From positions 1 to 64,000 of the forward strand of contig NZ_JAACYI010000019.1 of NCBI RefSeq assembly GCF_009996735.1: a stretch of 64,000 bases of DNA, given 5' to 3'. Shown in pieces: positions 1-64,000 of this stretch. Every line of letters starts with the position of its first letter. The first letter of the stretch is position 1. Below the pieces are notes generated by a model that saw nothing but the letters and a program-made list of their open reading frames with translations, ran no database searches and had not been told where the DNA came from. Both the position numbers and the translations under genes were made by a program. This stretch comes from Cellulomonas sp. APG4 (GTDB taxonomy: Bacteria; Actinomycetota; Actinomycetes; Actinomycetales; Cellulomonadaceae).

Positions 1-125
1 CCATCAGGGTCGGCGGTGCGGCAGGCGGACAGATCTCTCAATGAGGACACCGGCAGGGTCGGTCATTCTGTGGGTCACGCCAGCCGGCACCACCTTGCCG
101 CGCAGCATGCTGGCGAGTCTCACAG

Positions 126-314
126 TCCTTCTGGTCGACCATGCAGCGCGAGCTCCTGGACCGCCGCTCCTGGGCCTGCCGCGAGGAGCTCGCCGCGGCG
201 ATCTTCGAATGGATCGAAGGCTTCTACAACCCTCTCCGGCGCCACTCCGGCCTGGACTACCGGTCCCCGAACGACTTCGAGGACCTTCACACCGCCGCCA
301 CCGCGGCGGCATGA
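126..314 (+). pseudogene. IS3-family transposase, C-terminal fragment
   Basis: This is the last ~60 codons of an IS3-type OrfB (rve integrase fold). The frame reads SFWSTMQRELLDRRSW, then a stretch with EWIEGFYNPLRRHSGLDY and SPNDFE, which is the typical tail of these transposases, ending in a TGA at 312-314. The catalytic DDE residues would lie upstream and are absent, because homology stops near base 126. It is a dead remnant in the chromosomal flank left of the integrated element. Confidence 0.75.
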
Positions 315-508
315 TCACCCAACCCGAACTGTCCGGGAAACCGGGTCAGGCTCCCGGTCTTTCATGCGGCCGGTGATGGGGACCGGCTCGCCGGGAATCG
401 GTGGGTTCTGGCGTTCGCTGAGGTGTCAGGGCAGCGGTGAGGCCCGGCTGTCGCGCCGGGTGGGCGGGTTCCGTGGTCCTCGGGTCGTCGGGACAGGGTG
501 TCGGCGGG

Positions 509-868
509 TCAGCCGAACGCGGTGCGTAATCGGCCCCAGCCAGTGGCGATCGCGGCGGCCCAGCGCCAGGCCTTGTCTATGCGCAGCCGCATCTGGCGGC
601 CGCCGCGGGTGACGCGGGCGGCGACATGCAGGACGCGGTAGCGGAACGCGGCGATCTCGCACTTGGCCAGGACCGGGTGGTCGGCGAAGGCGATGAGCTT
701 GGTCCAGGCGATCAGGTCGGTGGCCATCAGGACGACCTCGAGCCAGGCGTTGTTCTCTGCCCAGCCCCGGCAGGGCAGGTTCCGCAACCCGGTGGCCTTG
801 GCCTGGCGGATGCGGTCCTCGACGCGGGCGTGCTGACGGTGGCGCAGCTCCAGACCGGCGAGCTGGCC
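509..868 (-). pseudogene. IS1380-family transposase, C-terminal fragment
   Basis: The minus strand encodes the C-terminal ~115 residues of an IS1380-type transposase. Diagnostic stretches are ELRHRQHARVEDRIRQAK, LPCRGWAENNAWLEV and AAFRYRVLHVAARVTRGGRQ, followed by a stop. Upstream of about base 868 the homology ends abruptly and the N-terminal and central catalytic parts are missing, so it is non-functional. Together with the IS3 remnant at 126-314 it marks this flank as an old insertion hot spot. Confidence 0.75.
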
Positions 869-921
869 GGGGCGGCCCCGGCGGCATCGGCGCGGAGGCG
901 GTCGACGTCTCGGCCGAGTCC

Positions 922-1548
922 GTGCTCTCAGGCGCCTTGGGCACCGTCGCCCCGATCGCGGGGACGGGAGAGGCGCTGTGCTCGGTGACGGCGATGCGCG
1001 AGGTGCCGCGCGATCCCGACGGCGTCCCTGGCGTGGACTGGCTCGACCTGGGCCTGCCCCTCGGCTCGCTCGGGAGGCTCGACCGCCGGGTGGGTGCCTT
1101 CCCGCTCGTCCCCGGCGGCGACGAGTCATGGCGGGCGCCGGTCGACGCATGGCTCCAGGGCGTGGCTCGGGCGGTCTTCGCCGCGTGCCCGTACGAGCAC
1201 GCCGTCCTCGGCTTCGAGGTCACCGGCGTCGAGGTCGCTGATGCGGAGCGCGAGCAGGCGTTGCTGCTCGCGCCCGGCCCGACGGGGGAGCTCGCCTTCA
1301 CGTCGGCACCGCTCTTCGCCTACCCCCACCTACGACCCGTGGCCGCGCCCGACGAGCGCCGGACGTCCAGCCGGATCGCCGCATGGTCGTGGCCGCTCGG
1401 AGGCGCAGTCGCCGCGGCGGTCCTCTGGACCGTCTGGCCCGAGACGCGTGACGAGCCCTGGTGGACCATTGCCGGCCTCGCCCTCGCCGGAGCGGTGGTC
1501 GTGGCGGCCTCCGCGTGGTCGCGCCGACGCCGTTCGCGTCAGGCTTGA
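922..1548 (+). CDS. hypothetical protein with two C-terminal membrane segments
   Basis: The protein has about 208 residues if the GTG at 922 is used. The first ~150 residues are acidic and look soluble. Two hydrophobic segments follow (around residues 150-170 and 176-195), with a basic tail (RRRRSRQA) that should face the cytoplasm. The frame is open upstream of 922, up to the edge of the IS1380 remnant, so the native N-terminus may have been cut off by that insertion. I do not recognise the family. It lies in the chromosomal flank, outside the element. Confidence 0.5.
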   Translation: MLSGALGTVAPIAGTGEALCSVTAMREVPRDPDGVPGVDWLDLGLPLGSLGRLDRRVGAFPLVPGGDESWRAPVDAWLQGVARAVFAACPYEHAVLGFEVTGVEVADAEREQALLLAPGPTGELAFTSAPLFAYPHLRPVAAPDERRTSSRIAAWSWPLGGAVAAAVLWTVWPETRDEPWWTIAGLALAGAVVVAASAWSRRRRSRQA

Positions 1549-1658
1549 ACTTCGGTCGAGCCGTCGAGGCGCGAGGGGGGAGTGAGATGACCGAGGTCTC
1601 CTCGGGCGACTCTCGCGTCGACGTCGCGCTTCCTGCGCAGCCTCCCAGACCCGACCGC

Positions 1659-1698
1659 TTACAGTCTGCAGGCCTCAACGTTTACAGTCTGCAGACTG
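1659..1698. repeat. Two direct copies of TTACAGTCTGCAG, 23 bp apart
   Basis: The 13-mer TTACAGTCTGCAG occurs at 1659-1671 and 1682-1694. The second copy extends into a perfect 14-bp palindrome (CAGTCTGCAGACTG, 1685-1698). The copies lie at the end of a possible 47-codon frame (ATG 1587) that I do not trust as a gene. The 23-bp spacing and the palindrome look like a protein-binding site rather than coding sequence. No other structure is visible between 1549 and 1910. Confidence 0.45.
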
Positions 1699-1910
1699 CT
1701 GCCTTTGCGGCCTGCGGATTTCGACGCTGACACTCTGCTGTCGCTCGAGGCGCGGAGCGCGCGTGCGGGCGAGGGGAGCGCCCGATGGTGTCGGGCTGCC
1801 GTCGCCGTGGCCATGGTCGGACCTCTTCGCCATGGCACGAGCCGACCAGCACGATGGTGCCGGGTAGGTCTGACCTGGCCTCGATGAAGCCCTGGCCTAC
1901 GGAAACCAAG

Positions 1911-1953
1911 GGAGCGGGTGACGGGAATCGAACCCGCGCTGTCAGCTTGGGAA
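1911..1953. other. attL: left attachment repeat (3' part of tRNA-Gly)
   Basis: These 43 bases equal 56653-56695 exactly and carry the T-arm and acceptor-stem sequence of tRNA-Gly. After the repeat the sequence departs from the tRNA (an A where the tRNA has G), so no D-arm or 5' acceptor strand follows and this is not a tRNA gene. A 12-bp palindrome, AGAACCGGTTCT, lies just inside at 1960-1971 and could be part of the recombinase core or arm region. Confidence 0.85.
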
Positions 1954-1989
1954 ACTGACAGAACCGGTTCTAGCCACTCGCCGCGAGGC

Positions 1990-2398
1990 CATCGCTACAG
2001 GTCAGAGCCAGCACAGGTGCCAACTTGCGACAGCGAGCGACACCTCGTGACGTCTCGGTATGGAGCGTAATGGAGCGGCGCGCGGCAGCCAAGGACGACA
2101 CCGCCACGGCAGCGCTACTACGTCTGGTCAACGTTCTTCGGCCGGCCTGGAGCAGCGCGGACTCGGCCATCCCGAGCGGGCGGGCAACGTCACGAACGGT
2201 ACGCCCGGACTAGTCGATGCCACCCTCGTCGGTGCGCTCGCTCAACCAGCTCGGGCGCGCTACGGCGAGACTGCGGCAGAAAGGGCCTCGGCGTGCTTCA
2301 TCCTCTCGGGCAAGCGTAGCTGCAGACCTCATCAACGGTGTCCGTCGAAGCGGGTCGCGATCTCCAGCCAACCGCTATCAACGGGTGGCCGAGCACAC
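1990..2398. other. Non-coding stretch inside attL
   Basis: Apart from the arm-type 18-mer at 2059-2076 I see no gene here. The open frames that cross the region lack a ribosome binding site and recognisable protein sequence. It is most likely the regulatory and attachment region of the element's left end. Confidence 0.4.
2059..2076. repeat. Putative integrase arm site, left end
   Basis: The sequence TATGGAGCGTAATGGAGC lies about 105 bp inside attL. A near-identical 18-mer (TATGGAGCGTTATGGTGC, 16 of 18 bases equal) lies at 56559-56576, between the integrase start codon and attR. Short direct repeats near both ends of an element are typical arm-type binding sites for tyrosine integrases. That role is inferred from position only. 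Confidence 0.5.
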
Positions 2399-2833
2399 CT
2401 AGTTGGCGTCACTGACTAGGAATCTGCGCGACGTGAGCCGCTCAATCTGGCCGCTGGCGTGGAAGACCAGGCCAGCCATGAAGTCGACGATGCGCTTCGC
2501 GTCGGCATCGTCGAGAGCCTCGAGATTGACACCGACGGTCCCATGTTGGCGCAGCAGTTCGCCGATGGCTCGGGCGTCCTGGTACGACCTCACGTCGACC
2601 CAGGTGAGCCCTGATGTGCGAGCGGTCTGTGGCGCTGCGTCTTCAGTGCCGGCCTGCGCGACAGCCTGTTCGAACTCTGCGCTGGCTCCAAGAGCTTCGA
2701 GCCGCGTCATCCGGGTGAGCAGGGCGCTGATCCTCGCACGGAAGCCCACGGCGAGGGCGAGGACCGTCAACGGCCAGATGAACACCTTGATGTACTCGAG
2801 CACAACGAGCGGCGTCGACATGTCCGCGAACAT
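2399..2833 (-). CDS. Membrane-anchored SepF-domain protein
   Basis: The protein has 144 residues from the ATG at 2833; a TTG at 2860 would add nine. Residues ~9-31 form one hydrophobic membrane segment (VFIWPLTVLALAVGF). A helical linker follows (LTRMTRLEALGASAEFEQAV), and residues ~80-141 resemble the SepF fold: SYQDARAIGELLRQ, VNLEALDDADAKRIVDFMAG, then SGQIERLTSRRFLVS. SepF normally tethers FtsZ to the membrane at the division site through an N-terminal amphipathic helix; here a true membrane segment replaces that helix. The gene is divergent from the FRG-domain gene at 2972, with a ~140-bp shared promoter region. It could interfere with or sense cell division, perhaps as part of a defence or addiction pair; this role is inference. 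Confidence 0.65.
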   Translation of the reverse strand: MFADMSTPLVVLEYIKVFIWPLTVLALAVGFRARISALLTRMTRLEALGASAEFEQAVAQAGTEDAAPQTARTSGLTWVDVRSYQDARAIGELLRQHGTVGVNLEALDDADAKRIVDFMAGLVFHASGQIERLTSRRFLVSDAN

Positions 2834-2971
2834 ATCGGAGCCTGATGCCGCCAGCCCCAACTAGGGCCTACGTCCTGGAGGGTCAGGGGCCTCCTGCGGA
2901 AGGGCGGTTTCAGCAACAAGAGCCAGCATCCCGCTCGGGACATCGCGCCACTGGGCCCGGTACCTTCCGGT

Positions 2972-3949
2972 ATGGCCACACTGTCACCGGAGACGGCGCC
3001 CGCGACGTTCTTTGACCGCCTCGACGTGCGCCGCGCTCTAGGCATGACAAGCGTGGACGACCTCTGGGACTGGGCGGTCGGCGGCGGCTCTGCTGGCGGA
3101 CTGCCTGTGGGCGACAAGGTCGTGTACCGCGGGCAGTCCCACGCTGACTTTGGGCTGACCTCGTCCTTGTACCGGCTCTGTCGCAAGGCACTGCCGTCCG
3201 GAGTGGCGGAGAAGCGCTTGGCTGAGGTCGAGGCGAAGGTGCTCGCGGCCATGCGTAGTGAAGGGCTCGGCAGGCGTATGAGCGATGGACAGTTGCTCTC
3301 CGTGCTCCAGCATCACGGCGTTCCGACGCGGCTCATCGACTTCTCGCGCGGTCCTCTTGAAGCGCTCTACTTCGCCGTCGAAGGACGCGACGGCATCGAC
3401 GGTCGCATGTTCGTGGTTCGCGTGGACGGAAGGCCGACATCCGTTGCGACAGAGATGCCTTTCGAGTCGACTCACGGCGACCCCGCCCTGCCGTGGGCCT
3501 CGTATGCCCGGGGTAACACGCGCGCGCAGGATCCGTGGACGCAGACAGTCGCCCTCGTTGACCCGAAGGACCTCGATCCGCGAATGGTCGCTCAGCGCGG
3601 CGTCTTCCTCGTGGGCGGACTCAACCGGCGGTCCGCGGGGCGCAGCATGCGTTACGCGGCGGCCCCTGGAGGCCGAGCGGGGCGAGAACTCGCGCCAACG
3701 CTCTACGCCGACGTGACGTCCCTGGGCGTCAACTTCACGACGAGGATCTCCCGCCGGCCGCACGGCTCTTGGCCCGCGTCCGGATGGACCATCAAGATCG
3801 ATCACGCCTGGAAGCCAGAACTCCGTAGCCGCCTGGCTTCTCTGGGTGACTCCATCAGTAGAGACACCATGTACCCCCCGGTGGATGAGGTCGCGCGACT
3901 GGCGAACTACGCCGTCCTCGAGGACCTGGCCCAAGGCAGCCGACTGTAG
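2972..3949 (+). CDS. FRG-domain protein
   Basis: The protein has 325 residues with an FRG domain (named after its FxRG motif) at about residues 45-160. Visible signatures are VVYRGQSHADFGLTSSLYR (~50-68) and LQHHGVPTRLIDFSRGPLEA (~112-131), followed by LYFAVEG. FRG-domain proteins are common in phage-defence islands and prophages, but their reaction is unknown to me. The C-terminal ~160 residues carry no domain I recognise. The gene is divergently paired with the SepF-domain membrane protein, and the two may form a single system. The ATG start at 2972 follows a long gap without a strong ribosome binding site, so a slightly different start is possible. Confidence 0.75.
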   Translation: MATLSPETAPATFFDRLDVRRALGMTSVDDLWDWAVGGGSAGGLPVGDKVVYRGQSHADFGLTSSLYRLCRKALPSGVAEKRLAEVEAKVLAAMRSEGLGRRMSDGQLLSVLQHHGVPTRLIDFSRGPLEALYFAVEGRDGIDGRMFVVRVDGRPTSVATEMPFESTHGDPALPWASYARGNTRAQDPWTQTVALVDPKDLDPRMVAQRGVFLVGGLNRRSAGRSMRYAAAPGGRAGRELAPTLYADVTSLGVNFTTRISRRPHGSWPASGWTIKIDHAWKPELRSRLASLGDSISRDTMYPPVDEVARLANYAVLEDLAQGSRL

Positions 3950-4262
3950 GCACGGCAGCGCGTCATTGTGCCCGGCGGGCCGCCATCACCTCGGCGGGAT
4001 GGGCTCCTGTGCGCTCACCTGGCGACGGTCCGCACGCGACCATACGCGCGTGGCCGCACTCGTATGCGAGCGTCGACCAATCGACGCTCGCCGATGGGAA
4101 CTGCTTCGGCCACCGATGCGTCGAGGGCCGCGCGTTCCACTCGCCGAGGAGCATGCGACGCCGGTCGCGGAGGTTATCCCCAGGCTCGCGCGTGTGGCGC
4201 TCATGAATCCTCGGCATCGCTAACCTGCAACCTGGATCGGGACGAACCAGGGGGAAGCGGGA
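3950..4262. other. Intergenic stretch, nothing recognised
   Basis: About 310 bp separate the FRG gene from the toxin module. No RNA gene, strong hairpin or credible short gene stands out. The sequence just before 4263 (gggggaagcgggaATG) holds the ribosome binding site of the next gene. Confidence 0.4.
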
Positions 4263-4589
4263 ATGGGTACAGGGGGCGCGGTGGGGAGCGGTGAGGCTGT
4301 TGCGGACTTCGAGGAGATGCGCGCAGCGACGAGGCGGATGAACGACGCCGGGGACACCCTCGACGCCCAGCACCGGGTGCTGGACTCCCGTGGGTCCTAC
4401 CGGGCTGAGCTGCCACCGCACGTTGCGACGGTGCTGGACTCGTTCGCTGACCGGTGGGAGCACACCCTGACCCAGCTCGCCCAGGCGATGTGTGACACCG
4501 GGACGAACGTTGAGCAGTCCCGGGTCGCGTACGAGGACCGCGACGGGTTGGTGTGCTGGGACATGCGCACCCTGGACGGGCGGAACTGA
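4263..4589 (+). CDS. WXG100-like partner protein of a secreted toxin module
   Basis: This is a small helical protein of 108 residues with a helix-turn-helix-hairpin layout. It has a helix with FEEMRAATRRMNDAGDTLDA, then a second with VATVLDSFADRWEHTLTQLA, and an RW pair in place of a classical WxG turn. Such proteins pair with type VII secretion (Esx) substrates. It ends two bases before the GTG of the toxin gene, so the three genes 4263-6314 are almost certainly one operon. The secretion machinery is not in this window. Confidence 0.6.
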   Translation: MGTGGAVGSGEAVADFEEMRAATRRMNDAGDTLDAQHRVLDSRGSYRAELPPHVATVLDSFADRWEHTLTQLAQAMCDTGTNVEQSRVAYEDRDGLVCWDMRTLDGRN

Positions 4590-4591
4590 TC

Positions 4592-5956
4592 GTGGCGCCC
4601 CACCCCACGTACGGGGCCACCAGTCCCGCAGTGTTGCTTCACGCGGCTGACCCTGCCCTGGTGGACGACGACGCCGGTGACCTGCGCGGGCTCGCTGTGC
4701 GGCTCGAGTACGAGATCGCCCCGCTGCTGCGGACCGCGACGACACCCGCGTGGCAGGGCCTGGCCGGTGAACGGTACGAGCTCACCCGTGACGGGTTGTG
4801 GCGGGCCGCGTTGGGGGCCGCGGACGCGTTCAACGACGCCGCCGTCGTCTTGGAGACGTACGCGTCCGCGGTGCGCGCCGGGTACCAGCAGCTCGCGGCC
4901 GCGATGGAAGACCCGGCCGTGTGGTCGGACTCCACGGCCCGGCACGTGACCATCGACGGCATCCAGCACACCCTGGACCAGGCCGCTGAGGACCTGCGGG
5001 TGGGTCTCGGTGCGTGCTCGAACTTCCTGCCCTCCCCCACGAGCGGGATCTCCGAGGCGTTGCGTGGCGCTGGGGACTGGTGGGACGGGCTCGAGCTGTG
5101 GCAGCAGATCCTCGTCGGTGTGGCCGTCGCCGGGGCGACCGCCCTGTCCGGTGGGTCCCTCGGGGTGGCGATCGGCGTCGGTGGCGTGGCGTCCTATGGG
5201 CTTGAGCACGCCCACGGGCTCGCTGACCTCAACGACGACCCCGTCGCGGCCACCCAGTCGTACTTCGAGACGACCACACCTGCCGCGACCGCCCTACACG
5301 TGGGCGAAGCGGCGCTGACGTTCGGACCGGGAGCGTTCGGCGGAGCGGTCCTGGGGACGGGTGCACGGCACGGCATCTCCCAGGCCGTCAGGCACCCGCA
5401 CGTCTACGCCGGAGAGCTCAGCAACGCGATGGCAGCCGGTGACCGGGGTGCGGTCGACTTCTCCGCGTTCATGCGACGCGACCCGATCACCGCAGCCAAC
5501 GGGGACCTCATCACACCTCTTGACGCGGCCGCGCAGCCCGGAGCTGCAGCGCAGTACCTCGACCAGAAGGTCGTGCCACTGTCCGCCCGAGGTCAGGCCC
5601 TGGACTACCAGGTGGCCCAGTACGGCGAAGCGGAGCGGGCGATCTTCCTGCCGAACGGTCGAGAGGTCCGCCCGGACGGGTTCAACCCAACCTACGGGGC
5701 GGTGGGCGACGCGAAGTTCGTCCACGAGGGCCAGACGTCGTCGTTCTACATCCCGGAGACGATGTCGAGCCCCGGTATCCAGACGATCGCGGAGACCAAG
5801 ATGGACAACACCCTCACACGGTTGTCGCAGGCGTCGCTGGCTTCGGGTGGGGATGGGATCGTGGAGATGACGACGAACAACCCGAGGGCGGCCGCGTACA
5901 TGGAGGCGCGCATGAGCGCGTTGAACATCACCGGCTACGTACGGATCGTGGAGTGA
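4592..5956 (+). CDS. Polymorphic toxin with WXG-like N-terminus and nuclease-type C-terminus
   Basis: The GTG at 4592 gives 454 residues. The N-terminal ~170 residues are helical and Esx/WXG-like, as in type VII-exported toxins. A glycine/alanine-rich hydrophobic section follows (ILVGVAVAGATALSGGSLG), typical of such pre-toxin regions. The last ~120 residues carry REVRPDG and then GDAKF (D373 and K375), matching the D...D-x-K pattern of restriction-endonuclease-fold toxins. I infer a DNase or RNase toxin delivered to competitors. The next gene, two bases downstream, is the expected immunity gene. The nuclease assignment is from the motif and not certain. Confidence 0.65.
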   Translation: MAPHPTYGATSPAVLLHAADPALVDDDAGDLRGLAVRLEYEIAPLLRTATTPAWQGLAGERYELTRDGLWRAALGAADAFNDAAVVLETYASAVRAGYQQLAAAMEDPAVWSDSTARHVTIDGIQHTLDQAAEDLRVGLGACSNFLPSPTSGISEALRGAGDWWDGLELWQQILVGVAVAGATALSGGSLGVAIGVGGVASYGLEHAHGLADLNDDPVAATQSYFETTTPAATALHVGEAALTFGPGAFGGAVLGTGARHGISQAVRHPHVYAGELSNAMAAGDRGAVDFSAFMRRDPITAANGDLITPLDAAAQPGAAAQYLDQKVVPLSARGQALDYQVAQYGEAERAIFLPNGREVRPDGFNPTYGAVGDAKFVHEGQTSSFYIPETMSSPGIQTIAETKMDNTLTRLSQASLASGGDGIVEMTTNNPRAAAYMEARMSALNITGYVRIVE

Positions 5957-5957
5957 G

Positions 5958-6314
5958 ATGAGTGACGTTCTGATCGCCAGCACAGGGTCCTACCGGTTCG
6001 ACATCGACGCGCTCCAAGCCGCAGCATCGTCGCGGTGGCCGGGGATGCGCCGATTCGACGGCGCAGGCTCCGGGGACGGACAGTTGCAGCACGTCGGCGC
6101 CGACAACCGGCTCCTCGACGTCACGAGCCTGCGGGCCGGTCACGGCCTGGGCGTCGAAGGTGACCCTGAGCGGGTGGCCGAGTTCATGGCCTGGCTGACG
6201 ACCCAGCCCGGGTTCCCCTCAGACGGGAGCATCGAGGTCTACAACTGGGCGCTGGACATCATGCACCTGGCCCCTGGTGCGCAGGTAGGCGAGCTGTTGG
6301 CGTCGCTCCCCTAG
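5958..6314 (+). CDS. Candidate immunity protein for the upstream toxin
   Basis: This acidic protein of 118 residues begins at an ATG one base after the toxin stop codon, and the sequence GGAGTGAG before it serves as ribosome binding site. No family is recognised. Size, charge and position directly 3' of a polymorphic toxin are those of immunity proteins. It probably binds the nuclease domain of the 4592-5956 product in the cytoplasm. Confidence 0.6.
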   Translation: MSDVLIASTGSYRFDIDALQAAASSRWPGMRRFDGAGSGDGQLQHVGADNRLLDVTSLRAGHGLGVEGDPERVAEFMAWLTTQPGFPSDGSIEVYNWALDIMHLAPGAQVGELLASLP

Positions 6315-6352
6315 CCTCGCTTGTCTGGAGCGCCTGCTGGCACACTGTCGCT

Positions 6353-6532
6353 GTGCCGAATGAGAGCTCTCGAGCAGAGGCAACACGTCGTCGCCGCCAG
6401 GCTCTGCACCAGGAGGGCTTCAACGCGCCCTTGCCGACAGAGCGCGGAGCCCCGCCGGAACCGTCCACGGTGTCTCGCGACGTCGACCCCCGTCCGGCGC
6501 CTGGCCCGGCCACGCCGAGTCGCGACACCTAG
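6353..6532 (+). CDS. Possible short hypothetical protein (59 aa)
   Basis: A GTG-started frame of 59 codons encodes a very basic N-terminus (RAEATRRRRQALHQEG) and a proline-rich tail. No ribosome binding site is convincing. It fills an otherwise empty 350-bp gap and may not be expressed. Confidence 0.25.
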   Translation: MPNESSRAEATRRRRQALHQEGFNAPLPTERGAPPEPSTVSRDVDPRPAPGPATPSRDT

Positions 6533-6665
6533 CCCTTCGTCGCGCGCCGTCACCGGCCATCGTTCCTAGGGCTCCCAGCCCGCAGGCGGCAAGGGTCGAC
6601 TGTGGCGCAGCGACACGCGCCAAGCTTGACCTCGTGGGCGAACCGCACGGCGGCACACTGGGCGG

Positions 6666-7211
6666 ATGCGGCGGATCGCAGGCCAGAGACCGTACGGGGG
6701 CGACGATGGGCCGAGCGCCGCTGAGTTGCTCCTCGAGGAGACCCGTCGCGCCGAAGACCTCCAGGAAGGCGCCGGAACCGCGCTGGACCAGGTCGCTGGG
6801 ATCACGACCGGGTTCGCCGGTGTGGTCGTGAGTGTGCTCGCGGGTGGTGACGGGTGGCCGACGTTGATAGCCGCGGTGCTAGCTGCACTCTCGGCGGTGT
6901 GCGGGGTGCGCGCCATGGCGATCCGGACGACGGCGACGTTGCGCCCGGTCGCGCTCCTCGAGCGGTTCGAAGGGACGCCCAGGGCGGAGGCTGAGGTGGC
7001 GGTGCTCGCTACAGCTGCCCTCCTCCACGAGGACCGCGCCGAACGGCTGCGCAAGAAGCGCTGGTGGTTCAGCACCGCCGGCGGGCTGCTCGTGGGTGCT
7101 ATCGCGGTCCTGCTCCTAACGCTTACGCTGGATGCGGTCAACGCCGACCATGAGGCGACCGCTCCCACGGAGCAGATCGGTCCCACACCAGATGAGGAGG
7201 TGGACGGGTGA
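6666..7211 (+). CDS. Hypothetical membrane protein with three membrane segments
   Basis: The protein has 181 residues. A charged N-terminal helix (LLLEETRRAEDLQEGAG) leads into two close membrane segments (residues ~45-80), then a cytoplasmic segment with LERFEGTPRAEAEV, and a third membrane segment near residue 140-160 followed by an acidic tail. The arrangement of a short helix, a membrane hairpin and a helical domain recalls membrane effectors of nucleotide-signalling defence systems, but I cannot assign it to one. It overlaps the next gene by four bases (GTGA), so the two are translationally coupled. Confidence 0.5.
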   Translation: MRRIAGQRPYGGDDGPSAAELLLEETRRAEDLQEGAGTALDQVAGITTGFAGVVVSVLAGGDGWPTLIAAVLAALSAVCGVRAMAIRTTATLRPVALLERFEGTPRAEAEVAVLATAALLHEDRAERLRKKRWWFSTAGGLLVGAIAVLLLTLTLDAVNADHEATAPTEQIGPTPDEEVDG

Positions 7212-7519
7212 ACGGCAACGACACTGCGATCTCGTTCGCCGCGTCCCTCGCTGACCCGACGTTGGTGAGTTCGGCGGAGGGCGATCGTGACGACACCGAG
7301 CGCGTGCGCCGGTACCTCCTGGGCAAGGGTGCGGCGGAGGGCGATCGTGACGACACCGAGCGCGTGCGCCGGTACCTCCTGGGCAAGGGTGCGACGAAGG
7401 GCAGTGCTCGCGTCGTGCCCCGTGGTGCGAAGACCAGCCGGGGCGTGACGAAGAGCGCTGCCAGCGGCCGGTTCGTCAGCAAGGCGCGGTCGGCGCGGTC
7501 AAACCGCTCTAGCGACTGA
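7208..7519 (+). CDS. Basic protein with an in-frame tandem repeat
   Basis: The GTG-started product has 103 residues. Residues ~23-62 are two exact copies of a 20-residue unit (beginning AEGDRDDTERVRRYLLGKGA). The rest is rich in lysine, arginine and serine (KSAASGRFVSKARSARSNRS), so it may bind nucleic acid or the upstream membrane protein. A similar basic, serine-rich tail occurs in many small hypothetical proteins of actinobacterial plasmids. Function unknown. Confidence 0.5.
   Translation: MNGNDTAISFAASLADPTLVSSAEGDRDDTERVRRYLLGKGAAEGDRDDTERVRRYLLGKGATKGSARVVPRGAKTSRGVTKSAASGRFVSKARSARSNRSSD
7274..7393 (+). repeat. Perfect 60-bp tandem duplication in a coding region
   Basis: Bases 7274-7333 and 7334-7393 are identical. 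Sixty bases is twenty codons, so the frame is kept. The absence of any silent difference points to a recent duplication or active copy-number variation. Confidence 0.9.
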
Positions 7520-7610
7520 CCCGGTTCGCGATGGCACTTCGGATCGTGTCTACGGGGTGGCAACTCCGCTCCTGTCCACACGGCCGAGGACGGTCGCTTC
7601 CCCAAACCAC

Positions 7611-7620
7611 TGTATAGACG
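7611..7620 (+). promoter_or_regulatory. Element-wide operator, copy 1 (TGTATAGACG)
   Basis: Nine of ten bases match the family TGTATAGACA. Six bases further lies TAAGAT, a fair -10 hexamer, and the start codon at 7664 follows with an AAGGAG ribosome binding site. The operator would thus overlap the -35/-10 spacer of the promoter for 7664-8595. Confidence 0.6.
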
Positions 7621-7663
7621 GCACCGTAAGATTGGGATGCGCCCGACACATAAGGAGCACCCC

Positions 7664-8308
7664 ATGACCAGCCAGCTGACGGTTCAGCGCGCACCGCTGG
7701 ATGCCCTACGTGCCTCCGACGCCACGCCTGCCGTCGTCGTCGACACTGCTGCTCGCGAGCTGATTGTGGATGCCAACGCGGGTGCGACCCCGCCCGCGGC
7801 CAGCGACCGCAGGATCGCGTTTCCGATCCTGATGGGCATCGACCGGCCGGTGATGATCCTGGACGCTGACGTCGACGCGATTCTCGAGTGGGTCGCCCCG
7901 CTGGCGCGCCGGCTCATCGAGGCCCCGCACTCCCTGGTGCTGCGCGAGGCCATCGTGACCGCGATCCGCCTCGCGTGGGATCGCCTCGACGTGGCCCGTG
8001 CGACCGTGGCCGAGCCGTGGGATGCGGTGTGGGCGGAGGCTCGGGCGGCCCGTGAGCGCGCCGCAGCGGTCGTCGTCGCTCAGCACGTCGTGGCGCTGCA
8101 CGACCCGGCCCGGCACGGTGGGTGGGTCGTGGAGCCTGTCGTGGAGGACGATCTCGCGCTCCTGCGGGCGGGTCACGTCGACCACGGCTATCACCCAGAG
8201 CCGGTCGTGCTCTGGTGGGCGGACGCCGACGTCGAGACCGACGTCGTGGACGCGTACGTGGCGATGCTCGCCGCAGCGCAGCGGACCCCCTTGGCGGTGC
8301 CGGCATGA
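7664..8308 (+). CDS. Hypothetical protein
   Basis: The ATG at 7664 is preceded by AAGGAG and gives 214 residues; an ATG at 7637 would add nine. The protein is alanine-rich and acidic with no clear motif. It contains a predicted helical stretch WDRLDVARATVAEP and a C-terminal acidic region (WWADADVETDVVDAYV). It starts a two-gene operon under operator copy 1 and overlaps the next start codon (ATGA). It belongs to the element's backbone; function unknown. Confidence 0.6.
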   Translation: MTSQLTVQRAPLDALRASDATPAVVVDTAARELIVDANAGATPPAASDRRIAFPILMGIDRPVMILDADVDAILEWVAPLARRLIEAPHSLVLREAIVTAIRLAWDRLDVARATVAEPWDAVWAEARAARERAAAVVVAQHVVALHDPARHGGWVVEPVVEDDLALLRAGHVDHGYHPEPVVLWWADADVETDVVDAYVAMLAAAQRTPLAVPA

Positions 8309-8595
8309 GCGCGACGGAGCGGCTCGCGGCGCACGTGGCGACCGAGGCCGCGCACCAGGCAGCCCTGGACGCGGTCGCGCGTGCCTATGACGCGTACGCG
8401 GGCGAGGGCGCTGACGGCCTCGGTGGGCTGCCACCGCTGACACGCAGGCGGCGCCGGCGGGTGGAGCGGGTGGCGCTCGAGGGCGCGGTGCGGGACGCGG
8501 TCGCAGCGGGAGTGCCGCCGAGCCGGATCGCCCGCACCTTGGCGGTCTCACCTGGGCGGGTCACCCAGCTGGCGGGGCGGCGGATGGCGGCCTGA
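8305..8595 (+). CDS. Small helix-turn-helix protein
   Basis: The 96-residue product ends in GVPPSRIARTLAVSPGRVTQ, a clear helix-turn-helix of the type that recognises promoters or initiates replication control. A run of arginines (TRRRRRRVERVALEG) precedes it. The start overlaps the previous stop (ATGA), so both are co-translated. A related helix-turn-helix (ELGLTPARITQLLAG) occurs in the product at 36606-37193. Likely a DNA-binding regulator. Confidence 0.65.
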   Translation: MSATERLAAHVATEAAHQAALDAVARAYDAYAGEGADGLGGLPPLTRRRRRRVERVALEGAVRDAVAAGVPPSRIARTLAVSPGRVTQLAGRRMAA

Positions 8596-8619
8596 CTCGC
8601 TCCTCCTGCCCCCTGGGGG

Positions 8620-8648
8620 AAGGGCCGCACCGAACGGGTGCGGCCCTT
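8620..8648 (+). terminator. Rho-independent-like hairpin
   Basis: AAGGGCCGCACC and GGTGCGGCCCTT form a 12-bp stem with a 5-base loop, 25 bases after the stop at 8595. No strong U-tract follows, as is common in high-GC actinobacteria. Confidence 0.75.
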
Positions 8649-8814
8649 CGTGTTGGGCAGCGGGGTGACGGGCCATGCGGGAGGGGACGCCCGGTTTCTC
8701 TGGCCGTTGGCGAGGCTGGATCGGGCCGATGCGAGGCCGATCCGCCCACTTCTAGCACCTTGGCGTGCTCGCTCAACCCGACCGGTGGCGACGCCGCCCT
8801 AACGCTAAACGGGT

Positions 8815-8824
8815 TGTATAGACA
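8815..8824 (+). promoter_or_regulatory. Element-wide operator, copy 2 (TGTATAGACA)
   Basis: Here the match extends to 12 bases, TTGTATAGACAA. TATAGG follows after four bases as a possible -10, and the start codon at 8881 is 56 bases downstream. Confidence 0.65.
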
Positions 8825-8880
8825 ACGGTATAGGCTGTAGCCAGACAGCACACAGCAGTACCGCGCAGAGGAGCACGACG

Positions 8881-9438
8881 ATGAGCACCCAGACAGTCAC
8901 CATCGAGGAACTCGTGGACGAGTTGACCCGCGACCTGCCCGAGCAGGTCCACCTCGAGATCCACGGCACCACCGTCTACCTCTGGCGGGAGGTGCGCGTG
9001 CCCCGGTGCTGCAACATGCGGCCCGAGGCGACCGCGTTCACCGCCCTCGACGCCCTTGGCGTCATCCGTGGCGACGGCGCAGTGTTCGAGCAGTTCAACT
9101 GCTGCACCTCCGAGATCGTCTCTGGCAAGGTGCACCGCTTCGACGCGCACGACGAGGACGCTCCGACCGCGCTGCGTGAAGCTCTCGACATCCTGCTGAG
9201 CGACCTTGCCGAGGAAGAGGCTGAGGAGGCAGGCGAGGGGGCGCAGTTTGTCGCGGACGCCGCCGCACTCGGCATCACCGTGGAGGCGTGGGCGGAGGAG
9301 GGCATGGCGTACTGGGTCGGGTCGTGCACCCGCTGCGACGACGTGTACCCGGCGAACGAGGGCGGGTGCTTCGACCGTGACGAGGCCGACGACGTGCTCG
9401 CCTGGGCCCGCGCCCACAAGCGCGACTGCACCGCCTGA
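8881..9438 (+). CDS. Hypothetical acidic protein with cysteine pairs
   Basis: The protein has 185 residues with a GAGGAG ribosome binding site upstream. It has CCNMRPE and FNCCTSE cysteine pairs in the middle and CTRCDDVYPANEGGC near the C-terminus, which may form a zinc site. A glutamate-rich helix (LAEEEAEEAGEGAQ) lies between them. It is preceded by operator copy 2 and followed by a strong hairpin, so it forms its own transcription unit. Function unknown. Confidence 0.6.
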   Translation: MSTQTVTIEELVDELTRDLPEQVHLEIHGTTVYLWREVRVPRCCNMRPEATAFTALDALGVIRGDGAVFEQFNCCTSEIVSGKVHRFDAHDEDAPTALREALDILLSDLAEEEAEEAGEGAQFVADAAALGITVEAWAEEGMAYWVGSCTRCDDVYPANEGGCFDRDEADDVLAWARAHKRDCTA

Positions 9439-9445
9439 GACGACC

Positions 9446-9482
9446 CCTCCCGCCCCGTGACGTACACACAGGGGCGGGAGGG
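9446..9482 (+). terminator. Hairpin terminator after 8881-9438
   Basis: CCTCCCGCCCC and GGGGCGGGAGG form an 11-bp GC-rich stem eight bases after the stop codon. The IS5-type element is inserted nine bases beyond it. Confidence 0.75.
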
Positions 9483-9494
9483 ACCTCCACCTAG

Positions 9495-10420
9495 GGCGTG
9501 TCTCCTATGTCCGTAGCCAGGTGATGATGGCGGCGAGGACGACGGCGCCGCGGTAGGTCACGGCGTGCTTGTCGTAGCGGGTGGCCAGGCCGCGCCACTG
9601 CTTGAGCAGGCAGAAGGCGCGTTCGACGACGTTGCGGCCCTTGTACCGGTCGGGGTCGTAGGTGACCGGGCGGCCGCCGCGGGAGCCGCGGCGCTTGCGG
9701 TGGCCTTGCTGGTCGCGCGGTTCTGGGATGACCGAGACGATGCCGCGGCGGCGCGGATGGCGCGTGAGGAGTACGCCTTGTCCGCCAGCAGTGCGTCCGG
9801 TCGGGTCCGGGGGCGGCCTGGTCCCAGACGCGGGACGTGGATCATGTCCAGCACCGGCAAGCACATGGGGGCGTCACCGCCTTGACCAGGGCCGATGAGC
9901 ACCGCCAGGGGCCGACCCTTGCCGTCCACGGCGTGGTGGATCTTCGTGCTCAGCCCGCCGCGGGACCGCCCGATCGCATGGTCAGCCGGCTCGACGCGCA
10001 GATTCGTGTGATTCGGAAGGTCCCCCTGTGACCCGGGGCAGGGTGGTGGCGTGCTGGTGAGCCCGGTTGACGGTGGAGTCGATGCTCACTGCCCAGTCGA
10101 TGTCACCAGCGGCGTCGGCCTGGGCCAGCAACGCGGCGTGGATCTTGTCCCACGTGCCGTCCCGGCTGAACCGGGCGTGGCGCTTCCAGACCGTCTGCCA
10201 CGGCCCGAACCGTTCCGGCACGTCCCGCCACGCACACCCCGTGCGGAAGCGGAACACGATGCCCTCGACCACCTGCCGATGATCCCGATACGGCCGTGAA
10301 CGACCCCTGACCTGCGGCATCAACGGCGCGATCCGCGCCCACTGAACATCACTGAGCTCCTGCGTTCGATTCACCCGGCCAGCATCGCGCGCACATCCCG
10401 CTCATCTTGGGAGACACGCT
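9495..10420 (-). mobile_element. IS5-family (IS427-type) insertion sequence, degenerate
   Basis: The element is 926 bp with short inverted ends (GGCGTGTCTCC at the left, GGAGACACGCT at the right). CTAG is duplicated at 9491-9494 and 10421-10424 as target site. The transposase reads on the minus strand through three frames. It sits between the terminator of 8881-9438 and the end of the 10421-10975 gene, whose TAG stop lies in the duplicated target, so no gene is broken. Confidence 0.85.
9505..10374 (-). pseudogene. IS5/IS427 transposase, frameshifted
   Basis: The first part (start 10374) reads LSDVQWARIAPLMPQVRGR and ends in SIDSTVNRAHQHATTLP, with the first catalytic Asp in DST. The protein then continues in a second frame with RGGLSTKIHHAVDGKGRPLA, a shift of the kind IS427 elements use for programmed frameshifting. 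Near base 9765 it changes frame again, from LLADKAYSSRAIR to RRRGIVSVIPEPRDQQ; compared with the family a few codons are missing there. That second change is not programmed, so the transposase is probably inactive. Confidence 0.75.
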
Positions 10421-10975
10421 CTAGTCCGCTTCGAGGACGTTGTTCTCATACGTTCGGTAGTCGTCGATACCAAGGTCGCTCATGCGGTTGAACGTGTCCC
10501 GCCCGCCACGCGAGGCATACAGGTGCGGATCGTACATCCCGTCCGTCACCGGGTAGGTCCGGCTCTGGGAGTCGTAACCATCGGACGGGAACGGGACGTC
10601 CAGTTCCCGGTGGCGCAGATCGAGGGTGGCCAGGTAGTCCGGCACCAAACGGCCCAGCCCGGCACGGAGCTCTCGCAGCCGCATCGGCACGACCACGGCA
10701 AGCATCGGCACGATCGAGCCCAGCAGCACCCAGACGATCGCGGGCACACTCCCGTCGGGCAGGTCTGGTGTGCGCAGCGCCAAGGCGAACATCTCGTACA
10801 GCGCCCATGCGCCCCACAGGCCAAGCAGCGTGTAGCTCCACCGGCAGGTCCGCGCCTGCCACTTCCCGCCCAGCTCGGTGAACTTCCCCGACTTGATGCC
10901 GCCGTAGGCGATGTTCTGCAGACGGTCGTGCTCGCGGCGCTCGGAGTCGCTAAGCAGCCGGAGGTCAACGCCCAT
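10421..10975 (-). CDS. Hypothetical two-segment membrane protein
   Basis: The 184-residue product has a charged N-terminal helix (LLSDSERREHDRLQ), two membrane segments at residues ~48-68 and ~80-100 (IVWVLLGSIVPMLAVVVPM), and a soluble C-terminal half rich in tyrosine and aspartate. Its TAG stop codon overlaps the CTAG target duplication of the neighbouring IS, so the insertion left the gene intact. Function unknown. Confidence 0.55.
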   Translation of the reverse strand: MGVDLRLLSDSERREHDRLQNIAYGGIKSGKFTELGGKWQARTCRWSYTLLGLWGAWALYEMFALALRTPDLPDGSVPAIVWVLLGSIVPMLAVVVPMRLRELRAGLGRLVPDYLATLDLRHRELDVPFPSDGYDSQSRTYPVTDGMYDPHLYASRGGRDTFNRMSDLGIDDYRTYENNVLEAD

Positions 10976-11192
10976 GTCGTCCCCCTCGTTGTTCGACGGT
11001 CAGCCCATCCTCCCGGTCCCGCCGCGGTTCCACCAGGCTTCCCACCCGCTCTACTCGACGTGACTGCGGCATCCCCGATCTAGCGCTGCCGCCCAGCTGG
11101 GTCTAGACCAAGGGCCGCCACAGCCCACCCGACGACCAGCTCGGACTTCCCACCAGGAGCAACAGCACAACGCTCTGGAAGGACGAGAGGCG

Positions 11193-11627
11193 ATGGTTCC
11201 CCGCACCCAGCACACCCGTTCCCTCAACACCCTGACCGTGTACCGCGTCGGTGACCGCACGACGATCGTGGTTCGTGACGCTCGCGGCATGGTCCTCACC
11301 GCCGATGTCGCGCACGGCCCGCTCAGCCCCGACGCGCTCACCGAGCTCTACGGCTGCCCGTTCACCGTGACTGGCACTTCCCGTGGCGTGAACAGCGCCG
11401 GGCGGGCGTGGACCGCCACGCACTACACCGTGGGCGTCCCCGCACGGGGCGGTGAACTCTGTGGCCGCCAACAAGCTCCACGCCCGATGCGCGCTCTGCG
11501 GCGGGACGGTCGAACCCGGCGAGGGCCTGACGCAGCCGGTCGACGACCAGTGGAGCATCGTCCACCTACCTGGGGACTGCGAACGCACCGACGCCCAGCG
11601 GTACCTCTTGAGCGCCGACGAGCGTGA
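11193..11627 (+). CDS. Hypothetical protein, C-terminus doubtful
   Basis: The ATG at 11193 follows a GGACGAGAGG ribosome binding site. The first ~88 residues look like a real beta-rich protein (LTVYRVGDRTTIVVRDARG). From base ~11452 the frame overlaps the next gene in another frame and becomes arginine/proline-rich noise. The genuine gene may stop near 11455 after a frameshift, or the two may once have been one gene. Unknown function. Confidence 0.4.
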   Translation: MVPRTQHTRSLNTLTVYRVGDRTTIVVRDARGMVLTADVAHGPLSPDALTELYGCPFTVTGTSRGVNSAGRAWTATHYTVGVPARGGELCGRQQAPRPMRALRRDGRTRRGPDAAGRRPVEHRPPTWGLRTHRRPAVPLERRRA

Positions 11628-11811
11628 CGCCGACCCGGCTTGGCAGCTGGGCCTGACCGTCCACGGCCCACGCGGTTGGGTGACGATCCTCCGCAGCCAC
11701 CGGGTCGAGCACCCCCGCACCGGGGCGCGCACCGTCGCCTACTGGGTGCGCACCGCCGGCCCCCTGGAGATCGCGGCCGCCCAGCTCCTCGACGTGGAGG
11801 TGACACTGTGA
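11452..11811 (+). CDS. Small protein with a zinc-ribbon-like start
   Basis: The product has 119 residues from the GTG at 11452; a GTG at 11461 is equally possible. It begins KLHARCALCGGTVEPGEG, a CxxC knuckle, and has a second candidate ligand in VHLPGDCERTD. The later half is beta-rich (WVTILRSHRVEHPRTGARTV). Its last base-pairs overlap the next short gene (GTGA). Possibly a nucleic-acid-binding or metal-binding adaptor; unknown family. Confidence 0.5.
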   Translation: MNSVAANKLHARCALCGGTVEPGEGLTQPVDDQWSIVHLPGDCERTDAQRYLLSADERDADPAWQLGLTVHGPRGWVTILRSHRVEHPRTGARTVAYWVRTAGPLEIAAAQLLDVEVTL

Positions 11812-11900
11812 CCCCGACCGACCTGGACGCACTCTGGGACGCGATCGAAGCGCTCGAGGCCGCCGACTTCGCCGAGCTTGGTGACCTCGCCGCCCGCTAG
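11808..11900 (+). CDS. Very short acidic peptide (30 aa)
   Basis: The GTG at 11808 overlaps the previous stop codon and the frame encodes 30 residues that look like one amphipathic helix (LDALWDAIEALEAADFAELG). A strong terminator follows 12 bases later, so the peptide is the last gene of the 11193-11900 operon. Confidence 0.45.
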   Translation: MTPTDLDALWDAIEALEAADFAELGDLAAR

Positions 11901-11912
11901 GAACACCGCTGA

Positions 11913-11946
11913 AGAGAGGCTCCACCCGGTCGGGTGGGGCCTCTCT
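11913..11946 (+). terminator. Hairpin terminator
   Basis: AGAGAGGCTCCACCCG and CGGGTGGGGCCTCTCT pair with a short loop, directly after the 30-codon gene. It separates that operon from the gene at 11972. Confidence 0.75.
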
Positions 11947-11971
11947 CGTGGCCCGGTGGCAGCATGGGGGT

Positions 11972-12172
11972 GTGTTGACCCTGGATCCGCGCCTGGTGCT
12001 GCCGGCTGACGGGCTTCCGTCTAGCCGACGGCGGGCGCAACGCGCGATCGCGCGGGCGTGGGCAGCTGGTGACGTGGCCGTGGTACCGGCCGCTGTGCCG
12101 CTAGTGCAGGAACTCCTTGCTGCGGGCCGCCCGTGGTGGTGTCGCCTGCACTGCCGCCGCCGCGGGCGTTAG
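11972..12172 (+). CDS. Small basic hypothetical protein
   Basis: The GTG at 11972 gives 66 residues; an upstream GTG at 11948 is possible but lies inside the terminator stem. The sequence LVLPADGLPSSRRRAQRAIA is helical and basic, and the end is rich in tryptophan, cysteine and arginine (WWCRLHCRRRGR). It may be a DNA-binding peptide. Unknown. Confidence 0.35.
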   Translation: MLTLDPRLVLPADGLPSSRRRAQRAIARAWAAGDVAVVPAAVPLVQELLAAGRPWWCRLHCRRRGR

Positions 12173-12370
12173 CGGCGCTCTCGTGCGTCGTCCTCGCGCG
12201 GAGGCGACACCGACGCCGGCACCTTCGGTGGCACAGACGGGCGACGCACCACCTGCCCCGTCCGCGATAGCCCGACGTATCCGCCGCCACGTGGGGCGAA
12301 CCATCTCCGGTGATCGGGGCGGTCGCTCACGCTCATGCCCTGACGGTACCTCCGGTGGGATCATCGGACC

Positions 12371-12829
12371 ATGACCGACCGGGACGCCCTCGACGCGATC
12401 CGTGCCGCCGCCGCCACCATGGGAGCGACCGTCGTGCACATCATCGGGCCGATCCCGGGCGCCGGGGTCGTCGCAGCCCTCGACGTCGACCGCCTCACCC
12501 TGGACGGTGCCGCCGCGCTCCGGCGGGCTCTCACCGTCGCGTGGCCGGGGGAGCGGGTCGATGTGGTCGCGGCACCCGTGACCACCTTGGACGTCACCGG
12601 GCCGACCTCCTCTGGTCCGCTTGGGCCGCTCATCGCCGCGGGATTGGTCACGCCCGCCACCAACCCGCAACGCGCACCCCGACGCGCTGCGCCGTTGACC
12701 AGCGTTGCCGACGTCGACCTTGCCCTCCAGCGCGACCGCGCCGACCTGACGACGTTCGCCGACCTGCCCCGGCGTCAAGGGAAGGAGCCGACCGCGGATG
12801 CCCTCGATGCCCTCCGTGATGACCGTTGA
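12371..12829 (+). CDS. Hypothetical protein
   Basis: The 152-residue product starts at ATG 12371. It is an alanine-rich alpha/beta protein (GATVVHIIGPIPGAGVVAAL, then RLTLDGAAALRRALTVAWPG). No catalytic motif is apparent. The C-terminal part (VADVDLALQRDRADLTTFAD) is acidic. A 25-codon frame after it (12842-12919) reads like a detached C-terminus but cannot be called a gene. Confidence 0.45.
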   Translation: MTDRDALDAIRAAAATMGATVVHIIGPIPGAGVVAALDVDRLTLDGAAALRRALTVAWPGERVDVVAAPVTTLDVTGPTSSGPLGPLIAAGLVTPATNPQRAPRRAAPLTSVADVDLALQRDRADLTTFADLPRRQGKEPTADALDALRDDR

Positions 12830-12928
12830 CGTTCACCCGCGGTGGACGACCTCATCGCGGCCGGTGCGGACGACGCGACCGTCACGGCCGCGACGTTGCA
12901 CGCCGTCGGCCTCGACTAACGCACAGGC

Positions 12929-13129
12929 TTACCGGGTGAGCATCTCCCACAGGACTAACAGCTGGCGGGCGATGCGGAGGGCCTGCTCGAGGCGGGACCA
13001 CGTGACCGGGTCGACGGCGAAGGTGTAGAGACGGGCGGAGAGACGACGTGTGCATGTCATGGTGCGGACGTTGACGGACCGGCGGGGCTTACGTCGCGCT
13101 CTCGTGCGGCGGGTGGGCGTGGTGGTCAT
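12929..13129 (-). CDS. Small basic hypothetical protein (66 aa)
   Basis: The ATG at 13129 is preceded by GGAGGCCCCT, a good ribosome binding site. The product begins with a threonine/arginine-rich tail (TPTRRTRARRKPRRSVNV) and ends in an amphipathic helix (RLEQALRIARQLLVLWEML). It could bind DNA. It is transcribed in the same direction as the recombinase upstream. Confidence 0.45.
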   Translation of the reverse strand: MTTTPTRRTRARRKPRRSVNVRTMTCTRRLSARLYTFAVDPVTWSRLEQALRIARQLLVLWEMLTR

Positions 13130-13324
13130 AGGGGCCTCCAGGGTTTGGTGAGCTGCTGCTGCATCGACTGGTGGATGTGCGGGGGATCGCTCCCTCACTT
13201 CTTGCTCCGGACTCGGAGTGGACACGACAGGGCCATCGAGCAGACGGCCCCCCCGGTTTGAATCCGTGTCCCCGCACCCGGACCACTCGACGCGGACGCC
13301 GCCGAATGCAGGCGGGCATGACGA

Positions 13325-13354
13325 AGGCCCGCCACCGCGGTTGGTGACGGGCCT
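13325..13354 (-). terminator. Hairpin terminator after the recombinase operon
   Basis: AGGCCCGCCACC and GGTGACGGGCCT form a 12-base stem with one mismatch and a 6-base loop, 18 bases beyond the stop codon at 13372. Confidence 0.65.
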
Positions 13355-13371
13355 CGTGGAGGTGGGGCTGG

Positions 13372-13572
13372 TTACGCCGCGTGGGCGTCCCCGGTGGCCG
13401 CTGCCCACGCCACATTGGCAACGGCCGGGCGCGCTTCGACCTCGACCGGCTCAGCTTCGACACGGACCACCCCGGCAGATGCGCGCGCCGGGGCTCCGCG
13501 CAACACGAACCGCTCCACGGCGAGGTCGACTAGACCGTGCGCGAGCGCAGGGATCGGCTCGCCCGTGGTCAC
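13372..13572 (-). CDS. Small hypothetical protein coupled to the recombinase
   Basis: The GTG at 13572 overlaps the recombinase stop codon, giving translational coupling. The 66-residue product is acidic and alanine/valine-rich (ALAHGLVDLAVERFVLRGA). It may assist the recombinase or simply share its transcript; no family recognised. Confidence 0.45.
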   Translation of the reverse strand: MTTGEPIPALAHGLVDLAVERFVLRGAPARASAGVVRVEAEPVEVEARPAVANVAWAAATGDAHAA

Positions 13573-14663
13573 AGTCCGAGCTCTCTCGCCGTCGTATCAC
13601 CGAGCACCTGGGCCGGCTCGATGTACTGGGCGAGGGTTTCGAGGTTCTTGTGCCGGGTGGTGCGCGCGAGGCGGACGGGGTCGACGCCGGCTTCACCGGC
13701 GGCGGTGGCGTGACCGCGACGCAGGGAGTGTCCGGTGATGCCGATGTCGTCGAGGCCGGCGGCCTTGGCGCGCGCGGTGAGGATCTCGGCGATCGCCTGG
13801 CCGGTCATGCGGTTGACCTTGGGCGTCCCGTCCTCCTCGACCCCGGTGGGGATCGTGACCCACTCGGCGCCGGGAGCGATCCGCTGGAAGAGGAAGTCCT
13901 CGCCGGAGATGCCCGCGGCCCTGATCCACCGGCGGAGTGCGAGCACAGGGTCGGTCTGCGGGTCGTGGCCGGCGGTGATGCCGACGATGACCTTCTTCGT
14001 CGTGGACGTGCGCTGCCCCTTGGACTTGCGCAGGGTGATGAGGGCGTCGGAGCCCTTGAACTCGACGTCGCTGACGTGCAGGCCGGCAAGCTCCGAGCGG
14101 CGCAGAGCGCCCGCGAACCCGGTCAGGATGATCGCGACGTCACGCTTGCCGCGCAGGGTGCGCCGGTCGATGTGCTCCTTGGCGACGATGCGACGGATCT
14201 CGACGGTCGTGAGCGGGTGCGCCTTCTTGGTCGGCCTCGCCTCCTCGATGGCCTTGCGCCGCAGACCAGCCATGACCATCCGGACGCCCCGGTTCGATGT
14301 GGGGTCGTCGAGGTCGACCTGCTCGTGGAAGAACCGGATCGCGGCGAGGTCCTTGGTGATCGTAGAGACGGACATCCCTGCGTCGGCGCGTTCGGTCACC
14401 CACGCGCTGACCGACAGCGGGTGCGCGGGCAGTGGGGTGTGCGGCTGGCCGTCGGGGTGGACGGCCGGGTCTTCACACCACGCGACCCACGTGCGCCACG
14501 ACGACGAGTAGGACTTGAAGGTTCCGGACGCGACCCTGTGCTCGAGCGCTTCGGTGATGAGCGCCTTCTGCCGGTCAGTCAGGACAGGCAGGGACTCGAC
14601 GAGCTCGACGTCACCGGGGTCCGCGGCTGTGGAGGTCACGATGCCTGTGCTCATCGTGTTCAC
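13569..14663 (-). CDS. Tyrosine recombinase (XerC/D-like), second in the element
   Basis: The product has 364 residues. An N-terminal SAM-like core-binding domain (VASGTFKSYSSSWRTWVAWC; HPLSVSAWVTERADAGMSVS) precedes the catalytic domain. Visible catalytic features are the first Arg in AGALRRSELAGL, the HxLR box in TGHSLRRGHA, a His in TRHKNLETL, and the Tyr in AQYIEP. GTG 14663 is chosen because AGGAG lies six bases upstream; ATG 14654 is possible. It is unrelated in position to attL or attR, so it may resolve dimers of the excised circle or mark a formerly independent element. It resembles recombinases found on actinobacterial plasmids. Confidence 0.8.
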   Translation of the reverse strand: MNTMSTGIVTSTAADPGDVELVESLPVLTDRQKALITEALEHRVASGTFKSYSSSWRTWVAWCEDPAVHPDGQPHTPLPAHPLSVSAWVTERADAGMSVSTITKDLAAIRFFHEQVDLDDPTSNRGVRMVMAGLRRKAIEEARPTKKAHPLTTVEIRRIVAKEHIDRRTLRGKRDVAIILTGFAGALRRSELAGLHVSDVEFKGSDALITLRKSKGQRTSTTKKVIVGITAGHDPQTDPVLALRRWIRAAGISGEDFLFQRIAPGAEWVTIPTGVEEDGTPKVNRMTGQAIAEILTARAKAAGLDDIGITGHSLRRGHATAAGEAGVDPVRLARTTRHKNLETLAQYIEPAQVLGDTTARELGL

Positions 14664-14824
14664 CAGCTCCTCGTTCAGGGAGCCGCGCTGTGCTGCTCCT
14701 TCGACTTGTCGACGCTAGCCGGCGAGACCGACAACACCTAGCGATACGACACCTGCGGGAAGCGACATTTCAGTGAGTCCCTCCGTCACTGAGCGCATGC
14801 ACCGCTAGCCCAGACCGCCCCGGC

Positions 14825-14878
14825 GTCCCTGGTCCCTGGTCCCTGGTCCCTGGTGCCTGGTGCCTGGTGCCTGGTGAC
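14825..14878. repeat. Seven tandem 7-bp units (CCTGGTS)
   Basis: Units of CCCTGGT (four) change to GCCTGGT (three) in the 14664-14919 gap. It is a short variable-number repeat upstream of the 14920 gene and next to the recombinase promoter. Nothing else is evident in the gap. Confidence 0.8.
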
Positions 14879-14919
14879 TCGGGCCGGCCTACTCGCGACG
14901 CTCTGGAACCATCTGAGGC

Positions 14920-15072
14920 ATGACAGCCAGCGTCTCGGACACGTCCCTCTGCGAGATCGGGCGTGTCGCCGTGGCGAGTTCCAAGATTGACCGAGTCCTG
15001 GGCTTGATCTTGAACGCGCGTGTCGGCACTGGGCGCACGGTGGCTCAGGCTAGGCGGTTGGCGGGGCTATGA
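14920..15072 (+). CDS. Short hypothetical protein coupled to the zinc-ribbon gene (50 aa)
   Basis: ATG 14920 opens a 50-codon frame ending in TGA at 15070-15072, which overlaps the ATG of the next gene (ATGA). The product has the helical sequence IGRVAVASSKIDRVLGLILN and a basic end (RTVAQARRLAGL). The tight coupling to 15069 is the main reason to believe in it. Function unknown, perhaps a partner of the nuclease-like protein. Confidence 0.5.
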   Translation: MTASVSDTSLCEIGRVAVASSKIDRVLGLILNARVGTGRTVAQARRLAGL

Positions 15073-16354
15073 ACGCAGCACCTCTGCAGTGCTCAGCACC
15101 GGATTGCACCGCACCAGCGGCCTTCCGGACTCGGATCCGTCCGACGTGGTGCGACGACCACATCACTGAGATCCTCCGCGAGGGTGGCGTGGAGCCGGTT
15201 GAGCCGTTCCCGGGCCCGAAGGCATGGCGTCGTACGCGGTGTCTCACCTGCGGGTGCGAAGCGCACTACCGGCTTGAGTACACCATCGAGAAGAACGCGA
15301 GGAAGGAGCCCACGTGCCGCGCGTGCTACTGGCGCGCATGGGCGACTGAGACCCGCCAGATGCGAGGGGTCTACGCAGATGTCACGGCTACCGCCCTGGA
15401 CAAAGCCCGCCAGCATGCCGAGAAGCACGGGTACGACTACCTTGGGGCCCTGACCGACCCTTCCCTCCCGGATGATCCGCATCACGTTCGTTGCCGACAC
15501 TGCGGAAGGCTCAGTGCCGAGCGGTTCGGTGACATCGGTTGGGGGTGCTCCTGCCAAAGGAACCCGCGTCGCGGCGACGCTGCTCCGACAGGGGAGGCCG
15601 GCAAGTCGAAGCGCCAGCTCCTGCGCGACAGCGACCTTGATGCGGTGCAGTGGTGGGACCACGAGGCGAACGCCCCGGCGCTTTGGGCGACGGTGACGGT
15701 TGCGGCCCGCCGAGAGGTGGCGTGGCGGTGCCCCGACTGCGCGGTCCCGTTCACGGCACGCGTCCTGGACATGGTGCGCCGGCCGAAGTGCCCAGTCTGC
15801 GAGGTGGAACGTCAGCGGGCCTGGGATGCCTTGGTCGCGAAGTACAGGCAGACACACGTGGCTGACGTGCCTGCCCTGGCGGCCGCGTGGGCTGACGATA
15901 CCGACCCCCGGTTCGTCGCGGTCGCAGGGGACTGGCGGCTGCGCAGGTTCCGGTGTCCCCGAGGACACCACCCTCGGCTTAGCCCCCTGACGTACCTGCA
16001 ATCCGGGTGCCCGTCCTGCAGAGGGCAGGCAACCCTCGCTGAGCGCATTGCCACCTCCGACGCCCACGTCTCGCCGGCGGGCATGCCCCCCGAGATCGCG
16101 GCCCAGTGGCATCCGACCAAGAACGGCGACCGTGACGTGTCAACCGTGTCGCCGGGATCGCGAAAGGCGTTCTGGTGGCGCGACCCGCTGTGTGGTCACG
16201 AGTGGGAGGAAACGCCAACGCGCAGAGACCAGGGTCAGAGGCTGCGGTGCCCGGTCTGCCGGACGATCCTTGACTCCCTCGCTTTCCACTGTCAACGACG
16301 GCCGAAAACGGACCCCCTGGCGGCGGGCGAAAATGGACCCCTCTCGTGGTGTGG

Positions 16355-17137
16355 TCAGTCGGTCGGGGCCGCTGGTGGGCGCCCGAGGTCTCGGTTCTTG
16401 AGCCGGTAGGAGTCGCCCTTGAGGGCGATGACGTCGGCGTGGTGGACGAGGCGGTCGATCATCGCGGCGGCGACGGTGTCGTCGCCGAAGACCTCACCCC
16501 ACCGCCCGAACGGCTTGTTGCTGGTGACGATCAGGGAGGCGCGTTCGTAGCGTGCGGAGACGAGCTGGAAGAACAGGTTGGCGGCTTCGGGTTCGAAGGG
16601 GATGTAGCCGACCTCGTCGATGACCAGCAGCGGGTAGCGGCCCAGGCGGCGCAGCTCGTCTTGCAGGCGCCCGTCGTGGTGAGCGGTCGCGAGGCGGTCG
16701 ACCCACTCGGCGGCGGTCGCGAACAGGACCCGGTGACCGGCCTGGCAGGCGCGGATCGCGATGCCGGTTGCCAGGTGGGTCTTGCCGGTGCCGGGCGGGC
16801 CGATTAGGACGACGTTCTCCCGGCCGGTGATGAAGTCCAGGGTGCCCAGGTGGGCGATCTGCTCGCGGCGCAGGCCGCGGGCGTGGGTGTAGTCGAACTC
16901 CTCCAGGGACTTGCGGGCCGGGAAGCGGGCGGCGCGGATCCGGCCTTCGCCGCCGTGGGCCTCGCGGGCGGCGACCTCCCGTTGCAGGCAGGCGGCGAGG
17001 AACTCTTCGTGGGTCCAGGACTCGGTGCGGGCGCGGTCGGCGAGCCGGTCGACGGCCTCACGCATCGTGGGGGCCTTCAGCGCCCGGGTCAGGAACGCGA
17101 TCTCGGCGGTGACGTCCCGGGCCTTGGTCGTGGCCAT
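16355..17137 (-). CDS. istB: IS21 helper ATPase IstB
   Basis: The 260-residue product is a DnaC/AAA+-type ATPase. Walker A is GPPGTGKTHLATGIA and Walker B is YPLLVIDEVGYIPF; ASLIVTSNKPFGRWGEVF is the sensor region. IstB binds target DNA and guides IstA. The ATG at 17137 overlaps the stop of istA (ATGA), typical of IS21 operons. Confidence 0.92.
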   Translation of the reverse strand: MATTKARDVTAEIAFLTRALKAPTMREAVDRLADRARTESWTHEEFLAACLQREVAAREAHGGEGRIRAARFPARKSLEEFDYTHARGLRREQIAHLGTLDFITGRENVVLIGPPGTGKTHLATGIAIRACQAGHRVLFATAAEWVDRLATAHHDGRLQDELRRLGRYPLLVIDEVGYIPFEPEAANLFFQLVSARYERASLIVTSNKPFGRWGEVFGDDTVAAAMIDRLVHHADVIALKGDSYRLKNRDLGRPPAAPTD

Positions 17138-18360
17138 CAGGCGACCTCCTCCAGCCCGAACGCGGCGTCGTAGGTGCCCAGGTCCCGCTGCTCGACCTCA
17201 TCGGTCTGCGGGGCGGTCGGTCGTCGATGATGCGCGGCGGCCATCGCCAGTGCCGCGGCCCGGTGGGCGGGGTCGGTGATCGTCTGGTGGTTCGCCCAGC
17301 ACCGCTCGTGGCGTCCGACCAGGCGCCCGCCCCAGGTGATGGTGACCGTGGTCAGGTCCGCGATCACCTCGACCTTGCGGCCGACCGCGACAGGGTCCAC
17401 CGAGTAGTCGTTGGAGTCCAACCGGACGTAGTGGTCCCGCGGCAGCCGCGTGGTCACCCGCCAGCCCAGGGCCGGGGTCACCGGCGGCAACGGGACCATC
17501 GCCGCGGCGTCGGTGGCCCACCGGTCGGCCGGCTTGCAGCCCAGCGACCGGTGATGGCGACGGTTCGCCTTGACCAGCCACTCGGTCAGCTGGGTGTTGA
17601 AGTCCGCGACCGAGGTGAACGTGCGTCCGGGCATGAACGAGGTCTCGAAGTAGCCGTTGGTGCGCTCGACCAGGCCCTTGGCCTCGGGGTCCCGCGGCCG
17701 GCACTGGTGCACCCCGACCCCGAGGATGCCGCGGAAGACCTCGAACTCCTCGGCGAGCTTGGGTTTGCCGCCGCGCCAGGACCCGACCGCGCCCTCGTTG
17801 TCCCAGACCAGCTCGCGGGGGACCGCGCCCATCTGGGTCAGCAGCTCCCAGTGGCCCAGGATCAGGTCCGGTGCGTGCCTGGTGGGGATCATCACCGCGA
17901 ACAGCATCCGCGAGTAGCCCGCGCTCATCACCAGCACCGGCGGCGTCCCGACCTGCCCCGCCCCCAGCGGGATCTCCGCGGGCGGGAACCACAGGTCGCA
18001 CTGCGCCCGATGCCCCGGGTCATAGGTCGTGCGCGTGGCCGGGTCCGGCGGCAGGTAGTACGGGCGGATCTCCCGGACCCGGTCCTTCAGGAGCGTGATC
18101 GACCGGGTCCACCCGATCCGCTCAGCGATCACCGTCGCCGGCATGTCCGGGGTCTTGTGCAGCAGCTCGCGGATCGCCGGCTCCACCGCGTCGACGATCG
18201 AGCCCTTCGGCGCCCGGACGTACTTCGGCGGCACGTCACGGGCCAACGCCCGACGCACCGCGTTCCTCGAGACACCGAGCCGGCGAGCGATCGCCTTGAT
18301 CGCCATCCCCTCGACCCGGTGCAGCCTGCGGATCTCCGCCCAGTCCTCCACGGTCATCAC
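17137..18360 (-). CDS. istA: IS21 transposase IstA
   Basis: The 407-residue product starts with a helix-turn-helix (AIKAIARRLGVSRNAVRRAL) and continues with an rve-type DDE core: AQCDLWFPPAEIP holds the first Asp, RELVWDNEGAVGS the second, and DPEAKGLVERTNGYFETSF the Glu. The C-terminal part (SNDYSVDPVAVGRKVEVIAD) is the beta domain of the family. It carries out cut-and-paste or replicative transposition together with IstB. Confidence 0.92.
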   Translation of the reverse strand: MMTVEDWAEIRRLHRVEGMAIKAIARRLGVSRNAVRRALARDVPPKYVRAPKGSIVDAVEPAIRELLHKTPDMPATVIAERIGWTRSITLLKDRVREIRPYYLPPDPATRTTYDPGHRAQCDLWFPPAEIPLGAGQVGTPPVLVMSAGYSRMLFAVMIPTRHAPDLILGHWELLTQMGAVPRELVWDNEGAVGSWRGGKPKLAEEFEVFRGILGVGVHQCRPRDPEAKGLVERTNGYFETSFMPGRTFTSVADFNTQLTEWLVKANRRHHRSLGCKPADRWATDAAAMVPLPPVTPALGWRVTTRLPRDHYVRLDSNDYSVDPVAVGRKVEVIADLTTVTITWGGRLVGRHERCWANHQTITDPAHRAAALAMAAAHHRRPTAPQTDEVEQRDLGTYDAAFGLEEVA

Positions 18361-19238
18361 CCTCCTCAGCGTGGCCGAGGGGGGTCCATTTTCAGCCGAC
18401 GCTCAGGGGTCAGTTTTCAGGCGTCGTCGACATCCACTTCCCGGACCTCGCGACCGAGTGGGCGGAAGGCAACCCGCTGTCCGCGTGGCACGTTCGACCT
18501 TCCGGATCAACCCCGTTCGTGCCGACGTGGGTGTGCAGCAACAACGCGACGCACGTGTGGCAGGCGAGCTTGACCTCACGAACCAACGGCAGCGGCTGTC
18601 CGGAGTGCAGAGAGCACGGAAAGTCCCAGGTTGAACTGGACCACTACGCAGCCGCGGAACGCGCCTTCGGCAACGCAAGCTCGGGCCGGTCGCTCCGCCA
18701 CAGCACCTTCACGCACCGTGCAGCCTGGACTGCCGACATCGCCATCGACCTCGACGACGGGCGGGTGCTCATCGTGGAGTATGACGGTGCCTACTGGCAT
18801 GCCGGCAAGCGAGATGTCGACGCGGCCAAGTCCCGCGACTTGCTTGCCGCAGGGTATGTCTTGGCGAGGCTCCGAGAGCATCCGCTTGCCGCACTCGACG
18901 TCGAGCATCCCTGTTACACGGAACTTGTGGTGTACGCCACCGCCCCCGATCCGGACGCTGCCATGGCGAGCCTCCGTGACTGGGTGGACAGGCGCACTAC
19001 ACCGGAGAAGCCCGATTCGCGGTAGAGACCTACCGGGCGGGGCGTTCCCCGACGCTACGCCGCGAGACGCGGATTCCGAGAGCTGCCGAGGCGTGACTGC
19101 CCGCGGCCGTCGCCACCCGGGCGGGCGGCCCGGGGGGCCAGGCTCGGATGCCGTACCGCGGCTGTGCACTGCCCAGGAACGGACCTCTACAGGATGTGCG
19201 CACTAGTCAGGGACAGGAAGACCTGGCCCCCGGTGTCG

Positions 19239-19742
19239 CTAGTCGCGTCGCCGGGCGTCGGCGATCAGCCGAACCGCTGTGTAGGTGAATCCTTCGCTCG
19301 CGGACCGGCCGTTCCCCGCACGGGTGACAAATCGAAACTGGGCTGGGCCCCCGAGCGGGTCGTCCGTGCCGCTTTCGTGGTCGACGGCGCGGGCAGCCGG
19401 CAACGCGTCGACGATCCATCTCTCGCTCGAGTGCGCTTCGAGCCGGACTGGCAGCGCCGGGCCGTGGATGTCGTTGTCCTGGACGTACGCCAGCGGCTCG
19501 TGACCCGCGGGGTACGTGACGTGGAACCCCTCGATCGTGACGGCTGCCCGTCCCGAGTTCACGACCGTGAGCTGCACGGGCGCGCCGCTCGGGAACGGGT
19601 TGTCCGCCGAGTCCATTGGGATTCGCAAGGATTGCAGCCTGAGGCGCGGTCCGCCCGCGCGGTACGAGAGCGCCGCGACCACTAACGACCCGGCGGATAG
19701 GGCCAACGCCGCGTAACTCACCCAGGCAGGAGCGCTCGACAC
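19239..19742 (-). CDS. Membrane-anchored protein with beta-sandwich-like domain
   Basis: A GTG start gives 167 residues. One N-terminal membrane segment (YAALALSAGSLVVAALSY) is followed by a beta-rich region with VQLTVVNSGRAAVTIEGFHV, which resembles an immunoglobulin-like fold. The topology equals that of the product at 22156-22692 (membrane helix, then a short PRLQ-type lead into a beta domain), so the two may be distant relatives. Function unknown. It lies in the cargo zone. Confidence 0.5.
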   Translation of the reverse strand: MSSAPAWVSYAALALSAGSLVVAALSYRAGGPRLRLQSLRIPMDSADNPFPSGAPVQLTVVNSGRAAVTIEGFHVTYPAGHEPLAYVQDNDIHGPALPVRLEAHSSERWIVDALPAARAVDHESGTDDPLGGPAQFRFVTRAGNGRSASEGFTYTAVRLIADARRRD

Positions 19743-19828
19743 ACAGACGAGGCTAGGGCAGGTTGAGGCTCGGACAAGACAACGCGTCGGGAGCGTGGCG
19801 CTCGCGGGAGTCTCGGGAGGCCCTGACG

Positions 19829-20734
19829 CTAGTCGTTCCCGTAGTCCCCCTCTTCGTAGATCGGGTCGTCCGTCGCCATCGTGATCTGGTCGGCGAGGTC
19901 CCCCTCAGCGACGAGCTCGTAGTTGTCGAGCACGAGGTGACACTGCGGGCAGCTGAAGTAGTCGGGTGTGAAGGTCACCTCGATGTACGGGGAGACGTCA
20001 GGGTCCCCCGACCACACGACGTCCTTGCTGTCCTCGATGTCACTCTCGGCTGTGCCGACCGCCCCGCACGCCGGGCACTCCGCCTCACCCTTGTATTTCA
20101 ACCACGCCGCCAGATCCACGGTTCGCTTCCAGCGAGCCGCCTCATCGGCAAGCATCAGCCCGGCCTCATAGCGGTTCAGGGTTCGACGTGCCGCGTCGAC
20201 CAAGGCTTCGAACCGGTGCTTGATGTGCTGGGCGTTTCGGCTGAGGTGCTCCTCAACCTCGGTGGCGCGGTCGCTCCCCACGAGTGAGTCCGGTCCGAGC
20301 TGGTGAGCGGACAGCAACACGTTCACCAGCGACCAGAACCGTGACCACCATGCTTCCGCAGGTAGCGTGAGGAGGGCGACCTCCGTGCCGTGCAGGTACT
20401 CGTTTCGAGCGTTCGCGAACTTGGCCGCCTCCGTGTCGCTGAACGGCCGGTAGATGGCTGCGCATCGCTTGAACGCCGTTGATGCGGTGATCGAGACGTA
20501 CGGTCCGCCTTCACGAAGCCCGAGGGCACGGAACAGCTGGTCGCCGTCGGCACGTACTGGATCCGCGACCAAGGTCGGTGACGTCCGAGCGAGCGCCCAC
20601 TTTGCGAGCTGTTCAAGCGCCAGGGAAGCCCAGAGACGGCGCTCGTCCTCGCTGCGGATCGAGTCCGGCTCAAGCGCCCTGTTGATGAACAGGAGGGTCT
20701 TCGTCCAGTACCCGTCCGCACTGAATCCGGTCAC
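19829..20734 (-). CDS. HEPN-like protein with zinc ribbon
   Basis: The 301-residue product has a helical N-terminal half with the motif RNEYLHG (R110, H115), the R-x4-6-H signature of HEPN RNases. C-terminally, CPAC (220-223) and CPQC (262-265) form a zinc ribbon. Its GTG start overlaps the stop of the upstream oxygenase gene (GTGA), so both come from one transcript. HEPN proteins act as ribonucleases or as inactive partners in many toxin-antitoxin and phage-defence systems. An RNase role is inference; the acidic C-terminus (DDPIYEEGDYGND) is unusual. Confidence 0.6.
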   Translation of the reverse strand: MTGFSADGYWTKTLLFINRALEPDSIRSEDERRLWASLALEQLAKWALARTSPTLVADPVRADGDQLFRALGLREGGPYVSITASTAFKRCAAIYRPFSDTEAAKFANARNEYLHGTEVALLTLPAEAWWSRFWSLVNVLLSAHQLGPDSLVGSDRATEVEEHLSRNAQHIKHRFEALVDAARRTLNRYEAGLMLADEAARWKRTVDLAAWLKYKGEAECPACGAVGTAESDIEDSKDVVWSGDPDVSPYIEVTFTPDYFSCPQCHLVLDNYELVAEGDLADQITMATDDPIYEEGDYGND

Positions 20735-21408
20735 GGTGTGGCCTCCAGGTACGCGACTCGCGAGAGACGCCTGTCCAGGTCTCCCTCGACAACGGCAGCT
20801 CGGCCGTGCAGGACGCGCCGGTTCCTAATGACTAGGACCTTCCCGGGAGAGTCCCACAGCACCTCTTGTACGTCACCCTCCGGTGGTGCCTGCAGCGCAC
20901 TGGACAGACGCCGCGCCGACGCGTCTGCCGGCGTCATACAACCTGGATCGAAGCGCAAGGCTGCGCCGTCAAGTGCAGGTGCGAGCCACGTCTCACTTCC
21001 AGAGTGGACGAGGAACACGCCATTCCTGTCGGGCGATGTAAGCAACTTTGCGATGTGCGGCCTCCACAAGCGTGTGGGCGTGGCGCTGACGTCGGTGCAC
21101 CACAAGATGATGTAGTCCGGTGGTTGGCGGAGGTGGGCCCCGTCCGTGTGCAGGGGCTGTTCGCCGAGCCCGACCTGAGCGCTGAGGGACGCAGGCTGGG
21201 CGGTGTCCGCAGTGGTTGGGCGAAGCTCCTTCACCGGTGCCTCACCCCGCCGGTTGGGGACCGCGATCAGACCAAGCGCGTGGGCCTGGGCCTCGAGGTT
21301 CGTCGCGACAGGAAAGTGCGAGCCCTCGTTCCTACGTGGGACGTGTCCCACAGCCCACCCAGCCGTCCTGGCGGTCCGGATGAGTGACCCCAGCAGCGTC
21401 TCGGCCAT
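20731..21408 (-). CDS. TauD/TfdA-like 2OG-Fe(II) oxygenase
   Basis: The ATG at 21408 gives 225 residues. The iron-binding triad is visible as LHTDGAH (H87, D89) and RRVLHGRAA (H201), with R203 or R214 suited to bind 2-oxoglutarate. PPDYIILWC after the H-x-D is typical of the TauD/TfdA fold. The protein is shorter than TauD (about 280 residues), lacking some N-terminal strands. It is coupled to the HEPN/zinc-ribbon gene by a 4-base overlap, which is an unusual partner. The substrate could be an amino acid or a protein side chain; nothing in the sequence decides this. Confidence 0.7.
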   Translation of the reverse strand: MAETLLGSLIRTARTAGWAVGHVPRRNEGSHFPVATNLEAQAHALGLIAVPNRRGEAPVKELRPTTADTAQPASLSAQVGLGEQPLHTDGAHLRQPPDYIILWCTDVSATPTRLWRPHIAKLLTSPDRNGVFLVHSGSETWLAPALDGAALRFDPGCMTPADASARRLSSALQAPPEGDVQEVLWDSPGKVLVIRNRRVLHGRAAVVEGDLDRRLSRVAYLEATP

Positions 21409-21738
21409 GCGGCGACCGTAGCGGCGTCGAAGGCCCCGTTCACCAAGATGGCGCCCCGTGCTGTGAACGCGTTGCGGATTGCCGGGTGAACCGCGGCGCC
21501 AGCAGAGCTCGAGACTCTTGGCCTGGGGGCAGGGGCTCATCGGGCTGCCGGCCTCTGTGGGGCGCTCGAGCCAAGGGGGCTGCCGAGAAACGAGGGCCGT
21601 CGCGTGGCCAGGCGGGGCCGTCAGATCGAGTTCGGGCGACCAAGGTTCCGGACCCCCGTAGTAGAGCGGACCAAATGCTCGTCCACAGTCTGCGCAGAAC
21701 TCTTCCGCCGCTTGGCTGTAGCGCCCAGGGTTGACGGC
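21409..21738. other. Intergenic stretch, nothing recognised
   Basis: This ~330-bp gap contains the promoter region of the oxygenase operon (leftward) and possibly of the small rightward gene at 21739. No repeat, hairpin or RNA gene is obvious. Confidence 0.35.
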
Positions 21739-21894
21739 ATGCGCGAGCCCGACGACAGCAACGGCGAGGCGGATGAGCGGGCGATCCTGGCCCTGTTCTG
21801 GGAATCGCTGAACACTGACGGAGTCGCAGCGGCGATTCTGATGCGGACCAGTGGTGACATCCTCACCGGCCACGAGCCCGATACGCCGAAGTGA
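21739..21894 (+). CDS. Possible short hypothetical protein (51 aa)
   Basis: ATG 21739 opens a frame for an acidic N-terminus (REPDDSNGEADERAILALFW) and a helical end. The ribosome binding site is weak (AGGG six bases before). It lies upstream and in the same direction as the three-gene operon 21929-23644 and may be its first gene. Confidence 0.35.
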   Translation: MREPDDSNGEADERAILALFWESLNTDGVAAAILMRTSGDILTGHEPDTPK

Positions 21895-21928
21895 TGTCCG
21901 TGTCAGTGGCTTGTGGGATCGTCTAGCC

Positions 21929-22159
21929 ATGCGTGGAAGTGAAGCCGTGGACCTCCTCGCCGATCTCTTGCCCCGCAAGGTGGTGCGGGTGGTCGGCGTT
22001 GTGCTGCCCCTCGCGCTCTTCGGAACCGGAACCTTCCAGGCCGCGTTCGCCTGGTATGTCGAGGACAAGCACGCCGCGCTCATGGAGGACGTCGTCGGAC
22101 CGGTGATGCAACGCCTCACTGAGGACTTGAGCGACTCCACAGCCCCAGGAGCACCGTGA
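21929..22159 (+). CDS. Small single-pass membrane protein (76 aa)
   Basis: ATG 21929 encodes a helix with LLADLLPRKVVRVV, one membrane segment (VVGVVLPLALFGTGTFQAA) and an acidic C-terminal helix. The stop overlaps the GTG of the next gene (GTGA). It is the first sure member of a three-gene cargo operon. Confidence 0.55.
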   Translation: MRGSEAVDLLADLLPRKVVRVVGVVLPLALFGTGTFQAAFAWYVEDKHAALMEDVVGPVMQRLTEDLSDSTAPGAP

Positions 22160-22692
22160 TCGAGATCGCCGCCCTGGTCGTCTCAGTCGTTGCCCTGATC
22201 TTGGCGGGGTTAAGCGTCCTCTACACCCACCGCCAAGCCGTCGCGGTGGCGGAGAGCACGCGGATCGACCGCGCACGCCGCCACGACGAACGGCAGCCCC
22301 GTCTCCAGGTCGGCCTCCGGCCGCTCAACAAGCAGGACGTTGACCGCCGGCATCTACACCTCGCCATCCGACTTGACGGACCCGAGCCGCTCACCGCAGT
22401 GCGCGTAGAGATCCGCGACGCACCGGGCTTGGTGTTCTCACCGAGCCAGCTCGGTGTTCAGGCACGCGCCCCACAGCCCATCACGGAGGGGGAGATGCGC
22501 GCCCCTCGAGGGACGGACGTGCTCGCCCCCGGCGGCGTACTGACGTGGCAGCTCGAGATCGACAGCAGGGAGCCCCGCCGCCCACGCACAGCACGCCTAC
22601 TCATCCACACGTTCAGCGGCGACGAGCCGTGGCTGACCCAGCACGAAGTCCGCATCCCTCCTGGCCACAGGACCCTCGTCGCGAGCAACTGA
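22156..22692 (+). CDS. Membrane-anchored protein with beta-rich domain
   Basis: The GTG at 22156 gives 178 residues: a membrane segment at once (IAALVVSVVALILAGLSVLY), a basic linker with STRIDRARRHDERQPRLQVG, then a beta-rich region (LTAVRVEIRDAPGLVFSPSQ). It is tightly coupled to both neighbours. Similar topology to 19239-19742. Function unknown. Confidence 0.55.
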   Translation: MIEIAALVVSVVALILAGLSVLYTHRQAVAVAESTRIDRARRHDERQPRLQVGLRPLNKQDVDRRHLHLAIRLDGPEPLTAVRVEIRDAPGLVFSPSQLGVQARAPQPITEGEMRAPRGTDVLAPGGVLTWQLEIDSREPRRPRTARLLIHTFSGDEPWLTQHEVRIPPGHRTLVASN

Positions 22693-22696
22693 CGAC

Positions 22697-23644
22697 GTGC
22701 CCACGTTACGCAGCGAGTCCTGGTCGTACCAGCCTCGATTATCGATAGCGTCGGACGATGTGACCGCTGAAGGCGAAGACACGGCCGCCGCGCTACGGCG
22801 GATCGAGCTGAGCGTTCACATGGTGCGCCGTTGGTCCGCGCTGCTGCTCGGTCAAGTGCAGGCACCCGAACCGGGCAGCCGCCTAGCCCGCGACGACGAG
22901 CTGTTCCCAGCCCTGCCGACGTCGACAGTCACCTGGTATGCAATGAACTCCGCCATCGACCACCTGGACCTCGGCGCTGACCTACTGCAGGCCGAGAACG
23001 CGACAGTTCTGCGCCCGAGCGCGTTCTACTCGATCACTAGGTCCGCGCTCCTCGGAGCCGCCCAGGCGCTCTGGATTCTCGCCGGCGATGATGACGAACG
23101 CGCCATCCGCAGTCTCCTCGTTGTCCACGACGAGGCGCACATGCAGAGCAAGTTCCTTCGCGCGTACCTCGACGACGCCACCTTCGCCGCTGATGTGACC
23201 CCCCAGCTCGTCGAGAAGATGAAGGACGACGACGGGCGGCTCCGGGCACGTCTCTCGACCGTCAAGGCCGAGCTGAAGCAACGCGGTCGACACAGAAGGT
23301 TCGAATCAACCGAGGTGATCAAGGAAGTCGCGCGTTGGATGGCCCCGCGGGAGCGGTGGCTGCGTCGGGCGATCCTCGATCAGTGGATGCGAGGGTCTGC
23401 GGCCGCACACTCACGCATGTGGTCGCTGCATGTCCGCCCGGCGGAGAGCGAGCCCAGCCCCGACGGTACGGGTGTCGTCCGGCGCACGACAACGACCCCA
23501 GAGGACGTCGCCCAGGCGTACGGGGCTCCGACCCTGATCCTCCAGGAGGCCCTTCGCCTTTGGGATCGCGACAGGAGGGTGGCCCGTCCAGCCACACCAT
23601 TCCTGATCGCTGAGCCGATCATCCGCCCGACTCTCCACCCGTAG
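22697..23644 (+). CDS. Helical hypothetical protein, third gene of cargo operon
   Basis: The product has 315 residues and is almost all helical. An early helix RIELSVHMVRRWSALLLGQ and a later AWILAGDDDERAIRSLLVV suggest a HEPN- or DUF5677-like bundle. RGSAAAHSRMW could be a degenerate R-x-H motif, but I am not sure. It begins four bases after the previous stop, so the operon 21929-23644 encodes two membrane proteins plus this soluble one, a layout seen in abortive-infection systems. Confidence 0.5.
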   Translation: MPTLRSESWSYQPRLSIASDDVTAEGEDTAAALRRIELSVHMVRRWSALLLGQVQAPEPGSRLARDDELFPALPTSTVTWYAMNSAIDHLDLGADLLQAENATVLRPSAFYSITRSALLGAAQALWILAGDDDERAIRSLLVVHDEAHMQSKFLRAYLDDATFAADVTPQLVEKMKDDDGRLRARLSTVKAELKQRGRHRRFESTEVIKEVARWMAPRERWLRRAILDQWMRGSAAAHSRMWSLHVRPAESEPSPDGTGVVRRTTTTPEDVAQAYGAPTLILQEALRLWDRDRRVARPATPFLIAEPIIRPTLHP

Positions 23645-23686
23645 ACCGTGTTGCTGGCGGCGGCAGCGTCGCTGGGGCCCGCTGGT

Positions 23687-25207
23687 TCAGGACGGCTCGA
23701 GTCTCCGCAAGACCAGGCTGTCGAGATCCGTCAGACTCCAGCGGTCTTCGCGCAGCAAGCGTTCCTGGAGGATCTGACGAAGCAGCCACACTGCCAGATC
23801 GCTCGTCGGGGTTGTCTCGGCTCCGGTCACTGGGAACCGCGCCGCTCGCTCTGACGTGCTGCCATGCACGATCTCGGAGCGGCGTGCATAGACAGTTCGT
23901 GCGATATCGAACACCTCCTCGGCAGAGACGGGGGTATTCGCACGGGAAGACAGCAGTGCCGCGGCCCGCATCGCGATGCGGAACGACAGCTCTGCACCCT
24001 TCTGCCCGAGCAGCGCCTCGAGCCCGATGCAAGCATCGACAAGTTGGTCGTCTGCAGCGTCCCTTACCACCGCGGTTGAGAGCCGGCGAGAGGCCAGCCG
24101 CACCCGCTTGTCGGCGGAGCCGAGAGCTCTGGTCGCGGCGGGGAGGCGCTCAAGCTCGTGACGCGTGACCGTCCTGCCCGACCTGAGCCATCCGAAGTCG
24201 TCGAACACGGACGGGTACCGTCGCGTCGTCTGGAGAAGGCTGTAGGCCGGCAGGGCGTCCTTCCACCTCGCCGCCCACCCGCGCGGCCGCTGGAACACGC
24301 GCGCCCAACCGGTGTCGGCAGACGAGACGATCCGCAGCGCTTCACAGATCAAGTCGACGCCGGCGGTGTCCGGCGGGTCCTCGGCTTTGAGGAACCGCCT
24401 TCCCTCCCCGGGATTGGTCAGCGGCGGCATGTCGACGACGACCGCGAAGCGGGCCGCGTCCGCGACCGGCCCAGGGACGCCGCTGATGTCGTAGTCGGAC
24501 GCCATCGCTCTCAGGTCGTCGTCGCCTAGCGCCTCGATGCGCGCGTGGCTATCGACTTCGAAGGTGTCCTCGAGTTCCAAGCTGGTGAGCACAAGGGGTA
24601 CCACAAGTTCGCGGGACAGCTCGGGGGCTAGCCACGACCGCTCCCGCTGCTGGTACAGGTTGACGATGTCGGGCCCGTCCAGCTCGAAGCCGAGCGCCTT
24701 GGCCCGGTCGTAGATGTCGGTCGGGAGGTTCCGAATGATCATGTCGATGACGCTTCTTGCGAGGTCCACGGGTGCGTCTTCGCGCAGGGTCGGTCCTACT
24801 CGCTGGAGGAGGGCAGGCGTGTCGTGGACGTACGCGACGAGCGAGGCCATCGTTCCGAGATCCTCGTAAGCGATCGGGTGGATGGCATCACGTGTGCTAG
24901 CGAACAACTTGCCATACGCGATCGCATCCGTCTCCGTTGCCCCCACGTCGCTGCCGACGCTCGGCCAGCCACTGTCGAACGCCGTGACCGAGCGCCGACG
25001 CCGCTTTGGCACGAACTTGTGGTCGTCGCGCGCTAGGTACTCGGTAGCCCGCGCGTCCATCTCGCGCACCACGTCCATGGTCAGCTGAAAGAGGGTCTCG
25101 TCCAAGACGTCGATCGACTCGCTCACCATGCCATCCAACCGGAGGTTCCCCCTGAGCGACCACCGCCGGGAGCCGGGTGTCTCGGGCCAGTACACTCGGG
25201 AGCGCAC
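23687..25207 (-). CDS. ApeA-like HEPN protein
   Basis: The GTG at 25207 gives 506 residues; a TTG at 25267 is possible but would leave only 24 bp to the divergent gene at 25292. The N-terminus (YWPETPGSRRWSLRGNLRLD) looks like the start domain of ApeA-type proteins. The C-terminal ~120 residues match an ApeA-type HEPN: DACIGLEALLGQ, RIAMRAAALLS, then VYARRSEIVHG with R443 and H448 as the R-x4-H catalytic pair. ApeA proteins protect against phage, probably by cleaving RNA. The middle is long and unassigned. It is convergent with the 21929-23644 operon (42 bp between stops). Confidence 0.65.
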   Translation of the reverse strand: MRSRVYWPETPGSRRWSLRGNLRLDGMVSESIDVLDETLFQLTMDVVREMDARATEYLARDDHKFVPKRRRRSVTAFDSGWPSVGSDVGATETDAIAYGKLFASTRDAIHPIAYEDLGTMASLVAYVHDTPALLQRVGPTLREDAPVDLARSVIDMIIRNLPTDIYDRAKALGFELDGPDIVNLYQQRERSWLAPELSRELVVPLVLTSLELEDTFEVDSHARIEALGDDDLRAMASDYDISGVPGPVADAARFAVVVDMPPLTNPGEGRRFLKAEDPPDTAGVDLICEALRIVSSADTGWARVFQRPRGWAARWKDALPAYSLLQTTRRYPSVFDDFGWLRSGRTVTRHELERLPAATRALGSADKRVRLASRRLSTAVVRDAADDQLVDACIGLEALLGQKGAELSFRIAMRAAALLSSRANTPVSAEEVFDIARTVYARRSEIVHGSTSERAARFPVTGAETTPTSDLAVWLLRQILQERLLREDRWSLTDLDSLVLRRLEPS

Positions 25208-25291
25208 ACCCTGATTCGGGTCGCCCAAGGGCTGGGTGAAGTTGTCACCAGGTCCCCCAGCGGTCAAGCACGCCGGTCTAGCCTCTCGACC

Positions 25292-25651
25292 ATGAAGCGA
25301 CTCGTTCTCCTGGCCCCTCTGACCGTCCTTGGCCTGGCAGGGTGCGCCGCTGCACCAGAGGCCGAGCCAGCTCCGACAGTGACCGTGACCGCCGTGCCAG
25401 TCGCTTCCGAGCTGCCCGCTGAGTGCGCAGAGGCATTCACTGCCATCGAGGCACTACTCACCCAGGCGAGCGAGACGGGCGACAACTGGCAGGCGTACGC
25501 GACCGGTCCGGTCGTGGATCTCATGACGGGAGCGGCGAGCGAGGACGAGGTGTTGGCTGCCCACACCGCTGCGGTCGCGATGCAGCAGGACCTTGCCGAC
25601 GCCATCGCGGCAACCGACTACGCCGAGCTCAAGGCCGCGTGCCTCGCTTGA
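25292..25651 (+). CDS. Small lipoprotein
   Basis: The 119-residue product starts with a lipoprotein signal: MKRLVLLAPLTVLGLAGC, with the lipobox LAGC at Cys18. A threonine/valine/alanine linker and a helical domain follow (EAFTAIEALLTQASETGDNW). It would be exported and attached to the outer face of the membrane. No family recognised. Divergent from the HEPN gene. Confidence 0.65.
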   Translation: MKRLVLLAPLTVLGLAGCAAAPEAEPAPTVTVTAVPVASELPAECAEAFTAIEALLTQASETGDNWQAYATGPVVDLMTGAASEDEVLAAHTAAVAMQQDLADAIAATDYAELKAACLA

Positions 25652-25781
25652 CCCTCACGGGCGTCGTCCCTGCGTGACGTGCGTTCCGCGCTCAGCCGTC
25701 TGGGGGCCGTCGCGATCGAGTTGCGTCACGAGGCCGCACATTTCGTTCCGGCGCTTCGCGTGCATCTCCTACGATTCACGG

Positions 25782-26054
25782 ATGGCCGACCAGTCCACCC
25801 CGCGATGGTTTCGGGCCCGTACGCCCGCGGCGCTTGGTGCCGCCCTGCGCCATGTGCGGCGCTCGAGGGGCCTGACCCAGACCGAGCTCGGGGATCGCAT
25901 CGGAGCTTCGCGGCCGACCGTCTCGCGGATGGATCGTGGCAGCGAGACGGTCTCGCTCGGCACGGTGCTGGACGTCGTCGCAGAGTGCGGTTTCGAGTTG
26001 ATCGTCGTCCCCCGCGGCTCGATGCTCAAGGTGGAGTTCCCCGAGGACCAGTAG
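25782..26054 (+). CDS. XRE-family regulator (HipB-like)
   Basis: The 90-residue product holds a clear helix-turn-helix: LRHVRRSRGLTQTELGDRIG and ASRPTVSRMDRGSETVSLGT, followed by a HipB-like tail (VVAECGFELIVVPRG). HipB antitoxins normally precede a hipA kinase; none follows here. The next gene (26137) is unrelated in appearance. It may be an orphan regulator of the element or of the neighbouring cargo. Confidence 0.8.
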   Translation: MADQSTPRWFRARTPAALGAALRHVRRSRGLTQTELGDRIGASRPTVSRMDRGSETVSLGTVLDVVAECGFELIVVPRGSMLKVEFPEDQ

Positions 26055-26136
26055 CGCGGACCTTCGCCCGCACGATGGCTGACCGGTGCACACTAAGTGG
26101 CGTGACTCGTGACCTCCATGACCCTGGCGCGAACCC

Positions 26137-26550
26137 GTGACGCAGGTTGGCTACGACGAGCTCGACCTCACCACGGCGACCGGGGCGTGGGCGATCGTGG
26201 CCGAGAAGGCCACCACCTACCTCGACCTCCGCACCACTCGGGTCCTGCGGCAGCCAGGGCCGGACGCTGACCCGGACCGGCACGACGGCTGCTGGGTGCC
26301 GCTGGTGGCACTCCGGGACTGGGACACCACCGAGGTCAAGCTCATCAGGGTCGGGCATGAGCGGCTGGCGTGGATCACCGCCCCTGAAGGCGTCGAGGGC
26401 CGCGCCCAGCTCGCGCACGTCCAGCGAGTCGTGCGCGCGATCCGCCAGGTAGCGCCCGAGGACGTCCCGGTGGGGCGCCCGGTGGACCCCGACGCAGGGT
26501 GGCGCCTGCCGGACCGCGGGTGGGACGAACTGCGTTACCCCGAGGACTGA
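26137..26550 (+). CDS. Hypothetical protein
   Basis: GTG-started, 137 residues, acidic. The central part is beta-rich (TEVKLIRVGHERLAWITAPE) and the end is proline-rich. No motif recognised. It lies 82 bp after the regulator gene, in the same direction. Confidence 0.45.
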   Translation: MTQVGYDELDLTTATGAWAIVAEKATTYLDLRTTRVLRQPGPDADPDRHDGCWVPLVALRDWDTTEVKLIRVGHERLAWITAPEGVEGRAQLAHVQRVVRAIRQVAPEDVPVGRPVDPDAGWRLPDRGWDELRYPED

Positions 26551-26575
26551 CCACCCGCGTGGACTCACCCGCCGG

Positions 26576-27169
26576 TCAGTCCCGGGGGAGACCCATCGCG
26601 AGGGAGTTGCACCTCTCGCAACGCCGCATCCCGCGCGGTGGCCACGGGTGGTCGGTGTAGACCCCGACGCTCTCCCCGCAGAGCGCCCATCCGGGGACTG
26701 ACACACCAGCCAGTGCATGTACGAGACCGTCCTCCGGGGCGGGGCGTCCCTCACGTGGCACCGACCGGGTCCACGCCTGCACGAGGTCGTCGCGCTTGAG
26801 CCCGCTGGTCAGCCCGCGGGACGCCGCGCCCGGCTGGGGTATGAGCTCGATGTCCCACGTGTGGTCACCGGTGCGCTGTTCGAGCATGTGGTTGTAGGCG
26901 TCCCAGCGGGACGTCCACTTCTTCGCGTTGCTGGTGTGCGGGGTGTACCCGCCGATTGAGTCCCACCACAGGCCGCTGTGGTCGAGGCGGACCCGCCAGC
27001 ACCGGCCCGACGCAATCTCCGCGTCGCGCGCCGCGACGAGCTCGTCGGGGTCCACCTGGGGGCCGCGGGATCGAGCGGACGGCTCGATCGGCTTCGCAGC
27101 GTCAGGGCGGATGCGACGCGTTCCCGTGTGGCTCTCGCTACGGGCGACCAGGCGCGGGTCGTGCTCCAT
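26576..27169 (-). CDS. Hypothetical protein with C-terminal zinc-binding cysteines
   Basis: ATG 27169 gives 197 residues. Tryptophan-rich centre (SGRCWRVRLDHSGLWWDSIG) and a C-terminal GWALCGESVGVYTDHPWPPR followed by RRCERCNSLAM, so C-x-n-C-x2-C could hold zinc. Its end is convergent with the 26137-26550 gene. Backbone-type gene of unknown function. Confidence 0.5.
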   Translation of the reverse strand: MEHDPRLVARSESHTGTRRIRPDAAKPIEPSARSRGPQVDPDELVAARDAEIASGRCWRVRLDHSGLWWDSIGGYTPHTSNAKKWTSRWDAYNHMLEQRTGDHTWDIELIPQPGAASRGLTSGLKRDDLVQAWTRSVPREGRPAPEDGLVHALAGVSVPGWALCGESVGVYTDHPWPPRGMRRCERCNSLAMGLPRD

Positions 27170-27244
27170 GCACTCGACGGTAGAGGCTCCCGCCGACAGG
27201 GCAGGACGAGGCACGCGGGGGACGCCCACGATGTCACCGGGGCG

Positions 27245-28357
27245 TCAGTAGGCAGTCGCGGTGTACTCGCGTGCGTCGATGCGGGCACCGTCCCAGTGCT
27301 CGTTGATCAGGTGCTGGGGGAGGGTGACCCCGCCCTGCAGGTACCGGGCGGTGCAGACGATCTCACCGTCAGCGTCCCGGAACACGACGACTCCGCCGGC
27401 GTCTGTCGCGACAACCCCGGCGGTGTTCTCCTCGTTGTACCGGGCGATCCGCATGCCCGCGGTGAGCCGGGCAGCCAGGGTGCCCTCCGGCAGGCCCAGC
27501 AGGCCCTGCTCGATCTGGACCAGGTGCCGGTCGACGTCGCCCTGCCCGTTGAGGAACTGGTCGGTGTGCACGCAGTTGAGCTGGACGTACTGCCCGTCGA
27601 CCAGTTCCCATCGCACGTGCAGGGAGCAGCCTTCCGGGAGGACGTCCGGGGTGATGTGCTCGATCAGGTTCTTGTGGCGCAGGCCCTGCTCGCGGATCTC
27701 GGCGCGGATCTCGTCACCGATCCACCGCGGCCCGATCACCGGGCCGGTCGCAGCCTGCTCGAGTTCGGCGGCGAGCCGGGCGTCCCGCGCCGCACGGTCG
27801 GGCGTGGCCCGCGCCGCCTGCTCGGCTTCCCACGCCGCCCGCTGCTCACGCTCCAGCGCGGCGAAGTGCTCCTCGTCGTCGCGCTCCCGCTCCTCCCAGT
27901 ACTCCGCGTCAACCTTCGCGTACCGGGCGCGGAGGTCGGCCTCCTCCTCGGGGGTGTACCGGTCCGGGCCACCAACCCGGACGGTGTACGCCCCGTCGAT
28001 GTCCTTGCGGACCTCGAACGTCGGGTCGCCGGTCGCGTCCAGGCGCACCCGGACCCTCGTGTAGCCCTCGGTGGTCATGCCGTACTCGTACTCGGTCACC
28101 TGGTCGAGGAGCCGCACGACGACGGCGAGGCCGTCAGCGTGGACGCTGACGTTGTTCGTGGTGCCGCACCACCCGTACACGCGCTCCTCGCCGGACATGT
28201 TCGTCACGTACGGGGTGGGGGAGAGCGCGGTGTGCGACTTCCCCGTGCTCGTGTCGGTGATCGTCGCCAGGTACACCACGTCGCCGTGGCGGAGCTCACC
28301 GGTGAGGGGAGCGTCGAGGTCGCGGTAGAAGCGGGCGATGCGGTACGTGCTGGTCAA
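27245..28357 (-). CDS. Hypothetical protein with central coiled coil
   Basis: A TTG at 28357 with GGGAGAAG upstream is chosen; it gives 370 residues and puts operator copy 3 57 bp upstream, like other genes of this regulon. The N-terminal ~140 residues look beta-rich, then a charged helix with EEEADLRARYAKVDAEYWEE and REQRAAWEAEQAARATPDRA forms a coiled coil. The end is alpha/beta (AGVVATDAGGVVVFRDADGE). No family recognised. It is probably a backbone protein of the element. Confidence 0.55.
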   Translation of the reverse strand: MTSTYRIARFYRDLDAPLTGELRHGDVVYLATITDTSTGKSHTALSPTPYVTNMSGEERVYGWCGTTNNVSVHADGLAVVVRLLDQVTEYEYGMTTEGYTRVRVRLDATGDPTFEVRKDIDGAYTVRVGGPDRYTPEEEADLRARYAKVDAEYWEERERDDEEHFAALEREQRAAWEAEQAARATPDRAARDARLAAELEQAATGPVIGPRWIGDEIRAEIREQGLRHKNLIEHITPDVLPEGCSLHVRWELVDGQYVQLNCVHTDQFLNGQGDVDRHLVQIEQGLLGLPEGTLAARLTAGMRIARYNEENTAGVVATDAGGVVVFRDADGEIVCTARYLQGGVTLPQHLINEHWDGARIDAREYTATAY

Positions 28358-28413
28358 GATCTTCTCCCTATTCGTGAGGCCCCTGCCCCGTTGTGTACGG
28401 ACGACTCGGCTGT

Positions 28414-28423
28414 TGTATAGACA
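28414..28423 (-). promoter_or_regulatory. Element-wide operator, copy 3 (TGTATAGACA on +)
   Basis: A full 10-base match, with a further inverted TCTA at 28425-28428 (TAGACAGTCTA). It lies in the region between the leftward gene starting at 28357 and the rightward genes from 28515, so it could serve both. Confidence 0.65.
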
Positions 28424-28514
28424 GTCTACGAGTGGTCTCCTACACGTCTGCTTTTCGGGCGTCCCCGATGACCGGGGCGCGCCTCCCAGGACCCAGTTGT
28501 GGGAAGGTGAGCGA

Positions 28515-28757
28515 GTGACCTCGCGGGCGACGTTCCAGGATCGGATGGTCACCGCACAAGCGCGGTGGGTGGCGTGGTGCGCCGCGCACGAGGTTGACCC
28601 GCAGGCCGCGACGGTGCGGCACGTTCAGGACGCGGTCCTGGACCACCAGCTCGCCGGCCTCGACGTCGACGACGTCGTGGACCTCCTCGACGCGGCGGCG
28701 ATCGCCACCGGCACCGGGCGCGACACCCGGCTTCTCGACCTGCGGATCGCCCTGTGA
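28515..28757 (+). CDS. Small helical protein, paralogue of 48231-48494
   Basis: GTG 28515 gives 80 residues. The sequence RWVAWCAAHEVDPQAATVRH and the following DVVDLLDAAAIATG match the product of 48231-48494 (TWLSWCALHEVDAHTATATT and DIIDAAGLMVG) along their whole length. Two copies in one element suggest a duplicated regulatory or structural role. The stop overlaps the next GTG. Confidence 0.55.
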   Translation: MTSRATFQDRMVTAQARWVAWCAAHEVDPQAATVRHVQDAVLDHQLAGLDVDDVVDLLDAAAIATGTGRDTRLLDLRIAL

Positions 28758-29017
28758 CCGCCCCACGGGTCGCGGTGACGCGCGCTCAGGTCGCGGCCGC
28801 GCGCGGGAAGCTCGTCACGGACGCGAGGCAGGGTCGGGACACCCCGGCGTGGGTGGGCCGGGTGGCGTGCGCTGACGGCGACCCGGCATGGGAGCCGGGA
28901 GGGGAGGGCCTGGCACGGGTCGCGGCGTGGCGTCGACGGTTCGAGCTCGCCCGGCGACGTCAGCGCGCATGGGTGACCCTCACTGCCGTCCTGCATAGTG
29001 GGCGACGCGCGACCTGA
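28754..29017 (+). CDS. Small basic hypothetical protein
   Basis: GTG 28754 overlaps the previous stop codon. The product has 87 residues with helical basic parts (VTRAQVAAARGKLVTDARQG and FELARRRQRAWVTLT). No family recognised. It ends the operon, and a hairpin follows. Confidence 0.5.
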   Translation: MTAPRVAVTRAQVAAARGKLVTDARQGRDTPAWVGRVACADGDPAWEPGGEGLARVAAWRRRFELARRRQRAWVTLTAVLHSGRRAT

Positions 29018-29029
29018 CGTGAGCAACGG

Positions 29030-29059
29030 GAGGCCCCACCTAGGCGGGGCCTCCCGCGG
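29030..29059. terminator. Bidirectional hairpin terminator
   Basis: GGGAGGCCCC and GGGGCCTCCC pair around a short loop. It lies between two convergent genes (stops at 29017 and 29062), so it can end both transcripts. Confidence 0.8.
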
Positions 29060-29061
29060 CG

Positions 29062-30207
29062 TTATGCGGCCTGGGCGGTGCCGCTGGCCCAGAAGCCCGC
29101 GACGGCCCGCTCAAACCGGTCACGGGCTTCCTGACCAGTCAGTCCGCGCAGGTCGACCCAGGTGTCGATCGCGCGGGGCGCACCGCGCAGCGACTCGACC
29201 CGGATCGAGCCGTCCTCGAGGGGGATCGCCCGTACCCGCGCGCGCCCGGGCCGGGTGTTGAACTCGGCGGCGAGGTCGACCGCGTGGCCGACTTCCTCGT
29301 TGCCGCCCTCCGCGGCAAGCTCAGCCCGCCATCGGTCACGTAGGCGCCACCCGCGCACGTCGAGGGGCACCTGGGACACTGGGATCGTGCCGGCGCGCAC
29401 TGCCGCGTCCGCTTCCGTGTAGGAGATCGTGTCCCAGTCGATGCGTACGGACGCGGGCCGGGGGACGACGCGCCCCGACCGGATCGCGTCGTCCCGTAGC
29501 GCACGCCGCTTGCGGGCCCACCACGTGGCCCAGTCCTCCGTTGTCTTCCCGTGCGTCGCGAGCCATTGCCATTCAGTGCGGTACCGGTCGGCGACGAAGC
29601 GTTGCTGCGCCCGCCCGGTGAGCCGGTCACGGTGCGCCTGCCACGCCGCCTCTTGTTCTGGGGAGAGGACCGGTGGGCGCAGACCCCGGTAGTGCTCCTC
29701 CCCGGCGGCGAGGTAGTCCCAGTGCGCCTGGGTGACCCGCTCGGCAGGCAGGCCCTCCAGGTGTGCGCGGTACCTCGCTAGGTTCGCCGCCTGGGTGGGG
29801 GTCAGGTCACCCGCAGGGACCTGGAGCGGTTCGCGGGCCTGCGTAGCGAGCGGGTGCGCGGCGGCCGCGGCTCGCACCTCAGGCTGCTTGTCAGCCAGGC
29901 CGAGTCGGACCACGTTGACGTCCTTGGTGGTCGCCAGGTACGCGGCCCGTTCGTCACCGCGCCTCGCCCTGGTGCCGAGGAGGGCGCCGCTCTCGTGATC
30001 GCGGATCTCCTCCCGCCAGTACGCGGGGTCAACGCGGTCGAAGACTGCGGCGGCTTCAGGGTTGTGGGCGGTCAGGCGGGCGATGGCGCGCTCCCGGCCA
30101 CGTGCTGCCTTCCGCTGCACGTTGGTGGACCCGCCGCGCCGGCCACCGTGGCGGCCATCGCACCGGCGACGGGCTGGGGATCCGGGTTCACTTCCTGAGC
30201 GGCACAT
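29062..30207 (-). CDS. Hypothetical protein (381 aa)
   Basis: ATG 30207 is preceded by GAGGAACC. The N-terminal region is very basic (SPARRRCDGRHGGRRGGSTN and QRKAARGRERAIARL), the centre helical with many tryptophans (WQWLATHGKTTEDWATWW) and the end beta-rich. The N-terminal part contains VNVVRLGLADKQPEVRAAAA, which resembles one HEAT-like repeat. It may bind nucleic acid. Operator copy 4 lies 36 bp upstream. Function unknown. Confidence 0.55.
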   Translation of the reverse strand: MCRSGSEPGSPARRRCDGRHGGRRGGSTNVQRKAARGRERAIARLTAHNPEAAAVFDRVDPAYWREEIRDHESGALLGTRARRGDERAAYLATTKDVNVVRLGLADKQPEVRAAAAAHPLATQAREPLQVPAGDLTPTQAANLARYRAHLEGLPAERVTQAHWDYLAAGEEHYRGLRPPVLSPEQEAAWQAHRDRLTGRAQQRFVADRYRTEWQWLATHGKTTEDWATWWARKRRALRDDAIRSGRVVPRPASVRIDWDTISYTEADAAVRAGTIPVSQVPLDVRGWRLRDRWRAELAAEGGNEEVGHAVDLAAEFNTRPGRARVRAIPLEDGSIRVESLRGAPRAIDTWVDLRGLTGQEARDRFERAVAGFWASGTAQAA

Positions 30208-30243
30208 CGGGGGGTTCCTCCTCGCCGGGATCGGGCGTCCCGC

Positions 30244-30253
30244 TGTATAGACA
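30244..30253 (-). promoter_or_regulatory. Element-wide operator, copy 4 (TGTATAGACA on +)
   Basis: A full 10-base match, 36 bp upstream of the leftward start at 30207. Confidence 0.65.
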
Positions 30254-30291
30254 CGATAGGTGACGGGTCCGACACTGTCCGCGGGCGGCCC

Positions 30292-30447
30292 CTACCCACA
30301 GCCGAGCGCCTTGAGCGCCTCGACGAGCGCGTCGAGCTTGGCGGTCAGGTCCTGCAGGAGCGAGACGGCACCGGTGAGGGCGAGGGCGATCGTGGCGAAG
30401 CGGGTCGTAGGGGTGGGGGACTGGGGAACGTTCTCTGCGCTGCTCAT
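30292..30447 (-). CDS. Short helical protein (51 aa)
   Basis: ATG 30447 opens a 51-codon frame not overlapped by another gene. The product has a mildly hydrophobic helix (FATIALALTGAVSLLQDL) and an amphipathic helix (LDALVEALKALG). It could be a holin-like or membrane-associated peptide. It fits the gap between the leftward genes on either side. Confidence 0.45.
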   Translation of the reverse strand: MSSAENVPQSPTPTTRFATIALALTGAVSLLQDLTAKLDALVEALKALGCG

Positions 30448-30618
30448 GACCTGGACCGTCCGGAGCAGTCCCGGTCACGCACGGAGGGACGCCCGATCTT
30501 GCTGGCGCCCAGGTCAGACCCCGTTCCCCGCCCTCGCGACGCCGGGGCCTTCCCCGAGCGCACCCGGCGCGTGGCATGGCTCCCAGCGGCCTCGGGCGGG
30601 CGTGTCAGCGGACACGAC

Positions 30619-30651
30619 GACGCCCCGCACACGAACTGTGTGCGGGGCGTC
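30619..30651 (-). terminator. Hairpin terminator
   Basis: GACGCCCCGCACAC and GTGTGCGGGGCGTC form a 14-bp stem with a short loop. It lies 13 bases after the stop at 30664 and closes the leftward operon 34999-30664. Confidence 0.8.
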
Positions 30652-30663
30652 GCTACGGGTAGG

Positions 30664-30900
30664 TCAGAGGAGCGCGGATGCGGCCATGATCGCCGCGGCG
30701 GTTGCCAGCAGGCCCCCGTAGACGGTGGCCGTGGTGAGCACGTACCGGTCGAACGCGGCGGCCTGCGCTTCGGTCGCGTCGGACGGCCACGCCTGGCCGT
30801 GGGTCACCCGGTGGGCGACCGACCGCCAGAACGGGGAGAGCCGGCGGGGCGCTCGAGGGGGCGTGGGGTTCTGGGTTGCTGCTCGGTGCTTGCTGCTCAT
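30664..30900 (-). CDS. Small membrane protein (78 aa)
   Basis: ATG 30900 overlaps the stop of the hydrolase gene (ATGA). A basic N-terminus (KHRAATQNPTPPRAPRRLSP) precedes one membrane segment at the very end (VYGGLLATAAAIMAASALL). It is the last gene of the transfer-like operon, perhaps a small subunit of that complex. Confidence 0.55.
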   Translation of the reverse strand: MSSKHRAATQNPTPPRAPRRLSPFWRSVAHRVTHGQAWPSDATEAQAAAFDRYVLTTATVYGGLLATAAAIMAASALL

Positions 30901-32264
30901 GGTGCTGCTGTTCCTTCCGTGCGGGTTGCTGCGGCTGGGGGCGTGGTGTTGTTCACCGTGGCGGTGGCGGTGAAGGTGGCGGCAACTGCGGGGGAGGTGG
31001 GGTTCCCCATGAACTCCCAGTGCCAGGGCTCGAGCGGGCCGAACCCACCGGCCTGCGCCCACGGGGGGTTCACCCACCCGTACTTGGGGCCGTGCTCCAT
31101 CATCCAGAGGTAGTTCGGCATGTTGTACTGGTTGACGCCACCGAAGTTCGCCAGGTCAAGGGCCATCCCCCACCCGTGGTTCGACGTCCCTGGGGTTGCT
31201 GCCAGGGGTCCCTTCGCTCGCTTCGTCGCGACCTGCGCCTCATAGGAGCGGTACGAGGACGTGATCGCGAGGTTCTTCCCGTGATCGGCCTTGTACTCGC
31301 GGTTCAGAGCGACGATCGCGTCCACCGCGTCACACCGGGCCAGGTGCTGCGGAGCCCAGGGGATCGCGCACATCGCCGCGAGGGGGATCTTGCCGTTGGA
31401 GTACCCGCCCCACGGCTGTGGCTTGCGGTACACCCCGTCCCACACGATGGGGGTGAAGTCGTCACCGAGGAGTTCGCACCCAGCCCCGTCATCAGGGGTG
31501 TGCCTGAGCGGGACGGTGCGGTCACCGTCGTCACCGAGCTCGGGGCGGTCCAGGTCAGGGTGCGGTGCCACCGCGGCCAGGTCGTCCCACAGGGTGTCCA
31601 CCGCGGCGCGGGCGAGTGTTTCCCACTTCGCGTATGCGTTCGGGTGCCCGGACCGCTGCACTGCCTGCGCGGCGACGGTCACCGCCGCGTCCTCCCACCC
31701 GTCGACGTCCACGAGGCCAGGGTTCGTCGTCGCCCCGTAGAGGAAGGCAGTCGTGGCGTATACGGGGTCGGTGATCTGCTCGGTCGTGCCCCATCCCATG
31801 CTCGGGCGCTGCTGAAACAGCCCAAGGGAGTCCCGGTCACCACCGTCGAGGTTCCGCAGGGATGACTCCTGCATCGCGGTCGCGATCGCCACGACGCCGG
31901 CCTGCCGCTGCACCGCGTCAGCGGCACCACCGGGCACGACCACGGACCCCTTCACCACGGCGAGGATCGTCACGGCGTGCCCGGACTGCTCGGACGTCAA
32001 CCCGTCCAGGGTGACGTCCGAGCCCCCTGGGGTAGGGGTGTCCCCGGCGAAACACGCGTCGTACTCATCCTGCTCGGCCTGTGCGACCGCGGCAGCTGTT
32101 TCGGCGGTGATCTGCGCGATCATCGCCGCGGCCGCGACCCCCGCGACCGGGGGACCCAGGACGAGGACCGCACACGCCCCACCGACCACCGCCCGCCCAC
32201 GTGGCGTGGACAGGATCTGCGCACCAACGCGCAGAGCGACCTTGCCGACAACAGCCCACGCCAC
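30897..32264 (-). CDS. Cell-wall hydrolase: lytic-transglycosylase-like and M15 peptidase domains
   Basis: GTG 32264 with GGGAGGG upstream gives 455 residues. A membrane segment lies at about 27-50 (AVVGGACAVLVLGPPVAGV). The first half has AIATAMQESSLRNL and SLGLFQQRPSMGWGT, a transglycosylase-like pattern with Glu in MQESS. The second half is a VanY/M15-type D-Ala-D-Ala peptidase: ITSSYRSYEAQ, GTSNHGWGMALDLANF (H, D) and PWHWEFMG (H) supply the zinc ligands. Such enzymes open peptidoglycan for conjugation machines. It sits directly after the TrbL-like gene, which supports that role. Confidence 0.8.
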   Translation of the reverse strand: MAWAVVGKVALRVGAQILSTPRGRAVVGGACAVLVLGPPVAGVAAAAMIAQITAETAAAVAQAEQDEYDACFAGDTPTPGGSDVTLDGLTSEQSGHAVTILAVVKGSVVVPGGAADAVQRQAGVVAIATAMQESSLRNLDGGDRDSLGLFQQRPSMGWGTTEQITDPVYATTAFLYGATTNPGLVDVDGWEDAAVTVAAQAVQRSGHPNAYAKWETLARAAVDTLWDDLAAVAPHPDLDRPELGDDGDRTVPLRHTPDDGAGCELLGDDFTPIVWDGVYRKPQPWGGYSNGKIPLAAMCAIPWAPQHLARCDAVDAIVALNREYKADHGKNLAITSSYRSYEAQVATKRAKGPLAATPGTSNHGWGMALDLANFGGVNQYNMPNYLWMMEHGPKYGWVNPPWAQAGGFGPLEPWHWEFMGNPTSPAVAATFTATATVNNTTPPAAATRTEGTAAP

Positions 32265-32267
32265 AGC

Positions 32268-34733
32268 TCAGCCCTCCCAGTCGTAGAAGAGCCTGGCCGC
32301 GGCGCGCTCAGCGGCTCGCTGTGCACCGCTCGCGTCTTCGTACGCGCGGAGGGCGTCACGGGTCGCCGGACCTAGCCCGTGCTCACGGACGACGTCGTCA
32401 GCCGTCTTGCTGCCGCTGTCGAGGGCGGCCTTGAGCTTCTCGATCAGGTCGACCCCGACGCCGTCAAGGGCGTCCTCGAGGGTGACGTTCGCGGCCTGGA
32501 ACTCCGCCTGCGCCTTGTCGACGACCTCGGTGCGGGTCGCCAGCTCGACCTTGAACTCGTGCGCGGCACGCACCCCCGCCTGCGCAGGAGCCATGCCCGC
32601 CTTCACGTGGTCAGCGGTGCGGGCCTCCACCCACAACTCCCGGCCGTCCACGAGCGAGTCGCGGTGCGCGGTCGCCTGCTGCAGCCGGGCGTCAGCGGTG
32701 TGGACGTCTGCCATCGCAGCGTCCTGACGTGCCTCGGCGGCCTTCGCGAACGTTGGCGTCTGCACCACCGCACGCCACGCCTGGGCACGGTCACGGGTCG
32801 TGTCACGCACGGCCTGCTCGGCGTGCCCGGCGCGTTCCTCGACGTCATGCCCACGGAGCGCCTGCTCCTGCGCCTGTAGAGCCTGCTGCCCGGCGGCCCG
32901 CGCTCGTGCGTCCTTCGAGTGCGCGACGAGCCGCCCCGCTGTGGCAGAGCTTGTCACCGCACCACCGAGCCCACGGGAGTTGGCGCCACGAAGCATCCCG
33001 GCGGCTGCACCACTGACACGCGACCCGGCGCCGGCACCTGCGGCACCACCCGCGAGCCCAACCGCCCCGAGGACGGCGGCCTTGCCCGCACCACTGACGC
33101 GATCCAGGGCAGCGGTGGCGCCCGCTGGGGCGACCCCAGCAGCTTCGTGCATCCATTCGCCGACCTGCTTGACGAGCTTCGCGGCGACGACCACCAAGGC
33201 GAGACCGAGGATGCCCACGGCGATCGGGCGGAGCGCTGCTGGCAGGGCGAGGTTTACCCCGGCGTACCCGCCGTCCACGAGACGCTGCACCTGCACCAGG
33301 GCCCACAGGACGACCCCAAGGGCGGCACCGGTCGCGACACGGGTGATGAGCGTCGAAACGAGCGCTTCCGCCCACCTCCGCACGATCGTTGGGCGGGCCA
33401 GACCGACGAGGCCGACGATCGGCGCGATCGCGATGTAGACAATCAAGCTGATCTCGGCGACGACGGCCATCAGCCCGAGGGCGGCGAGGGCGAGCATCGC
33501 CGGCACGATCGCGATCCCGGTGCCCGTCGCGGTCAGCGCAGCGTCGGTAGCGCCACGCGCGACGGTGTACGTGATCGGGTCGTTCTCCTCGAGGTGCCTC
33601 AGCATCGCGGTGCGCAAGACCCACTTGTAGGAGCAGAGGGCTTCGGGGTTGAGGTCCTCAAACTCGGGGTTGCTGACGTCGACCGTTTCGGGGGAGCGCC
33701 CGGACACCGCGCAGCGCGCTTCTTCGCGGCGGTGCAGGACGGACGCTTCCTGCTCGGTGTACGCCGCCGTCCACCGCCACACCTCAGCCATCGTGGGCTG
33801 GCCCGCCGTCTGGGAGGGGATCGCCGCGACCGGGACCGGGACCGTCCAGTCGCGGGTGATGTCCGGCACACCACTGGACTTCGTCATCGTGAACGCGTCT
33901 GGTGCGGGGTCGTCACCAGCTTCACCGAGCGCCCCACCACCCCATGTCGTACCGACGAGGGCGTCGAGCACCCCAGTGGAGAGGTCGCCGCCACCGGTGC
34001 CCTGCACCGTCCCGAGAAATGCGGACTTCGTGATGCCCGTGACCGTGTCGTTCACGGACCGAACGACACCGAAACCGGCGCTGGTGGAGAGGAGCCCGAG
34101 GCCGGCGATGACCGCGACCATCCACACGAGCCCGCCCCACGCCTGCTGGGAGCGCCCACGTGCCATGCGGATCATCGCCGCGCAAAGAGCCAGCGCGATG
34201 ATCGCGGGCGCCCACTCGAGGAAAAAGCTGCCGTGGAGCGCCTTCACAAGGGTTTCCGCACCGCCCAGCAGCGCGCCCACAACCTTCCCACCGAGAGCAA
34301 AATCGATGACCGCGCCCGCGAATCGCAGCGGTGTGACCACGAGCCAGTTCCACGCGACGTTCGCGATCGTCGCGCTGCCCTTGCCGGTGGCGTCACACCA
34401 GCTCATCCCGAAAGTGCCGTAGTTCATGCCCAACCCGGCGGGGTAACGGGCGACCTCCCCAGCAGCGGGGTGGACGGCCGCGTACACGCCCTCGTCGCCG
34501 CCGTCCGGGCCGGCGTAGCGCTTGACCTGGGCGCTGGTGCCCCACTGCGCGGACCCAGTGATCTCGGGCAGGGTCTGGTCGGGGTCGCAGCCGAGCGCGT
34601 ACGCCGGTTCGGCACTGACGAGCGCCCCGGCGAGGACGCCAAGGCCAACGAGGACGGAGGCCACGGACAAGGCGAGGGGGCGCGCCCACCGGCGCCGCTT
34701 TGGGGTGGCTGCTGGGGTGCTCATCGGGGTCAC
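32268..34733 (-). CDS. TrbL/VirB6-like conjugal membrane protein
   Basis: GTG 34733 gives 821 residues. A signal-like segment (LALSVASVLVGLGVLAGAL) is followed by an external part, then five to six membrane segments between ~140 and ~540 (for example AEISLIVYIAIAPIVGLVGL and GILGLALVVVAAKLVKQVG). The C-terminal ~270 residues are a soluble, alanine-rich helical tail with coiled coils. Such architecture belongs to the TrbL/VirB6 class, which forms the inner-membrane channel of type IV secretion. No VirB4 or VirD4 gene is near. The GTG overlaps the stop of the helix-turn-helix gene. Confidence 0.65.
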   Translation of the reverse strand: MTPMSTPAATPKRRRWARPLALSVASVLVGLGVLAGALVSAEPAYALGCDPDQTLPEITGSAQWGTSAQVKRYAGPDGGDEGVYAAVHPAAGEVARYPAGLGMNYGTFGMSWCDATGKGSATIANVAWNWLVVTPLRFAGAVIDFALGGKVVGALLGGAETLVKALHGSFFLEWAPAIIALALCAAMIRMARGRSQQAWGGLVWMVAVIAGLGLLSTSAGFGVVRSVNDTVTGITKSAFLGTVQGTGGGDLSTGVLDALVGTTWGGGALGEAGDDPAPDAFTMTKSSGVPDITRDWTVPVPVAAIPSQTAGQPTMAEVWRWTAAYTEQEASVLHRREEARCAVSGRSPETVDVSNPEFEDLNPEALCSYKWVLRTAMLRHLEENDPITYTVARGATDAALTATGTGIAIVPAMLALAALGLMAVVAEISLIVYIAIAPIVGLVGLARPTIVRRWAEALVSTLITRVATGAALGVVLWALVQVQRLVDGGYAGVNLALPAALRPIAVGILGLALVVVAAKLVKQVGEWMHEAAGVAPAGATAALDRVSGAGKAAVLGAVGLAGGAAGAGAGSRVSGAAAGMLRGANSRGLGGAVTSSATAGRLVAHSKDARARAAGQQALQAQEQALRGHDVEERAGHAEQAVRDTTRDRAQAWRAVVQTPTFAKAAEARQDAAMADVHTADARLQQATAHRDSLVDGRELWVEARTADHVKAGMAPAQAGVRAAHEFKVELATRTEVVDKAQAEFQAANVTLEDALDGVGVDLIEKLKAALDSGSKTADDVVREHGLGPATRDALRAYEDASGAQRAAERAAARLFYDWEG

Positions 34734-34999
34734 CGTGCTTCCGTGTGCGGGGTGGGGTGTGTGCGGGTGGTGGCCCTGGTGGGGAGGTCGTTGAGGTACG
34801 CGTCGAGGTCGGCGCGAAGCACGAGGGTTCGACGGCCGTCGCGGCGGGCCGGCAAGGAACCGTCAGCGAGACGCCGGTAGACGGTGGCGGGGTGTACCCC
34901 GAGGAGCTGCGCGACCTCGGTGGGGGCGAGCGCAAGGCGCGCGTCATAGGGCACCGCGGGGGCGGTGTGTGCGGGGGCTGCGAGGCTCTGCGTGCTCAT
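34730..34999 (-). CDS. Excisionase-type helix-turn-helix protein
   Basis: The 89-residue product has LAPTEVAQLLGVHPATVYRR followed by DGSLPARRDGRRTLVLRADL, the winged helix of the excisionase/MerR-like family. ATG 34999 stands six bases after TAGGCT and 18 after operator copy 5, so its mRNA is likely leaderless. It is the first gene of the transfer-like operon that runs to 30664 and could control it. Confidence 0.75.
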   Translation of the reverse strand: MSTQSLAAPAHTAPAVPYDARLALAPTEVAQLLGVHPATVYRRLADGSLPARRDGRRTLVLRADLDAYLNDLPTRATTRTHPTPHTEAR

Positions 35000-35017
35000 G
35001 CGAAAAGCCTACGTGAC

Positions 35018-35027
35018 TGTCTATACA
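35018..35027 (-). promoter_or_regulatory. Element-wide operator, copy 5 (TGTCTATACA on +)
   Basis: On the minus strand the order is TGTATAGACA, six bases, TAGGCT, six bases, ATG. The hexamer is a plausible -10, which would start the transcript at or next to the start codon. Confidence 0.7.
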
Positions 35028-35309
35028 GCATCACCGGTTGAGCAGCGGCCCCCGCTACCTCCTGAGCGTGATGATGCGCTCAGGAGGGACGCCCGGATTC
35101 GCGCGCAGGGCGCGACGTCGCACACCGACGGGCGGCGCGCGATCCTGCACCTCACCGGCTACTCGGTGCTGCGCCTACCCGCGCCAGGCGGAACACGCCA
35201 TGAGCCGACGCGACCGGCTCGAGTGCGTCGTGGGCGTCCCCGGCGGCGCGGTGCACCTCCTCAGCGCGCCGGCCACCAGCGCCACGGGCTGTTCGCGACC
35301 CTCCCGAAC

Positions 35310-35330
35310 TGATGTACGCTATGTACATCA
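35310..35330 (+). promoter_or_regulatory. Palindromic operator of the toxin-antitoxin pair
   Basis: TGATGTAC and GTACATCA form a perfect inverted repeat with a 5-base spacer, followed by a smaller one (CAGGAACATCCTG). It lies 38 bp before the GTG at 35368. Antitoxins of the Phd type usually bind such repeats to repress their own operon. Confidence 0.7.
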
Positions 35331-35367
35331 GGAACATCCTGAACAACCCGCCTTCGTAGGGAGCATC

Positions 35368-35832
35368 GTGACCCGCACCATGCCTCTCGTCACCGAGCGC
35401 ACCGCTCGTGCGGCGATGGTTGACGTGTCCGTCAGCCAGGCGCGCACCAACCTCAAGCTCCTCTTTGATCGGGCGGTCGCCGGCTCCGCCCCGACGATCC
35501 GCCGCTCCACCACGAGTGACCGCATCGCACTCGTCGACGCCGCACGCCTACGCGCAACGCTCGAGCACCTCATCCCGAACCCTGGGGCCGTTGTCGTGCA
35601 CGAAGAGGGCGAGTGGGCGGCGTTCCTGCCGGGCCTGCCGATCTCCGCGGCCGGAGCAACGCTCGACGAAGCCGTGGACGACCTGATCGTTGCCTTGCGG
35701 GAGTACGCCGAAGACTGGGCCGACCGGCTCGCGGGCGCTCCGAACCACGCTGACCGGTGGGGCCTGGTGCAACTCGTCACCCTCTCGAGCGATGACGAGC
35801 TCCGCACCTGGCTGACCGCCACGGCCGCGTGA
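35368..35832 (+). CDS. Antitoxin with Phd/YefM-like N-terminus and HicB-like C-terminus
   Basis: GTG 35368 with GGGAG upstream gives 154 residues. The N-terminal ~65 residues match Phd-type antitoxins: MVDVSVSQARTNLKLLFDRA and TSDRIALVDAARLRATLEHL. The C-terminal part (EEGEWAAFLPGLPISAAGAT and LDEAVDDLIVALREYAEDW) resembles a HicB domain. The stop overlaps the ATG of the toxin gene. It is expected to bind both the operator at 35310-35330 and the toxin. Confidence 0.75.
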   Translation: MTRTMPLVTERTARAAMVDVSVSQARTNLKLLFDRAVAGSAPTIRRSTTSDRIALVDAARLRATLEHLIPNPGAVVVHEEGEWAAFLPGLPISAAGATLDEAVDDLIVALREYAEDWADRLAGAPNHADRWGLVQLVTLSSDDELRTWLTATAA

Positions 35833-36266
35833 GCGGGAAGCACCCCGCCCCCACAAGGGACGCCCACGACACGTTCTGCACCACCGAAGGGTGGACCCTC
35901 GCGCGCGGCGCCAAAGGTCAGCCCGTCACCCATCACCGCACGTACGAGCTCACGCTGCCGGACGGCCGGATCTTGCGGACCCGGATCAGCAAGCCCGTCA
36001 ACGGGCGGACGTACGGCCGATCCACCTGGGGGCACATCCTTCGGGACCAGCTCGAAGTGAGCGCCGACGAGTTCTGGGCGTGCGTGAACGACGGAACACT
36101 GCCGGACCGCGGCCACGAAGCCCCACAGCCACCTGCGGAAGCCGTGCCGCTCGGTGTCCTCATGAAGCTCCGCTCCGACGTCGGCCTGAGCGATGAGGAG
36201 ATCGCCGGCATGACGAAGGACCAGGCCGTCGAACGGCTGAACGTCTTCTTCACGACCGGAGCTTGA
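35829..36266 (+). CDS. Candidate toxin of the Phd/HicB-type pair
   Basis: GTG-started, 145 residues, overlapping the antitoxin stop (GTGA). The core ELTLPDGRILRTRISKPVNG and YGRSTWGHILRDQLEVSADE recall toxins annotated as cytotoxic translational repressors, often found after such antitoxins. I cannot name the catalytic residues. The C-terminal segment (DVGLSDEEIAGMTKDQAVER) looks like a small helical add-on. A strong terminator follows. Confidence 0.65.
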   Translation: MSGKHPAPTRDAHDTFCTTEGWTLARGAKGQPVTHHRTYELTLPDGRILRTRISKPVNGRTYGRSTWGHILRDQLEVSADEFWACVNDGTLPDRGHEAPQPPAEAVPLGVLMKLRSDVGLSDEEIAGMTKDQAVERLNVFFTTGA

Positions 36267-36287
36267 GCCCGCCGTTGGCATGCGGAA

Positions 36288-36318
36288 GGGCCGGGAGCCC
36301 AGCACAAGCTCCCGGCCC
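36288..36318 (+). terminator. Hairpin terminator after the toxin-antitoxin operon
   Basis: GGGCCGGGAGC and GCTCCCGGCCC form a perfect 11-bp stem with a 9-base loop, 22 bases after the toxin stop. Confidence 0.85.
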
Positions 36319-36381
36319 TACACCCACACCACAGCACCCAGGCGGGGAGGTGAACCGCCCAGGACACCTACGGTACACGCT

Positions 36382-36391
36382 CGTATAGACA
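36382..36391. promoter_or_regulatory. Element-wide operator, copy 6 (CGTATAGACA)
   Basis: Nine of ten bases match. Unlike the others it lies downstream of both neighbouring genes (rightward stop 36266, leftward stop 36445). An inverted repeat (GCAGGTAGGCA with TGCTTACCTGC, 36411-36453) is close by. It may drive a small RNA or be a leftover. Confidence 0.45.
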
Positions 36392-36444
36392 GAGTCGTGG
36401 ACTCTGTGCGCAGGTAGGCACTCGACGCCTCCAGCGCTGAATGC

Positions 36445-36609
36445 TTACCTGCCGGTCGTGTCCCAGTCCCGGGCTTGACCGCTCGCCGCCCACTCGTCCA
36501 TCGCCGCGGCGTAGGTGGCCGGGTCGATCTGGTGTTCGGGGCGGACGATGATCGGGTCGTCCCAGTCGTCTGCGAACCGGGACGGCCGCTCAGGGGTGCA
36601 GCCGGTCAT
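36445..36609 (-). CDS. Short hypothetical protein (54 aa)
   Basis: ATG 36609 overlaps the stop of the regulator gene upstream (ATGA). The acidic product contains FADDWDDPIIVRPEHQIDPA and AAMDEWAASGQ. It is probably a partner or modulator of the regulator. No family recognised. Confidence 0.5.
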   Translation of the reverse strand: MTGCTPERPSRFADDWDDPIIVRPEHQIDPATYAAAMDEWAASGQARDWDTTGR

Positions 36610-37193
36610 GGGGCCTCCGGTGTGGTGGGCGGAGCGAGCCACGCGGTGACGTGCTGGCGCGTGACCGTGCTTGAGGTCCCGCTGGCCGCTTCGCCGCGGA
36701 CGAGTTCTTGGCGCGTGCCTTCGTCGAGGGTCGCGTTCAGGATGCTTGCGAGCTGGGCGTTTGTTGCGTCGGGGTGGGCGGCCTTCGCGCTCGTTGCGAC
36801 TTCGTGCCGGCGGGCGGCGATGCGCGCGCGGCGGTTCTTGCGGGCGGCGAGGCGCTGAGCGAGCCGCTCCTCCGGGGTGGAGCCGTCATGCACGTGGGCG
36901 TCCCCTCCAGCAGTGACCAGTGGTGCGGTGGGCTTGTTCCCGGCGAGGAGCTGCGTGATCCTCGCTGGTGTCAGCCCGAGCTCGGTCGCCAGGGCGGCTC
37001 GCGTTTCGCCTCGAGCGACGCGTGCGAGGAGCGCCTCGGTGCGGCCCTGGCGGGCGCGAGCCTGCGCGTCAGCGAGGGTCTCGGCGAGATCGGTGAGCGC
37101 CAGGGTGCGTTGCGCGAGGTCGGGGATCGCGAGGACGGCGTCGACGGCGGCAGCGACATGCTGCGCCGGGGTCAATGCCATCTGCTGGTCCAT
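36606..37193 (-). CDS. Helix-turn-helix regulator of the element
   Basis: ATG 37193 gives 195 residues. An N-terminal helical region with AAVDAVLAIPDLAQRTLALT precedes a helix-turn-helix (RAALATELGLTPARITQLLA). The C-terminal half is basic and alanine-rich (LAARKNRRARIAARRHEVAT) with a possible second DNA-contacting helix. The promoter carries the 15-mer CCTGTACGGGCCTAC, which is also present before the divergent lipoprotein gene at 37624; this protein is the natural candidate to bind it. Confidence 0.65.
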   Translation of the reverse strand: MDQQMALTPAQHVAAAVDAVLAIPDLAQRTLALTDLAETLADAQARARQGRTEALLARVARGETRAALATELGLTPARITQLLAGNKPTAPLVTAGGDAHVHDGSTPEERLAQRLAARKNRRARIAARRHEVATSAKAAHPDATNAQLASILNATLDEGTRQELVRGEAASGTSSTVTRQHVTAWLAPPTTPEAP

Positions 37194-37201
37194 ACCGACC
37201 A

Positions 37202-37224
37202 CGGTACAGGTAGGCCCGTACAGG
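37202..37224 (-). promoter_or_regulatory. Second operator type, regulator promoter
   Basis: Minus-strand CCTGTACGGGCCTACCTGTACCG contains the 15-mer shared with 37546-37560 and two GTACAGG half sites in a row. It lies 9 bp before the start of the regulator gene. Confidence 0.55.
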
Positions 37225-37545
37225 CAGGGATAGGGGCTCTTCAGCTGGGTACGTGCCACCAAAGGTTGGGAGGGCGGCGGGTGCGTACGTGCAGGTCGCC
37301 GGGGTGCCCGGTGTGCGCGCGAGCGAGTGGGGGACGCCCGGATTCCGAGTGGGGCGGGAACTCACGGACCGCATGCTGCGGGTGCCACCCCAGCTACTGG
37401 TGGTGGGGGAGGGCCTGAGTGGCTGCCCATCCCCTCTGACCAGCACGAATACGCTGGCTCAGCCGGGCGGCAGGGTGGCCGATACAGGGGGAGGGTGCTA
37501 CACGATTCTGTCCAAACACGCGAACTTGACGATAGACCCTCTACC

Positions 37546-37580
37546 CCTGTACGGGCCTACGCCTACCCTAGTGGTAGGCG
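37546..37580 (+). promoter_or_regulatory. Second operator type, lipoprotein promoter
   Basis: CCTGTACGGGCCTAC (37546-37560) equals the site before the regulator gene. An inverted repeat CGCCTACC...GGTAGGCG (37560-37580) adjoins it. TTGACG at 37525 is a good -35 about 17 bases upstream of the first half site, so a protein here would block the promoter of 37624. The rest of the 37194-37623 gap shows no gene. Confidence 0.55.
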
Positions 37581-37623
37581 AACAGACGTTCGAACACACA
37601 GCACGACCCAAGGAGATGTGACC

Positions 37624-38217
37624 ATGAACACCAAGCTGACGACCCGCACCGCCATCGCCGCGCTGGGCCTCGGCCTGGTGCTCACCGGCTGCACCGCCGA
37701 ACCTGTCGAGCCGGCCGTGCCGGTCGCCACGGAGCAGCCCGCCACGCCCGCACCAGCCCCCGAGCCGGTCGAGCCCGAGGTCCCAGCCGTCACCGCGGAC
37801 TCCCCGGTCGGTACCGAGGTCCCCGCAGACCAGGTCCAGGCTCTCCGCGCCGAGGGTGTGCACGTCTACGTCCCGCGGACGGGCGAGGCGGCTGTGATCG
37901 TCGCTCCGGGTGAGGTTCCGGACCAGGTGATCGAGCACGTGCGCGCCGAGGCCGGTAGCGGGTCGCCGCAGGATGTCCGTGCCAGTGTCAGCGGCATCAT
38001 GAGCGAGTTCGAGGACGCTGGGACCGCCGCGCTCATCCTGGTCAAGCTCGAGGCCGGCTACACGGTCTTCACCCCGAACGTGCCGGGCGCGAAGGAGTTC
38101 TGGACCGCACGCAACGGCGGCGCGAAGGGCTGGGACACCAAGGAGCAGGCGATCGCTGAGGTCCAGCCCCTGACCGACGCCAACCCGGAGGCGACGCTGA
38201 TCGACGCCACCATCTGA
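37624..38217 (+). CDS. Lipoprotein with proline-rich linker
   Basis: AAGGAG precedes ATG 37624; 197 residues. The signal peptide ends in the lipobox LTGC (Cys23; AIAALGLGLVLTGC). A proline/glutamate/valine linker with repeats of PVEPEVPA leads to an alpha/beta domain (VHVYVPRTGEAAVIVAPGEV). The protein is exported and lipid-anchored; its role may be in surface exclusion or mating contact, but that is a guess. It stands alone between two terminators or promoters. Confidence 0.65.
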   Translation: MNTKLTTRTAIAALGLGLVLTGCTAEPVEPAVPVATEQPATPAPAPEPVEPEVPAVTADSPVGTEVPADQVQALRAEGVHVYVPRTGEAAVIVAPGEVPDQVIEHVRAEAGSGSPQDVRASVSGIMSEFEDAGTAALILVKLEAGYTVFTPNVPGAKEFWTARNGGAKGWDTKEQAIAEVQPLTDANPEATLIDATI

Positions 38218-38228
38218 CCCCAACAACA

Positions 38229-38265
38229 GAGCGGCCCCGTCACCTCCCAGGTGACGGGGCCGCTC
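38229..38265. terminator. Strong bidirectional hairpin terminator
   Basis: GAGCGGCCCCGTCACCT and AGGTGACGGGGCCGCTC form a 17-bp perfect stem with a 3-base loop, between convergent genes ending at 38217 and 38272. Confidence 0.9.
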
Positions 38266-38271
38266 TTGTGG

Positions 38272-40959
38272 TCAGGGCCAACCCCACCACGTGTGCTCGT
38301 GCGCCTGCCCGCCGTAGTAGTACGCGGCGGCGTAGAACTCACCGAAGTACTTCCCGTACCTGTCGTAGACGGTGTGGTGCCGTTCGTAGTTGCAGTACCC
38401 CTTCCACTGGATCAGTGGCCCGTTCGTCACCGAGTAGTTCGGCCCGGTGATGTAGGCGGACACGTTCGGGGCCGAGCCCGTGGTCGGGGTGTACGAGCCA
38501 CCGTTCACCAGCTCCTCGCGGAAGGCAGAGACGAGGATCTCGTTCGTCACGGCGTCCAGAACCGGGAGGTACGGGCCGACGTTCGCGGCGCACCACGCGT
38601 TGGACCGGGTCGTGGTCTCAGCGATCGTCCGGCCCGCGCAGGCGTCGGTCCCTGAGAACGCGGTGTTGTACCCGTCGGTGGCATACGAGCGGGCGTACCC
38701 GTAGTACGTGCCGTACCCGAGACCACCGTAGGAGCGGGAGTTCTGCTCGTACCACGTGCCGGACGACCCGAGACGAACCTGGTTGATCCCACTACCGGAC
38801 GCGGAGATGGTGATCGCACCGGGGGAGGTGTTGTCGGTCGTGGTCGCCCCACACGTCGGGGTAGCGGGCGGGTTGAGCCGGTCCGTACGGGCCGTCGTCG
38901 ACGAACTAACCGTGTTGAACCCGTCGCTGTTCGTTGCGGTGAGCGTGAACGCGGTGTCATCGGCCAGCGGGTCCCACGAGCTGCTCGTCCCGGTGCGGCC
39001 CGTGTTCCCGAGCTCGATCGACCGGTCATCACCCCGGGTCGCGGTGAAGGACGCATTGATCGTGCGGGTCGTCGCCGACCACGTGGGGGTGGACGCAGCC
39101 AGCAGGAGCGTCGACCCCGTGCAGGAAGACGTGTCAGACCAGCCACCACCCGCCGGGGACGCGTTCTGCGACCGCACCGTGAACCCGTGCAACCTGTTGT
39201 GCGGGAGCCGGTCGATCGTCCGGTAGTGGTAGCCGGTCACGCCCTGCCCGGTGGCCGTGGAATGCGTGGCGTCGACGTCGTACGCGGTGTACGCCGACTC
39301 GCTCGCGGGCAGGCCCATCGTGACGACCATCGACCGGGTCGTCGCCGCACTCGTCGAGCACGACGGCGTCGGCGGTCGCTGCAAGGCACTCTCGAGGGCG
39401 CTCCACGGTCCGCACCCCGATGCGTTGCAGGCCCGCGCCCGGTACCGGTCGGTTGTACCAGGCGTGCGTCCGCTGTGGACCTTCGTGGCCGTCGCGACTT
39501 CGGTTCCGACCGCAGCCCACGACGTCGTGCTGAGCGGCGTGCGTTCGAGCTCCCACCCGCGGTCACGGGACACGCTCGCCTTGCTCGTCGGACCGCCGCC
39601 AACCCAGCCGGCGTACGTGCGCGCGACCGTCGTCGTGAAGTTCGTGTTCGGGGTCGCCACGATCGACGGCGCAGCTGGGGCGGTGAACGCCGCGGCGGCC
39701 GCGTTGGTCGCCGAAGCGAGACGGGTTGTGCCCTTGTACGTCGCACCGACTGCTGCACCCCACGGGAGGTTCAGCCCCTCATCACCAGCTGCGAACTTCT
39801 GCTCCCACCGGTTCACGGCCACAACCCGGTACGCGTGGCTGTGCCCGTAGTCGGCACCGCCCCACCCGGAGCGGCCGGTCACGCTGGTGCGCCCGTCGGT
39901 CCAGGTGGTCACGGCCCCTACCCGGCCGCGCAGCTCACCGTCGCGGTAGATGTCGTACCCCGTCGCGCCAACCACGGGTGCCCACGTGACCTCGATGCTC
40001 GTCGGCGCACCAGTCGCGACGACCCCCGTCACGACAGAGGGGCGCAGACCAGTGACGACCGCGTTCGAGCCCGGGCCAGGGGTGCCGTCGCGCAGCCCGG
40101 CGCGCACCGAGTACACGGCGGTGTACCCAGCGGGCAGGCGGGCGGAGCCGACGTTGTCAGTCCAGGTCGTGACGGTGGCGTCCAGGAGGGCGACCGGCTC
40201 AGGAGAGCTCATCGTCCCGCCCTCAGGCCCCATGGTGCGGTACACCACCCACGACGCCGTCAGCGTGGGCGTCAGGTCCTCCCATTCGAGGACCGGCTGG
40301 CCCGCACCGACCACGGGGGTGATCACGCTGAGCAGCGGCGCGGTCGCCTGGAGGTCGTCAGTTCCGGTGCCGGCCCTTTCGCCGAGCCCGTCGAAAGCGG
40401 CCGAGGAGGGGAGGTCGATCGGCTGCTGGTCGGTCGGGGTGCCCTCGAGTGCCCACGCGACTCGCTTGATGTTGCGGGTGTCCTGCACCGGGGTGGGGAT
40501 GACCTTGTTGTCGGCGTTGAAGTAGGTGAAGGTTTCGGTCGCCGTGTAGTTCGGGACGACGGTCCGGGCGGTGTCGCGACTTCCACCGGAGCACGATTCG
40601 GCGTCGTAGAAGGTTTCGGTCAGGATGAGCTCGCCGCCGGTCGCTTCGTAAGCGCGCAAGCGGCATGTGCCGTCGCGGACCACGCTGACCGTCAGACTCT
40701 GAGCCTCTGCGACGCGGATGGCCACGCCGTCCTCGACGTCGCGCCGGATCGTGCTGTTCGCTGACTGCAGCCCGGTGTAGACCTCTTCACGGTCGCCGGC
40801 GAAGTCGTACTGGCTGTTCGCGAAGTGGTAGATGCCGATGCCGATGCCGATCAGGACCGGCATCAGGATCACGGCCGCGACCAGGACCTCGACCATCGTG
40901 ACGCCACGGTCGTCAGCGGCGTGGCGCTGGAGGCGGGAGCGGATGTTCTGGGGGGTCAT
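38272..40959 (-). CDS. Giant type IV pilin-like protein with fibronectin-III-like repeats
   Basis: The 895-residue product starts with a class III (prepilin) signal: DDRGVTMVEVLVAAVILMPV, with Gly at the cleavage site and Glu at +5, followed by a hydrophobic helix. After a beta-rich region come several fibronectin-III-like modules (for example TSIEVTWAPVVGATGYDIYR) and a Ser/Thr/Gly-rich part. The C-terminal end is aromatic (EFYAAAYYYGGQAHEHTWWG) and cysteines recur. Ordinary pilins have ~150 residues. No pilus ATPase, prepilin peptidase or other pilin is near, so host machinery would be needed. It may be a surface adhesin for mating contact. Confidence 0.7.
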   Translation of the reverse strand: MTPQNIRSRLQRHAADDRGVTMVEVLVAAVILMPVLIGIGIGIYHFANSQYDFAGDREEVYTGLQSANSTIRRDVEDGVAIRVAEAQSLTVSVVRDGTCRLRAYEATGGELILTETFYDAESCSGGSRDTARTVVPNYTATETFTYFNADNKVIPTPVQDTRNIKRVAWALEGTPTDQQPIDLPSSAAFDGLGERAGTGTDDLQATAPLLSVITPVVGAGQPVLEWEDLTPTLTASWVVYRTMGPEGGTMSSPEPVALLDATVTTWTDNVGSARLPAGYTAVYSVRAGLRDGTPGPGSNAVVTGLRPSVVTGVVATGAPTSIEVTWAPVVGATGYDIYRDGELRGRVGAVTTWTDGRTSVTGRSGWGGADYGHSHAYRVVAVNRWEQKFAAGDEGLNLPWGAAVGATYKGTTRLASATNAAAAAFTAPAAPSIVATPNTNFTTTVARTYAGWVGGGPTSKASVSRDRGWELERTPLSTTSWAAVGTEVATATKVHSGRTPGTTDRYRARACNASGCGPWSALESALQRPPTPSCSTSAATTRSMVVTMGLPASESAYTAYDVDATHSTATGQGVTGYHYRTIDRLPHNRLHGFTVRSQNASPAGGGWSDTSSCTGSTLLLAASTPTWSATTRTINASFTATRGDDRSIELGNTGRTGTSSSWDPLADDTAFTLTATNSDGFNTVSSSTTARTDRLNPPATPTCGATTTDNTSPGAITISASGSGINQVRLGSSGTWYEQNSRSYGGLGYGTYYGYARSYATDGYNTAFSGTDACAGRTIAETTTRSNAWCAANVGPYLPVLDAVTNEILVSAFREELVNGGSYTPTTGSAPNVSAYITGPNYSVTNGPLIQWKGYCNYERHHTVYDRYGKYFGEFYAAAYYYGGQAHEHTWWGWP

Positions 40960-41041
40960 GGGGCACCTCTCGGGTCGTCTGTGCGGCTGGGTCGTGCCCC
41001 CGGAGGTGGTGGGTGGGGCGAGTCGAGGGTGGGGATGGGTG

Positions 41042-41346
41042 TTAGGGCTGGGGGGTCATGACGCGGGTGGCGGTTCGCATGTGCCGGCGCGCCGTGGTGA
41101 GCGGTTCACCGACCGCGTCGGCGAGGGCCTCGAGCGTGTAGCGCCGGTCCTCACGCAAGCGGGCGAGAAGGGCGCCACGTTCGAGGCGGAGCTGGTCAGC
41201 GTGCGCCTGCGCGGTGCGGTACCGGCTGTTGAGGTCGGTGAGGGCGTCGAGGTCCTCGGTGAGCAGGGTTGCGGTCGTTGCGGCCGTTGCGGTCGTTGCG
41301 GTCGTTGCGGTCGTTGCGGTCGTTGCGGTCGTTGCGGTCGTTGCCA
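41042..41346 (-). CDS. Small helix-turn-helix protein with Ala-Thr-Thr repeat
   Basis: AAGGAG stands six bases before ATG 41346, which is therefore preferred to ATG 41377. The 101-residue product begins with about eight Ala-Thr-Thr triplets encoded by a 9-bp DNA repeat, then a helix (LDALTDLNSRYRTAQAHADQ) and a C-terminal TLEALADAVGEPLTTARRHM helix-turn-helix. It is a DNA-binding protein of the backbone, controlled by operator copy 7. Confidence 0.6.
41269..41346 (-). repeat. 9-bp tandem repeat (about 8 units) in the start of a gene
   Basis: The unit GTTGCGGTC repeats with one variant (GGC), ending at the start codon. Changes in copy number keep the frame and vary only the length of the Ala-Thr-Thr leader. 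Confidence 0.85.
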
Positions 41347-41364
41347 TGTCAGCTCCTTCGATTG

Positions 41365-41374
41365 TGTCTATACA
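41365..41374 (-). promoter_or_regulatory. Element-wide operator, copy 7 (TGTCTATACA on +)
   Basis: The context TGTGTCTATACACA is symmetric at 12 of 14 bases. It lies 18 bp upstream of ATG 41346. Confidence 0.7.
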
Positions 41375-41413
41375 CATGGTAAGTGACGGCCCATACGCTG
41401 CCGCCGACGGCGG

Positions 41414-42079
41414 TCAAGGGGTGGTGGGCCAGCGACCCTCGATCACGGCGACCGTCGCGGCGAGGTCGGCGTCAGTGCACTCGACGTCGTAGCCCAGGCC
41501 GGGGAACGTCGCGTACCCGTACGCCTCGGCGGCGCAGTCCGCGCTGCGCTCGAGCGCGCTGACCGAGACACCCGCGGTGTTGGTGCGCGTACCGCCAAGG
41601 GCCCTGGCGAGACGCTCGACCCGCCGATCGACAACAGGGGCGAACAGCAGCTGCCGGACAGGGGCCTCGGGGCGCCCGACCAGGTCATTCTGGGCGACGT
41701 GCGCGGCCTCGTGGGCGAGCGTCGACGCGAGGAAGTCCCTGTACGGGCGCATCTGTTCGTCGATGTCGCCGACGGTCGTGTCGGGGTGTGCGCACCCGGA
41801 AGCCGAAGTCGCGCTCATGACGATGACGCGCGGCTGGGTGGCCCGCACGGACCCGCCTGTACCAGCTTCGAGTTCACTGACGCGTACCTCGATGCCCGAC
41901 AGGTTGAGGTGGCTGAGGACATCGTCCGCGATCGCGGTGATGCATGGGTCGAACCATGACGCTGCGTGGTGCTCGTCGATCCTGGCGCTGAGGTGGTGGG
42001 CGGCGGCGGCGACCATGCCGGGGACGGCGATCGCGAGGACGGCGAGGCAGCTGTAGATCCGGGCGGCGAGGGGAGTCAC
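41414..42079 (-). CDS. Membrane-anchored zinc metalloprotease
   Basis: GTG 42079 gives 221 residues. After an N-terminal membrane segment (CLAVLAIAVPGMVAAAA) the protein has STLAHEAAHVAQNDL, with the HExxH zinc motif, and further on ALERSADCAAEAYGYA, matching the third ligand (E/D) region of neutral zinc metallopeptidases such as the YpfJ type. It should act outside the membrane. Operator copy 8 is 24 bp upstream. Perhaps it processes the pilin-like protein or cell-surface proteins of the recipient. Confidence 0.65.
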   Translation of the reverse strand: MTPLAARIYSCLAVLAIAVPGMVAAAAHHLSARIDEHHAASWFDPCITAIADDVLSHLNLSGIEVRVSELEAGTGGSVRATQPRVIVMSATSASGCAHPDTTVGDIDEQMRPYRDFLASTLAHEAAHVAQNDLVGRPEAPVRQLLFAPVVDRRVERLARALGGTRTNTAGVSVSALERSADCAAEAYGYATFPGLGYDVECTDADLAATVAVIEGRWPTTP

Positions 42080-42103
42080 GGGGCACCTCTTCCTCTCAGG
42101 GCT

Positions 42104-42113
42104 TGTATAGACA
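42104..42113 (-). promoter_or_regulatory. Element-wide operator, copy 8 (TGTATAGACA on +)
   Basis: A full 10-base match, 24 bp upstream of the metalloprotease start. Confidence 0.65.
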
Positions 42114-42306
42114 CAGCCTAGGTGAAGGCAGGTACAGAACCGCCGGTGGCGGCAAGAGCCGCCGGACTGCCGCACAGGAACGGCGCCCAGGGACGCCCGA
42201 ACTCGCTCGCCCAGCTCGACACGCGTGCCAGCGCCAGCGCGAGACCCCGGTCAGGGGATGGCCCCCGGTCCGGTTTCCGGGTGCAGCAGGGCCCCGCGCT
42301 GGCTGT

Positions 42307-42582
42307 TCAGGGGGTGGTGGGCGCCTTCGTGCGGCTGGGGCGACCCGGGCGAGGACGCGCGGTGTCGATCCGCGCCTGCTCGAGCGCTTCCGCCGTCCAC
42401 ACCAGCTGGGTGCCGACCCGCTCGGGTTCGGGCAGCCAGGCCGGGCGCGGGTGGGCGTGCACGTATCCGCGCATCGTGCTGACGCTCAGGCCAAGGCGCT
42501 CCGCCAGCATCCTGATCGTGTAGAGCCCGCCCGGGCCGGGCTCGACGTTCGGGTTCGGGGTGCTCTTCGCGGCGGGGCTCAT
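42307..42582 (-). CDS. Small helix-turn-helix protein
   Basis: The 91-residue product contains YTIRMLAERLGLSVSTMRGY and HAHPRPAWLPEPERVGTQLV, like a MerR/excisionase-type winged helix. ATG 42582 overlaps the stop of the DUF2637-like gene (ATGA), so the two form an operon. Confidence 0.65.
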   Translation of the reverse strand: MSPAAKSTPNPNVEPGPGGLYTIRMLAERLGLSVSTMRGYVHAHPRPAWLPEPERVGTQLVWTAEALEQARIDTARPRPGRPSRTKAPTTP

Positions 42583-43568
42583 GCCGACACCAGCTCAAGC
42601 GTTGCCTGGGCGTCCCCACCGGTCGGGGCCTCAGCGGCAGCCGCGGCGCGCGCGCGGACACGCCCGACGGTCGCACGACTCGGCATCCCCGGTAGCCGGC
42701 TGATCGCCGAGTCCGTCATGCCCTGCTCGACGAGCCGGAGCACCTCCGCATCACGGGCCGCGTCATCGACCACAGGGGCCGTAGGAGGCCCTGGGGGTGT
42801 CGGGGGTGCGGCCGGTGCCCCCACGGCGGCCGGTGCGGCCACAGGCGCTGGAACGGGCTGCGGGGCAGGGTTCTCGGCCGAGGTGTGCTCGGTGATCGCG
42901 TCCTGCGCGGCTGCGCGGCGCTCGGCGACCCGTGCCGCGGCTTCCAGAGCGGCGAGCTCGGACTCCGCGTCAGCCCGCGCGCGGATGCGCGCGATCGCCG
43001 CCTCGGCCTCAGCGTCCGCCTTCGCCTGGGCGACCCGTGCAGCGGCGGCGTCATCAAGGAGCGCCTGCTGCCGCTGGCGGTGAGCGGCGGCTTCGGCTGC
43101 TTCGTGCTCGGCGGCACGTGTGGCGGCGGCGGCGACCTGGGCGGGTGACGCGATGAGAACCCGCTCGGTCAGGAACGTGCCGAACAGCACCAGGGAAGGG
43201 AAAGACGCGGCCATGACCGCTGCGGCGACGGACGCTCCGGTCGCGACCGCGTGCGCGTGGTTCACCCACACGGACAGGCCGGTCAGGACAGCGATGCCGA
43301 GCCAGGCGAGGACGACGAGGGCCCGCTCACCCCGCTGGCGGTAGATCGACGCGACGAAGCTGAACGCTACGAGCGCGACGTCGTACGCGATGAACGCGCC
43401 CCACGCGAGGGTCGGGTGGGCGAACTCGCGGGCAGTCGCAACGAGCGCCTCGGCGCTCATCGCGAAGCTCGGGGTGACGACGACGGCGAGGAGCACGAGC
43501 GCGAGCCACACGCCGCGGCGGGTGTCGGGGTTGAGCTTGGCTGGGGCGGGTGTCTGGGCGGCGCTCAT
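42579..43568 (-). CDS. DUF2637-like membrane protein with coiled coil and C-terminal helix-turn-helix
   Basis: ATG 43568 gives 329 residues. Four membrane segments fill residues ~20-150 (for example WLALVLLAVVVTPSFAMSAE and AFIAYDVALVAFSFVASIY), the DUF2637 arrangement known from Streptomyces and related plasmids (Spd-type transfer/spread proteins). A long alanine-rich coiled coil (AEAEAAIARIRARADAESEL) and a proline/alanine linker follow. The end has VLRLVEQGMTDSAISRLPGM, a resolvase-like helix-turn-helix. It could link DNA to the membrane during transfer. Confidence 0.7.
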   Translation of the reverse strand: MSAAQTPAPAKLNPDTRRGVWLALVLLAVVVTPSFAMSAEALVATAREFAHPTLAWGAFIAYDVALVAFSFVASIYRQRGERALVVLAWLGIAVLTGLSVWVNHAHAVATGASVAAAVMAASFPSLVLFGTFLTERVLIASPAQVAAAATRAAEHEAAEAAAHRQRQQALLDDAAAARVAQAKADAEAEAAIARIRARADAESELAALEAAARVAERRAAAQDAITEHTSAENPAPQPVPAPVAAPAAVGAPAAPPTPPGPPTAPVVDDAARDAEVLRLVEQGMTDSAISRLPGMPSRATVGRVRARAAAAAEAPTGGDAQATLELVSA

Positions 43569-43660
43569 CGCGGCCCCCTCTCTAGAAACGTCCAACAGTT
43601 CTGTATGACTGGTGTCGACGCTACCGGCAGAGATGCACAGCGCACCGGTCCCCGCCCGCG

Positions 43661-44090
43661 GGTGCTCACCAACCCCGCTCAACCCCGCTCACCACGGGTG
43701 CTCACCGGCCCGCTCAAGGGCCGCTCACCACGGTGCGCACGCCCGCTCATCACGGGTGCTCACACCTGCTCACCGGGCCGCTCACGCAGGGGTGCGCGTA
43801 CTGCTCACGTGAGCGGGCGGCGGGGTGCTCAACGAGCAGCGTGGGACCGCTCACCGGGGTGCGCACACGCACGCTGCGCAGCAGGTGACGGTGCGCACAG
43901 GGCGGGTGTGCGGTGCGGCCGGTGCGCAGCGCGGCGTGCTCACGGGGGGCAGCCGGGTGCGCACACGGGCCGCTCAGAGCACCGGGGCGCGCAGCCTGAC
44001 CGGGTGCTCAACGAGCGGCCGTGGGCGGGTGCGCGGGTGCTCGCCGAGGAAGTGCGCATGAGCAGGGGTGCGCAGCCGAGTCACGGCGCC
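43661..44090. repeat. Dense array of degenerate GGTGCKCAC / CCGCTCAC repeats (~27 copies)
   Basis: In this gene-free stretch the core [GC][TC]GC[TG]CA recurs about 27 times, mostly as GGTGCTCACC, GGTGCGCAC and CCGCTCACC, at irregular spacing of about 8-25 bp. A longer unit (GGTGCTCAACGAGC) occurs near 43825 and 44003. No spacer/repeat regularity as in CRISPR and no cas gene. The array lies between the DUF2637-like gene and a small zinc-ribbon gene. It looks like a multimeric binding site: an origin, a partition centromere, or a clt-like transfer locus. Confidence 0.75.
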
Positions 44091-44157
44091 CTGGACGCCT
44101 GCGCGCGCCTGTCGCAGTCGAGCTCACCCAGAGCAGGCCGGCGCGCATGCCCGTAGC

Positions 44158-44532
44158 TCAGACGGGCAGGGCGGGGTCGGTCGTGGGCGTCCCGCACCAC
44201 GGGCACCACAACGCGCCCGCGGGCACCCCGTCATGGGTGCAGGCGGCTTGGCGTAGGTGCGTGCGGACGGTCGCGATCGCGAGGCGCACAGCAGCCCTCG
44301 GGGTGGGCAGCTCGACCTCGCTGCCGGTGCGCAGGAGTACCTGGTCGCCATCCCCGAGCTCGAGGTGGATCTCGTAGATGCCGGCGCGTTCCCGTAACGA
44401 CCAGCTGGCGCCGTCGACGTTCCCGGCGATCACCCAGGGGAACGCGTCGAGCTCCTGGGCCGCGGTTGCTCCGAGTTCGGCGGCCGCCGCAGCTACCTCA
44501 GCGGCGCTCCCTGGCTCCCACGGGTCGGTCAT
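44158..44532 (-). CDS. Hypothetical protein with C-terminal zinc ribbon knuckle
   Basis: The 124-residue product is acidic and alanine-rich (AAEVAAAAAELGATAAQELD), followed by beta strands (GIYEIHLELGDGDQVLLRTG) and a C-terminal ALWCPWCGTPTTD, a CxxC knuckle. It lies next to the repeat array, so it might recognise it. No family assigned. Confidence 0.5.
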   Translation of the reverse strand: MTDPWEPGSAAEVAAAAAELGATAAQELDAFPWVIAGNVDGASWSLRERAGIYEIHLELGDGDQVLLRTGSEVELPTPRAAVRLAIATVRTHLRQAACTHDGVPAGALWCPWCGTPTTDPALPV

Positions 44533-44605
44533 GGGAGTGACGGTAGCGCGGTGCGTGTGGCGTCGCGCGCGCCTGACCTGGGGGTTTCCGTGTCCCTTCT
44601 CGTCG

Positions 44606-44899
44606 TCACCAGGCGTCGGCGGCGGCGTTCAGGTCCTCGTCGGACGCTGCCCCGGCGTCCTCACGGGCTCGTTCAACCCAGCCACTACCCCGGAGGCGGG
44701 CGGCATGCTCCCGTGCGAGCTCGGCGACGTGGTGCGCCCCGAGCGGTACCCCGTCGACGAGGCCGTATCGGGCGCCGCCGGTGTCACCGAGGGCCTCAGC
44801 GAGGTCAGTAACGAGCTCGTGGGGGAGGGCAGGGTGTTCGAGGAGCCGGGCGAGGGCGTCGAGAAGGGCGGCGGCGTCGGCGTTCTGCTGGGTGCTCAT
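44606..44899 (-). CDS. Small helical acidic protein (97 aa)
   Basis: ATG 44899 gives an almost wholly helical product (AALLDALARLLEHPALPHEL and ELAREHAARLRGSGWVERAR) with an acidic end. No family recognised. It shares the leftward direction with the preceding gene, 73 bp apart. Confidence 0.5.
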   Translation of the reverse strand: MSTQQNADAAALLDALARLLEHPALPHELVTDLAEALGDTGGARYGLVDGVPLGAHHVAELAREHAARLRGSGWVERAREDAGAASDEDLNAAADAW

Positions 44900-46278
44900 G
44901 GTGACCATCATCGCGACGGTTCGAAGAGGGGTGGACGACGGCACGGGGCCGGAGAATCGGGCGTCCCCAAGGGTGCCGTCATGACGGCAGTCCACCCGGG
45001 GCTGGGGGAGGCCCGAGCGGGCGGCCGGACAGCGGCGCGGCGGGCGGACCGACTGCAGCGGCCGCCCCGCCCCCGGCCCAGCGTCGGCCTAGGTGCTGGG
45101 TTGCGTTGGCGGGTGAGCCGGCGCCGCGTTCTCTTGCAGCGACGTCCCAGCTGTCGTGGTGGGCTTGGGCATGGTTGTTCGGCGGAAGACCAAGTACCCC
45201 AGATTTGCTGCCCGCCGCATCGCAGTGTCCCGTGGGGTGGCTGGTTGACCGAGGTCCGCGGGTCTTCCGGCAGCTGATTGCTGTACCCCTACGGGTGCCG
45301 TCGCCGCATCGCTACGGGCCGGCGGTTCGCACCGCATCGAACGACGCGGACGGGTCGAGCAGGGGGTTGGGCCCGCGAGTCTCACCCCTCCACGAGTCGC
45401 GCCCCAGGGGGCGCTGTCGTGGAGGGGTTCGCCTCGCTCTGCTGGAAGGGCAGGTTGGGGTCGTGGACCGTGGCCGGGTTCTGCGAGAACGGGTGCGGTC
45501 GCGGGCGGTGCCCTCGGTCTAGGCGCTAGGGCGCCTGACCTCGGTCACCTGCCCTGCTCGTGCATGGCTGGGTCTACGACTCATGGCTGGGTTCTTCGGT
45601 CATGTCACCTCCGCGGTCGGTTACATCGCGACGGCCCTGGCGGGCCTGCGACGCAACCTTGACCGCTCGACTGCGGCAGGGCGGGCAGTGCCGGCCCCGC
45701 ATTTCCCGTAGCCCAACCCGACCGTAGGGCGGCTCACCGAAGTGCACCCGACAAGCCACCGGCACGCCGGGTGGTCACGCGCCGCGCGTCGGGGTCACCT
45801 ACGCCCCTCGCGGTACGGCACCCGCCACCCCTGACCGGACCACGACGCCACGGAACGCCCCTCGCCCACCCGGCACGGTTACCCAACCCCAGCACAGGGA
45901 GAGCTAGCGCCATCTACCGCACCAACCCGACCACCCCGAACGGCAGGGAGCCTTCGGTCGCGGCCATACGCCGAGCGCCAGCGAGGCGGGTGGTTCGACC
46001 GTTGGCGACCGGACCCACCACCCCAGCAAGGGAGGCCCTTGGCCGGCGGCCATACGCCGAGCGCAGCGAGGCGGGTGGTTCCGGCCTTGGGCCGACCGAC
46101 CCCACCCACACAACCCGACCCGGAACGAGACGCCCGAGCCGCGCGACACGCAACGCAACGTCACGCACCCCGGCGAGGTAGCCCCGTACCGACTGAAGGC
46201 CCTCTCCCCAACAGAAGGTCTACGAAAGGGGGAGTTCGCTGGGGTGGCGGGGGGCGTTCTCGGGCGCGCACGGAGGGC
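44900..46278. other. Long stretch without a convincing gene
   Basis: Several open frames cross this 1.4-kb region on both strands but none combines a ribosome binding site with believable protein sequence. A 63-codon leftward frame at 45574-45765 (with RGRHCPPCRSRAVK) is the best candidate for a gene. Direct repeats ATGGCTGGGT at 45564 and 45583, and the 86-bp-spaced repeats at 45961-46081, are present. The region may hold replication or transfer sites. Confidence 0.4.
45961..46081. repeat. Two ~35-bp direct repeats, 86 bp apart
   Basis: CGGCCATACGCCGAGCG followed by (C)CAGCGAGGCGGGTGGTTC occurs at 45961-45996 and 46047-46081, differing by one base. Sequence before each copy is also similar (GGGAGCC/GGGAGGCCC). 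This intergenic duplication is likely functional or a remnant of a dispersed genomic repeat. Confidence 0.7.
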
Positions 46279-46318
46279 CCGACAGAGGGGGCGAGCCCCT
46301 CTGTGTGACCTCTGTCGG
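46279..46318. promoter_or_regulatory. Nested inverted repeats upstream of the replication-relaxation gene
   Basis: Inner arms AGAGGGG (46284-46290) and CCCCTCT (46296-46302) are enclosed by outer arms CCGACAGAG (46279-46287) and CTCTGTCGG (46310-46318). The two structures share bases and exclude each other. Located 110 bp before a replication-relaxation gene, it could be a control hairpin or an origin of transfer; neither is proven. Confidence 0.45.
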
Positions 46319-46375
46319 TACCTTCGTCGGCCCCTCGGTGGGCTCCTCTTCCACTGTGCACCGCAGTACGTAGAC

Positions 46376-46385
46376 TGTATAGACA
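46376..46385 (+). promoter_or_regulatory. Element-wide operator, copy 9 (TGTATAGACA)
   Basis: A full 10-base match. Five bases later TAGATC is a possible -10, and ATG 46428 follows with GAGGAG as ribosome binding site. Confidence 0.7.
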
Positions 46386-46427
46386 GCGACTAGATCGTGA
46401 CCGTCTGCGACCTCGAGGAGCACACCG

Positions 46428-47798
46428 ATGCGCACCACCAGCCCCACACCCGGACCCAACGCACTCGAGCGCACGATCCTGCTGTACCTCGCCCGCGCCG
46501 GGTACGCGCGGATGCACCACATCCAGCTCGCCACCGGTGCATCGCCCAAGTACCTCGCGAGCACGATGTCCAAGCTGGCGAAGCGGGAGTGGGCGGCCTC
46601 GGAGCCGGTCACCGTGCGCGGCATCGGCCGTGACGGCACCCCCGACGTCGCCGCCCCCTCGGTCGTCTGGTACACCACCCAGGCAGGGCACAAGTTCATC
46701 GACCGGGTCATTCCAGCGATGCCGGGATCGGGCAGGCAGCCCCAGCTCGCCCCCGTCGAGGGTATGGGTCGGGTCGATCACACCCTGGCGTGCGCCGGGG
46801 TCTATACCTGGGCAGCTCGCTGGGGCTGGATGTACCACACGGAGCGCGAGGTCAGAGCGACCGAACGTGCGGATGAGCGGATCTACCGCACCGACGAAAC
46901 CGGCAAGCGGTACCGGACCACCCCCGCCGACCGATGGTGGTCCGTGATCCTCGAGGAGGACACCAAGGCAAACTTGCGCCGCGCGCACTACCCCGACGGC
47001 GTCCTCATCCGGGGCGGGTACGAACTGGTCCTCGAAGTCGAGCGGGCATGCAAGCCTGTTGCCACCTATCACGCCGTGATCTCGGCCTACCGGGCCGCCG
47101 AAATCGACCAAGCGTGGATCATCAGCAACCCGAGGGCGTGGGAACGCATCATCGACGCCGCCGAGCGCGACGGCGCCACGTGGCAGCACGGCGGCCCGGA
47201 CGACACCTATGCGTGGGCGCCCAAGCGGGCCGGGGCGATGCCCCGCGGCGCGGTGTACCTGCAGCGCGTCACCAGTGAGCGCGCGCAGATCGGCGACCTC
47301 GTGGCCCTGCCCGCCTCCGAACGCAAGCACCTCATGACCTCGACGGCACCGCCCCTGCAGATGCGCGCGGAGGTCGTCCCGGACGACGAGATGGCACGAG
47401 CGTGGAAGGTGCGAGACACCTCGGCCGCCGTCGCCGCGGCCGCGAAGCTCGAGCGACCCCGCACGAACGGGACCCCACGGCCCAAGCGGCCCGTCGTGAA
47501 GCTGGCCGCACCTGTGCCACCCGTGGCACCCCCCCAGCCTCCGCACCGGCCCGCCGCTCCGCCGGTAACCAGTGCAGCGCCGCCCGCAGCCCCACAACCG
47601 CCCACGCCGCCGTCGGAGCCTGTCACCACCACGCCCGAACCGGAGCTGCCCGTGCGCCTGGACGGCCTGGACCCCGAGGACGTGCCGCGCCTGCTGCGGC
47701 TCACGATCGAGCGGCAGAAGGTCATCGCAGACGCGCCTGCGGCCATGCGCAAGGTTTGGCTGGACTACTACGAGAAGTCCGCGTCCCCGGCCGCCTGA
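46428..47798 (+). CDS. Replication-relaxation family protein
   Basis: The 456-residue product begins with a winged helix (ERTILLYLARAGYARMHHIQ and ATGASPKYLASTMSKLAKRE) and a domain with RVDHTLACAGVYTWAARWGW and GVLIRGGYELVLEVERACKP, typical of the replication-relaxation (Replic_Relax) family found on actinobacterial plasmids and integrative elements. The last third is a proline-rich linker with a final helix. These proteins are thought to act with DNA at origins or in mobilisation. It is the first gene of the rightward replication block and is preceded by operator copy 9. Confidence 0.7.
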   Translation: MRTTSPTPGPNALERTILLYLARAGYARMHHIQLATGASPKYLASTMSKLAKREWAASEPVTVRGIGRDGTPDVAAPSVVWYTTQAGHKFIDRVIPAMPGSGRQPQLAPVEGMGRVDHTLACAGVYTWAARWGWMYHTEREVRATERADERIYRTDETGKRYRTTPADRWWSVILEEDTKANLRRAHYPDGVLIRGGYELVLEVERACKPVATYHAVISAYRAAEIDQAWIISNPRAWERIIDAAERDGATWQHGGPDDTYAWAPKRAGAMPRGAVYLQRVTSERAQIGDLVALPASERKHLMTSTAPPLQMRAEVVPDDEMARAWKVRDTSAAVAAAAKLERPRTNGTPRPKRPVVKLAAPVPPVAPPQPPHRPAAPPVTSAAPPAAPQPPTPPSEPVTTTPEPELPVRLDGLDPEDVPRLLRLTIERQKVIADAPAAMRKVWLDYYEKSASPAA

Positions 47799-47832
47799 GG
47801 TCCGAAGGGCAGCAGGCCGCTACGGTGCGACC

Positions 47833-48039
47833 ATGACCAGGGACGCCCGCTCTGACGTGCTCGCCCAGCGCGTCGCCGAAGCGGCTGCTGCCTGGCTGCG
47901 CGACCCGCGCGAAGCCGCCGTGTACCTGCGCCTGGTTGACGCGACCGCCGCGTGGGAGGCGCACACACGCCCGACGGGCTCGAGCGTGCTGGTGCCGTGC
48001 CGGACGTGGAGGCGATCCGCGCGACGGTGCTCGCGGTGA
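47833..48039 (+). CDS. Small hypothetical protein, probably frameshifted
   Basis: ATG 47833 encodes 68 residues, starting with LAQRVAEAAAAWLRDPREAA. After about codon 47 the sequence turns into cysteine/arginine noise. In another frame from ~47977 a better continuation (DGLERAGAVPDVEAIRATVL, then AVMAQLRVDQAGRGDAG) ends at 48098. A single-base shift near 47975 therefore likely broke the gene, or the sequence has an error there. Confidence 0.4.
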   Translation: MTRDARSDVLAQRVAEAAAAWLRDPREAAVYLRLVDATAAWEAHTRPTGSSVLVPCRTWRRSARRCSR

Positions 48040-48230
48040 TGGCCCAGCTCCGCGTCGACCAGGCCGGCCGGGGTGACGCGGGGTCGGCGCCTCTCTGACC
48101 ACACCTGGCGGGGACGCCCGTTAGTCGCCGACAAGCCACGTTACGTAATGGGTTCACCCTGGCTCGCCCCATGATGAGGCAAAGAGGCACGCTCCCCTGT
48201 GACGTCCCCACCCCACGCTACGGTCGTGGC

Positions 48231-48494
48231 GTGACCACCCCGCCCACACCACTCCCTGAACCACTACGGGCACGGGTGCAGTCCGCGGCCGGCACGTGGC
48301 TCAGCTGGTGCGCCCTCCACGAGGTCGACGCCCACACAGCGACTGCGACCACCATCATCGAGTGCGTGATGGAGCTCCGCCGTGGCGGAGCGCACCCTGA
48401 CGACCTCGCCGACATCATCGACGCGGCCGGCTTGATGGTGGGCATGCGGACCTGGCTGGACCCGCAGTTGCTCGCGCTGCGCCGCTCGCTCTGA
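48231..48494 (+). CDS. Small helical protein, paralogue of 28515-28757
   Basis: GTG 48231 gives 87 residues with TWLSWCALHEVDAHTATATT and DDLADIIDAAGLMVGMRTWL, which align with the product of 28515-28757 throughout. Function unknown; the duplication inside one element suggests both are maintained. Confidence 0.55.
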   Translation: MTTPPTPLPEPLRARVQSAAGTWLSWCALHEVDAHTATATTIIECVMELRRGGAHPDDLADIIDAAGLMVGMRTWLDPQLLALRRSL

Positions 48495-48664
48495 GCGCCA
48501 CTCCCCAGCCTCGAAACGGGCCGCCACAGCCCGTCCTGGCCGCTCTGACGCACTTTCGCGTGCCCACGCACCCTGAAACCCCTGCCTGCGGGCGAATCGT
48601 CTCTACGAGCCGCGACCGCAGAGGCCACGTTGGCGCTGGCCACCCGAACGGCGGGCCCCGTCCG

Positions 48665-48674
48665 TGTCTACACA
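48665..48674 (+). promoter_or_regulatory. Element-wide operator, copy 10 (TGTCTACACA)
   Basis: One base differs from the consensus but GTNTANAC is kept. Three bases later TATGAT (48678-48683) is a good -10, seven bases before ATG 48691, so the transcript is probably leaderless. Confidence 0.65.
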
Positions 48675-48690
48675 GCGTATGATCGCTGGC

Positions 48691-49104
48691 ATGAGCGCCG
48701 ACACCACCACCAGCAGCCAGCTGCCAGGCGAGGACGGCCCCCTCCCCATGCGCCGCGGCGGCGCACCCATCACCGACGACGAAGCCCTCGGCGTCGCCCG
48801 CCGCCTCGCCCGCGTCCAGGTCGCCCACGGGCGGCGACTCACCTCCCTCAGTGCTCCCACCGAACTCCCCGCCCCGGACACCCGCATCCAGTCCGCGCAC
48901 CGGCTACCGGCCCGACTCCTCATGCGCGTCCGGGCGAAGGCCGAGATGGAGGGACGCACCGTCACCTCGGTCATCGAGGACGCCCTGCGGGAGTACGCGG
49001 ATTCGGTTCCGGGCTCGAGGCTGCGCGCCATCCCGCCCCGCCGGGTGCCCAAGGCCATCGAGGTCGACCTCGCTACGGGTGAGCGCGTCACCGCCGACGA
49101 CTGA
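48691..49104 (+). CDS. Ribbon-helix-helix DNA-binding protein
   Basis: The 137-residue product carries a ribbon-helix-helix near residues 70-103: HRLPARLLMRVRAKAEMEGR and TVTSVIEDALREYADSV. Such proteins serve as relaxosome accessory factors, partition proteins (ParG/CopG type) or antitoxins. The N-terminal ~65 residues are flexible. No toxin or ParA ATPase follows, and the 22-bp iterons lie ~310 bp downstream, so a partition or copy-control role is conceivable. Confidence 0.7.
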   Translation: MSADTTTSSQLPGEDGPLPMRRGGAPITDDEALGVARRLARVQVAHGRRLTSLSAPTELPAPDTRIQSAHRLPARLLMRVRAKAEMEGRTVTSVIEDALREYADSVPGSRLRAIPPRRVPKAIEVDLATGERVTADD

Positions 49105-49410
49105 AACTGGGCGTCCCCTTAGTTGCGCTCCAGACGGGAGTTGGGTCCGCCCGCCCTGAAGGGTGCACCCAGAGTTTCTGGCTGACACCGGTGTCCCCGC
49201 ACTCCCAAAGTCAGGAAGCGCCTGGCGCCTCCACGCTCGAAGGCACGGCCCCGTGCCTCCCGGACGTGCACGCCTGCGTGTCCTTCAAGGATGACAGTGA
49301 TGTTGCGTGCGTCAGCACGCCGGTGAGAACCGCTCGAGGTGTGAGTTCCGCCCACTCAGCCGCCGCCACCTCTCATCAGCCTCTACAAAGACTCTCTTGC
49401 AGACTCTTAG
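49105..49410. other. Gene-free stretch before the iterons
   Basis: Some 300 bp between the ribbon-helix-helix gene and the iteron array. No credible gene; GC content drops locally towards the end (ctctacaaagactctcttgcagactc), which together with the iterons suggests an origin or partition region. Confidence 0.45.
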
Positions 49411-49498
49411 CTCCCCGAACTTGTGGACTCGGCTCCCCAAGTTTGGGGACTTGCCTCCCCGACTTTGGGGACTCGCCTCCCCAAGCTTGGGGAGGGCG
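49411..49498. repeat. Four tandem 22-bp palindromic iterons
   Basis: Units start at 49411, 49433, 49455 and 49477, each 22 bp. The consensus is CTCCCC[AG]A[AGC]TTTGGGGACTYGS, of which CCCCAARYTTGGGG is a near-perfect palindrome (CCCCAAGCTTGGGG in unit 4). Exactly two helical turns separate the centres. This is the form of iterons or partition sites. It lies between the ribbon-helix-helix gene and the helicase operon. Confidence 0.85.
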
Positions 49499-49541
49499 AC
49501 CACTCAGGTTCACGCGCGGGGACTGTGGTTCCCGTCCGGGC

Positions 49542-49551
49542 TGTCTATACA
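49542..49551 (+). promoter_or_regulatory. Element-wide operator, copy 11 (TGTCTATACA)
   Basis: A full 10-base match, 43 bp after the iterons; TAGTGT follows after six bases and ATG 49599 after a further 35. Confidence 0.7.
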
Positions 49552-49598
49552 GGAGGGTAGTGTGGTGCCGTACACATCACCGAGCGAAGGACAGGCCG

Positions 49599-49934
49599 AT
49601 GGGAACCGCGTCCGCGCAAGCGCTGGCACGCCGCCTCGAGACCCTTGCCAGCGAGCGGGGCAAGACCGTCGACGAGCTCGTCACCGACCTCGACGCCCAC
49701 TTCGACGGCATCGTTGACCGGCTGTACGCGCACGAGATCCGCGAGGACCTCCTGGGCAGGCTCCACCGCGCCACCGAAGCGAAGGCGCAGGCCGATGCCG
49801 CACACCGGCACCTCATGATCCGTGCCGGTCTTGCTGGGATCCCCCGCACCGAGATCGCGCGAGCAGCCGGATGCACCCGGCAATGGGTCGTGCGCGTCCT
49901 CAAGGCGCACACCGCACGACGCGACGCGGCGTGA
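49599..49934 (+). CDS. Helix-turn-helix protein next to iterons
   Basis: The 111-residue product has a helical N-terminus (LARRLETLASERGKTVDELV) and a clear C-terminal helix-turn-helix (IPRTEIARAAGCTRQWVVRV). It lies 100 bp downstream of the iterons and could bind them as a replication initiator or copy-control protein. Replication initiators are normally larger, so control is the more likely role. Confidence 0.6.
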   Translation: MGTASAQALARRLETLASERGKTVDELVTDLDAHFDGIVDRLYAHEIREDLLGRLHRATEAKAQADAAHRHLMIRAGLAGIPRTEIARAAGCTRQWVVRVLKAHTARRDAA

Positions 49935-50013
49935 GAAACAGCGAAGCGACTGCCCCTACGACCCTGGCAGGCCGGGCAGTCGCTCCACCAACAATGACTG
50001 GAGCAACCCTAGC

Positions 50014-51066
50014 ATGAGCAGCCAACTCGCCCACGCCCTCCTGCATCTCAGCCCGCTCATCCGTCCCGAGATGCCGCGCAGCGGTCACGACTACGTCACA
50101 GCGTTCGCTGAGTGGGTGCACGAGTACGACACCGCGTTCCCCCACCCGGGTGGCGACCCGGTCAAGAGCATCGACCTCATCCACGATTCCCGGTACCGCT
50201 GCCCCTTCCCGCGGTCGACCATGGTCTGGGAGTTCGCCCGCTACCGCCCGGTCGAGGACCCCGCGGACGTAAGCGCAGTGCGGTCGGGCGCACCTCACGC
50301 CGAGCGTGGCTGGTACACCGAGCGGGAGTGGAAGGCCGCGCTGAAGCGGTTCGACCTGCACCGGGAGTGCGCCCGTGCGTGGGGTTGCGCGACGGCCAAG
50401 TTCGAGGCCGACGGCACAGGACCGAAGAAGTGGGCGTACGACACCCTCGCGAAGATGCTTGAGGGGGCCCTTGCTCTTGCGCGCGCGGTACAGGACGTGA
50501 CCAAGCACGTCGCCCACTACCGGATCCCAGTCATCGACATCGACGGGGTCATGCCTGACGCGAAGATGCTGGACCGGGCCACAGGTGCTTATGCCCGGAC
50601 GGTTGAGCACCACGAGCCTGCCACGCCTGCAGAGACGGCGCGGCTGCTGCTCCGCAAGGTGCGGCTCGAGTACGTCGCCGACTATGGCGGCGCGGCGCGG
50701 CCGCACTGGTGGCCGGTCGACGTCGAGACCGCCGTCCTCTTGCTGGACGCGGCTGGTGAGCTTAGCGGCACGCCCGTGGTGCCGACACCAGCGCCTGCCG
50801 TGCAGTGGCGCGGGGGTCGCCCGGTGATCACCGAGGAGATGGACCAGTTGATGCCGGCGCTGCGTCGCCTGCCGAGCCGGATGCGTCTGTCGCCTGATTC
50901 GGCGCAGCGGACCGTGAGGAAGGTGCCCGACAAGGCGGACGTCGCCGCGCCTGTCACGGGGTCCGGGACGAAGCGTTCCGGGCGCGTCGGTGCCGCGCGC
51001 CCGATCACGTCGGCGTCGCTCTACAGCGACCCGTCCTTTCTCGCGGGCCTGGGCGAGACGGCCTAG
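50014..51066 (+). CDS. Hypothetical protein of the replication block
   Basis: The product has 350 residues. The N-terminal ~150 residues are tryptophan- and aromatic-rich (RYRCPFPRSTMVWEFARYRP and WYTEREWKAALKRFDLHREC), then a helical part and a basic, low-complexity tail (RMRLSPDSAQRTVRKVPDKA). GGAGCAACC is the ribosome binding site. No family recognised. Its position between the iterons and the helicase makes a replication initiator possible, but I see no HUH or primase motif. Confidence 0.5.
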   Translation: MSSQLAHALLHLSPLIRPEMPRSGHDYVTAFAEWVHEYDTAFPHPGGDPVKSIDLIHDSRYRCPFPRSTMVWEFARYRPVEDPADVSAVRSGAPHAERGWYTEREWKAALKRFDLHRECARAWGCATAKFEADGTGPKKWAYDTLAKMLEGALALARAVQDVTKHVAHYRIPVIDIDGVMPDAKMLDRATGAYARTVEHHEPATPAETARLLLRKVRLEYVADYGGAARPHWWPVDVETAVLLLDAAGELSGTPVVPTPAPAVQWRGGRPVITEEMDQLMPALRRLPSRMRLSPDSAQRTVRKVPDKADVAAPVTGSGTKRSGRVGAARPITSASLYSDPSFLAGLGETA

Positions 51067-51154
51067 CCGGCGCTCTGAACCCTCCTCCGGGCACACCCAT
51101 CCGTGTGTGCTATCGGAATCTTGGTCGATCTCGACCGTTAGCCATTGACCCTGG

Positions 51155-51180
51155 TGTCTATACAAGGTCTTCTATAGACA
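51155..51180 (+). promoter_or_regulatory. Element-wide operators, copies 12 and 13 as an inverted pair
   Basis: TGTCTATACA (51155-51164) and TCTATAGACA (51171-51180) face each other: GTCTATA ... TATAGAC. TTGACC at 51146 could be a -35. This is the only doubled site and precedes the helicase operon (start 51221), so replication may be the tightest-controlled function. Confidence 0.7.
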
Positions 51181-51220
51181 GACGCGGCACCCCGCCGCAC
51201 ACAACCCGAAGGACAGCACG

Positions 51221-51424
51221 ATGCGTCAGACCCGACAGCCCGATCCCCTGATGACGATCGACGACCTCGCCGCCTATTTGAACGTCTCCGTCGAAACCGT
51301 CCGCGGCTGGCGCGCCCACCGGCAGGGACCGCCCGCGTTCAAGGTCGCCGGCTCCCTCCGCTGGCGGCTCACCGAGGTGGACGCCTGGCTCGATGGCACC
51401 CGACAGGCAGGTGAGGTCAAGTGA
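51221..51424 (+). CDS. Excisionase-type helix-turn-helix protein
   Basis: The 67-residue product is a small winged-helix protein: MTIDDLAAYLNVSVETVRGW, then GPPAFKVAGSLRWRLTEVDA. It begins the helicase operon and its stop overlaps the next start (GTGA). Likely a regulator of the operon or an accessory DNA bender. Confidence 0.75.
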   Translation: MRQTRQPDPLMTIDDLAAYLNVSVETVRGWRAHRQGPPAFKVAGSLRWRLTEVDAWLDGTRQAGEVK

Positions 51425-51939
51425 CCCCGGAAGGTGCAGCGAAGGTCCTCCAACTTCTCGACTCGGTGGCCTCGTTCGTGCCGCAGCTCGACGCCGACAG
51501 CCACAAGAACCGCATCCTCGTCTTCGCCGACCTTATGCACGACGCACCCGACGACTGGGCGTACCAGTGGGTCAAGGACACGCTGCGGCGCCCCGCGCAG
51601 TACGGCGCGGACGGCAAGCGACGCGACACCAACCAACGCGACCTGCTCGACGCCTGGGTCGCCGAGAAGCGCCGCCGCATCGACCCAACCGCCCTGAACC
51701 TGCCAGCACCCCCGGACGTGATCGCCAACGACACCACCCGTGTCATCACGTGGGAGCGGGCGTACCGCCTCGCGATCTTCAACGGCGCCGACACCGCACA
51801 CGCGTGGCAGACAGCCTGTGACGCCGTCGGCGTTGCGGCCCTCCAACCTGCAGCCGACCAGGAAGCGAGGTACGGCCGCAGCGACGTCCTCGCACACATC
51901 CGCGCCCTCCGAGCAGCCCGAGAGGAGCCCCAGTCATGA
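51421..51939 (+). CDS. Hypothetical protein preceding DnaB-like helicase
   Basis: GTG 51421 gives 172 residues, helical (KVLQLLDSVASFVPQLDADS and DWAYQWVKDTLRRPAQYGAD). The layout matches small proteins placed before DnaB-type helicases in actinophages, which may load the helicase, but no ATPase motif is present. Its stop overlaps ATG 51936. Confidence 0.55.
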   Translation: MTPEGAAKVLQLLDSVASFVPQLDADSHKNRILVFADLMHDAPDDWAYQWVKDTLRRPAQYGADGKRRDTNQRDLLDAWVAEKRRRIDPTALNLPAPPDVIANDTTRVITWERAYRLAIFNGADTAHAWQTACDAVGVAALQPAADQEARYGRSDVLAHIRALRAAREEPQS

Positions 51940-53336
51940 GCGAGCGAGCCGACAACCAGTGGGATCGGGACGTGCTCGAGGAGAACGAGCGCTACGTTCT
52001 CGGCGCGTGCATGACGAGTGCAGCGGCGATCGACGAGGTCCGCCCAATCCTGGAGGGTCTGCAGTTCCGCAAGCCCCAGCACCAGGCGATCTACGACGCG
52101 ATCCTGGCGGTTGCAGACAGGGGCGAGAAGGCTGACGCGGTCGCTGTCGCTTCCGAGCTGATGCGAAGGGGCCTGCTCGACCCGAGCGGCGGCGGGACCT
52201 ACCTGTTCACGTGCCTCGAGACGGCGGTCGTCGCCTCGGCCGCGGCGTTCAAGGCGCGCGAGCTTGTCCCGGCCGCCAGAGGTTGGGCACTGGAGTGCCT
52301 GGGAGCTCAGCTCGCGCAGGCCGGTGCAGCGGCGCTGACTGCTACTGAGCAGGATGAACTCATCGCCTCAGCGATCGACACCCTGCTCACCGTCCAGGCG
52401 GGCTTCGGGGAGGACGCCTCCCCGGCCATTGGCAACACCCTTGAGGGCACTCTCGAACGGCTCGACTCCGACGAGGCAGCTGGCGTTGAGACCGGCCTGG
52501 AGCCGCTTGACGACATCATCGGTGGGCTTGCCCCGGGCAAGCTCGTCATCGTGGGCGCGGCTCCGGGCGTCGGGAAGACCGTGATCGCCCAGGCGTTCGT
52601 TCGCCACGCCGCAGTCACGTGCAAGCGCCCAGTGCTCTCATTCACCCTAGAGGTCGATCGTGACGAGATCACGACCCGCATGATCGCGGACCTCGCAGAG
52701 ATCAACTCCCGGAAGTTCACCGCCATCCGGCGCCGCTCCGACGGCGACGACCAGAAGACCCTCTGCGAGGGCGACTGGGCCAAGATCGCGAAGGCGGCTG
52801 ACCGGCTGGTGGACGCTCCATGGCACGTCAACGACGACACCGAGGTCACGCTCGGGAAGATCGCCGCAGAGGCGGCACGCGTGAAGCGCCTCCACGGCGG
52901 GGATCTGGCTCTCATCACCATCGACTACGCCGGCCTCATCGTCGACATGGATGACACACGCCACGACACCCGAGCGCAGCTCGCAGCGCTCACCCGTGGG
53001 TTGAAGATCCTCGCCCGTCGCCTCAGGGTGCCGATTGTGCTGCTCTCACAGCTGAACCGTAGGTACGCCGATCGACCCGACAAGCGGCCGCAGAAGACCG
53101 ACCTGGCCGGCTCGTCCACCTTCGAGCAGGACGCCGACGTGATCCTGCTTCTGCACCGCGAGGAGGTCTTCGAGCCGGAGACGCCGCGCGCCGGTGAGAT
53201 GGACGTCATCGTCGCGAAGCACCGGCGCGGACAGACTGGCACGGCCGTCGTGGCGGCGCGGATGCACCTCTACCGCGTCACCGGTTTCAACGACCCCACG
53301 ATGGGGCACAGCCGCGCACTCGGGCACGCAGCATGA
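51936..53336 (+). CDS. dnaB: Replicative DNA helicase, DnaB-like
   Basis: The 466-residue product matches DnaB in length and domain order. The N-terminal domain begins LEENERYVLGACMTSAAAID. The RecA-like C-terminal domain has Walker A in VIVGAAPGVGKTVIAQAF, Walker B in LALITIDYAGLIVDM, and the DnaB H4 region LSQLNRRYADRPDKRPQKTD with SSTFEQDADVILLLHRE. It would unwind DNA at the element's origin. A plasmid-encoded helicase implies that the excised circle replicates. It is translationally coupled to both neighbours. Confidence 0.9.
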   Translation: MSERADNQWDRDVLEENERYVLGACMTSAAAIDEVRPILEGLQFRKPQHQAIYDAILAVADRGEKADAVAVASELMRRGLLDPSGGGTYLFTCLETAVVASAAAFKARELVPAARGWALECLGAQLAQAGAAALTATEQDELIASAIDTLLTVQAGFGEDASPAIGNTLEGTLERLDSDEAAGVETGLEPLDDIIGGLAPGKLVIVGAAPGVGKTVIAQAFVRHAAVTCKRPVLSFTLEVDRDEITTRMIADLAEINSRKFTAIRRRSDGDDQKTLCEGDWAKIAKAADRLVDAPWHVNDDTEVTLGKIAAEAARVKRLHGGDLALITIDYAGLIVDMDDTRHDTRAQLAALTRGLKILARRLRVPIVLLSQLNRRYADRPDKRPQKTDLAGSSTFEQDADVILLLHREEVFEPETPRAGEMDVIVAKHRRGQTGTAVVAARMHLYRVTGFNDPTMGHSRALGHAA

Positions 53337-53617
53337 GCGCCCCACGGCGCCTGTCGGCGCGAGACGTGACCACGTTCGCGATCCGGAACCGCGGCTCGAT
53401 CCGCGCGCTCAGCGAGGCCACGGGGTGGACCGTGGACGACACGCGGACGGTTCTGTGCCGCGACGTTCGCGAGGCCACGGGTTGGCGGTCGTTGACGCCC
53501 AACGAGGAGCATGTGCAACTGCGCGAGAGCGCGGAACTCCTACGCGTCCTCGCTCTGCACGGCGCGGTCGCGAACGACTTCATGCCGGACCGGGCGGAGT
53601 ACCGCGAAGCAGCATGA
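53333..53617 (+). CDS. Small helix-turn-helix-like protein
   Basis: ATG 53333 overlaps the helicase stop (ATGA). The 94-residue product has VTTFAIRNRGSIRALSEATG and WTVDDTRTVLCRDVREATGW, a possible helix-turn-helix. It is the last gene of the helicase operon. Confidence 0.5.
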   Translation: MSAPRRLSARDVTTFAIRNRGSIRALSEATGWTVDDTRTVLCRDVREATGWRSLTPNEEHVQLRESAELLRVLALHGAVANDFMPDRAEYREAA

Positions 53618-53694
53618 AGGCTGACGAAGGACCAGGCACCTTCAGCTCTCCTCCCGGATGACGATGGTCAGCACCCACGGCACGCGGCGGCTGC

Positions 53695-54072
53695 TCACTT
53701 CGGTGTCAAGTTGGGCTTGTTGCCGTACGGCGCGCGCCGTCTGCGCTCAAGGCTCTCTCGGACTTCGCTGTCCAACCGGTCACGGAGCGCGGTCAGCCGG
53801 TCACGGTTGTCTGGACTCAGTGGGGCTGGCTGCGCCAGCCGTCGACTCTCAGTAGAGACCAGTTGGCGCAGATCGCTGGCGAACCGCGCCCGCAGCTCGT
53901 TCATCCGTTGCTGATCGCGCTCCGCCTCGCGTGTTGCCCCGAAGAAGACGCGGATGGGGGCTTCTGGTTCGTAGGTAATCCTAAGGAACCCCCCGAGCTG
54001 CTCGGCCCACGCCTGCAACTCGTCGACCGGCCGAGACGTAGGGCGGCGGGGAGGTGTCGGCAGGTCAGCCAC
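53695..54072 (-). CDS. Hypothetical soluble protein
   Basis: The 125-residue product has a beta-rich start (ELQAWAEQLGGFLRITYEPE) and a long charged helix (EAERDQQRMNELRARFASDL). It overlaps the upstream gene by eight bases, so the two are co-expressed. Function unknown. Confidence 0.5.
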   Translation of the reverse strand: MADLPTPPRRPTSRPVDELQAWAEQLGGFLRITYEPEAPIRVFFGATREAERDQQRMNELRARFASDLRQLVSTESRRLAQPAPLSPDNRDRLTALRDRLDSEVRESLERRRRAPYGNKPNLTPK

Positions 54073-54439
54073 CCTCGTCCTCCTTGAGGTACGCGTCGCT
54101 CGCTGCTGCGACCAGCGTCTTCTCGAAGTCGGTCTCCGCGTCGTTCCCCAACGCTTCCAGCATCATCGTCGCACGGTCCTGCTCGACATGTCTTTGCTCG
54201 CCGAGGAACCACAAGTACATCGCCCACCAACGGTCTCGACGCTTGCCCTCCCGGCTAGCCGCGGCGTTGAGCTTCGCCGTGCTGGTCGCGCCGCGGTAGG
54301 CCACGAATGCGGCGATGACGGCGAGTACCCCCGCGAGACCGGGTGAGCGGGTGAACTCCGACCACCACTCGTTGGTGAAGATCGCAGGGATCGCCTCGGA
54401 GGCTGCGGCTTCGGTGGTGAGCAGAAGCGTCACGGTCAT
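54065..54439 (-). CDS. Small single-pass membrane protein
   Basis: The 124-residue product has one membrane segment (SPGLAGVLAVIAAFVAYRG) followed by a cytoplasmic helix (GKRRDRWWAMYLWFLGEQRH) and an acidic end. Together with the downstream gene it forms a two-gene leftward operon between the helicase operon and the excisionase, perhaps cargo. Confidence 0.5.
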   Translation of the reverse strand: MTVTLLLTTEAAASEAIPAIFTNEWWSEFTRSPGLAGVLAVIAAFVAYRGATSTAKLNAAASREGKRRDRWWAMYLWFLGEQRHVEQDRATMMLEALGNDAETDFEKTLVAAASDAYLKEDEGG

Positions 54440-54829
54440 CCCTCTTGGGTGGCTCGTTCATCGTGGCTCGGAGAACCGGTCGAGCGTGCTGGCCGAGACT
54501 ACCGATACCGGCGAAGCCGATGCTGCGCACCGTCGCTGGCGCCGCGCAACGCAGACCTGACCGGTGGCCGGCGTCCGCGATTCACCGCTGCACTCGCACG
54601 GGGCTGAAGGTGGCGCCGGACACCGCCGTCCCATGGCTCTCGCTGTACAGGCTCGGCCCCTACGCAGTCCGCAGTTCGCCGGGACGCGTGATGACGCACA
54701 CAGGTTCTCAGCGGGCCACACGCTTCTGGGCGGCATCGGCCGATCGGGTGAATGTGTATACGAAGATCACATATCCGGCCCCGCGGCTAGCGTGCGTACG
54801 TGCTGATTCATGGAGACCTCGAAGCGAGG
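54440..54829. other. Gene-free stretch before the excisionase
   Basis: Nearly 400 bp with no credible gene. A GTGTATAC at 54754-54761 also fits GTNTANAC, but is not counted since it departs from the family consensus on both sides. The stretch holds promoters for the leftward membrane-protein operon and the excisionase. Confidence 0.4.
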
Positions 54830-54839
54830 TGTCTATACG
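54830..54839 (+). promoter_or_regulatory. Element-wide operator, copy 14 (TGTCTATACG)
   Basis: Nine of ten bases match. TACTGT follows after six bases and ATG 54859 seven bases after that, the same leaderless layout as copies 5 and 10. It puts the excisionase under the common switch. Confidence 0.65.
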
Positions 54840-54858
54840 TCGATGTACTGTGACTCCC

Positions 54859-55182
54859 ATGTCCACGTCGAGCTTTGCCCAGCGGCCTGCGCGCCCCCTC
54901 GCGCCACGGGCGCTGGCTGGCGCACCTGTCGACACGCGCACCGTCGAGAACCCGGATCCGCTCCTCACGAAGGCCGAACTCGCCGGCTACCTCAACATCA
55001 GCGAGCGCGCCGCTCGAACCCTCGTCGAGGAGCGTCGGCTCGACGTCGTCGTCATCGGACGCTCGCTCCGCGTCCGTCGCTCGACCGCCGACCGGTACAT
55101 CGCCGCCTGCACCCAGGTCGCGAGCCGCCCCGCCGCTACTGACAGCTACGGGCGCGACGTTTGGCTCCCGCGCGCGGCCTGA
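54859..55182 (+). CDS. Excisionase (Xis-like winged helix)
   Basis: The 107-residue product has PLLTKAELAGYLNISERAAR and TLVEERRLDVVVIGRSLRVR, the excisionase-type winged helix with RRSTADRYIAAC. It converges on the integrase gene with only 10 bp between the stops. Excisionases bias the integrase towards excision; control by operator copy 14 would couple excision to the rest of the regulon. Confidence 0.8.
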   Translation: MSTSSFAQRPARPLAPRALAGAPVDTRTVENPDPLLTKAELAGYLNISERAARTLVEERRLDVVVIGRSLRVRRSTADRYIAACTQVASRPAATDSYGRDVWLPRAA

Positions 55183-55192
55183 CGCCGCACCC

Positions 55193-56545
55193 CTACTCGC
55201 GGTCGAGCATGGCCAGTTCTTCCCGCACGAGAACGTCCATCCTCTCGGCCACCCGACGATCAGCGTCGTCGTAGAGGTGCAGGTATCTCGACGCCGCGGC
55301 GCTAGTTGAGTGCCCAGCCCTCGCCTGCAACTCCTTCATGCCGGCGCCCACCCGTGCCGCGAGGCTCTGACCGGTGTGGCGCAGGTCGTGCCACGTAAGG
55401 TCCGGGCGCCCGGCCTTCGCGCGCGCACGGTCGAACGCTTTACCGATTCGGTCCGGGTAGACCAGCCCGCCGCTCGCGGTCGTGAAGACCAGTGACGTGG
55501 GGGGACTACCCGTGTACGTCGCCAGGTGCACCTCGAGAGGCTCTGCGGCGATGTCCGGCACCGTGACGGTGCGCAGCGACGCCGTCGCTTTCACCTCGCC
55601 GAAGTCTGAAGCGCTTGCCTCGAGTTCCAGCGCTCGCGCGACTCGGAGCTTCCGCGTCGCGGGGTTGTAGTCCGTCCGGGAGAGGGCGAAGAGCTCACCG
55701 GAGCGAAGCGAAGTCATTGCCGCGAGCCACACCGCGGCGCGGTACCGAGCCGGCATCGCCTCGGCAATGATGCGGATCTCCGTAATGGTCGCTGGCTCAG
55801 GCTCGAGGTATGCGACCTGGCCGGCGCCCTTGATGCGCGCGGGGTTTGCCGTGATCCGGCCATCGTCGACGGCGCGCTCCAGGATCGCGTGCAGGAGGCG
55901 GTACGCCTGGGCAACCTCTGTCGCGCCCGCAGTGGGCTTTGGAGGCACCGCGAGACGCGCCAGCCCGCCGGTGGCTTCCCACTCGATCCTCACGGCCACG
56001 GGGATGCGTCCGGTTGGCGCTAGGGCATCGCCCCGCGCTGCCGCCCACTCTCGAATGGCCGCGTTGACGCGCCTGGGCGCCAGCACAGCGCGCTCATGGC
56101 GGGCTACGGCGCGCCGACGCGACTCTTCTCGGACTGCGGTGTGCCAGAGTCGGACGTCGTCAGCGGTGACGGCAGCGAGGGGCCGGGCGCCGAGATCGAC
56201 CGGGTGCTGCGTTTGCCCGACGGTCGCGTAGTGCCGGGGAGCGATCCACGTGTCAAGAAGACGGGTCTGCAGTGCGCGGGAACGGTCGCGGTACCGGTTG
56301 GTGGCGATGTACCTCGCGCCGTACTCGGCGACCGTTACCTGTCCACGGGCGGGGTCGACGTAGGCGCCCCCGACGATGGCCGCGCGTTCGACTGCGAGGG
56401 CGTCTTCGGCTGCGCGCTTGGTCGAGAAGGTCCCGAGGGAGCGGTGCTGTCCGCCGGAGTGGGGGATCGGGACTCGCGCGGACCACCGTCCCGAGCGCTC
56501 CTGCCGGATAGTCCCGAAGCCCCTGCGGCCCCGCTTGTTCGCCAC
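55193..56545 (-). CDS. int: Site-specific tyrosine integrase
   Basis: The 450-residue product has the typical layout: an N-terminal arm-binding domain with RRGFGTIRQERSGRWSARVP and SLGTFSTKRAAEDALAVERA, a core-binding domain, and a catalytic domain. Catalytic residues are seen in AMTSLRSGELFAL (Arg), LTWHDLRHTGQSLAA (His, Arg), RAGHSTSAAAS (His) and RYLHLYD (Tyr). The gene starts 107 bp from the tRNA-Gly attachment site, with an 18-bp arm-type repeat between. It integrates the element into the tRNA 3' end. Confidence 0.93.
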   Translation of the reverse strand: MANKRGRRGFGTIRQERSGRWSARVPIPHSGGQHRSLGTFSTKRAAEDALAVERAAIVGGAYVDPARGQVTVAEYGARYIATNRYRDRSRALQTRLLDTWIAPRHYATVGQTQHPVDLGARPLAAVTADDVRLWHTAVREESRRRAVARHERAVLAPRRVNAAIREWAAARGDALAPTGRIPVAVRIEWEATGGLARLAVPPKPTAGATEVAQAYRLLHAILERAVDDGRITANPARIKGAGQVAYLEPEPATITEIRIIAEAMPARYRAAVWLAAMTSLRSGELFALSRTDYNPATRKLRVARALELEASASDFGEVKATASLRTVTVPDIAAEPLEVHLATYTGSPPTSLVFTTASGGLVYPDRIGKAFDRARAKAGRPDLTWHDLRHTGQSLAARVGAGMKELQARAGHSTSAAASRYLHLYDDADRRVAERMDVLVREELAMLDRE

Positions 56546-56558
56546 TGTGCTCTCCTCG

Positions 56559-56576
56559 CCTATGGAGCGTTATGGT
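56559..56576. repeat. Putative integrase arm site, right end
   Basis: TATGGAGCGTTATGGTGC, the partner of 2059-2076, lies 13 bp before the integrase start codon. Binding here could also repress integrase transcription. Confidence 0.5.
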
Positions 56577-56652
56577 GCAACGCAATCCTCGTCGAGTCGT
56601 CATGAGAGGCAGTGAACGGACCTGGCAAGCCGCTGACCTGCGACTACGCCTC

Positions 56653-56695
56653 GGAGCGGGTGACGGGAATCGAACCCGCGCTGTCAGCTTGGGAA
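56653..56695. other. attR: right attachment repeat within tRNA-Gly
   Basis: Identical to 1911-1953. It covers the 3' end of the tRNA gene from the acceptor stem through the T-arm to the anticodon loop region. The strand exchange must take place within these 43 bp. Confidence 0.85.
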
Positions 56696-56725
56696 GCTGA
56701 AGTTCTACCATTGAACTACACCCGC
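56655..56725 (-). tRNA. tRNA-Gly (anticodon CCC)
   Basis: The minus strand folds as a tRNA of 71 bases: acceptor GCGGGTG pairs with CACCCGC, D-arm GTTC...GAAC, anticodon stem TCAGC/GCTGA with loop TTCCCAA, T-loop TTCGATT. The three central bases CCC read GGG (glycine). CCA is not encoded (CCG follows the discriminator T). The gene is intact although it is the integration target, because the element restores its 3' end. Confidence 0.93.
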
Positions 56726-57225
56726 GCGACGCCCTGACGGCTGGCGTGCGACGACGAGCATACCCGCCGCCCCGCCTGTGTCGCACGGCCCCCGGCTCCG
56801 GCCTCGACGCCGCGGCTCCGCGACAGTTGTCCACATCTTGTCTCCACAGGTGTGTGTGCACAGCGGTGGTTCGGCGCCTCACCCTGTGGACGACGCTGTG
56901 CACGCGGGAGCGCGTGAAGAAGGTGCCCCGAGGGCCCTTGTCGCGTCGCCTCGACAGGACTACAACTGACCCCACGGCAGCAGGAGCCAGGACGAACCGG
57001 GGCAACCCGGGGCAGCGCCTGGACCGGCCGCCAGGACCGACCGGAGAACGTTGGGCGAGCTCGACGGGGAGATCCGGAGAGCCTGTGGACGGCGCCGCAG
57101 AGCCCGAACGGACCGGAAGGTCGATCGTCAGCCGGGGGGAGAGCGGGAGACCGTGCATCCGTCCGGTCGCACCGCCGGAGCGCGGCGCACACCGGGAGGC
57201 CGGTGGGTGACCGGTGACGATCAGC
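56726..57225. other. Gene-free stretch right of the tRNA
   Basis: About 500 bp of chromosome between tRNA-Gly and the terminator at 57226. Frames in both strands look like noise. The promoter of the tRNA must lie just right of 56725. A small RNA ending at the 57226 hairpin is possible but I cannot recognise one. Confidence 0.4.
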
Positions 57226-57258
57226 AAGGCCCCTCGGACGCTTACTCCGAGGGGCCTT
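57226..57258. terminator. Bidirectional hairpin terminator
   Basis: AAGGCCCCTCGGA and TCCGAGGGGCCTT form a 13-bp stem with a 7-base loop. It ends the leftward ABC-transporter operon and perhaps a rightward transcript. Confidence 0.85.
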
Positions 57259-57297
57259 TGCTGTGCCCGGGAGCGCCAGTGGACGCGCCGGTCCCCG

Positions 57298-58065
57298 TCA
57301 GCGCACCTCGGCCCGCGCCCACCACGCCGCCGTCGCCCACGTCGCGACCGCGCCCACCGGCACCGCGAGCAGCAGCTGCACGGGCGTGACCGTTGCCGCG
57401 AGCTCGGCCCCACCCATGCCGGACCACATGCCCGGCGCAGCCCACGGGAACCACGCACCCGCGCCCAGCACGGTCACCACCTGCGTCACCACGACCAGCC
57501 CCAGCAGCGCCCCGATCGCCGGCAGGTACCCGCGCCCCACGCCCGCGACCCACCCGAGCGGCAGGGCGAGCAGCACGGACGGCACCCCGACGACGACGGC
57601 GCGCCCCGCGGCCCCGGCTGCGTCCGCCCCGGGCGTCCCGAGCCCGAGCGTCAGCCCCAGGAGCGCCGTCACCGCCACCGCGCCCACGGACAGCACCAGC
57701 CCCCACGCCACGAGCACCGCCGTCTTCGCCAGGGCGACGTCCCGCCGCGCCGTCGGAAGCGCGAACAGCGCCCCGAACGTGCCGTCCACGTGCTCGCGCC
57801 CGAACGACCACGCGACCACCACGCCCACGGCCAGCAGCACGGCCACCGACAGCAGCTGCCCCACGAGCCCGAGCAGCGCCGTCCACCCCTCGCCGATCAC
57901 GAGGCCCTCGACCTTGGCGGCCAGCATGCTGTCGCCACGCATCCGCGCCGCGGCGAGGAACCCGGCGGCCGCACCCGGGACCGCGAGCAGCAGCACGAGC
58001 GCCGCGATCCGCGCGGCCCCCGACCTGCGCAGCTTGAGTGCCTCGACCTCGAGCGCCGCCCTCAT
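57298..58065 (-). CDS. ABC transporter permease
   Basis: The 255-residue product has six membrane segments (for example IAALVLLLAVPGAAAGFLAA and QLLSVAVLLAVGVVVAWSFG) and the ABC-2 type arrangement with EHVDGTFGALFALPTARRDV between segments two and three. Its ATG overlaps the stop of the ATPase gene (ATGA). Exporter of the drug or peptide type; substrate unknown. Confidence 0.8.
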   Translation of the reverse strand: MRAALEVEALKLRRSGAARIAALVLLLAVPGAAAGFLAAARMRGDSMLAAKVEGLVIGEGWTALLGLVGQLLSVAVLLAVGVVVAWSFGREHVDGTFGALFALPTARRDVALAKTAVLVAWGLVLSVGAVAVTALLGLTLGLGTPGADAAGAAGRAVVVGVPSVLLALPLGWVAGVGRGYLPAIGALLGLVVVTQVVTVLGAGAWFPWAAPGMWSGMGGAELAATVTPVQLLLAVPVGAVATWATAAWWARAEVR

Positions 58066-58808
58066 CGCGCCACCTCCGCATCGAGCCCCTCGGCCGCGTA
58101 GACCATCGCGAGGAACTGCTGCTCCAGGTCCACGCCCCCGGGCGGAAGAGCACCGATCACCCGCCCCCGGTGCAGCACGGTGATCCGGTGCGCCATGCGC
58201 GCCATCTCGTCGAGGTGATGGCTCGAGACCAACACTCCCGCACCGGCCTCCGCGGCCCGCACCAGGTGGCGCCGCACACGCAGCACGCCCGCGGGGTCCA
58301 GCCCGTTCGACGGCTCGTCCAGCACCAGCAGCCGCGGCCGGTGCAGCACCGCGCACGCGAGGCCCAGGCGCTGCCGGTTCCCGAGCGACAGGTTGCGTGC
58401 CCGACGGCGTGCCCAGTGCCCCAGGTCGAGCTCGTCGACCACGGCCCGCACGGCCTCGCGTGCCTCGGCGCGGTCGAGCCCGCGCAGCCTCGCCGCGGCG
58501 TACAGGGTCTCGTCGACCGTGAGCTCCCCGTACGCGAACGGTGTCTCGATCAGGTGCCCGACGGCGCCCCAGGCGTGGGCGGGCAGGTCCCGCACGTCCA
58601 CCTCGCCGAGGCGTACTGACCCGGCGTCGGGGCGCAGCATCCCGAGCATGAGCCGCATGAGCGTCGTCTTGCCCGCGCCGTTGAGCCCGACGAGCGCGTG
58701 GACCTCCCCGGCCCGCACGGTCAGGTCGACCCCGGCGACGGCGTGCTCGGGCCCGAAGCTGCGCCGCACGCCCGAGACCCGCAGCAGCACCTCTCCGCCG
58801 GCGCTCAC
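58062..58808 (-). CDS. ABC transporter ATP-binding protein
   Basis: The 248-residue product has Walker A HALVGLNGAGKTTLMRLMLG, a signature LSLGNRQRLGLA, Walker B LLVLDEPSNGLDP and the switch His in LVSSHHLDEM. It pairs with the downstream permease. Its ATG overlaps the stop of the TetR gene, so three genes (59365-57298) form one operon under the regulator. Confidence 0.9.
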   Translation of the reverse strand: MSAGGEVLLRVSGVRRSFGPEHAVAGVDLTVRAGEVHALVGLNGAGKTTLMRLMLGMLRPDAGSVRLGEVDVRDLPAHAWGAVGHLIETPFAYGELTVDETLYAAARLRGLDRAEAREAVRAVVDELDLGHWARRRARNLSLGNRQRLGLACAVLHRPRLLVLDEPSNGLDPAGVLRVRRHLVRAAEAGAGVLVSSHHLDEMARMAHRITVLHRGRVIGALPPGGVDLEQQFLAMVYAAEGLDAEVAR

Positions 58809-59365
58809 GGCGCGCCGTCCGGCCCGAGCAGTCCCAACGCGACCGTCACGCGCTCACCCAGCCCGGGGCCGCCGTCGTCGGCGCCCCAGTCGAGCAGTGC
58901 GGCCATGAGCGCGCCGAGGCACGCGCCCGCCGCCACGCGCGCCTCGAGCCGAGCCACGCCGTCGGCCGCCAGAGCCTCGACCAGCACGTCCTCGGTGCGC
59001 TGGTTGTTCTCCCGCGCACGCGCGCGCAGCCCGGCGTGCCCCGCGACGATGCGCACCCGCACGCGCGTCGCGGCGTCCTCGGGTTCCGGGAGCGCCGACC
59101 ACGCCGCGAGCAGCCCGCGCCGCACGCGCTCGAGGGCCGGCAGGTCGCGCGGCTGGGCGCGCACGGTCTCGGCGATCACCGGGTCGTACGGGTCGTCGAG
59201 CAGCACCGCCTCCTTGGTGGGGAAGTGACGGAAGAACGTCATGTGCGAGACGCCCGCGGCGCGCGCGATCTGCTCGACCGTGGTCGCGTCGAAGCCCTGC
59301 TCGGCGACGAGCGCGAGCGCCGCCTGCTGGAGCGCGGCGCGCGTGCGGTCGGATCGGGTGCCCAT
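58805..59365 (-). CDS. TetR-family regulator
   Basis: ATG 59365 gives 186 residues with the TetR N-terminal domain: RAALQQAALALVAEQGFDAT and TVEQIARAAGVSHMTFFRHF, then the helical ligand domain. It is the first gene of the ABC operon and most likely represses it by binding the palindrome at 59375-59387. Confidence 0.9.
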   Translation of the reverse strand: MGTRSDRTRAALQQAALALVAEQGFDATTVEQIARAAGVSHMTFFRHFPTKEAVLLDDPYDPVIAETVRAQPRDLPALERVRRGLLAAWSALPEPEDAATRVRVRIVAGHAGLRARARENNQRTEDVLVEALAADGVARLEARVAAGACLGALMAALLDWGADDGGPGLGERVTVALGLLGPDGAP

Positions 59366-59374
59366 GTCGTGAAC

Positions 59375-59387
59375 GTTAGTCACTAAC
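59375..59387 (-). promoter_or_regulatory. Palindromic operator of the TetR regulator
   Basis: GTTAGTCACTAAC is a perfect inverted repeat around one central C, nine bases before the TetR start. A transport operon with a self-binding TetR protein is the usual arrangement. Confidence 0.75.
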
Positions 59388-59453
59388 ACAACGCGTGTCC
59401 ACGCACGCGCGGCCACCGCCCCGCACCGCGACCTCGCGCGCTAGCGTGTGCGC

Positions 59454-60029
59454 GTGCTGCTCTCCGATCGCGACATCCGGGCCGAGCTCGACTCCCAGCG
59501 CATCGTGCTGGACCCGTACGAGCCGGCGATGATCCAGCCGTCGAGCATCGACGTGCGGCTCGACAAGTTCTTCCGGCTGTTCGACAACCACCGGTACCCG
59601 TTCATCGACCCGGCTGAGGACCAGCCCGAGCTCACGCGCCTGGTCGAGGTGGCGCAGGACGAGCCGTTCATCCTGCACCCGGGCGAGTTCGTGCTCGGTT
59701 CCACCTACGAGGCCGTGACGCTGCCCGACGACGTCGCGGCGCGCCTCGAGGGGAAGTCGTCCCTCGGCCGCCTGGGCCTGCTCACGCACTCGACCGCAGG
59801 CTTCATCGACCCGGGCTTCACCGGTCACGTGACGCTCGAGCTGTCCAACGTCGCGACGCTGCCGATCAAGCTGTGGCCGGGCATGAAGATCGGCCAGATG
59901 TGCTTCTTCCGGCTGTCCTCGCCCAGCGAGCACCCCTACGGCTCGAGCGTCTACGGCTCGCGCTACCAGGGCCAGCGCGGTCCGACGGCGTCCCGCTCCT
60001 TCCAGAGCTTCCACCGCACCCAGGTCTGA
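59454..60029 (+). CDS. dcd: dCTP deaminase (dUMP-forming)
   Basis: GTG 59454 is chosen since the family begins MLLSDRDI; a GTG at 59448 would add two residues. The 191-residue product has [16 protein letters not shown] and the active-site stretch [20 protein letters not shown] with IDPGF. Actinobacterial Dcd is bifunctional, turning dCTP into dUMP for thymidylate synthesis. It is a cytoplasmic housekeeping gene, and a tRNA-Gly gene close to dcd is common in related genomes. Confidence 0.93.
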
Positions 60030-60093
60030 CCGCTGCCCCGGCGGCAACTCGAGGGAAGCATTCCGGCAACATGGGCGACCTAGGGTGAGCCTC

Positions 60094-61170
60094 ATGGCGC
60101 TGCCTCCGTTCGATCCGGCCGACTCCGATCTCGTCGGCCGGCACCTGCTCGTGCTTCCCGCGGACGTGGGCGCGGACGAGGTCGAGACCCTCGCCCTGAG
60201 CCGGTTCCCGCGTGCCTCGTGGGAGGTCGAGCCGACGTCGATCCCGCCGCGCCCCACCGGCGGCGCCCGGGGTCTGCGCACCCTCACCCCGCCGCCCGGG
60301 GTGCTGCGGCTCTCACGGCTGAGCACCCTCGTCGGCCCGTACACGCTCGACCGCGCCGCGACCACGAGCCTGGGCCTGCCCGCATCGGCGGGCCTCGCCT
60401 ACGTGCTGCGTGCGCCCGTCGAGCGCGGCGAGGCGCCGTGGCCCGGCGGCGGCGACCGCGACGGCCTGGCCCGTGCGTTCCCCGACGGCCTGCCCGTGCG
60501 CGACGAGGAGCGCACCGTGCGCTGGCTCGTCGACGTCGCACGCAGGCTCGGCGGTGCCGTGCGCGTCGCCCCGCACGCCGGCCGTGACGCGGCGCTGCTG
60601 GTCCCGGACCCTGCGGCCGCCGTCGACCTCACGGTCTGGACGGACATCTGGCTCGAGCCCGACGCCGCGCTCGCGGTGGTGCGCAAGGCCCTGCCGCGCG
60701 CCTACCTCAACCTCCCCACCATGGAGTGGGCCGGCCCGCCGTCGGGCACCGGGACCCAGGCCGTGCCGGGTACCGAGCGCATGGACCCCGCCGAGCGGGC
60801 CGCGCTGCACGAGCGTGCGGACCAGCACGACATGGCGGTGCTGAGCGACCCCCCGCCGATGACCGGCTACGGCGCGCTCGCGGACCTCGACATCGACGGC
60901 ATGATCGCCGTGGAGGTCGCCGGCGAGACCGAGCTGCCCCCGGTGATGCAGGGCGTGCCGTGGGCTGCTGAGGGGGCCGTCGCGTACCGGGTCACGTGGG
61001 AGCCGGCCGACCTCACCGAGCTCGAGTCGGAGCGCCCGGGGCCGGTGCACCGCGTGGCCCGCAGCCGCGCGACCCCGCTCGTGGTCGCGGTCACGCGGGC
61101 CGTGCACCGCGCGGTGGGCGGTGAGGTGACGGACCCGATGGGGTTCGTGGTGGATCCCGCCGACCTCTGA
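60094..61170 (+). CDS. Conserved actinobacterial hypothetical protein
   Basis: ATG 60094 gives 358 residues; GTG 60085 would add three. It has an alpha/beta look (HLLVLPADVGADEVETLALS and VRWLVDVARRLGGAVRVAPH). No motif known to me. Chromosomal flank; similar large hypothetical proteins accompany dcd in this group. Confidence 0.6.
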   Translation: MALPPFDPADSDLVGRHLLVLPADVGADEVETLALSRFPRASWEVEPTSIPPRPTGGARGLRTLTPPPGVLRLSRLSTLVGPYTLDRAATTSLGLPASAGLAYVLRAPVERGEAPWPGGGDRDGLARAFPDGLPVRDEERTVRWLVDVARRLGGAVRVAPHAGRDAALLVPDPAAAVDLTVWTDIWLEPDAALAVVRKALPRAYLNLPTMEWAGPPSGTGTQAVPGTERMDPAERAALHERADQHDMAVLSDPPPMTGYGALADLDIDGMIAVEVAGETELPPVMQGVPWAAEGAVAYRVTWEPADLTELESERPGPVHRVARSRATPLVVAVTRAVHRAVGGEVTDPMGFVVDPADL

Positions 61171-61209
61171 CCCCTGGTGCGGCGCCGCCGACAGGCGCAT
61201 GATCGAAGG

Positions 61210-62109
61210 GTGAGACGGACAGCGGAGTTCGACGCCTTCGGGCCGTGGGTGCTACGCGTGCGCGACGAGGCCGACGTGCCCCCGCTGTTCCGCGCCCAGA
61301 AGGTCGACCTCGACGCGGCGCTGCTCGTGCTCAAGGTGCCGCGCAACATCACGCGCCGCGACGCCAACCCGGACATGGACCTCTACGACCACCTGGTGGT
61401 GGCCGGGCCCGACGACGTCACGCTGCTGAGCCGTCGCGCGCACGGTCCCGGCTACGACGAGGCCCACGTGCGCTACGACGACGTCGCGTGGGTGCGCACG
61501 TCCGTCGAGCTGCTCGACGCGCGGCTCACGGTCGCCGACGCGCGCGGCGGGCACGGCCTGTCGTTCACCTACTCGGGCTCGTCCGACGACGAGGTCGAAG
61601 CCCTCGCCCAGCTGGTGCGTCGCCGCGCCGTCGGGCCCGTCGCGGCCGACGACGCGCACGGCCCGGGCCGCGAGCTGCAGATGCACGACCTGGGAACCGA
61701 CGACATCGGGCTCGTCACCGCGGCGCGCGCGCTCACGAGCAGCGAGCCCGGAGCCGCGGTGCTCGCGGCGCACGGCCGCCGCACGGTGCGCCGCCAGGGC
61801 GGACGGGGGAGCGCGCTCCTCGACGCGCTCGCCCCCGTGACCCTGCACGGCCTGGTGGTCGCCGCCTCACCGGGCCAGGTGCACCTGCTCCACCGTCGGC
61901 GCTGGGCCACCACGAGCCGGCGGCCCGTGCACTCGATGGTCCGCACCACCCTGCTGCGTGCCCAGGTCACGGGCGCGGCGGTCACCCCCGCCGAGGCGTG
62001 GATCGACGTCGACCAGGTGACCGCGCGCATGGGCGGCGGGAGCCTCGCGGTCCCCGTGCCGCGCGGCAGCGACGCGTCAGGTGCCCTGACCCGGCTGCTC
62101 CGCGCCTGA
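61210..62109 (+). CDS. Conserved actinobacterial hypothetical protein
   Basis: GTG 61210 gives 299 residues. The sequence is beta-rich with LLVLKVPRNITRRDANPDMD and HLVVAGPDDVTLLSRRAHGP, suggesting a PH-like fold. It ends by overlapping the 3' end of the convergent Fe-S oxidoreductase gene by 33 bases. Function unknown. Confidence 0.55.
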   Translation: MRRTAEFDAFGPWVLRVRDEADVPPLFRAQKVDLDAALLVLKVPRNITRRDANPDMDLYDHLVVAGPDDVTLLSRRAHGPGYDEAHVRYDDVAWVRTSVELLDARLTVADARGGHGLSFTYSGSSDDEVEALAQLVRRRAVGPVAADDAHGPGRELQMHDLGTDDIGLVTAARALTSSEPGAAVLAAHGRRTVRRQGGRGSALLDALAPVTLHGLVVAASPGQVHLLHRRRWATTSRRPVHSMVRTTLLRAQVTGAAVTPAEAWIDVDQVTARMGGGSLAVPVPRGSDASGALTRLLRA

Positions 62110-64000
62110 GCCCGGTGCCTCGCGCGGGCTGCGGTCCACCGAGTCGAGCAGCAGCTGCGCGACGTCCACCACCTGCGGCCGCGACGAGCCCTCGGGCTGG
62201 GCCGCGACGCCGTCGGTCAGCATCATCGTGCAGAACGGGCACGCCGTGGCGATGGTGCCGGCGCCTGTGCCCACGGCCTCCGCCGCGCGGTCGGTCGAGA
62301 TGCGCGTGCCGCTGGTCTCCTCCATCCACACGCGCGCGCCCCCTCCGCCGCAGCAGAACGAGCGCTCGCGCGTGCGAGGCATCTCCGCGAGCTGCACCCC
62401 GGGCAGCGCGCCGATCAGCTCGCGCGGGGGCGTGTAGACCTCGTTGTGCCGGCCCAGGTAGCACGGGTCGTGGTAGGTCACGACGTCGTCCGTGCCCGAC
62501 GGCGCCGCCCCGTCCGCACCCGAGAGCGCCGCGCCCTCCCCGGTCGGTACCTCCTCGCGCGGCAGGGGACGCAGCCGCCCGTCGGCGACCAGGCGGTCGA
62601 GCAGCTCGGTGTGGTGCACCACCTCGAAGCGTCCGCCCAGCTGCGGGTACTCGCGGCTGATCGTGTTGAAGCAGTGCGCGCACGTCACGACGATGCGCTG
62701 CGCGCCCACCTCGGTGAGGGTCTCGACGTTGGCCTGCGCGAGCATCTGGAAGAGCAGCTCGTTGCCCGCGCGCCGGGCCGGGTCGCCGGTGCAGGACTCG
62801 CCGTCGCCCAGCACCCCGAACCGCACGTCGGCCAGGTGCAGCAGCTCGGCGACCGCACGCGTCGTCTTCTTGGCGCGGTCCTCGTAGGCGCCCGCGCAGC
62901 CCACCCAGAACAGGTAGTCGAGCCCCGCGGCGTCCTCGACGTCGCGCCCCACCACGGGCACCTCGAACGGCAGGCCCTTGGCCCAGTCCAGGCGCATGCG
63001 CGGGGCCAGCCCCCACGGGTTGGACTGCCGCTCGAGCTTGGTGAACATCGAGCCCAGCTCGTCCGGGAACGCAGACTCCATGAGCACCTGGTTGCGACGC
63101 ATGTCGACGATGTGGTCCACGTGCTCGATGTCCACCGGGCACTGCTGCACGCACGCGCCGCACGTGGTGCAGTCCCACAGCGCCTGCGGGTCCACCACGT
63201 CGCCCACGAGGCTCAGCACGTCGAGGTTCGCGTGGGCGTCTGCGCCCTGCGCCGTGCCCGACGACGTGCCGGGCAGTGGCACGTGGCCCGTGGTCGCAGT
63301 GTGCCCCGCGGGCTCGGTCGACGCGTTGGCCGCGGCCGTGAGCCACGGCGCGCTCGCGTACGCGTGGTCGCGCAGCGCCATGACCACGAGCTTGGGAGAC
63401 AATGGCTTGCCCGTGTTCCACGCCGGGCACTGCTCCTGGCAGCGGCCGCACTCGGTGCAGGTCGAGAAGTCGAGCAGGCCCTTCCAGCTGAAGTCCTCGA
63501 TGCGACCCACACCCAGCCGCGCGTCGTCGGGCAGGTCCTCGAGCGCCTCGAAGTCCACCGGCTCCCCGCCCGAGCGCACGGGCGGCAGCGGGCCCAGGGC
63601 CGGGCGTCCGTCGGTCTCGCGCCGCGCCCACACGTTGACCACCGCGAGGAACCGGTGCCACGAGACGCCCATCGCGGGACGGCGCCCCACCACGTACATC
63701 CAGGCCATCGAGGTGAGGATCTTCAGCAGCGCGACGCCCACCACGGCGAGCTCGAGCGCCTGCTGGTCGGCGCCCACCCAGGCGACGCCGAACCACGCGG
63801 TGAGGGGGTGCAGCGCGGCGGCGCCGTTCACGACGGCGAGCGGGTCCTCGACCGCCCCGCCGTAGCTGAACCAGCCGAAGCCCTGCGTCAGGTCGACCCG
63901 TGAGAAGCCCGCCATCGTGAGGCGGAGCGCGTACTCGAGGCCGCGCAGCAGCAGCACGCACACCACGACGGCCGCGATGATCGCCTCGACGAAGTACGCC
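62077..64000 (-). CDS. Membrane-bound (Fe-S)-binding oxidoreductase, 5' end outside the window
   Basis: The frame runs off the right edge. It starts with membrane segments (IIAAVVVCVLLLRG; ALELAVVGVALLKILTSMAW), then two ferredoxin-type clusters, CTECGRCQEQCPAWN and CTTCGACVQQCPVDIEH, and two CCG domains (LFWVGCAGAYEDRA; VVTCAHCFNTIS; FCCGGGGARVWMEE), as in heterodisulfide-reductase or GlpC/LutA-type proteins. It probably passes electrons from a membrane quinone or b-type haem partner to a soluble dehydrogenase. Common in actinobacterial chromosomes. Confidence 0.85.
   Translation of the reverse strand, partial: AYFVEAIIAAVVVCVLLLRGLEYALRLTMAGFSRVDLTQGFGWFSYGGAVEDPLAVVNGAAALHPLTAWFGVAWVGADQQALELAVVGVALLKILTSMAWMYVVGRRPAMGVSWHRFLAVVNVWARRETDGRPALGPLPPVRSGGEPVDFEALEDLPDDARLGVGRIEDFSWKGLLDFSTCTECGRCQEQCPAWNTGKPLSPKLVVMALRDHAYASAPWLTAAANASTEPAGHTATTGHVPLPGTSSGTAQGADAHANLDVLSLVGDVVDPQALWDCTTCGACVQQCPVDIEHVDHIVDMRRNQVLMESAFPDELGSMFTKLERQSNPWGLAPRMRLDWAKGLPFEVPVVGRDVEDAAGLDYLFWVGCAGAYEDRAKKTTRAVAELLHLADVRFGVLGDGESCTGDPARRAGNELLFQMLAQANVETLTEVGAQRIVVTCAHCFNTISREYPQLGGRFEVVHHTELLDRLVADGRLRPLPREEVPTGEGAALSGADGAAPSGTDDVVTYHDPCYLGRHNEVYTPPRELIGALPGVQLAEMPRTRERSFCCGGGGARVWMEETSGTRISTDRAAEAVGTGAGTIATACPFCTMMLTDGVAAQPEGSSRPQVVDVAQLLLDSVDRSPREAPGSGAEQPGQGT

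Follow-up and report, generated by a model that had tools for sequence, protein, structure and literature searches.

An unusual SepF variant with a predicted membrane anchor beside an FRG-domain defense-candidate gene on an integrated element of Cellulomonas sp. APG4

The window, i.e. the whole analyzed stretch of 64,000 nucleotides of Cellulomonas sp. APG4 DNA, contains an element of 54.8 kb that is integrated in a tRNA-Gly gene and bounded by a 48-bp direct repeat, the two copies of which are identical at 47 of the 48 positions (Table 1). Given these att repeats and the integrase beside the second copy, the two genes of main concern here, encoding a SepF-domain protein and an FRG-domain protein in divergent orientation, lie near the end of the element that is far from the integrase. 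The stop codon of the SepF gene is some 440 bp inward from the left repeat, in agreement with the cargo position next to an att repeat that the initial annotation had assigned to the pair. An ORF for a DnaB-type helicase is also found between the att repeats. When the region 1900-7600 was used in a distant DNA search of plasmids, fragments of the FRG gene were found in three records and short matches to the tRNA/att end in six.

Table 1. Features of the SepF/FRG locus and of the surrounding element, in positions of the window.
Feature	Position	Strand	Basis and remarks
att repeat at the integrase-distal end	1911..1958	+	47/48 identical to 56653-56700; ARAGORN tRNA-Gly 1911-1981, 71 nt
SepF-domain protein gene, membrane-anchored (predicted)	2399..2860	-	153 aa; Pfam PF04472, codon-position GC, AlphaFold model compared with SepF crystal structures
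SepF core	2411..2599	-	Residues 88-150, with R141 and F147 at the FtsZ-tail contact positions; alignments and published contact residues
Predicted transmembrane segment of the SepF protein	2741..2809	-	About residues 18-40; hydropathy maximum and model helix
Intergenic region of the divergent SepF/FRG genes	2861..2971	.	111 bp
FRG-domain protein gene, single-gene defense candidate	2972..3949	+	325 aa; Pfam PF08867; PADLOC PDC-S15 models
Phage-type integrase of the element	55193..56545	-	Pfam PF00589, E 4.9e-12
att repeat inside tRNA-Gly(CCC) 56653-56725 (-), 73 nt	56653..56700	+	ARAGORN; repeat comparison

The remainder of the element showed a mixed content. Directly after the FRG gene, the stretch 4263-6314 (+) begins with an ORF that resembles WXG100 proteins (Pfam E 1.5e-5, slightly short of the cut-off). 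The next ORF combines a sub-cut-off hint of a T7SS signal with a Tox-REase-2 domain (E 4.1e-10), and the small ORF behind it, for which Pfam gave no match, could encode the corresponding immunity protein. Within another small ORF, at 7208-7519 (+), about 20 residues are duplicated in tandem (EGDRDDTERVRRYLLGKGA). IS-transposase-like ORFs, one split and one an IS21-like pair as judged by eye, are situated at 9505-10374 (-) and 16355-18360 (-), and a VanY-type carboxypeptidase domain (Pfam E 2e-12) was identified in an ORF at 30897-32264 (-).

The frame of the SepF-domain protein, hereafter called anchored SepF, starts with TTG, but the true start may be one of the ATG codons at residues 10 and 14. 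Its GC fractions at the three codon positions (0.67/0.47/0.79) follow the pattern of a real gene, and are gene-like in both halves; those of the plus-strand ORF that overlaps it (2403-2864) are 0.47/0.67/0.79. Hydropathy peaks at 1.97 in a 19-residue stretch from residue 18, and a single transmembrane segment is therefore likely. The N-terminal amphipathic membrane-binding helix is absent and this transmembrane-type segment is found there instead, so that both the hydropathy and a comparison with the start of the genome's own SepF bear out the earlier proposal that a hydrophobic membrane segment replaces the helix. Four arginines on the C-terminal side of the segment (R41, R43, R50 and R53) suggest that the SepF core faces the cytoplasm. 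In the AlphaFold model, a helix at residues 16-69 spans the linker and is followed by the core. The linker had been described as coiled, which is plausible from the model, although confidence is low in the second half of the helix. No NCBIfam or PADLOC model matched the protein.

The SepF core itself was recognized by profile, by sequence and by fold. Pfam SepF (PF04472) matched with E 5.4e-17 and a score of 62.2 bits (cut-off 27), and a sequence search among solved structures gave seven distinct sequences at E 1.3e-6 or better, six of them named SepF and one an uncharacterized C. glutamicum protein (3p04). The AlphaFold models were built from the single sequence; the best had a mean pLDDT of 71 overall and averaged 80-89 per block within residues 91-150, while the second of the five reached 69.9 and the remaining three 40-47. 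Modeling the C-terminal domain against SepF structures, a check proposed together with the initial annotation, gave 6scs_A as the best PDB match (rmsd 1.0 Å over 65 columns, TM-score on target 0.89, prob 1.00), and ranks 1-22 of this fold search were all SepF, archaeal SepF-like or 3p04 chains. A false match to SepF is thus ruled out by the profile, the solved-structure sequence search and the fold search together, and the assignment of a genuine SepF core with the SepF fold, as modeled, holds.

To what extent the core resembles SepF at individual positions was seen in an alignment with ten comparison SepF domains; family genomes contributed six of these, plasmid records three and an unannotated phage record one. 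Invariant columns numbered 29, and anchored SepF keeps 18 of these and has the remaining 11 altered. The kept columns include those of R141 and F147, at which R and F are invariant in all ten comparison sequences. The same two residues align with a K and an F of C. glutamicum SepF, taken as K125 and F131, a numbering inferred from the K-to-F spacing. For C. glutamicum SepF with K125E/F131A, binding to the FtsZ tail is reported as undetectable (PMC7118173). With 11 of the 29 invariant columns altered, FtsZ binding by anchored SepF may therefore be changed or lost.

The host's own SepF is encoded on another contig (C22), about 1.4 kb from ftsZ, and has the usual short start; the host FtsZ ends in ...DDLDLPDFLKNP. 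Anchored SepF shares the core fold and the contact positions, K/R and F, with this copy and with canonical actinobacterial SepF (C. glutamicum, PDB 6scs/6sat). Unlike these, it has a transmembrane-type segment and a helical linker where canonical SepF has an amphipathic N-terminal helix and an acidic linker, its C-terminus follows directly behind the core, and its gene lies outside the division cluster and away from ftsZ, on the element in contig C10. In actinobacteria, where most other FtsZ regulators are missing, it is SepF that tethers FtsZ to the membrane (PMC7118173), and an excess of SepF in B. subtilis blocks the recruitment of late division proteins (PMC5717166). In C. glutamicum, the non-binding mutant forms multiple rings, but normal SepF overexpressed about 30-fold did not have this effect (PMC7118173); division in such hosts is thus not necessarily impaired by additional SepF.

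Additional SepF-domain copies were found in other genomes as well. Two or more SepF matches occurred in 30 of 197 genomes of the class (by our count, the present genome included). As an additional copy beside the division copy, anchored SepF resembles the SepF paralogs of actinobacteria, which are named SflA and SflB in Streptomyces. We inspected 17 of the 22 SepF matches in eight chosen genomes out of the 29 other multi-SepF genomes, and these included all 14 additional copies, three of which score below the Pfam cut-off. In contrast to anchored SepF, none of the 14 has a comparable hydrophobic segment just before the SepF match. One genome (G271) had as many as six SepF-domain matches, several of them short and divergent, which appears to be a SepF-like expansion (L140, L146, L148, L149 and L150).

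Further anchored SepFs were sought in genomes, plasmids, phages and viral contigs. A scan of the family with the SepF protein gave matches in 199 out of 200 genomes and, among the matches listed, none but the window's own copy starts before residue 41. When only the first 77 residues were used, matches were obtained in 5 of 394 class genomes, 3 of 396 order genomes and 3 of 200 family genomes (overlapping samples, each with the present genome counted). Narrow patterns run against genome contigs yielded four loci, one of which was already known. Two more weak anchor places (L062 and L067) were judged by eye. One genome (G174) was reported with a second match in the family scan, and its anchor locus has no SepF domain. 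The related anchors elsewhere are joined to other C-terminal parts, and the SepF HMM matched none of the 10 related anchored proteins scanned. A candidate SepF-like C-terminus at L043 (= L068) was rejected, as Pfam gave nothing up to E 10, BLASTP aligned the anchor half only and the SepF HMM did not match; this protein adjoins a capsid-like ORF, as seen by eye.

SepF searches returned eight plasmid records and seven phage records. Four of the former were examined, and two of them (L033 and L039) are canonical SepFs beside division genes, while L038 is a stretch without annotated genes and L034 has an anchor match only. None of the phage records was annotated; the one examined supplied a SepF for the ten comparison sequences above. 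Narrow patterns run against viral contigs gave 40, 42 and 3 matches, and none was confirmed as related to anchored SepF, to the SepF core alignment or to FRG. Scanning viral contigs, genome samples and genome contigs thus gave no second anchored SepF; as these searches were sampled, relatives may exist elsewhere. Neither an anchored SepF nor a SepF-FRG system was described among the best-ranked literature matches, in a coverage that largely excludes subscription journals.

Finding the combination a single time across these scans, with 11 of the SepF-invariant positions altered, is what would be expected if anchored SepF were a chance fusion or a captured SepF core that has no selected function and is decaying. 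The frame is nevertheless open and gene-like in codon-position GC in both halves, and both FtsZ-contact positions are kept, and we consider such decay unlikely. The other C-terminal parts found behind related anchors could instead point to a shared anchor with exchangeable C-terminal domains, in which anchored SepF acts as a stand-alone sensor or toxin and the SepF domain addresses the division site. An R-x4-H motif, resembling that of HEPN nucleases, was spotted by eye in four of the anchored proteins (L034, L042, L063 and L065), which would fit with this, as would a locus in Arthrobacter sp. cf158 (L066:1996-6657), where an anchored protein lies near CD-NTase-, E2- and SLATT-like ORFs, also recognized by eye. 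On the other hand, anchored SepF lacks any further domain that could serve as an effector, and Pfam gave no HEPN family above the cut-off in nine anchored proteins, the only hint being a sub-cut-off DUF4145 match in L034 (E 0.014). A stand-alone sensor or toxin appears to us rather doubtful, if less so than decay.

The neighboring FRG gene is of a more ordinary kind. Pfam FRG (PF08867) matched residues 49-139 with E 3.2e-18 and 66.9 bits against a cut-off of 25, and 14 PADLOC models, all named PDC-S15, matched the ORF, the best with E 2.3e-26. The protein has the FRG domain, a conserved R53-G54 and a QHHGVPTRL-type motif in common with known FRG/PDC-S15 proteins and does not differ from them in any notable way; its nearest homologs found are 59% identical and belong to the same family. 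The search of solved structures gave no relative by sequence, and the single-sequence structure model had a mean pLDDT of 37. The initial annotation had described FRG proteins as being of unknown activity, which is incomplete, since Frg has been placed in the ADP-ribosyltransferase (ART) superfamily and might be an NADase in immunity (PMC9503650). The FRG protein would then be a likely ADP-ribosyltransferase-type defense effector that works on its own.

The initial annotation had further proposed that SepF and FRG act together in defense. In such a joint system, the membrane-bound SepF would monitor or capture the divisome, and a phage attack on FtsZ would lead to release or activation of the FRG enzyme. 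The two genes are indeed adjacent and divergent in a cargo position, and the FRG models are listed in PADLOC under PDC-S15, albeit as a candidate only. Their divergent spacing could mean shared control; no match to a sigma-70-like promoter was found within 2300-4300. If the pair acted together, the two families would be expected to recur side by side, and FRG relatives are available for such a comparison in 15 of 200 genomes of the family and in at least 20 of 394 of the class (the present genome counted), the latter with at most five candidates scored per genome. We scanned all 34 other whole-genome FRG places, with about 5 kb on either side or less at contig ends, as well as three of the four plasmid FRG matches with 6 kb (the fourth has the match statistics of the third). 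The FRG HMM recovered 28 of the 34 genome places, the other six being weak. Neither a SepF domain nor a related anchor was found within these distances of about 5-6 kb at any of the 37 loci, which are partial samples.

Furthermore, the two closest FRG relatives (59% identity) share a different divergent ORF of 209-235 aa without Pfam match, and the three plasmid FRG homologs examined have varied neighbors. The divergent ORF of the closest relatives (L089:4989-6829 and L090:4995-6923) contains a RHQAVH stretch, and an ORF that looks integrase-like by eye lies nearby in L089. One of the 10 other anchor loci scanned, in Microbacterium oxydans (L065:4602-8763), encodes an anchored protein without SepF and, on the opposite strand at a distance of about 1.1 kb and with other ORFs between them, an FRG protein (Pfam E 2.4e-17); this could be counted in favor of a joint system. 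An ORF beside these two genes looks integrase-like by eye. Even though the samples are partial, the lack of co-occurrence elsewhere weakens the pair model, and we regard a joint system as improbable. On present evidence, no support was found for a two-gene SepF-FRG system, and FRG needs no SepF partner.

Immunity that senses FtsZ does exist, as the complex of T7 Gp0.4 with FtsZ triggers CapRel(Ebc) (PMC13423816), which would also suit the joint system. Because FtsZ is sensed in this way, an FtsZ binder carried on an element is a reasonable candidate for defense tests, and a defense link of anchored SepF is, by analogy, conceivable. The membrane-tethered SepF core could then be an FtsZ bait, serving as a guard or decoy against FtsZ-attacking phages, either alone or together with FRG. 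We hold such a bait to be a distant prospect; if it did exist, an anchor shared with exchangeable domains would have been combined with a divisome-binding domain.

What lies at this locus is an unusual SepF variant beside an ordinary defense-candidate gene. The explanation that we tentatively prefer, though with somewhat less than even confidence, is that the element encodes a membrane-tethered binder of the FtsZ tail which perturbs host division independently of FRG. Anchored SepF would cross the membrane once and bind the C-terminal tail of the host FtsZ through its cytoplasmic core, and this binder would be tethered permanently to the membrane, as opposed to the reversible hold provided by an amphipathic helix. 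It would most likely compete or mix with the host SepF, so that septation is delayed or altered, while the adjacent FRG gene would be a separate cargo gene, likely for an ADP-ribosyltransferase-type defense effector. A partial parallel is found in DicB, a cryptic-prophage product that affects cell division and phage susceptibility (PMC6832061) and works with MinC. Both are mobile-element products, DicB with an effect on division and anchored SepF with a putative one, but where DicB takes the MinC route, anchored SepF would reuse the SepF core.

If the preferred explanation is true, mobile elements would have a direct route to the host division machinery in actinobacteria. An element with its own, permanently membrane-bound SepF would test the importance of reversible membrane binding by SepF. 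Lastly, the membrane anchor that is joined to different domains could be followed as a family.
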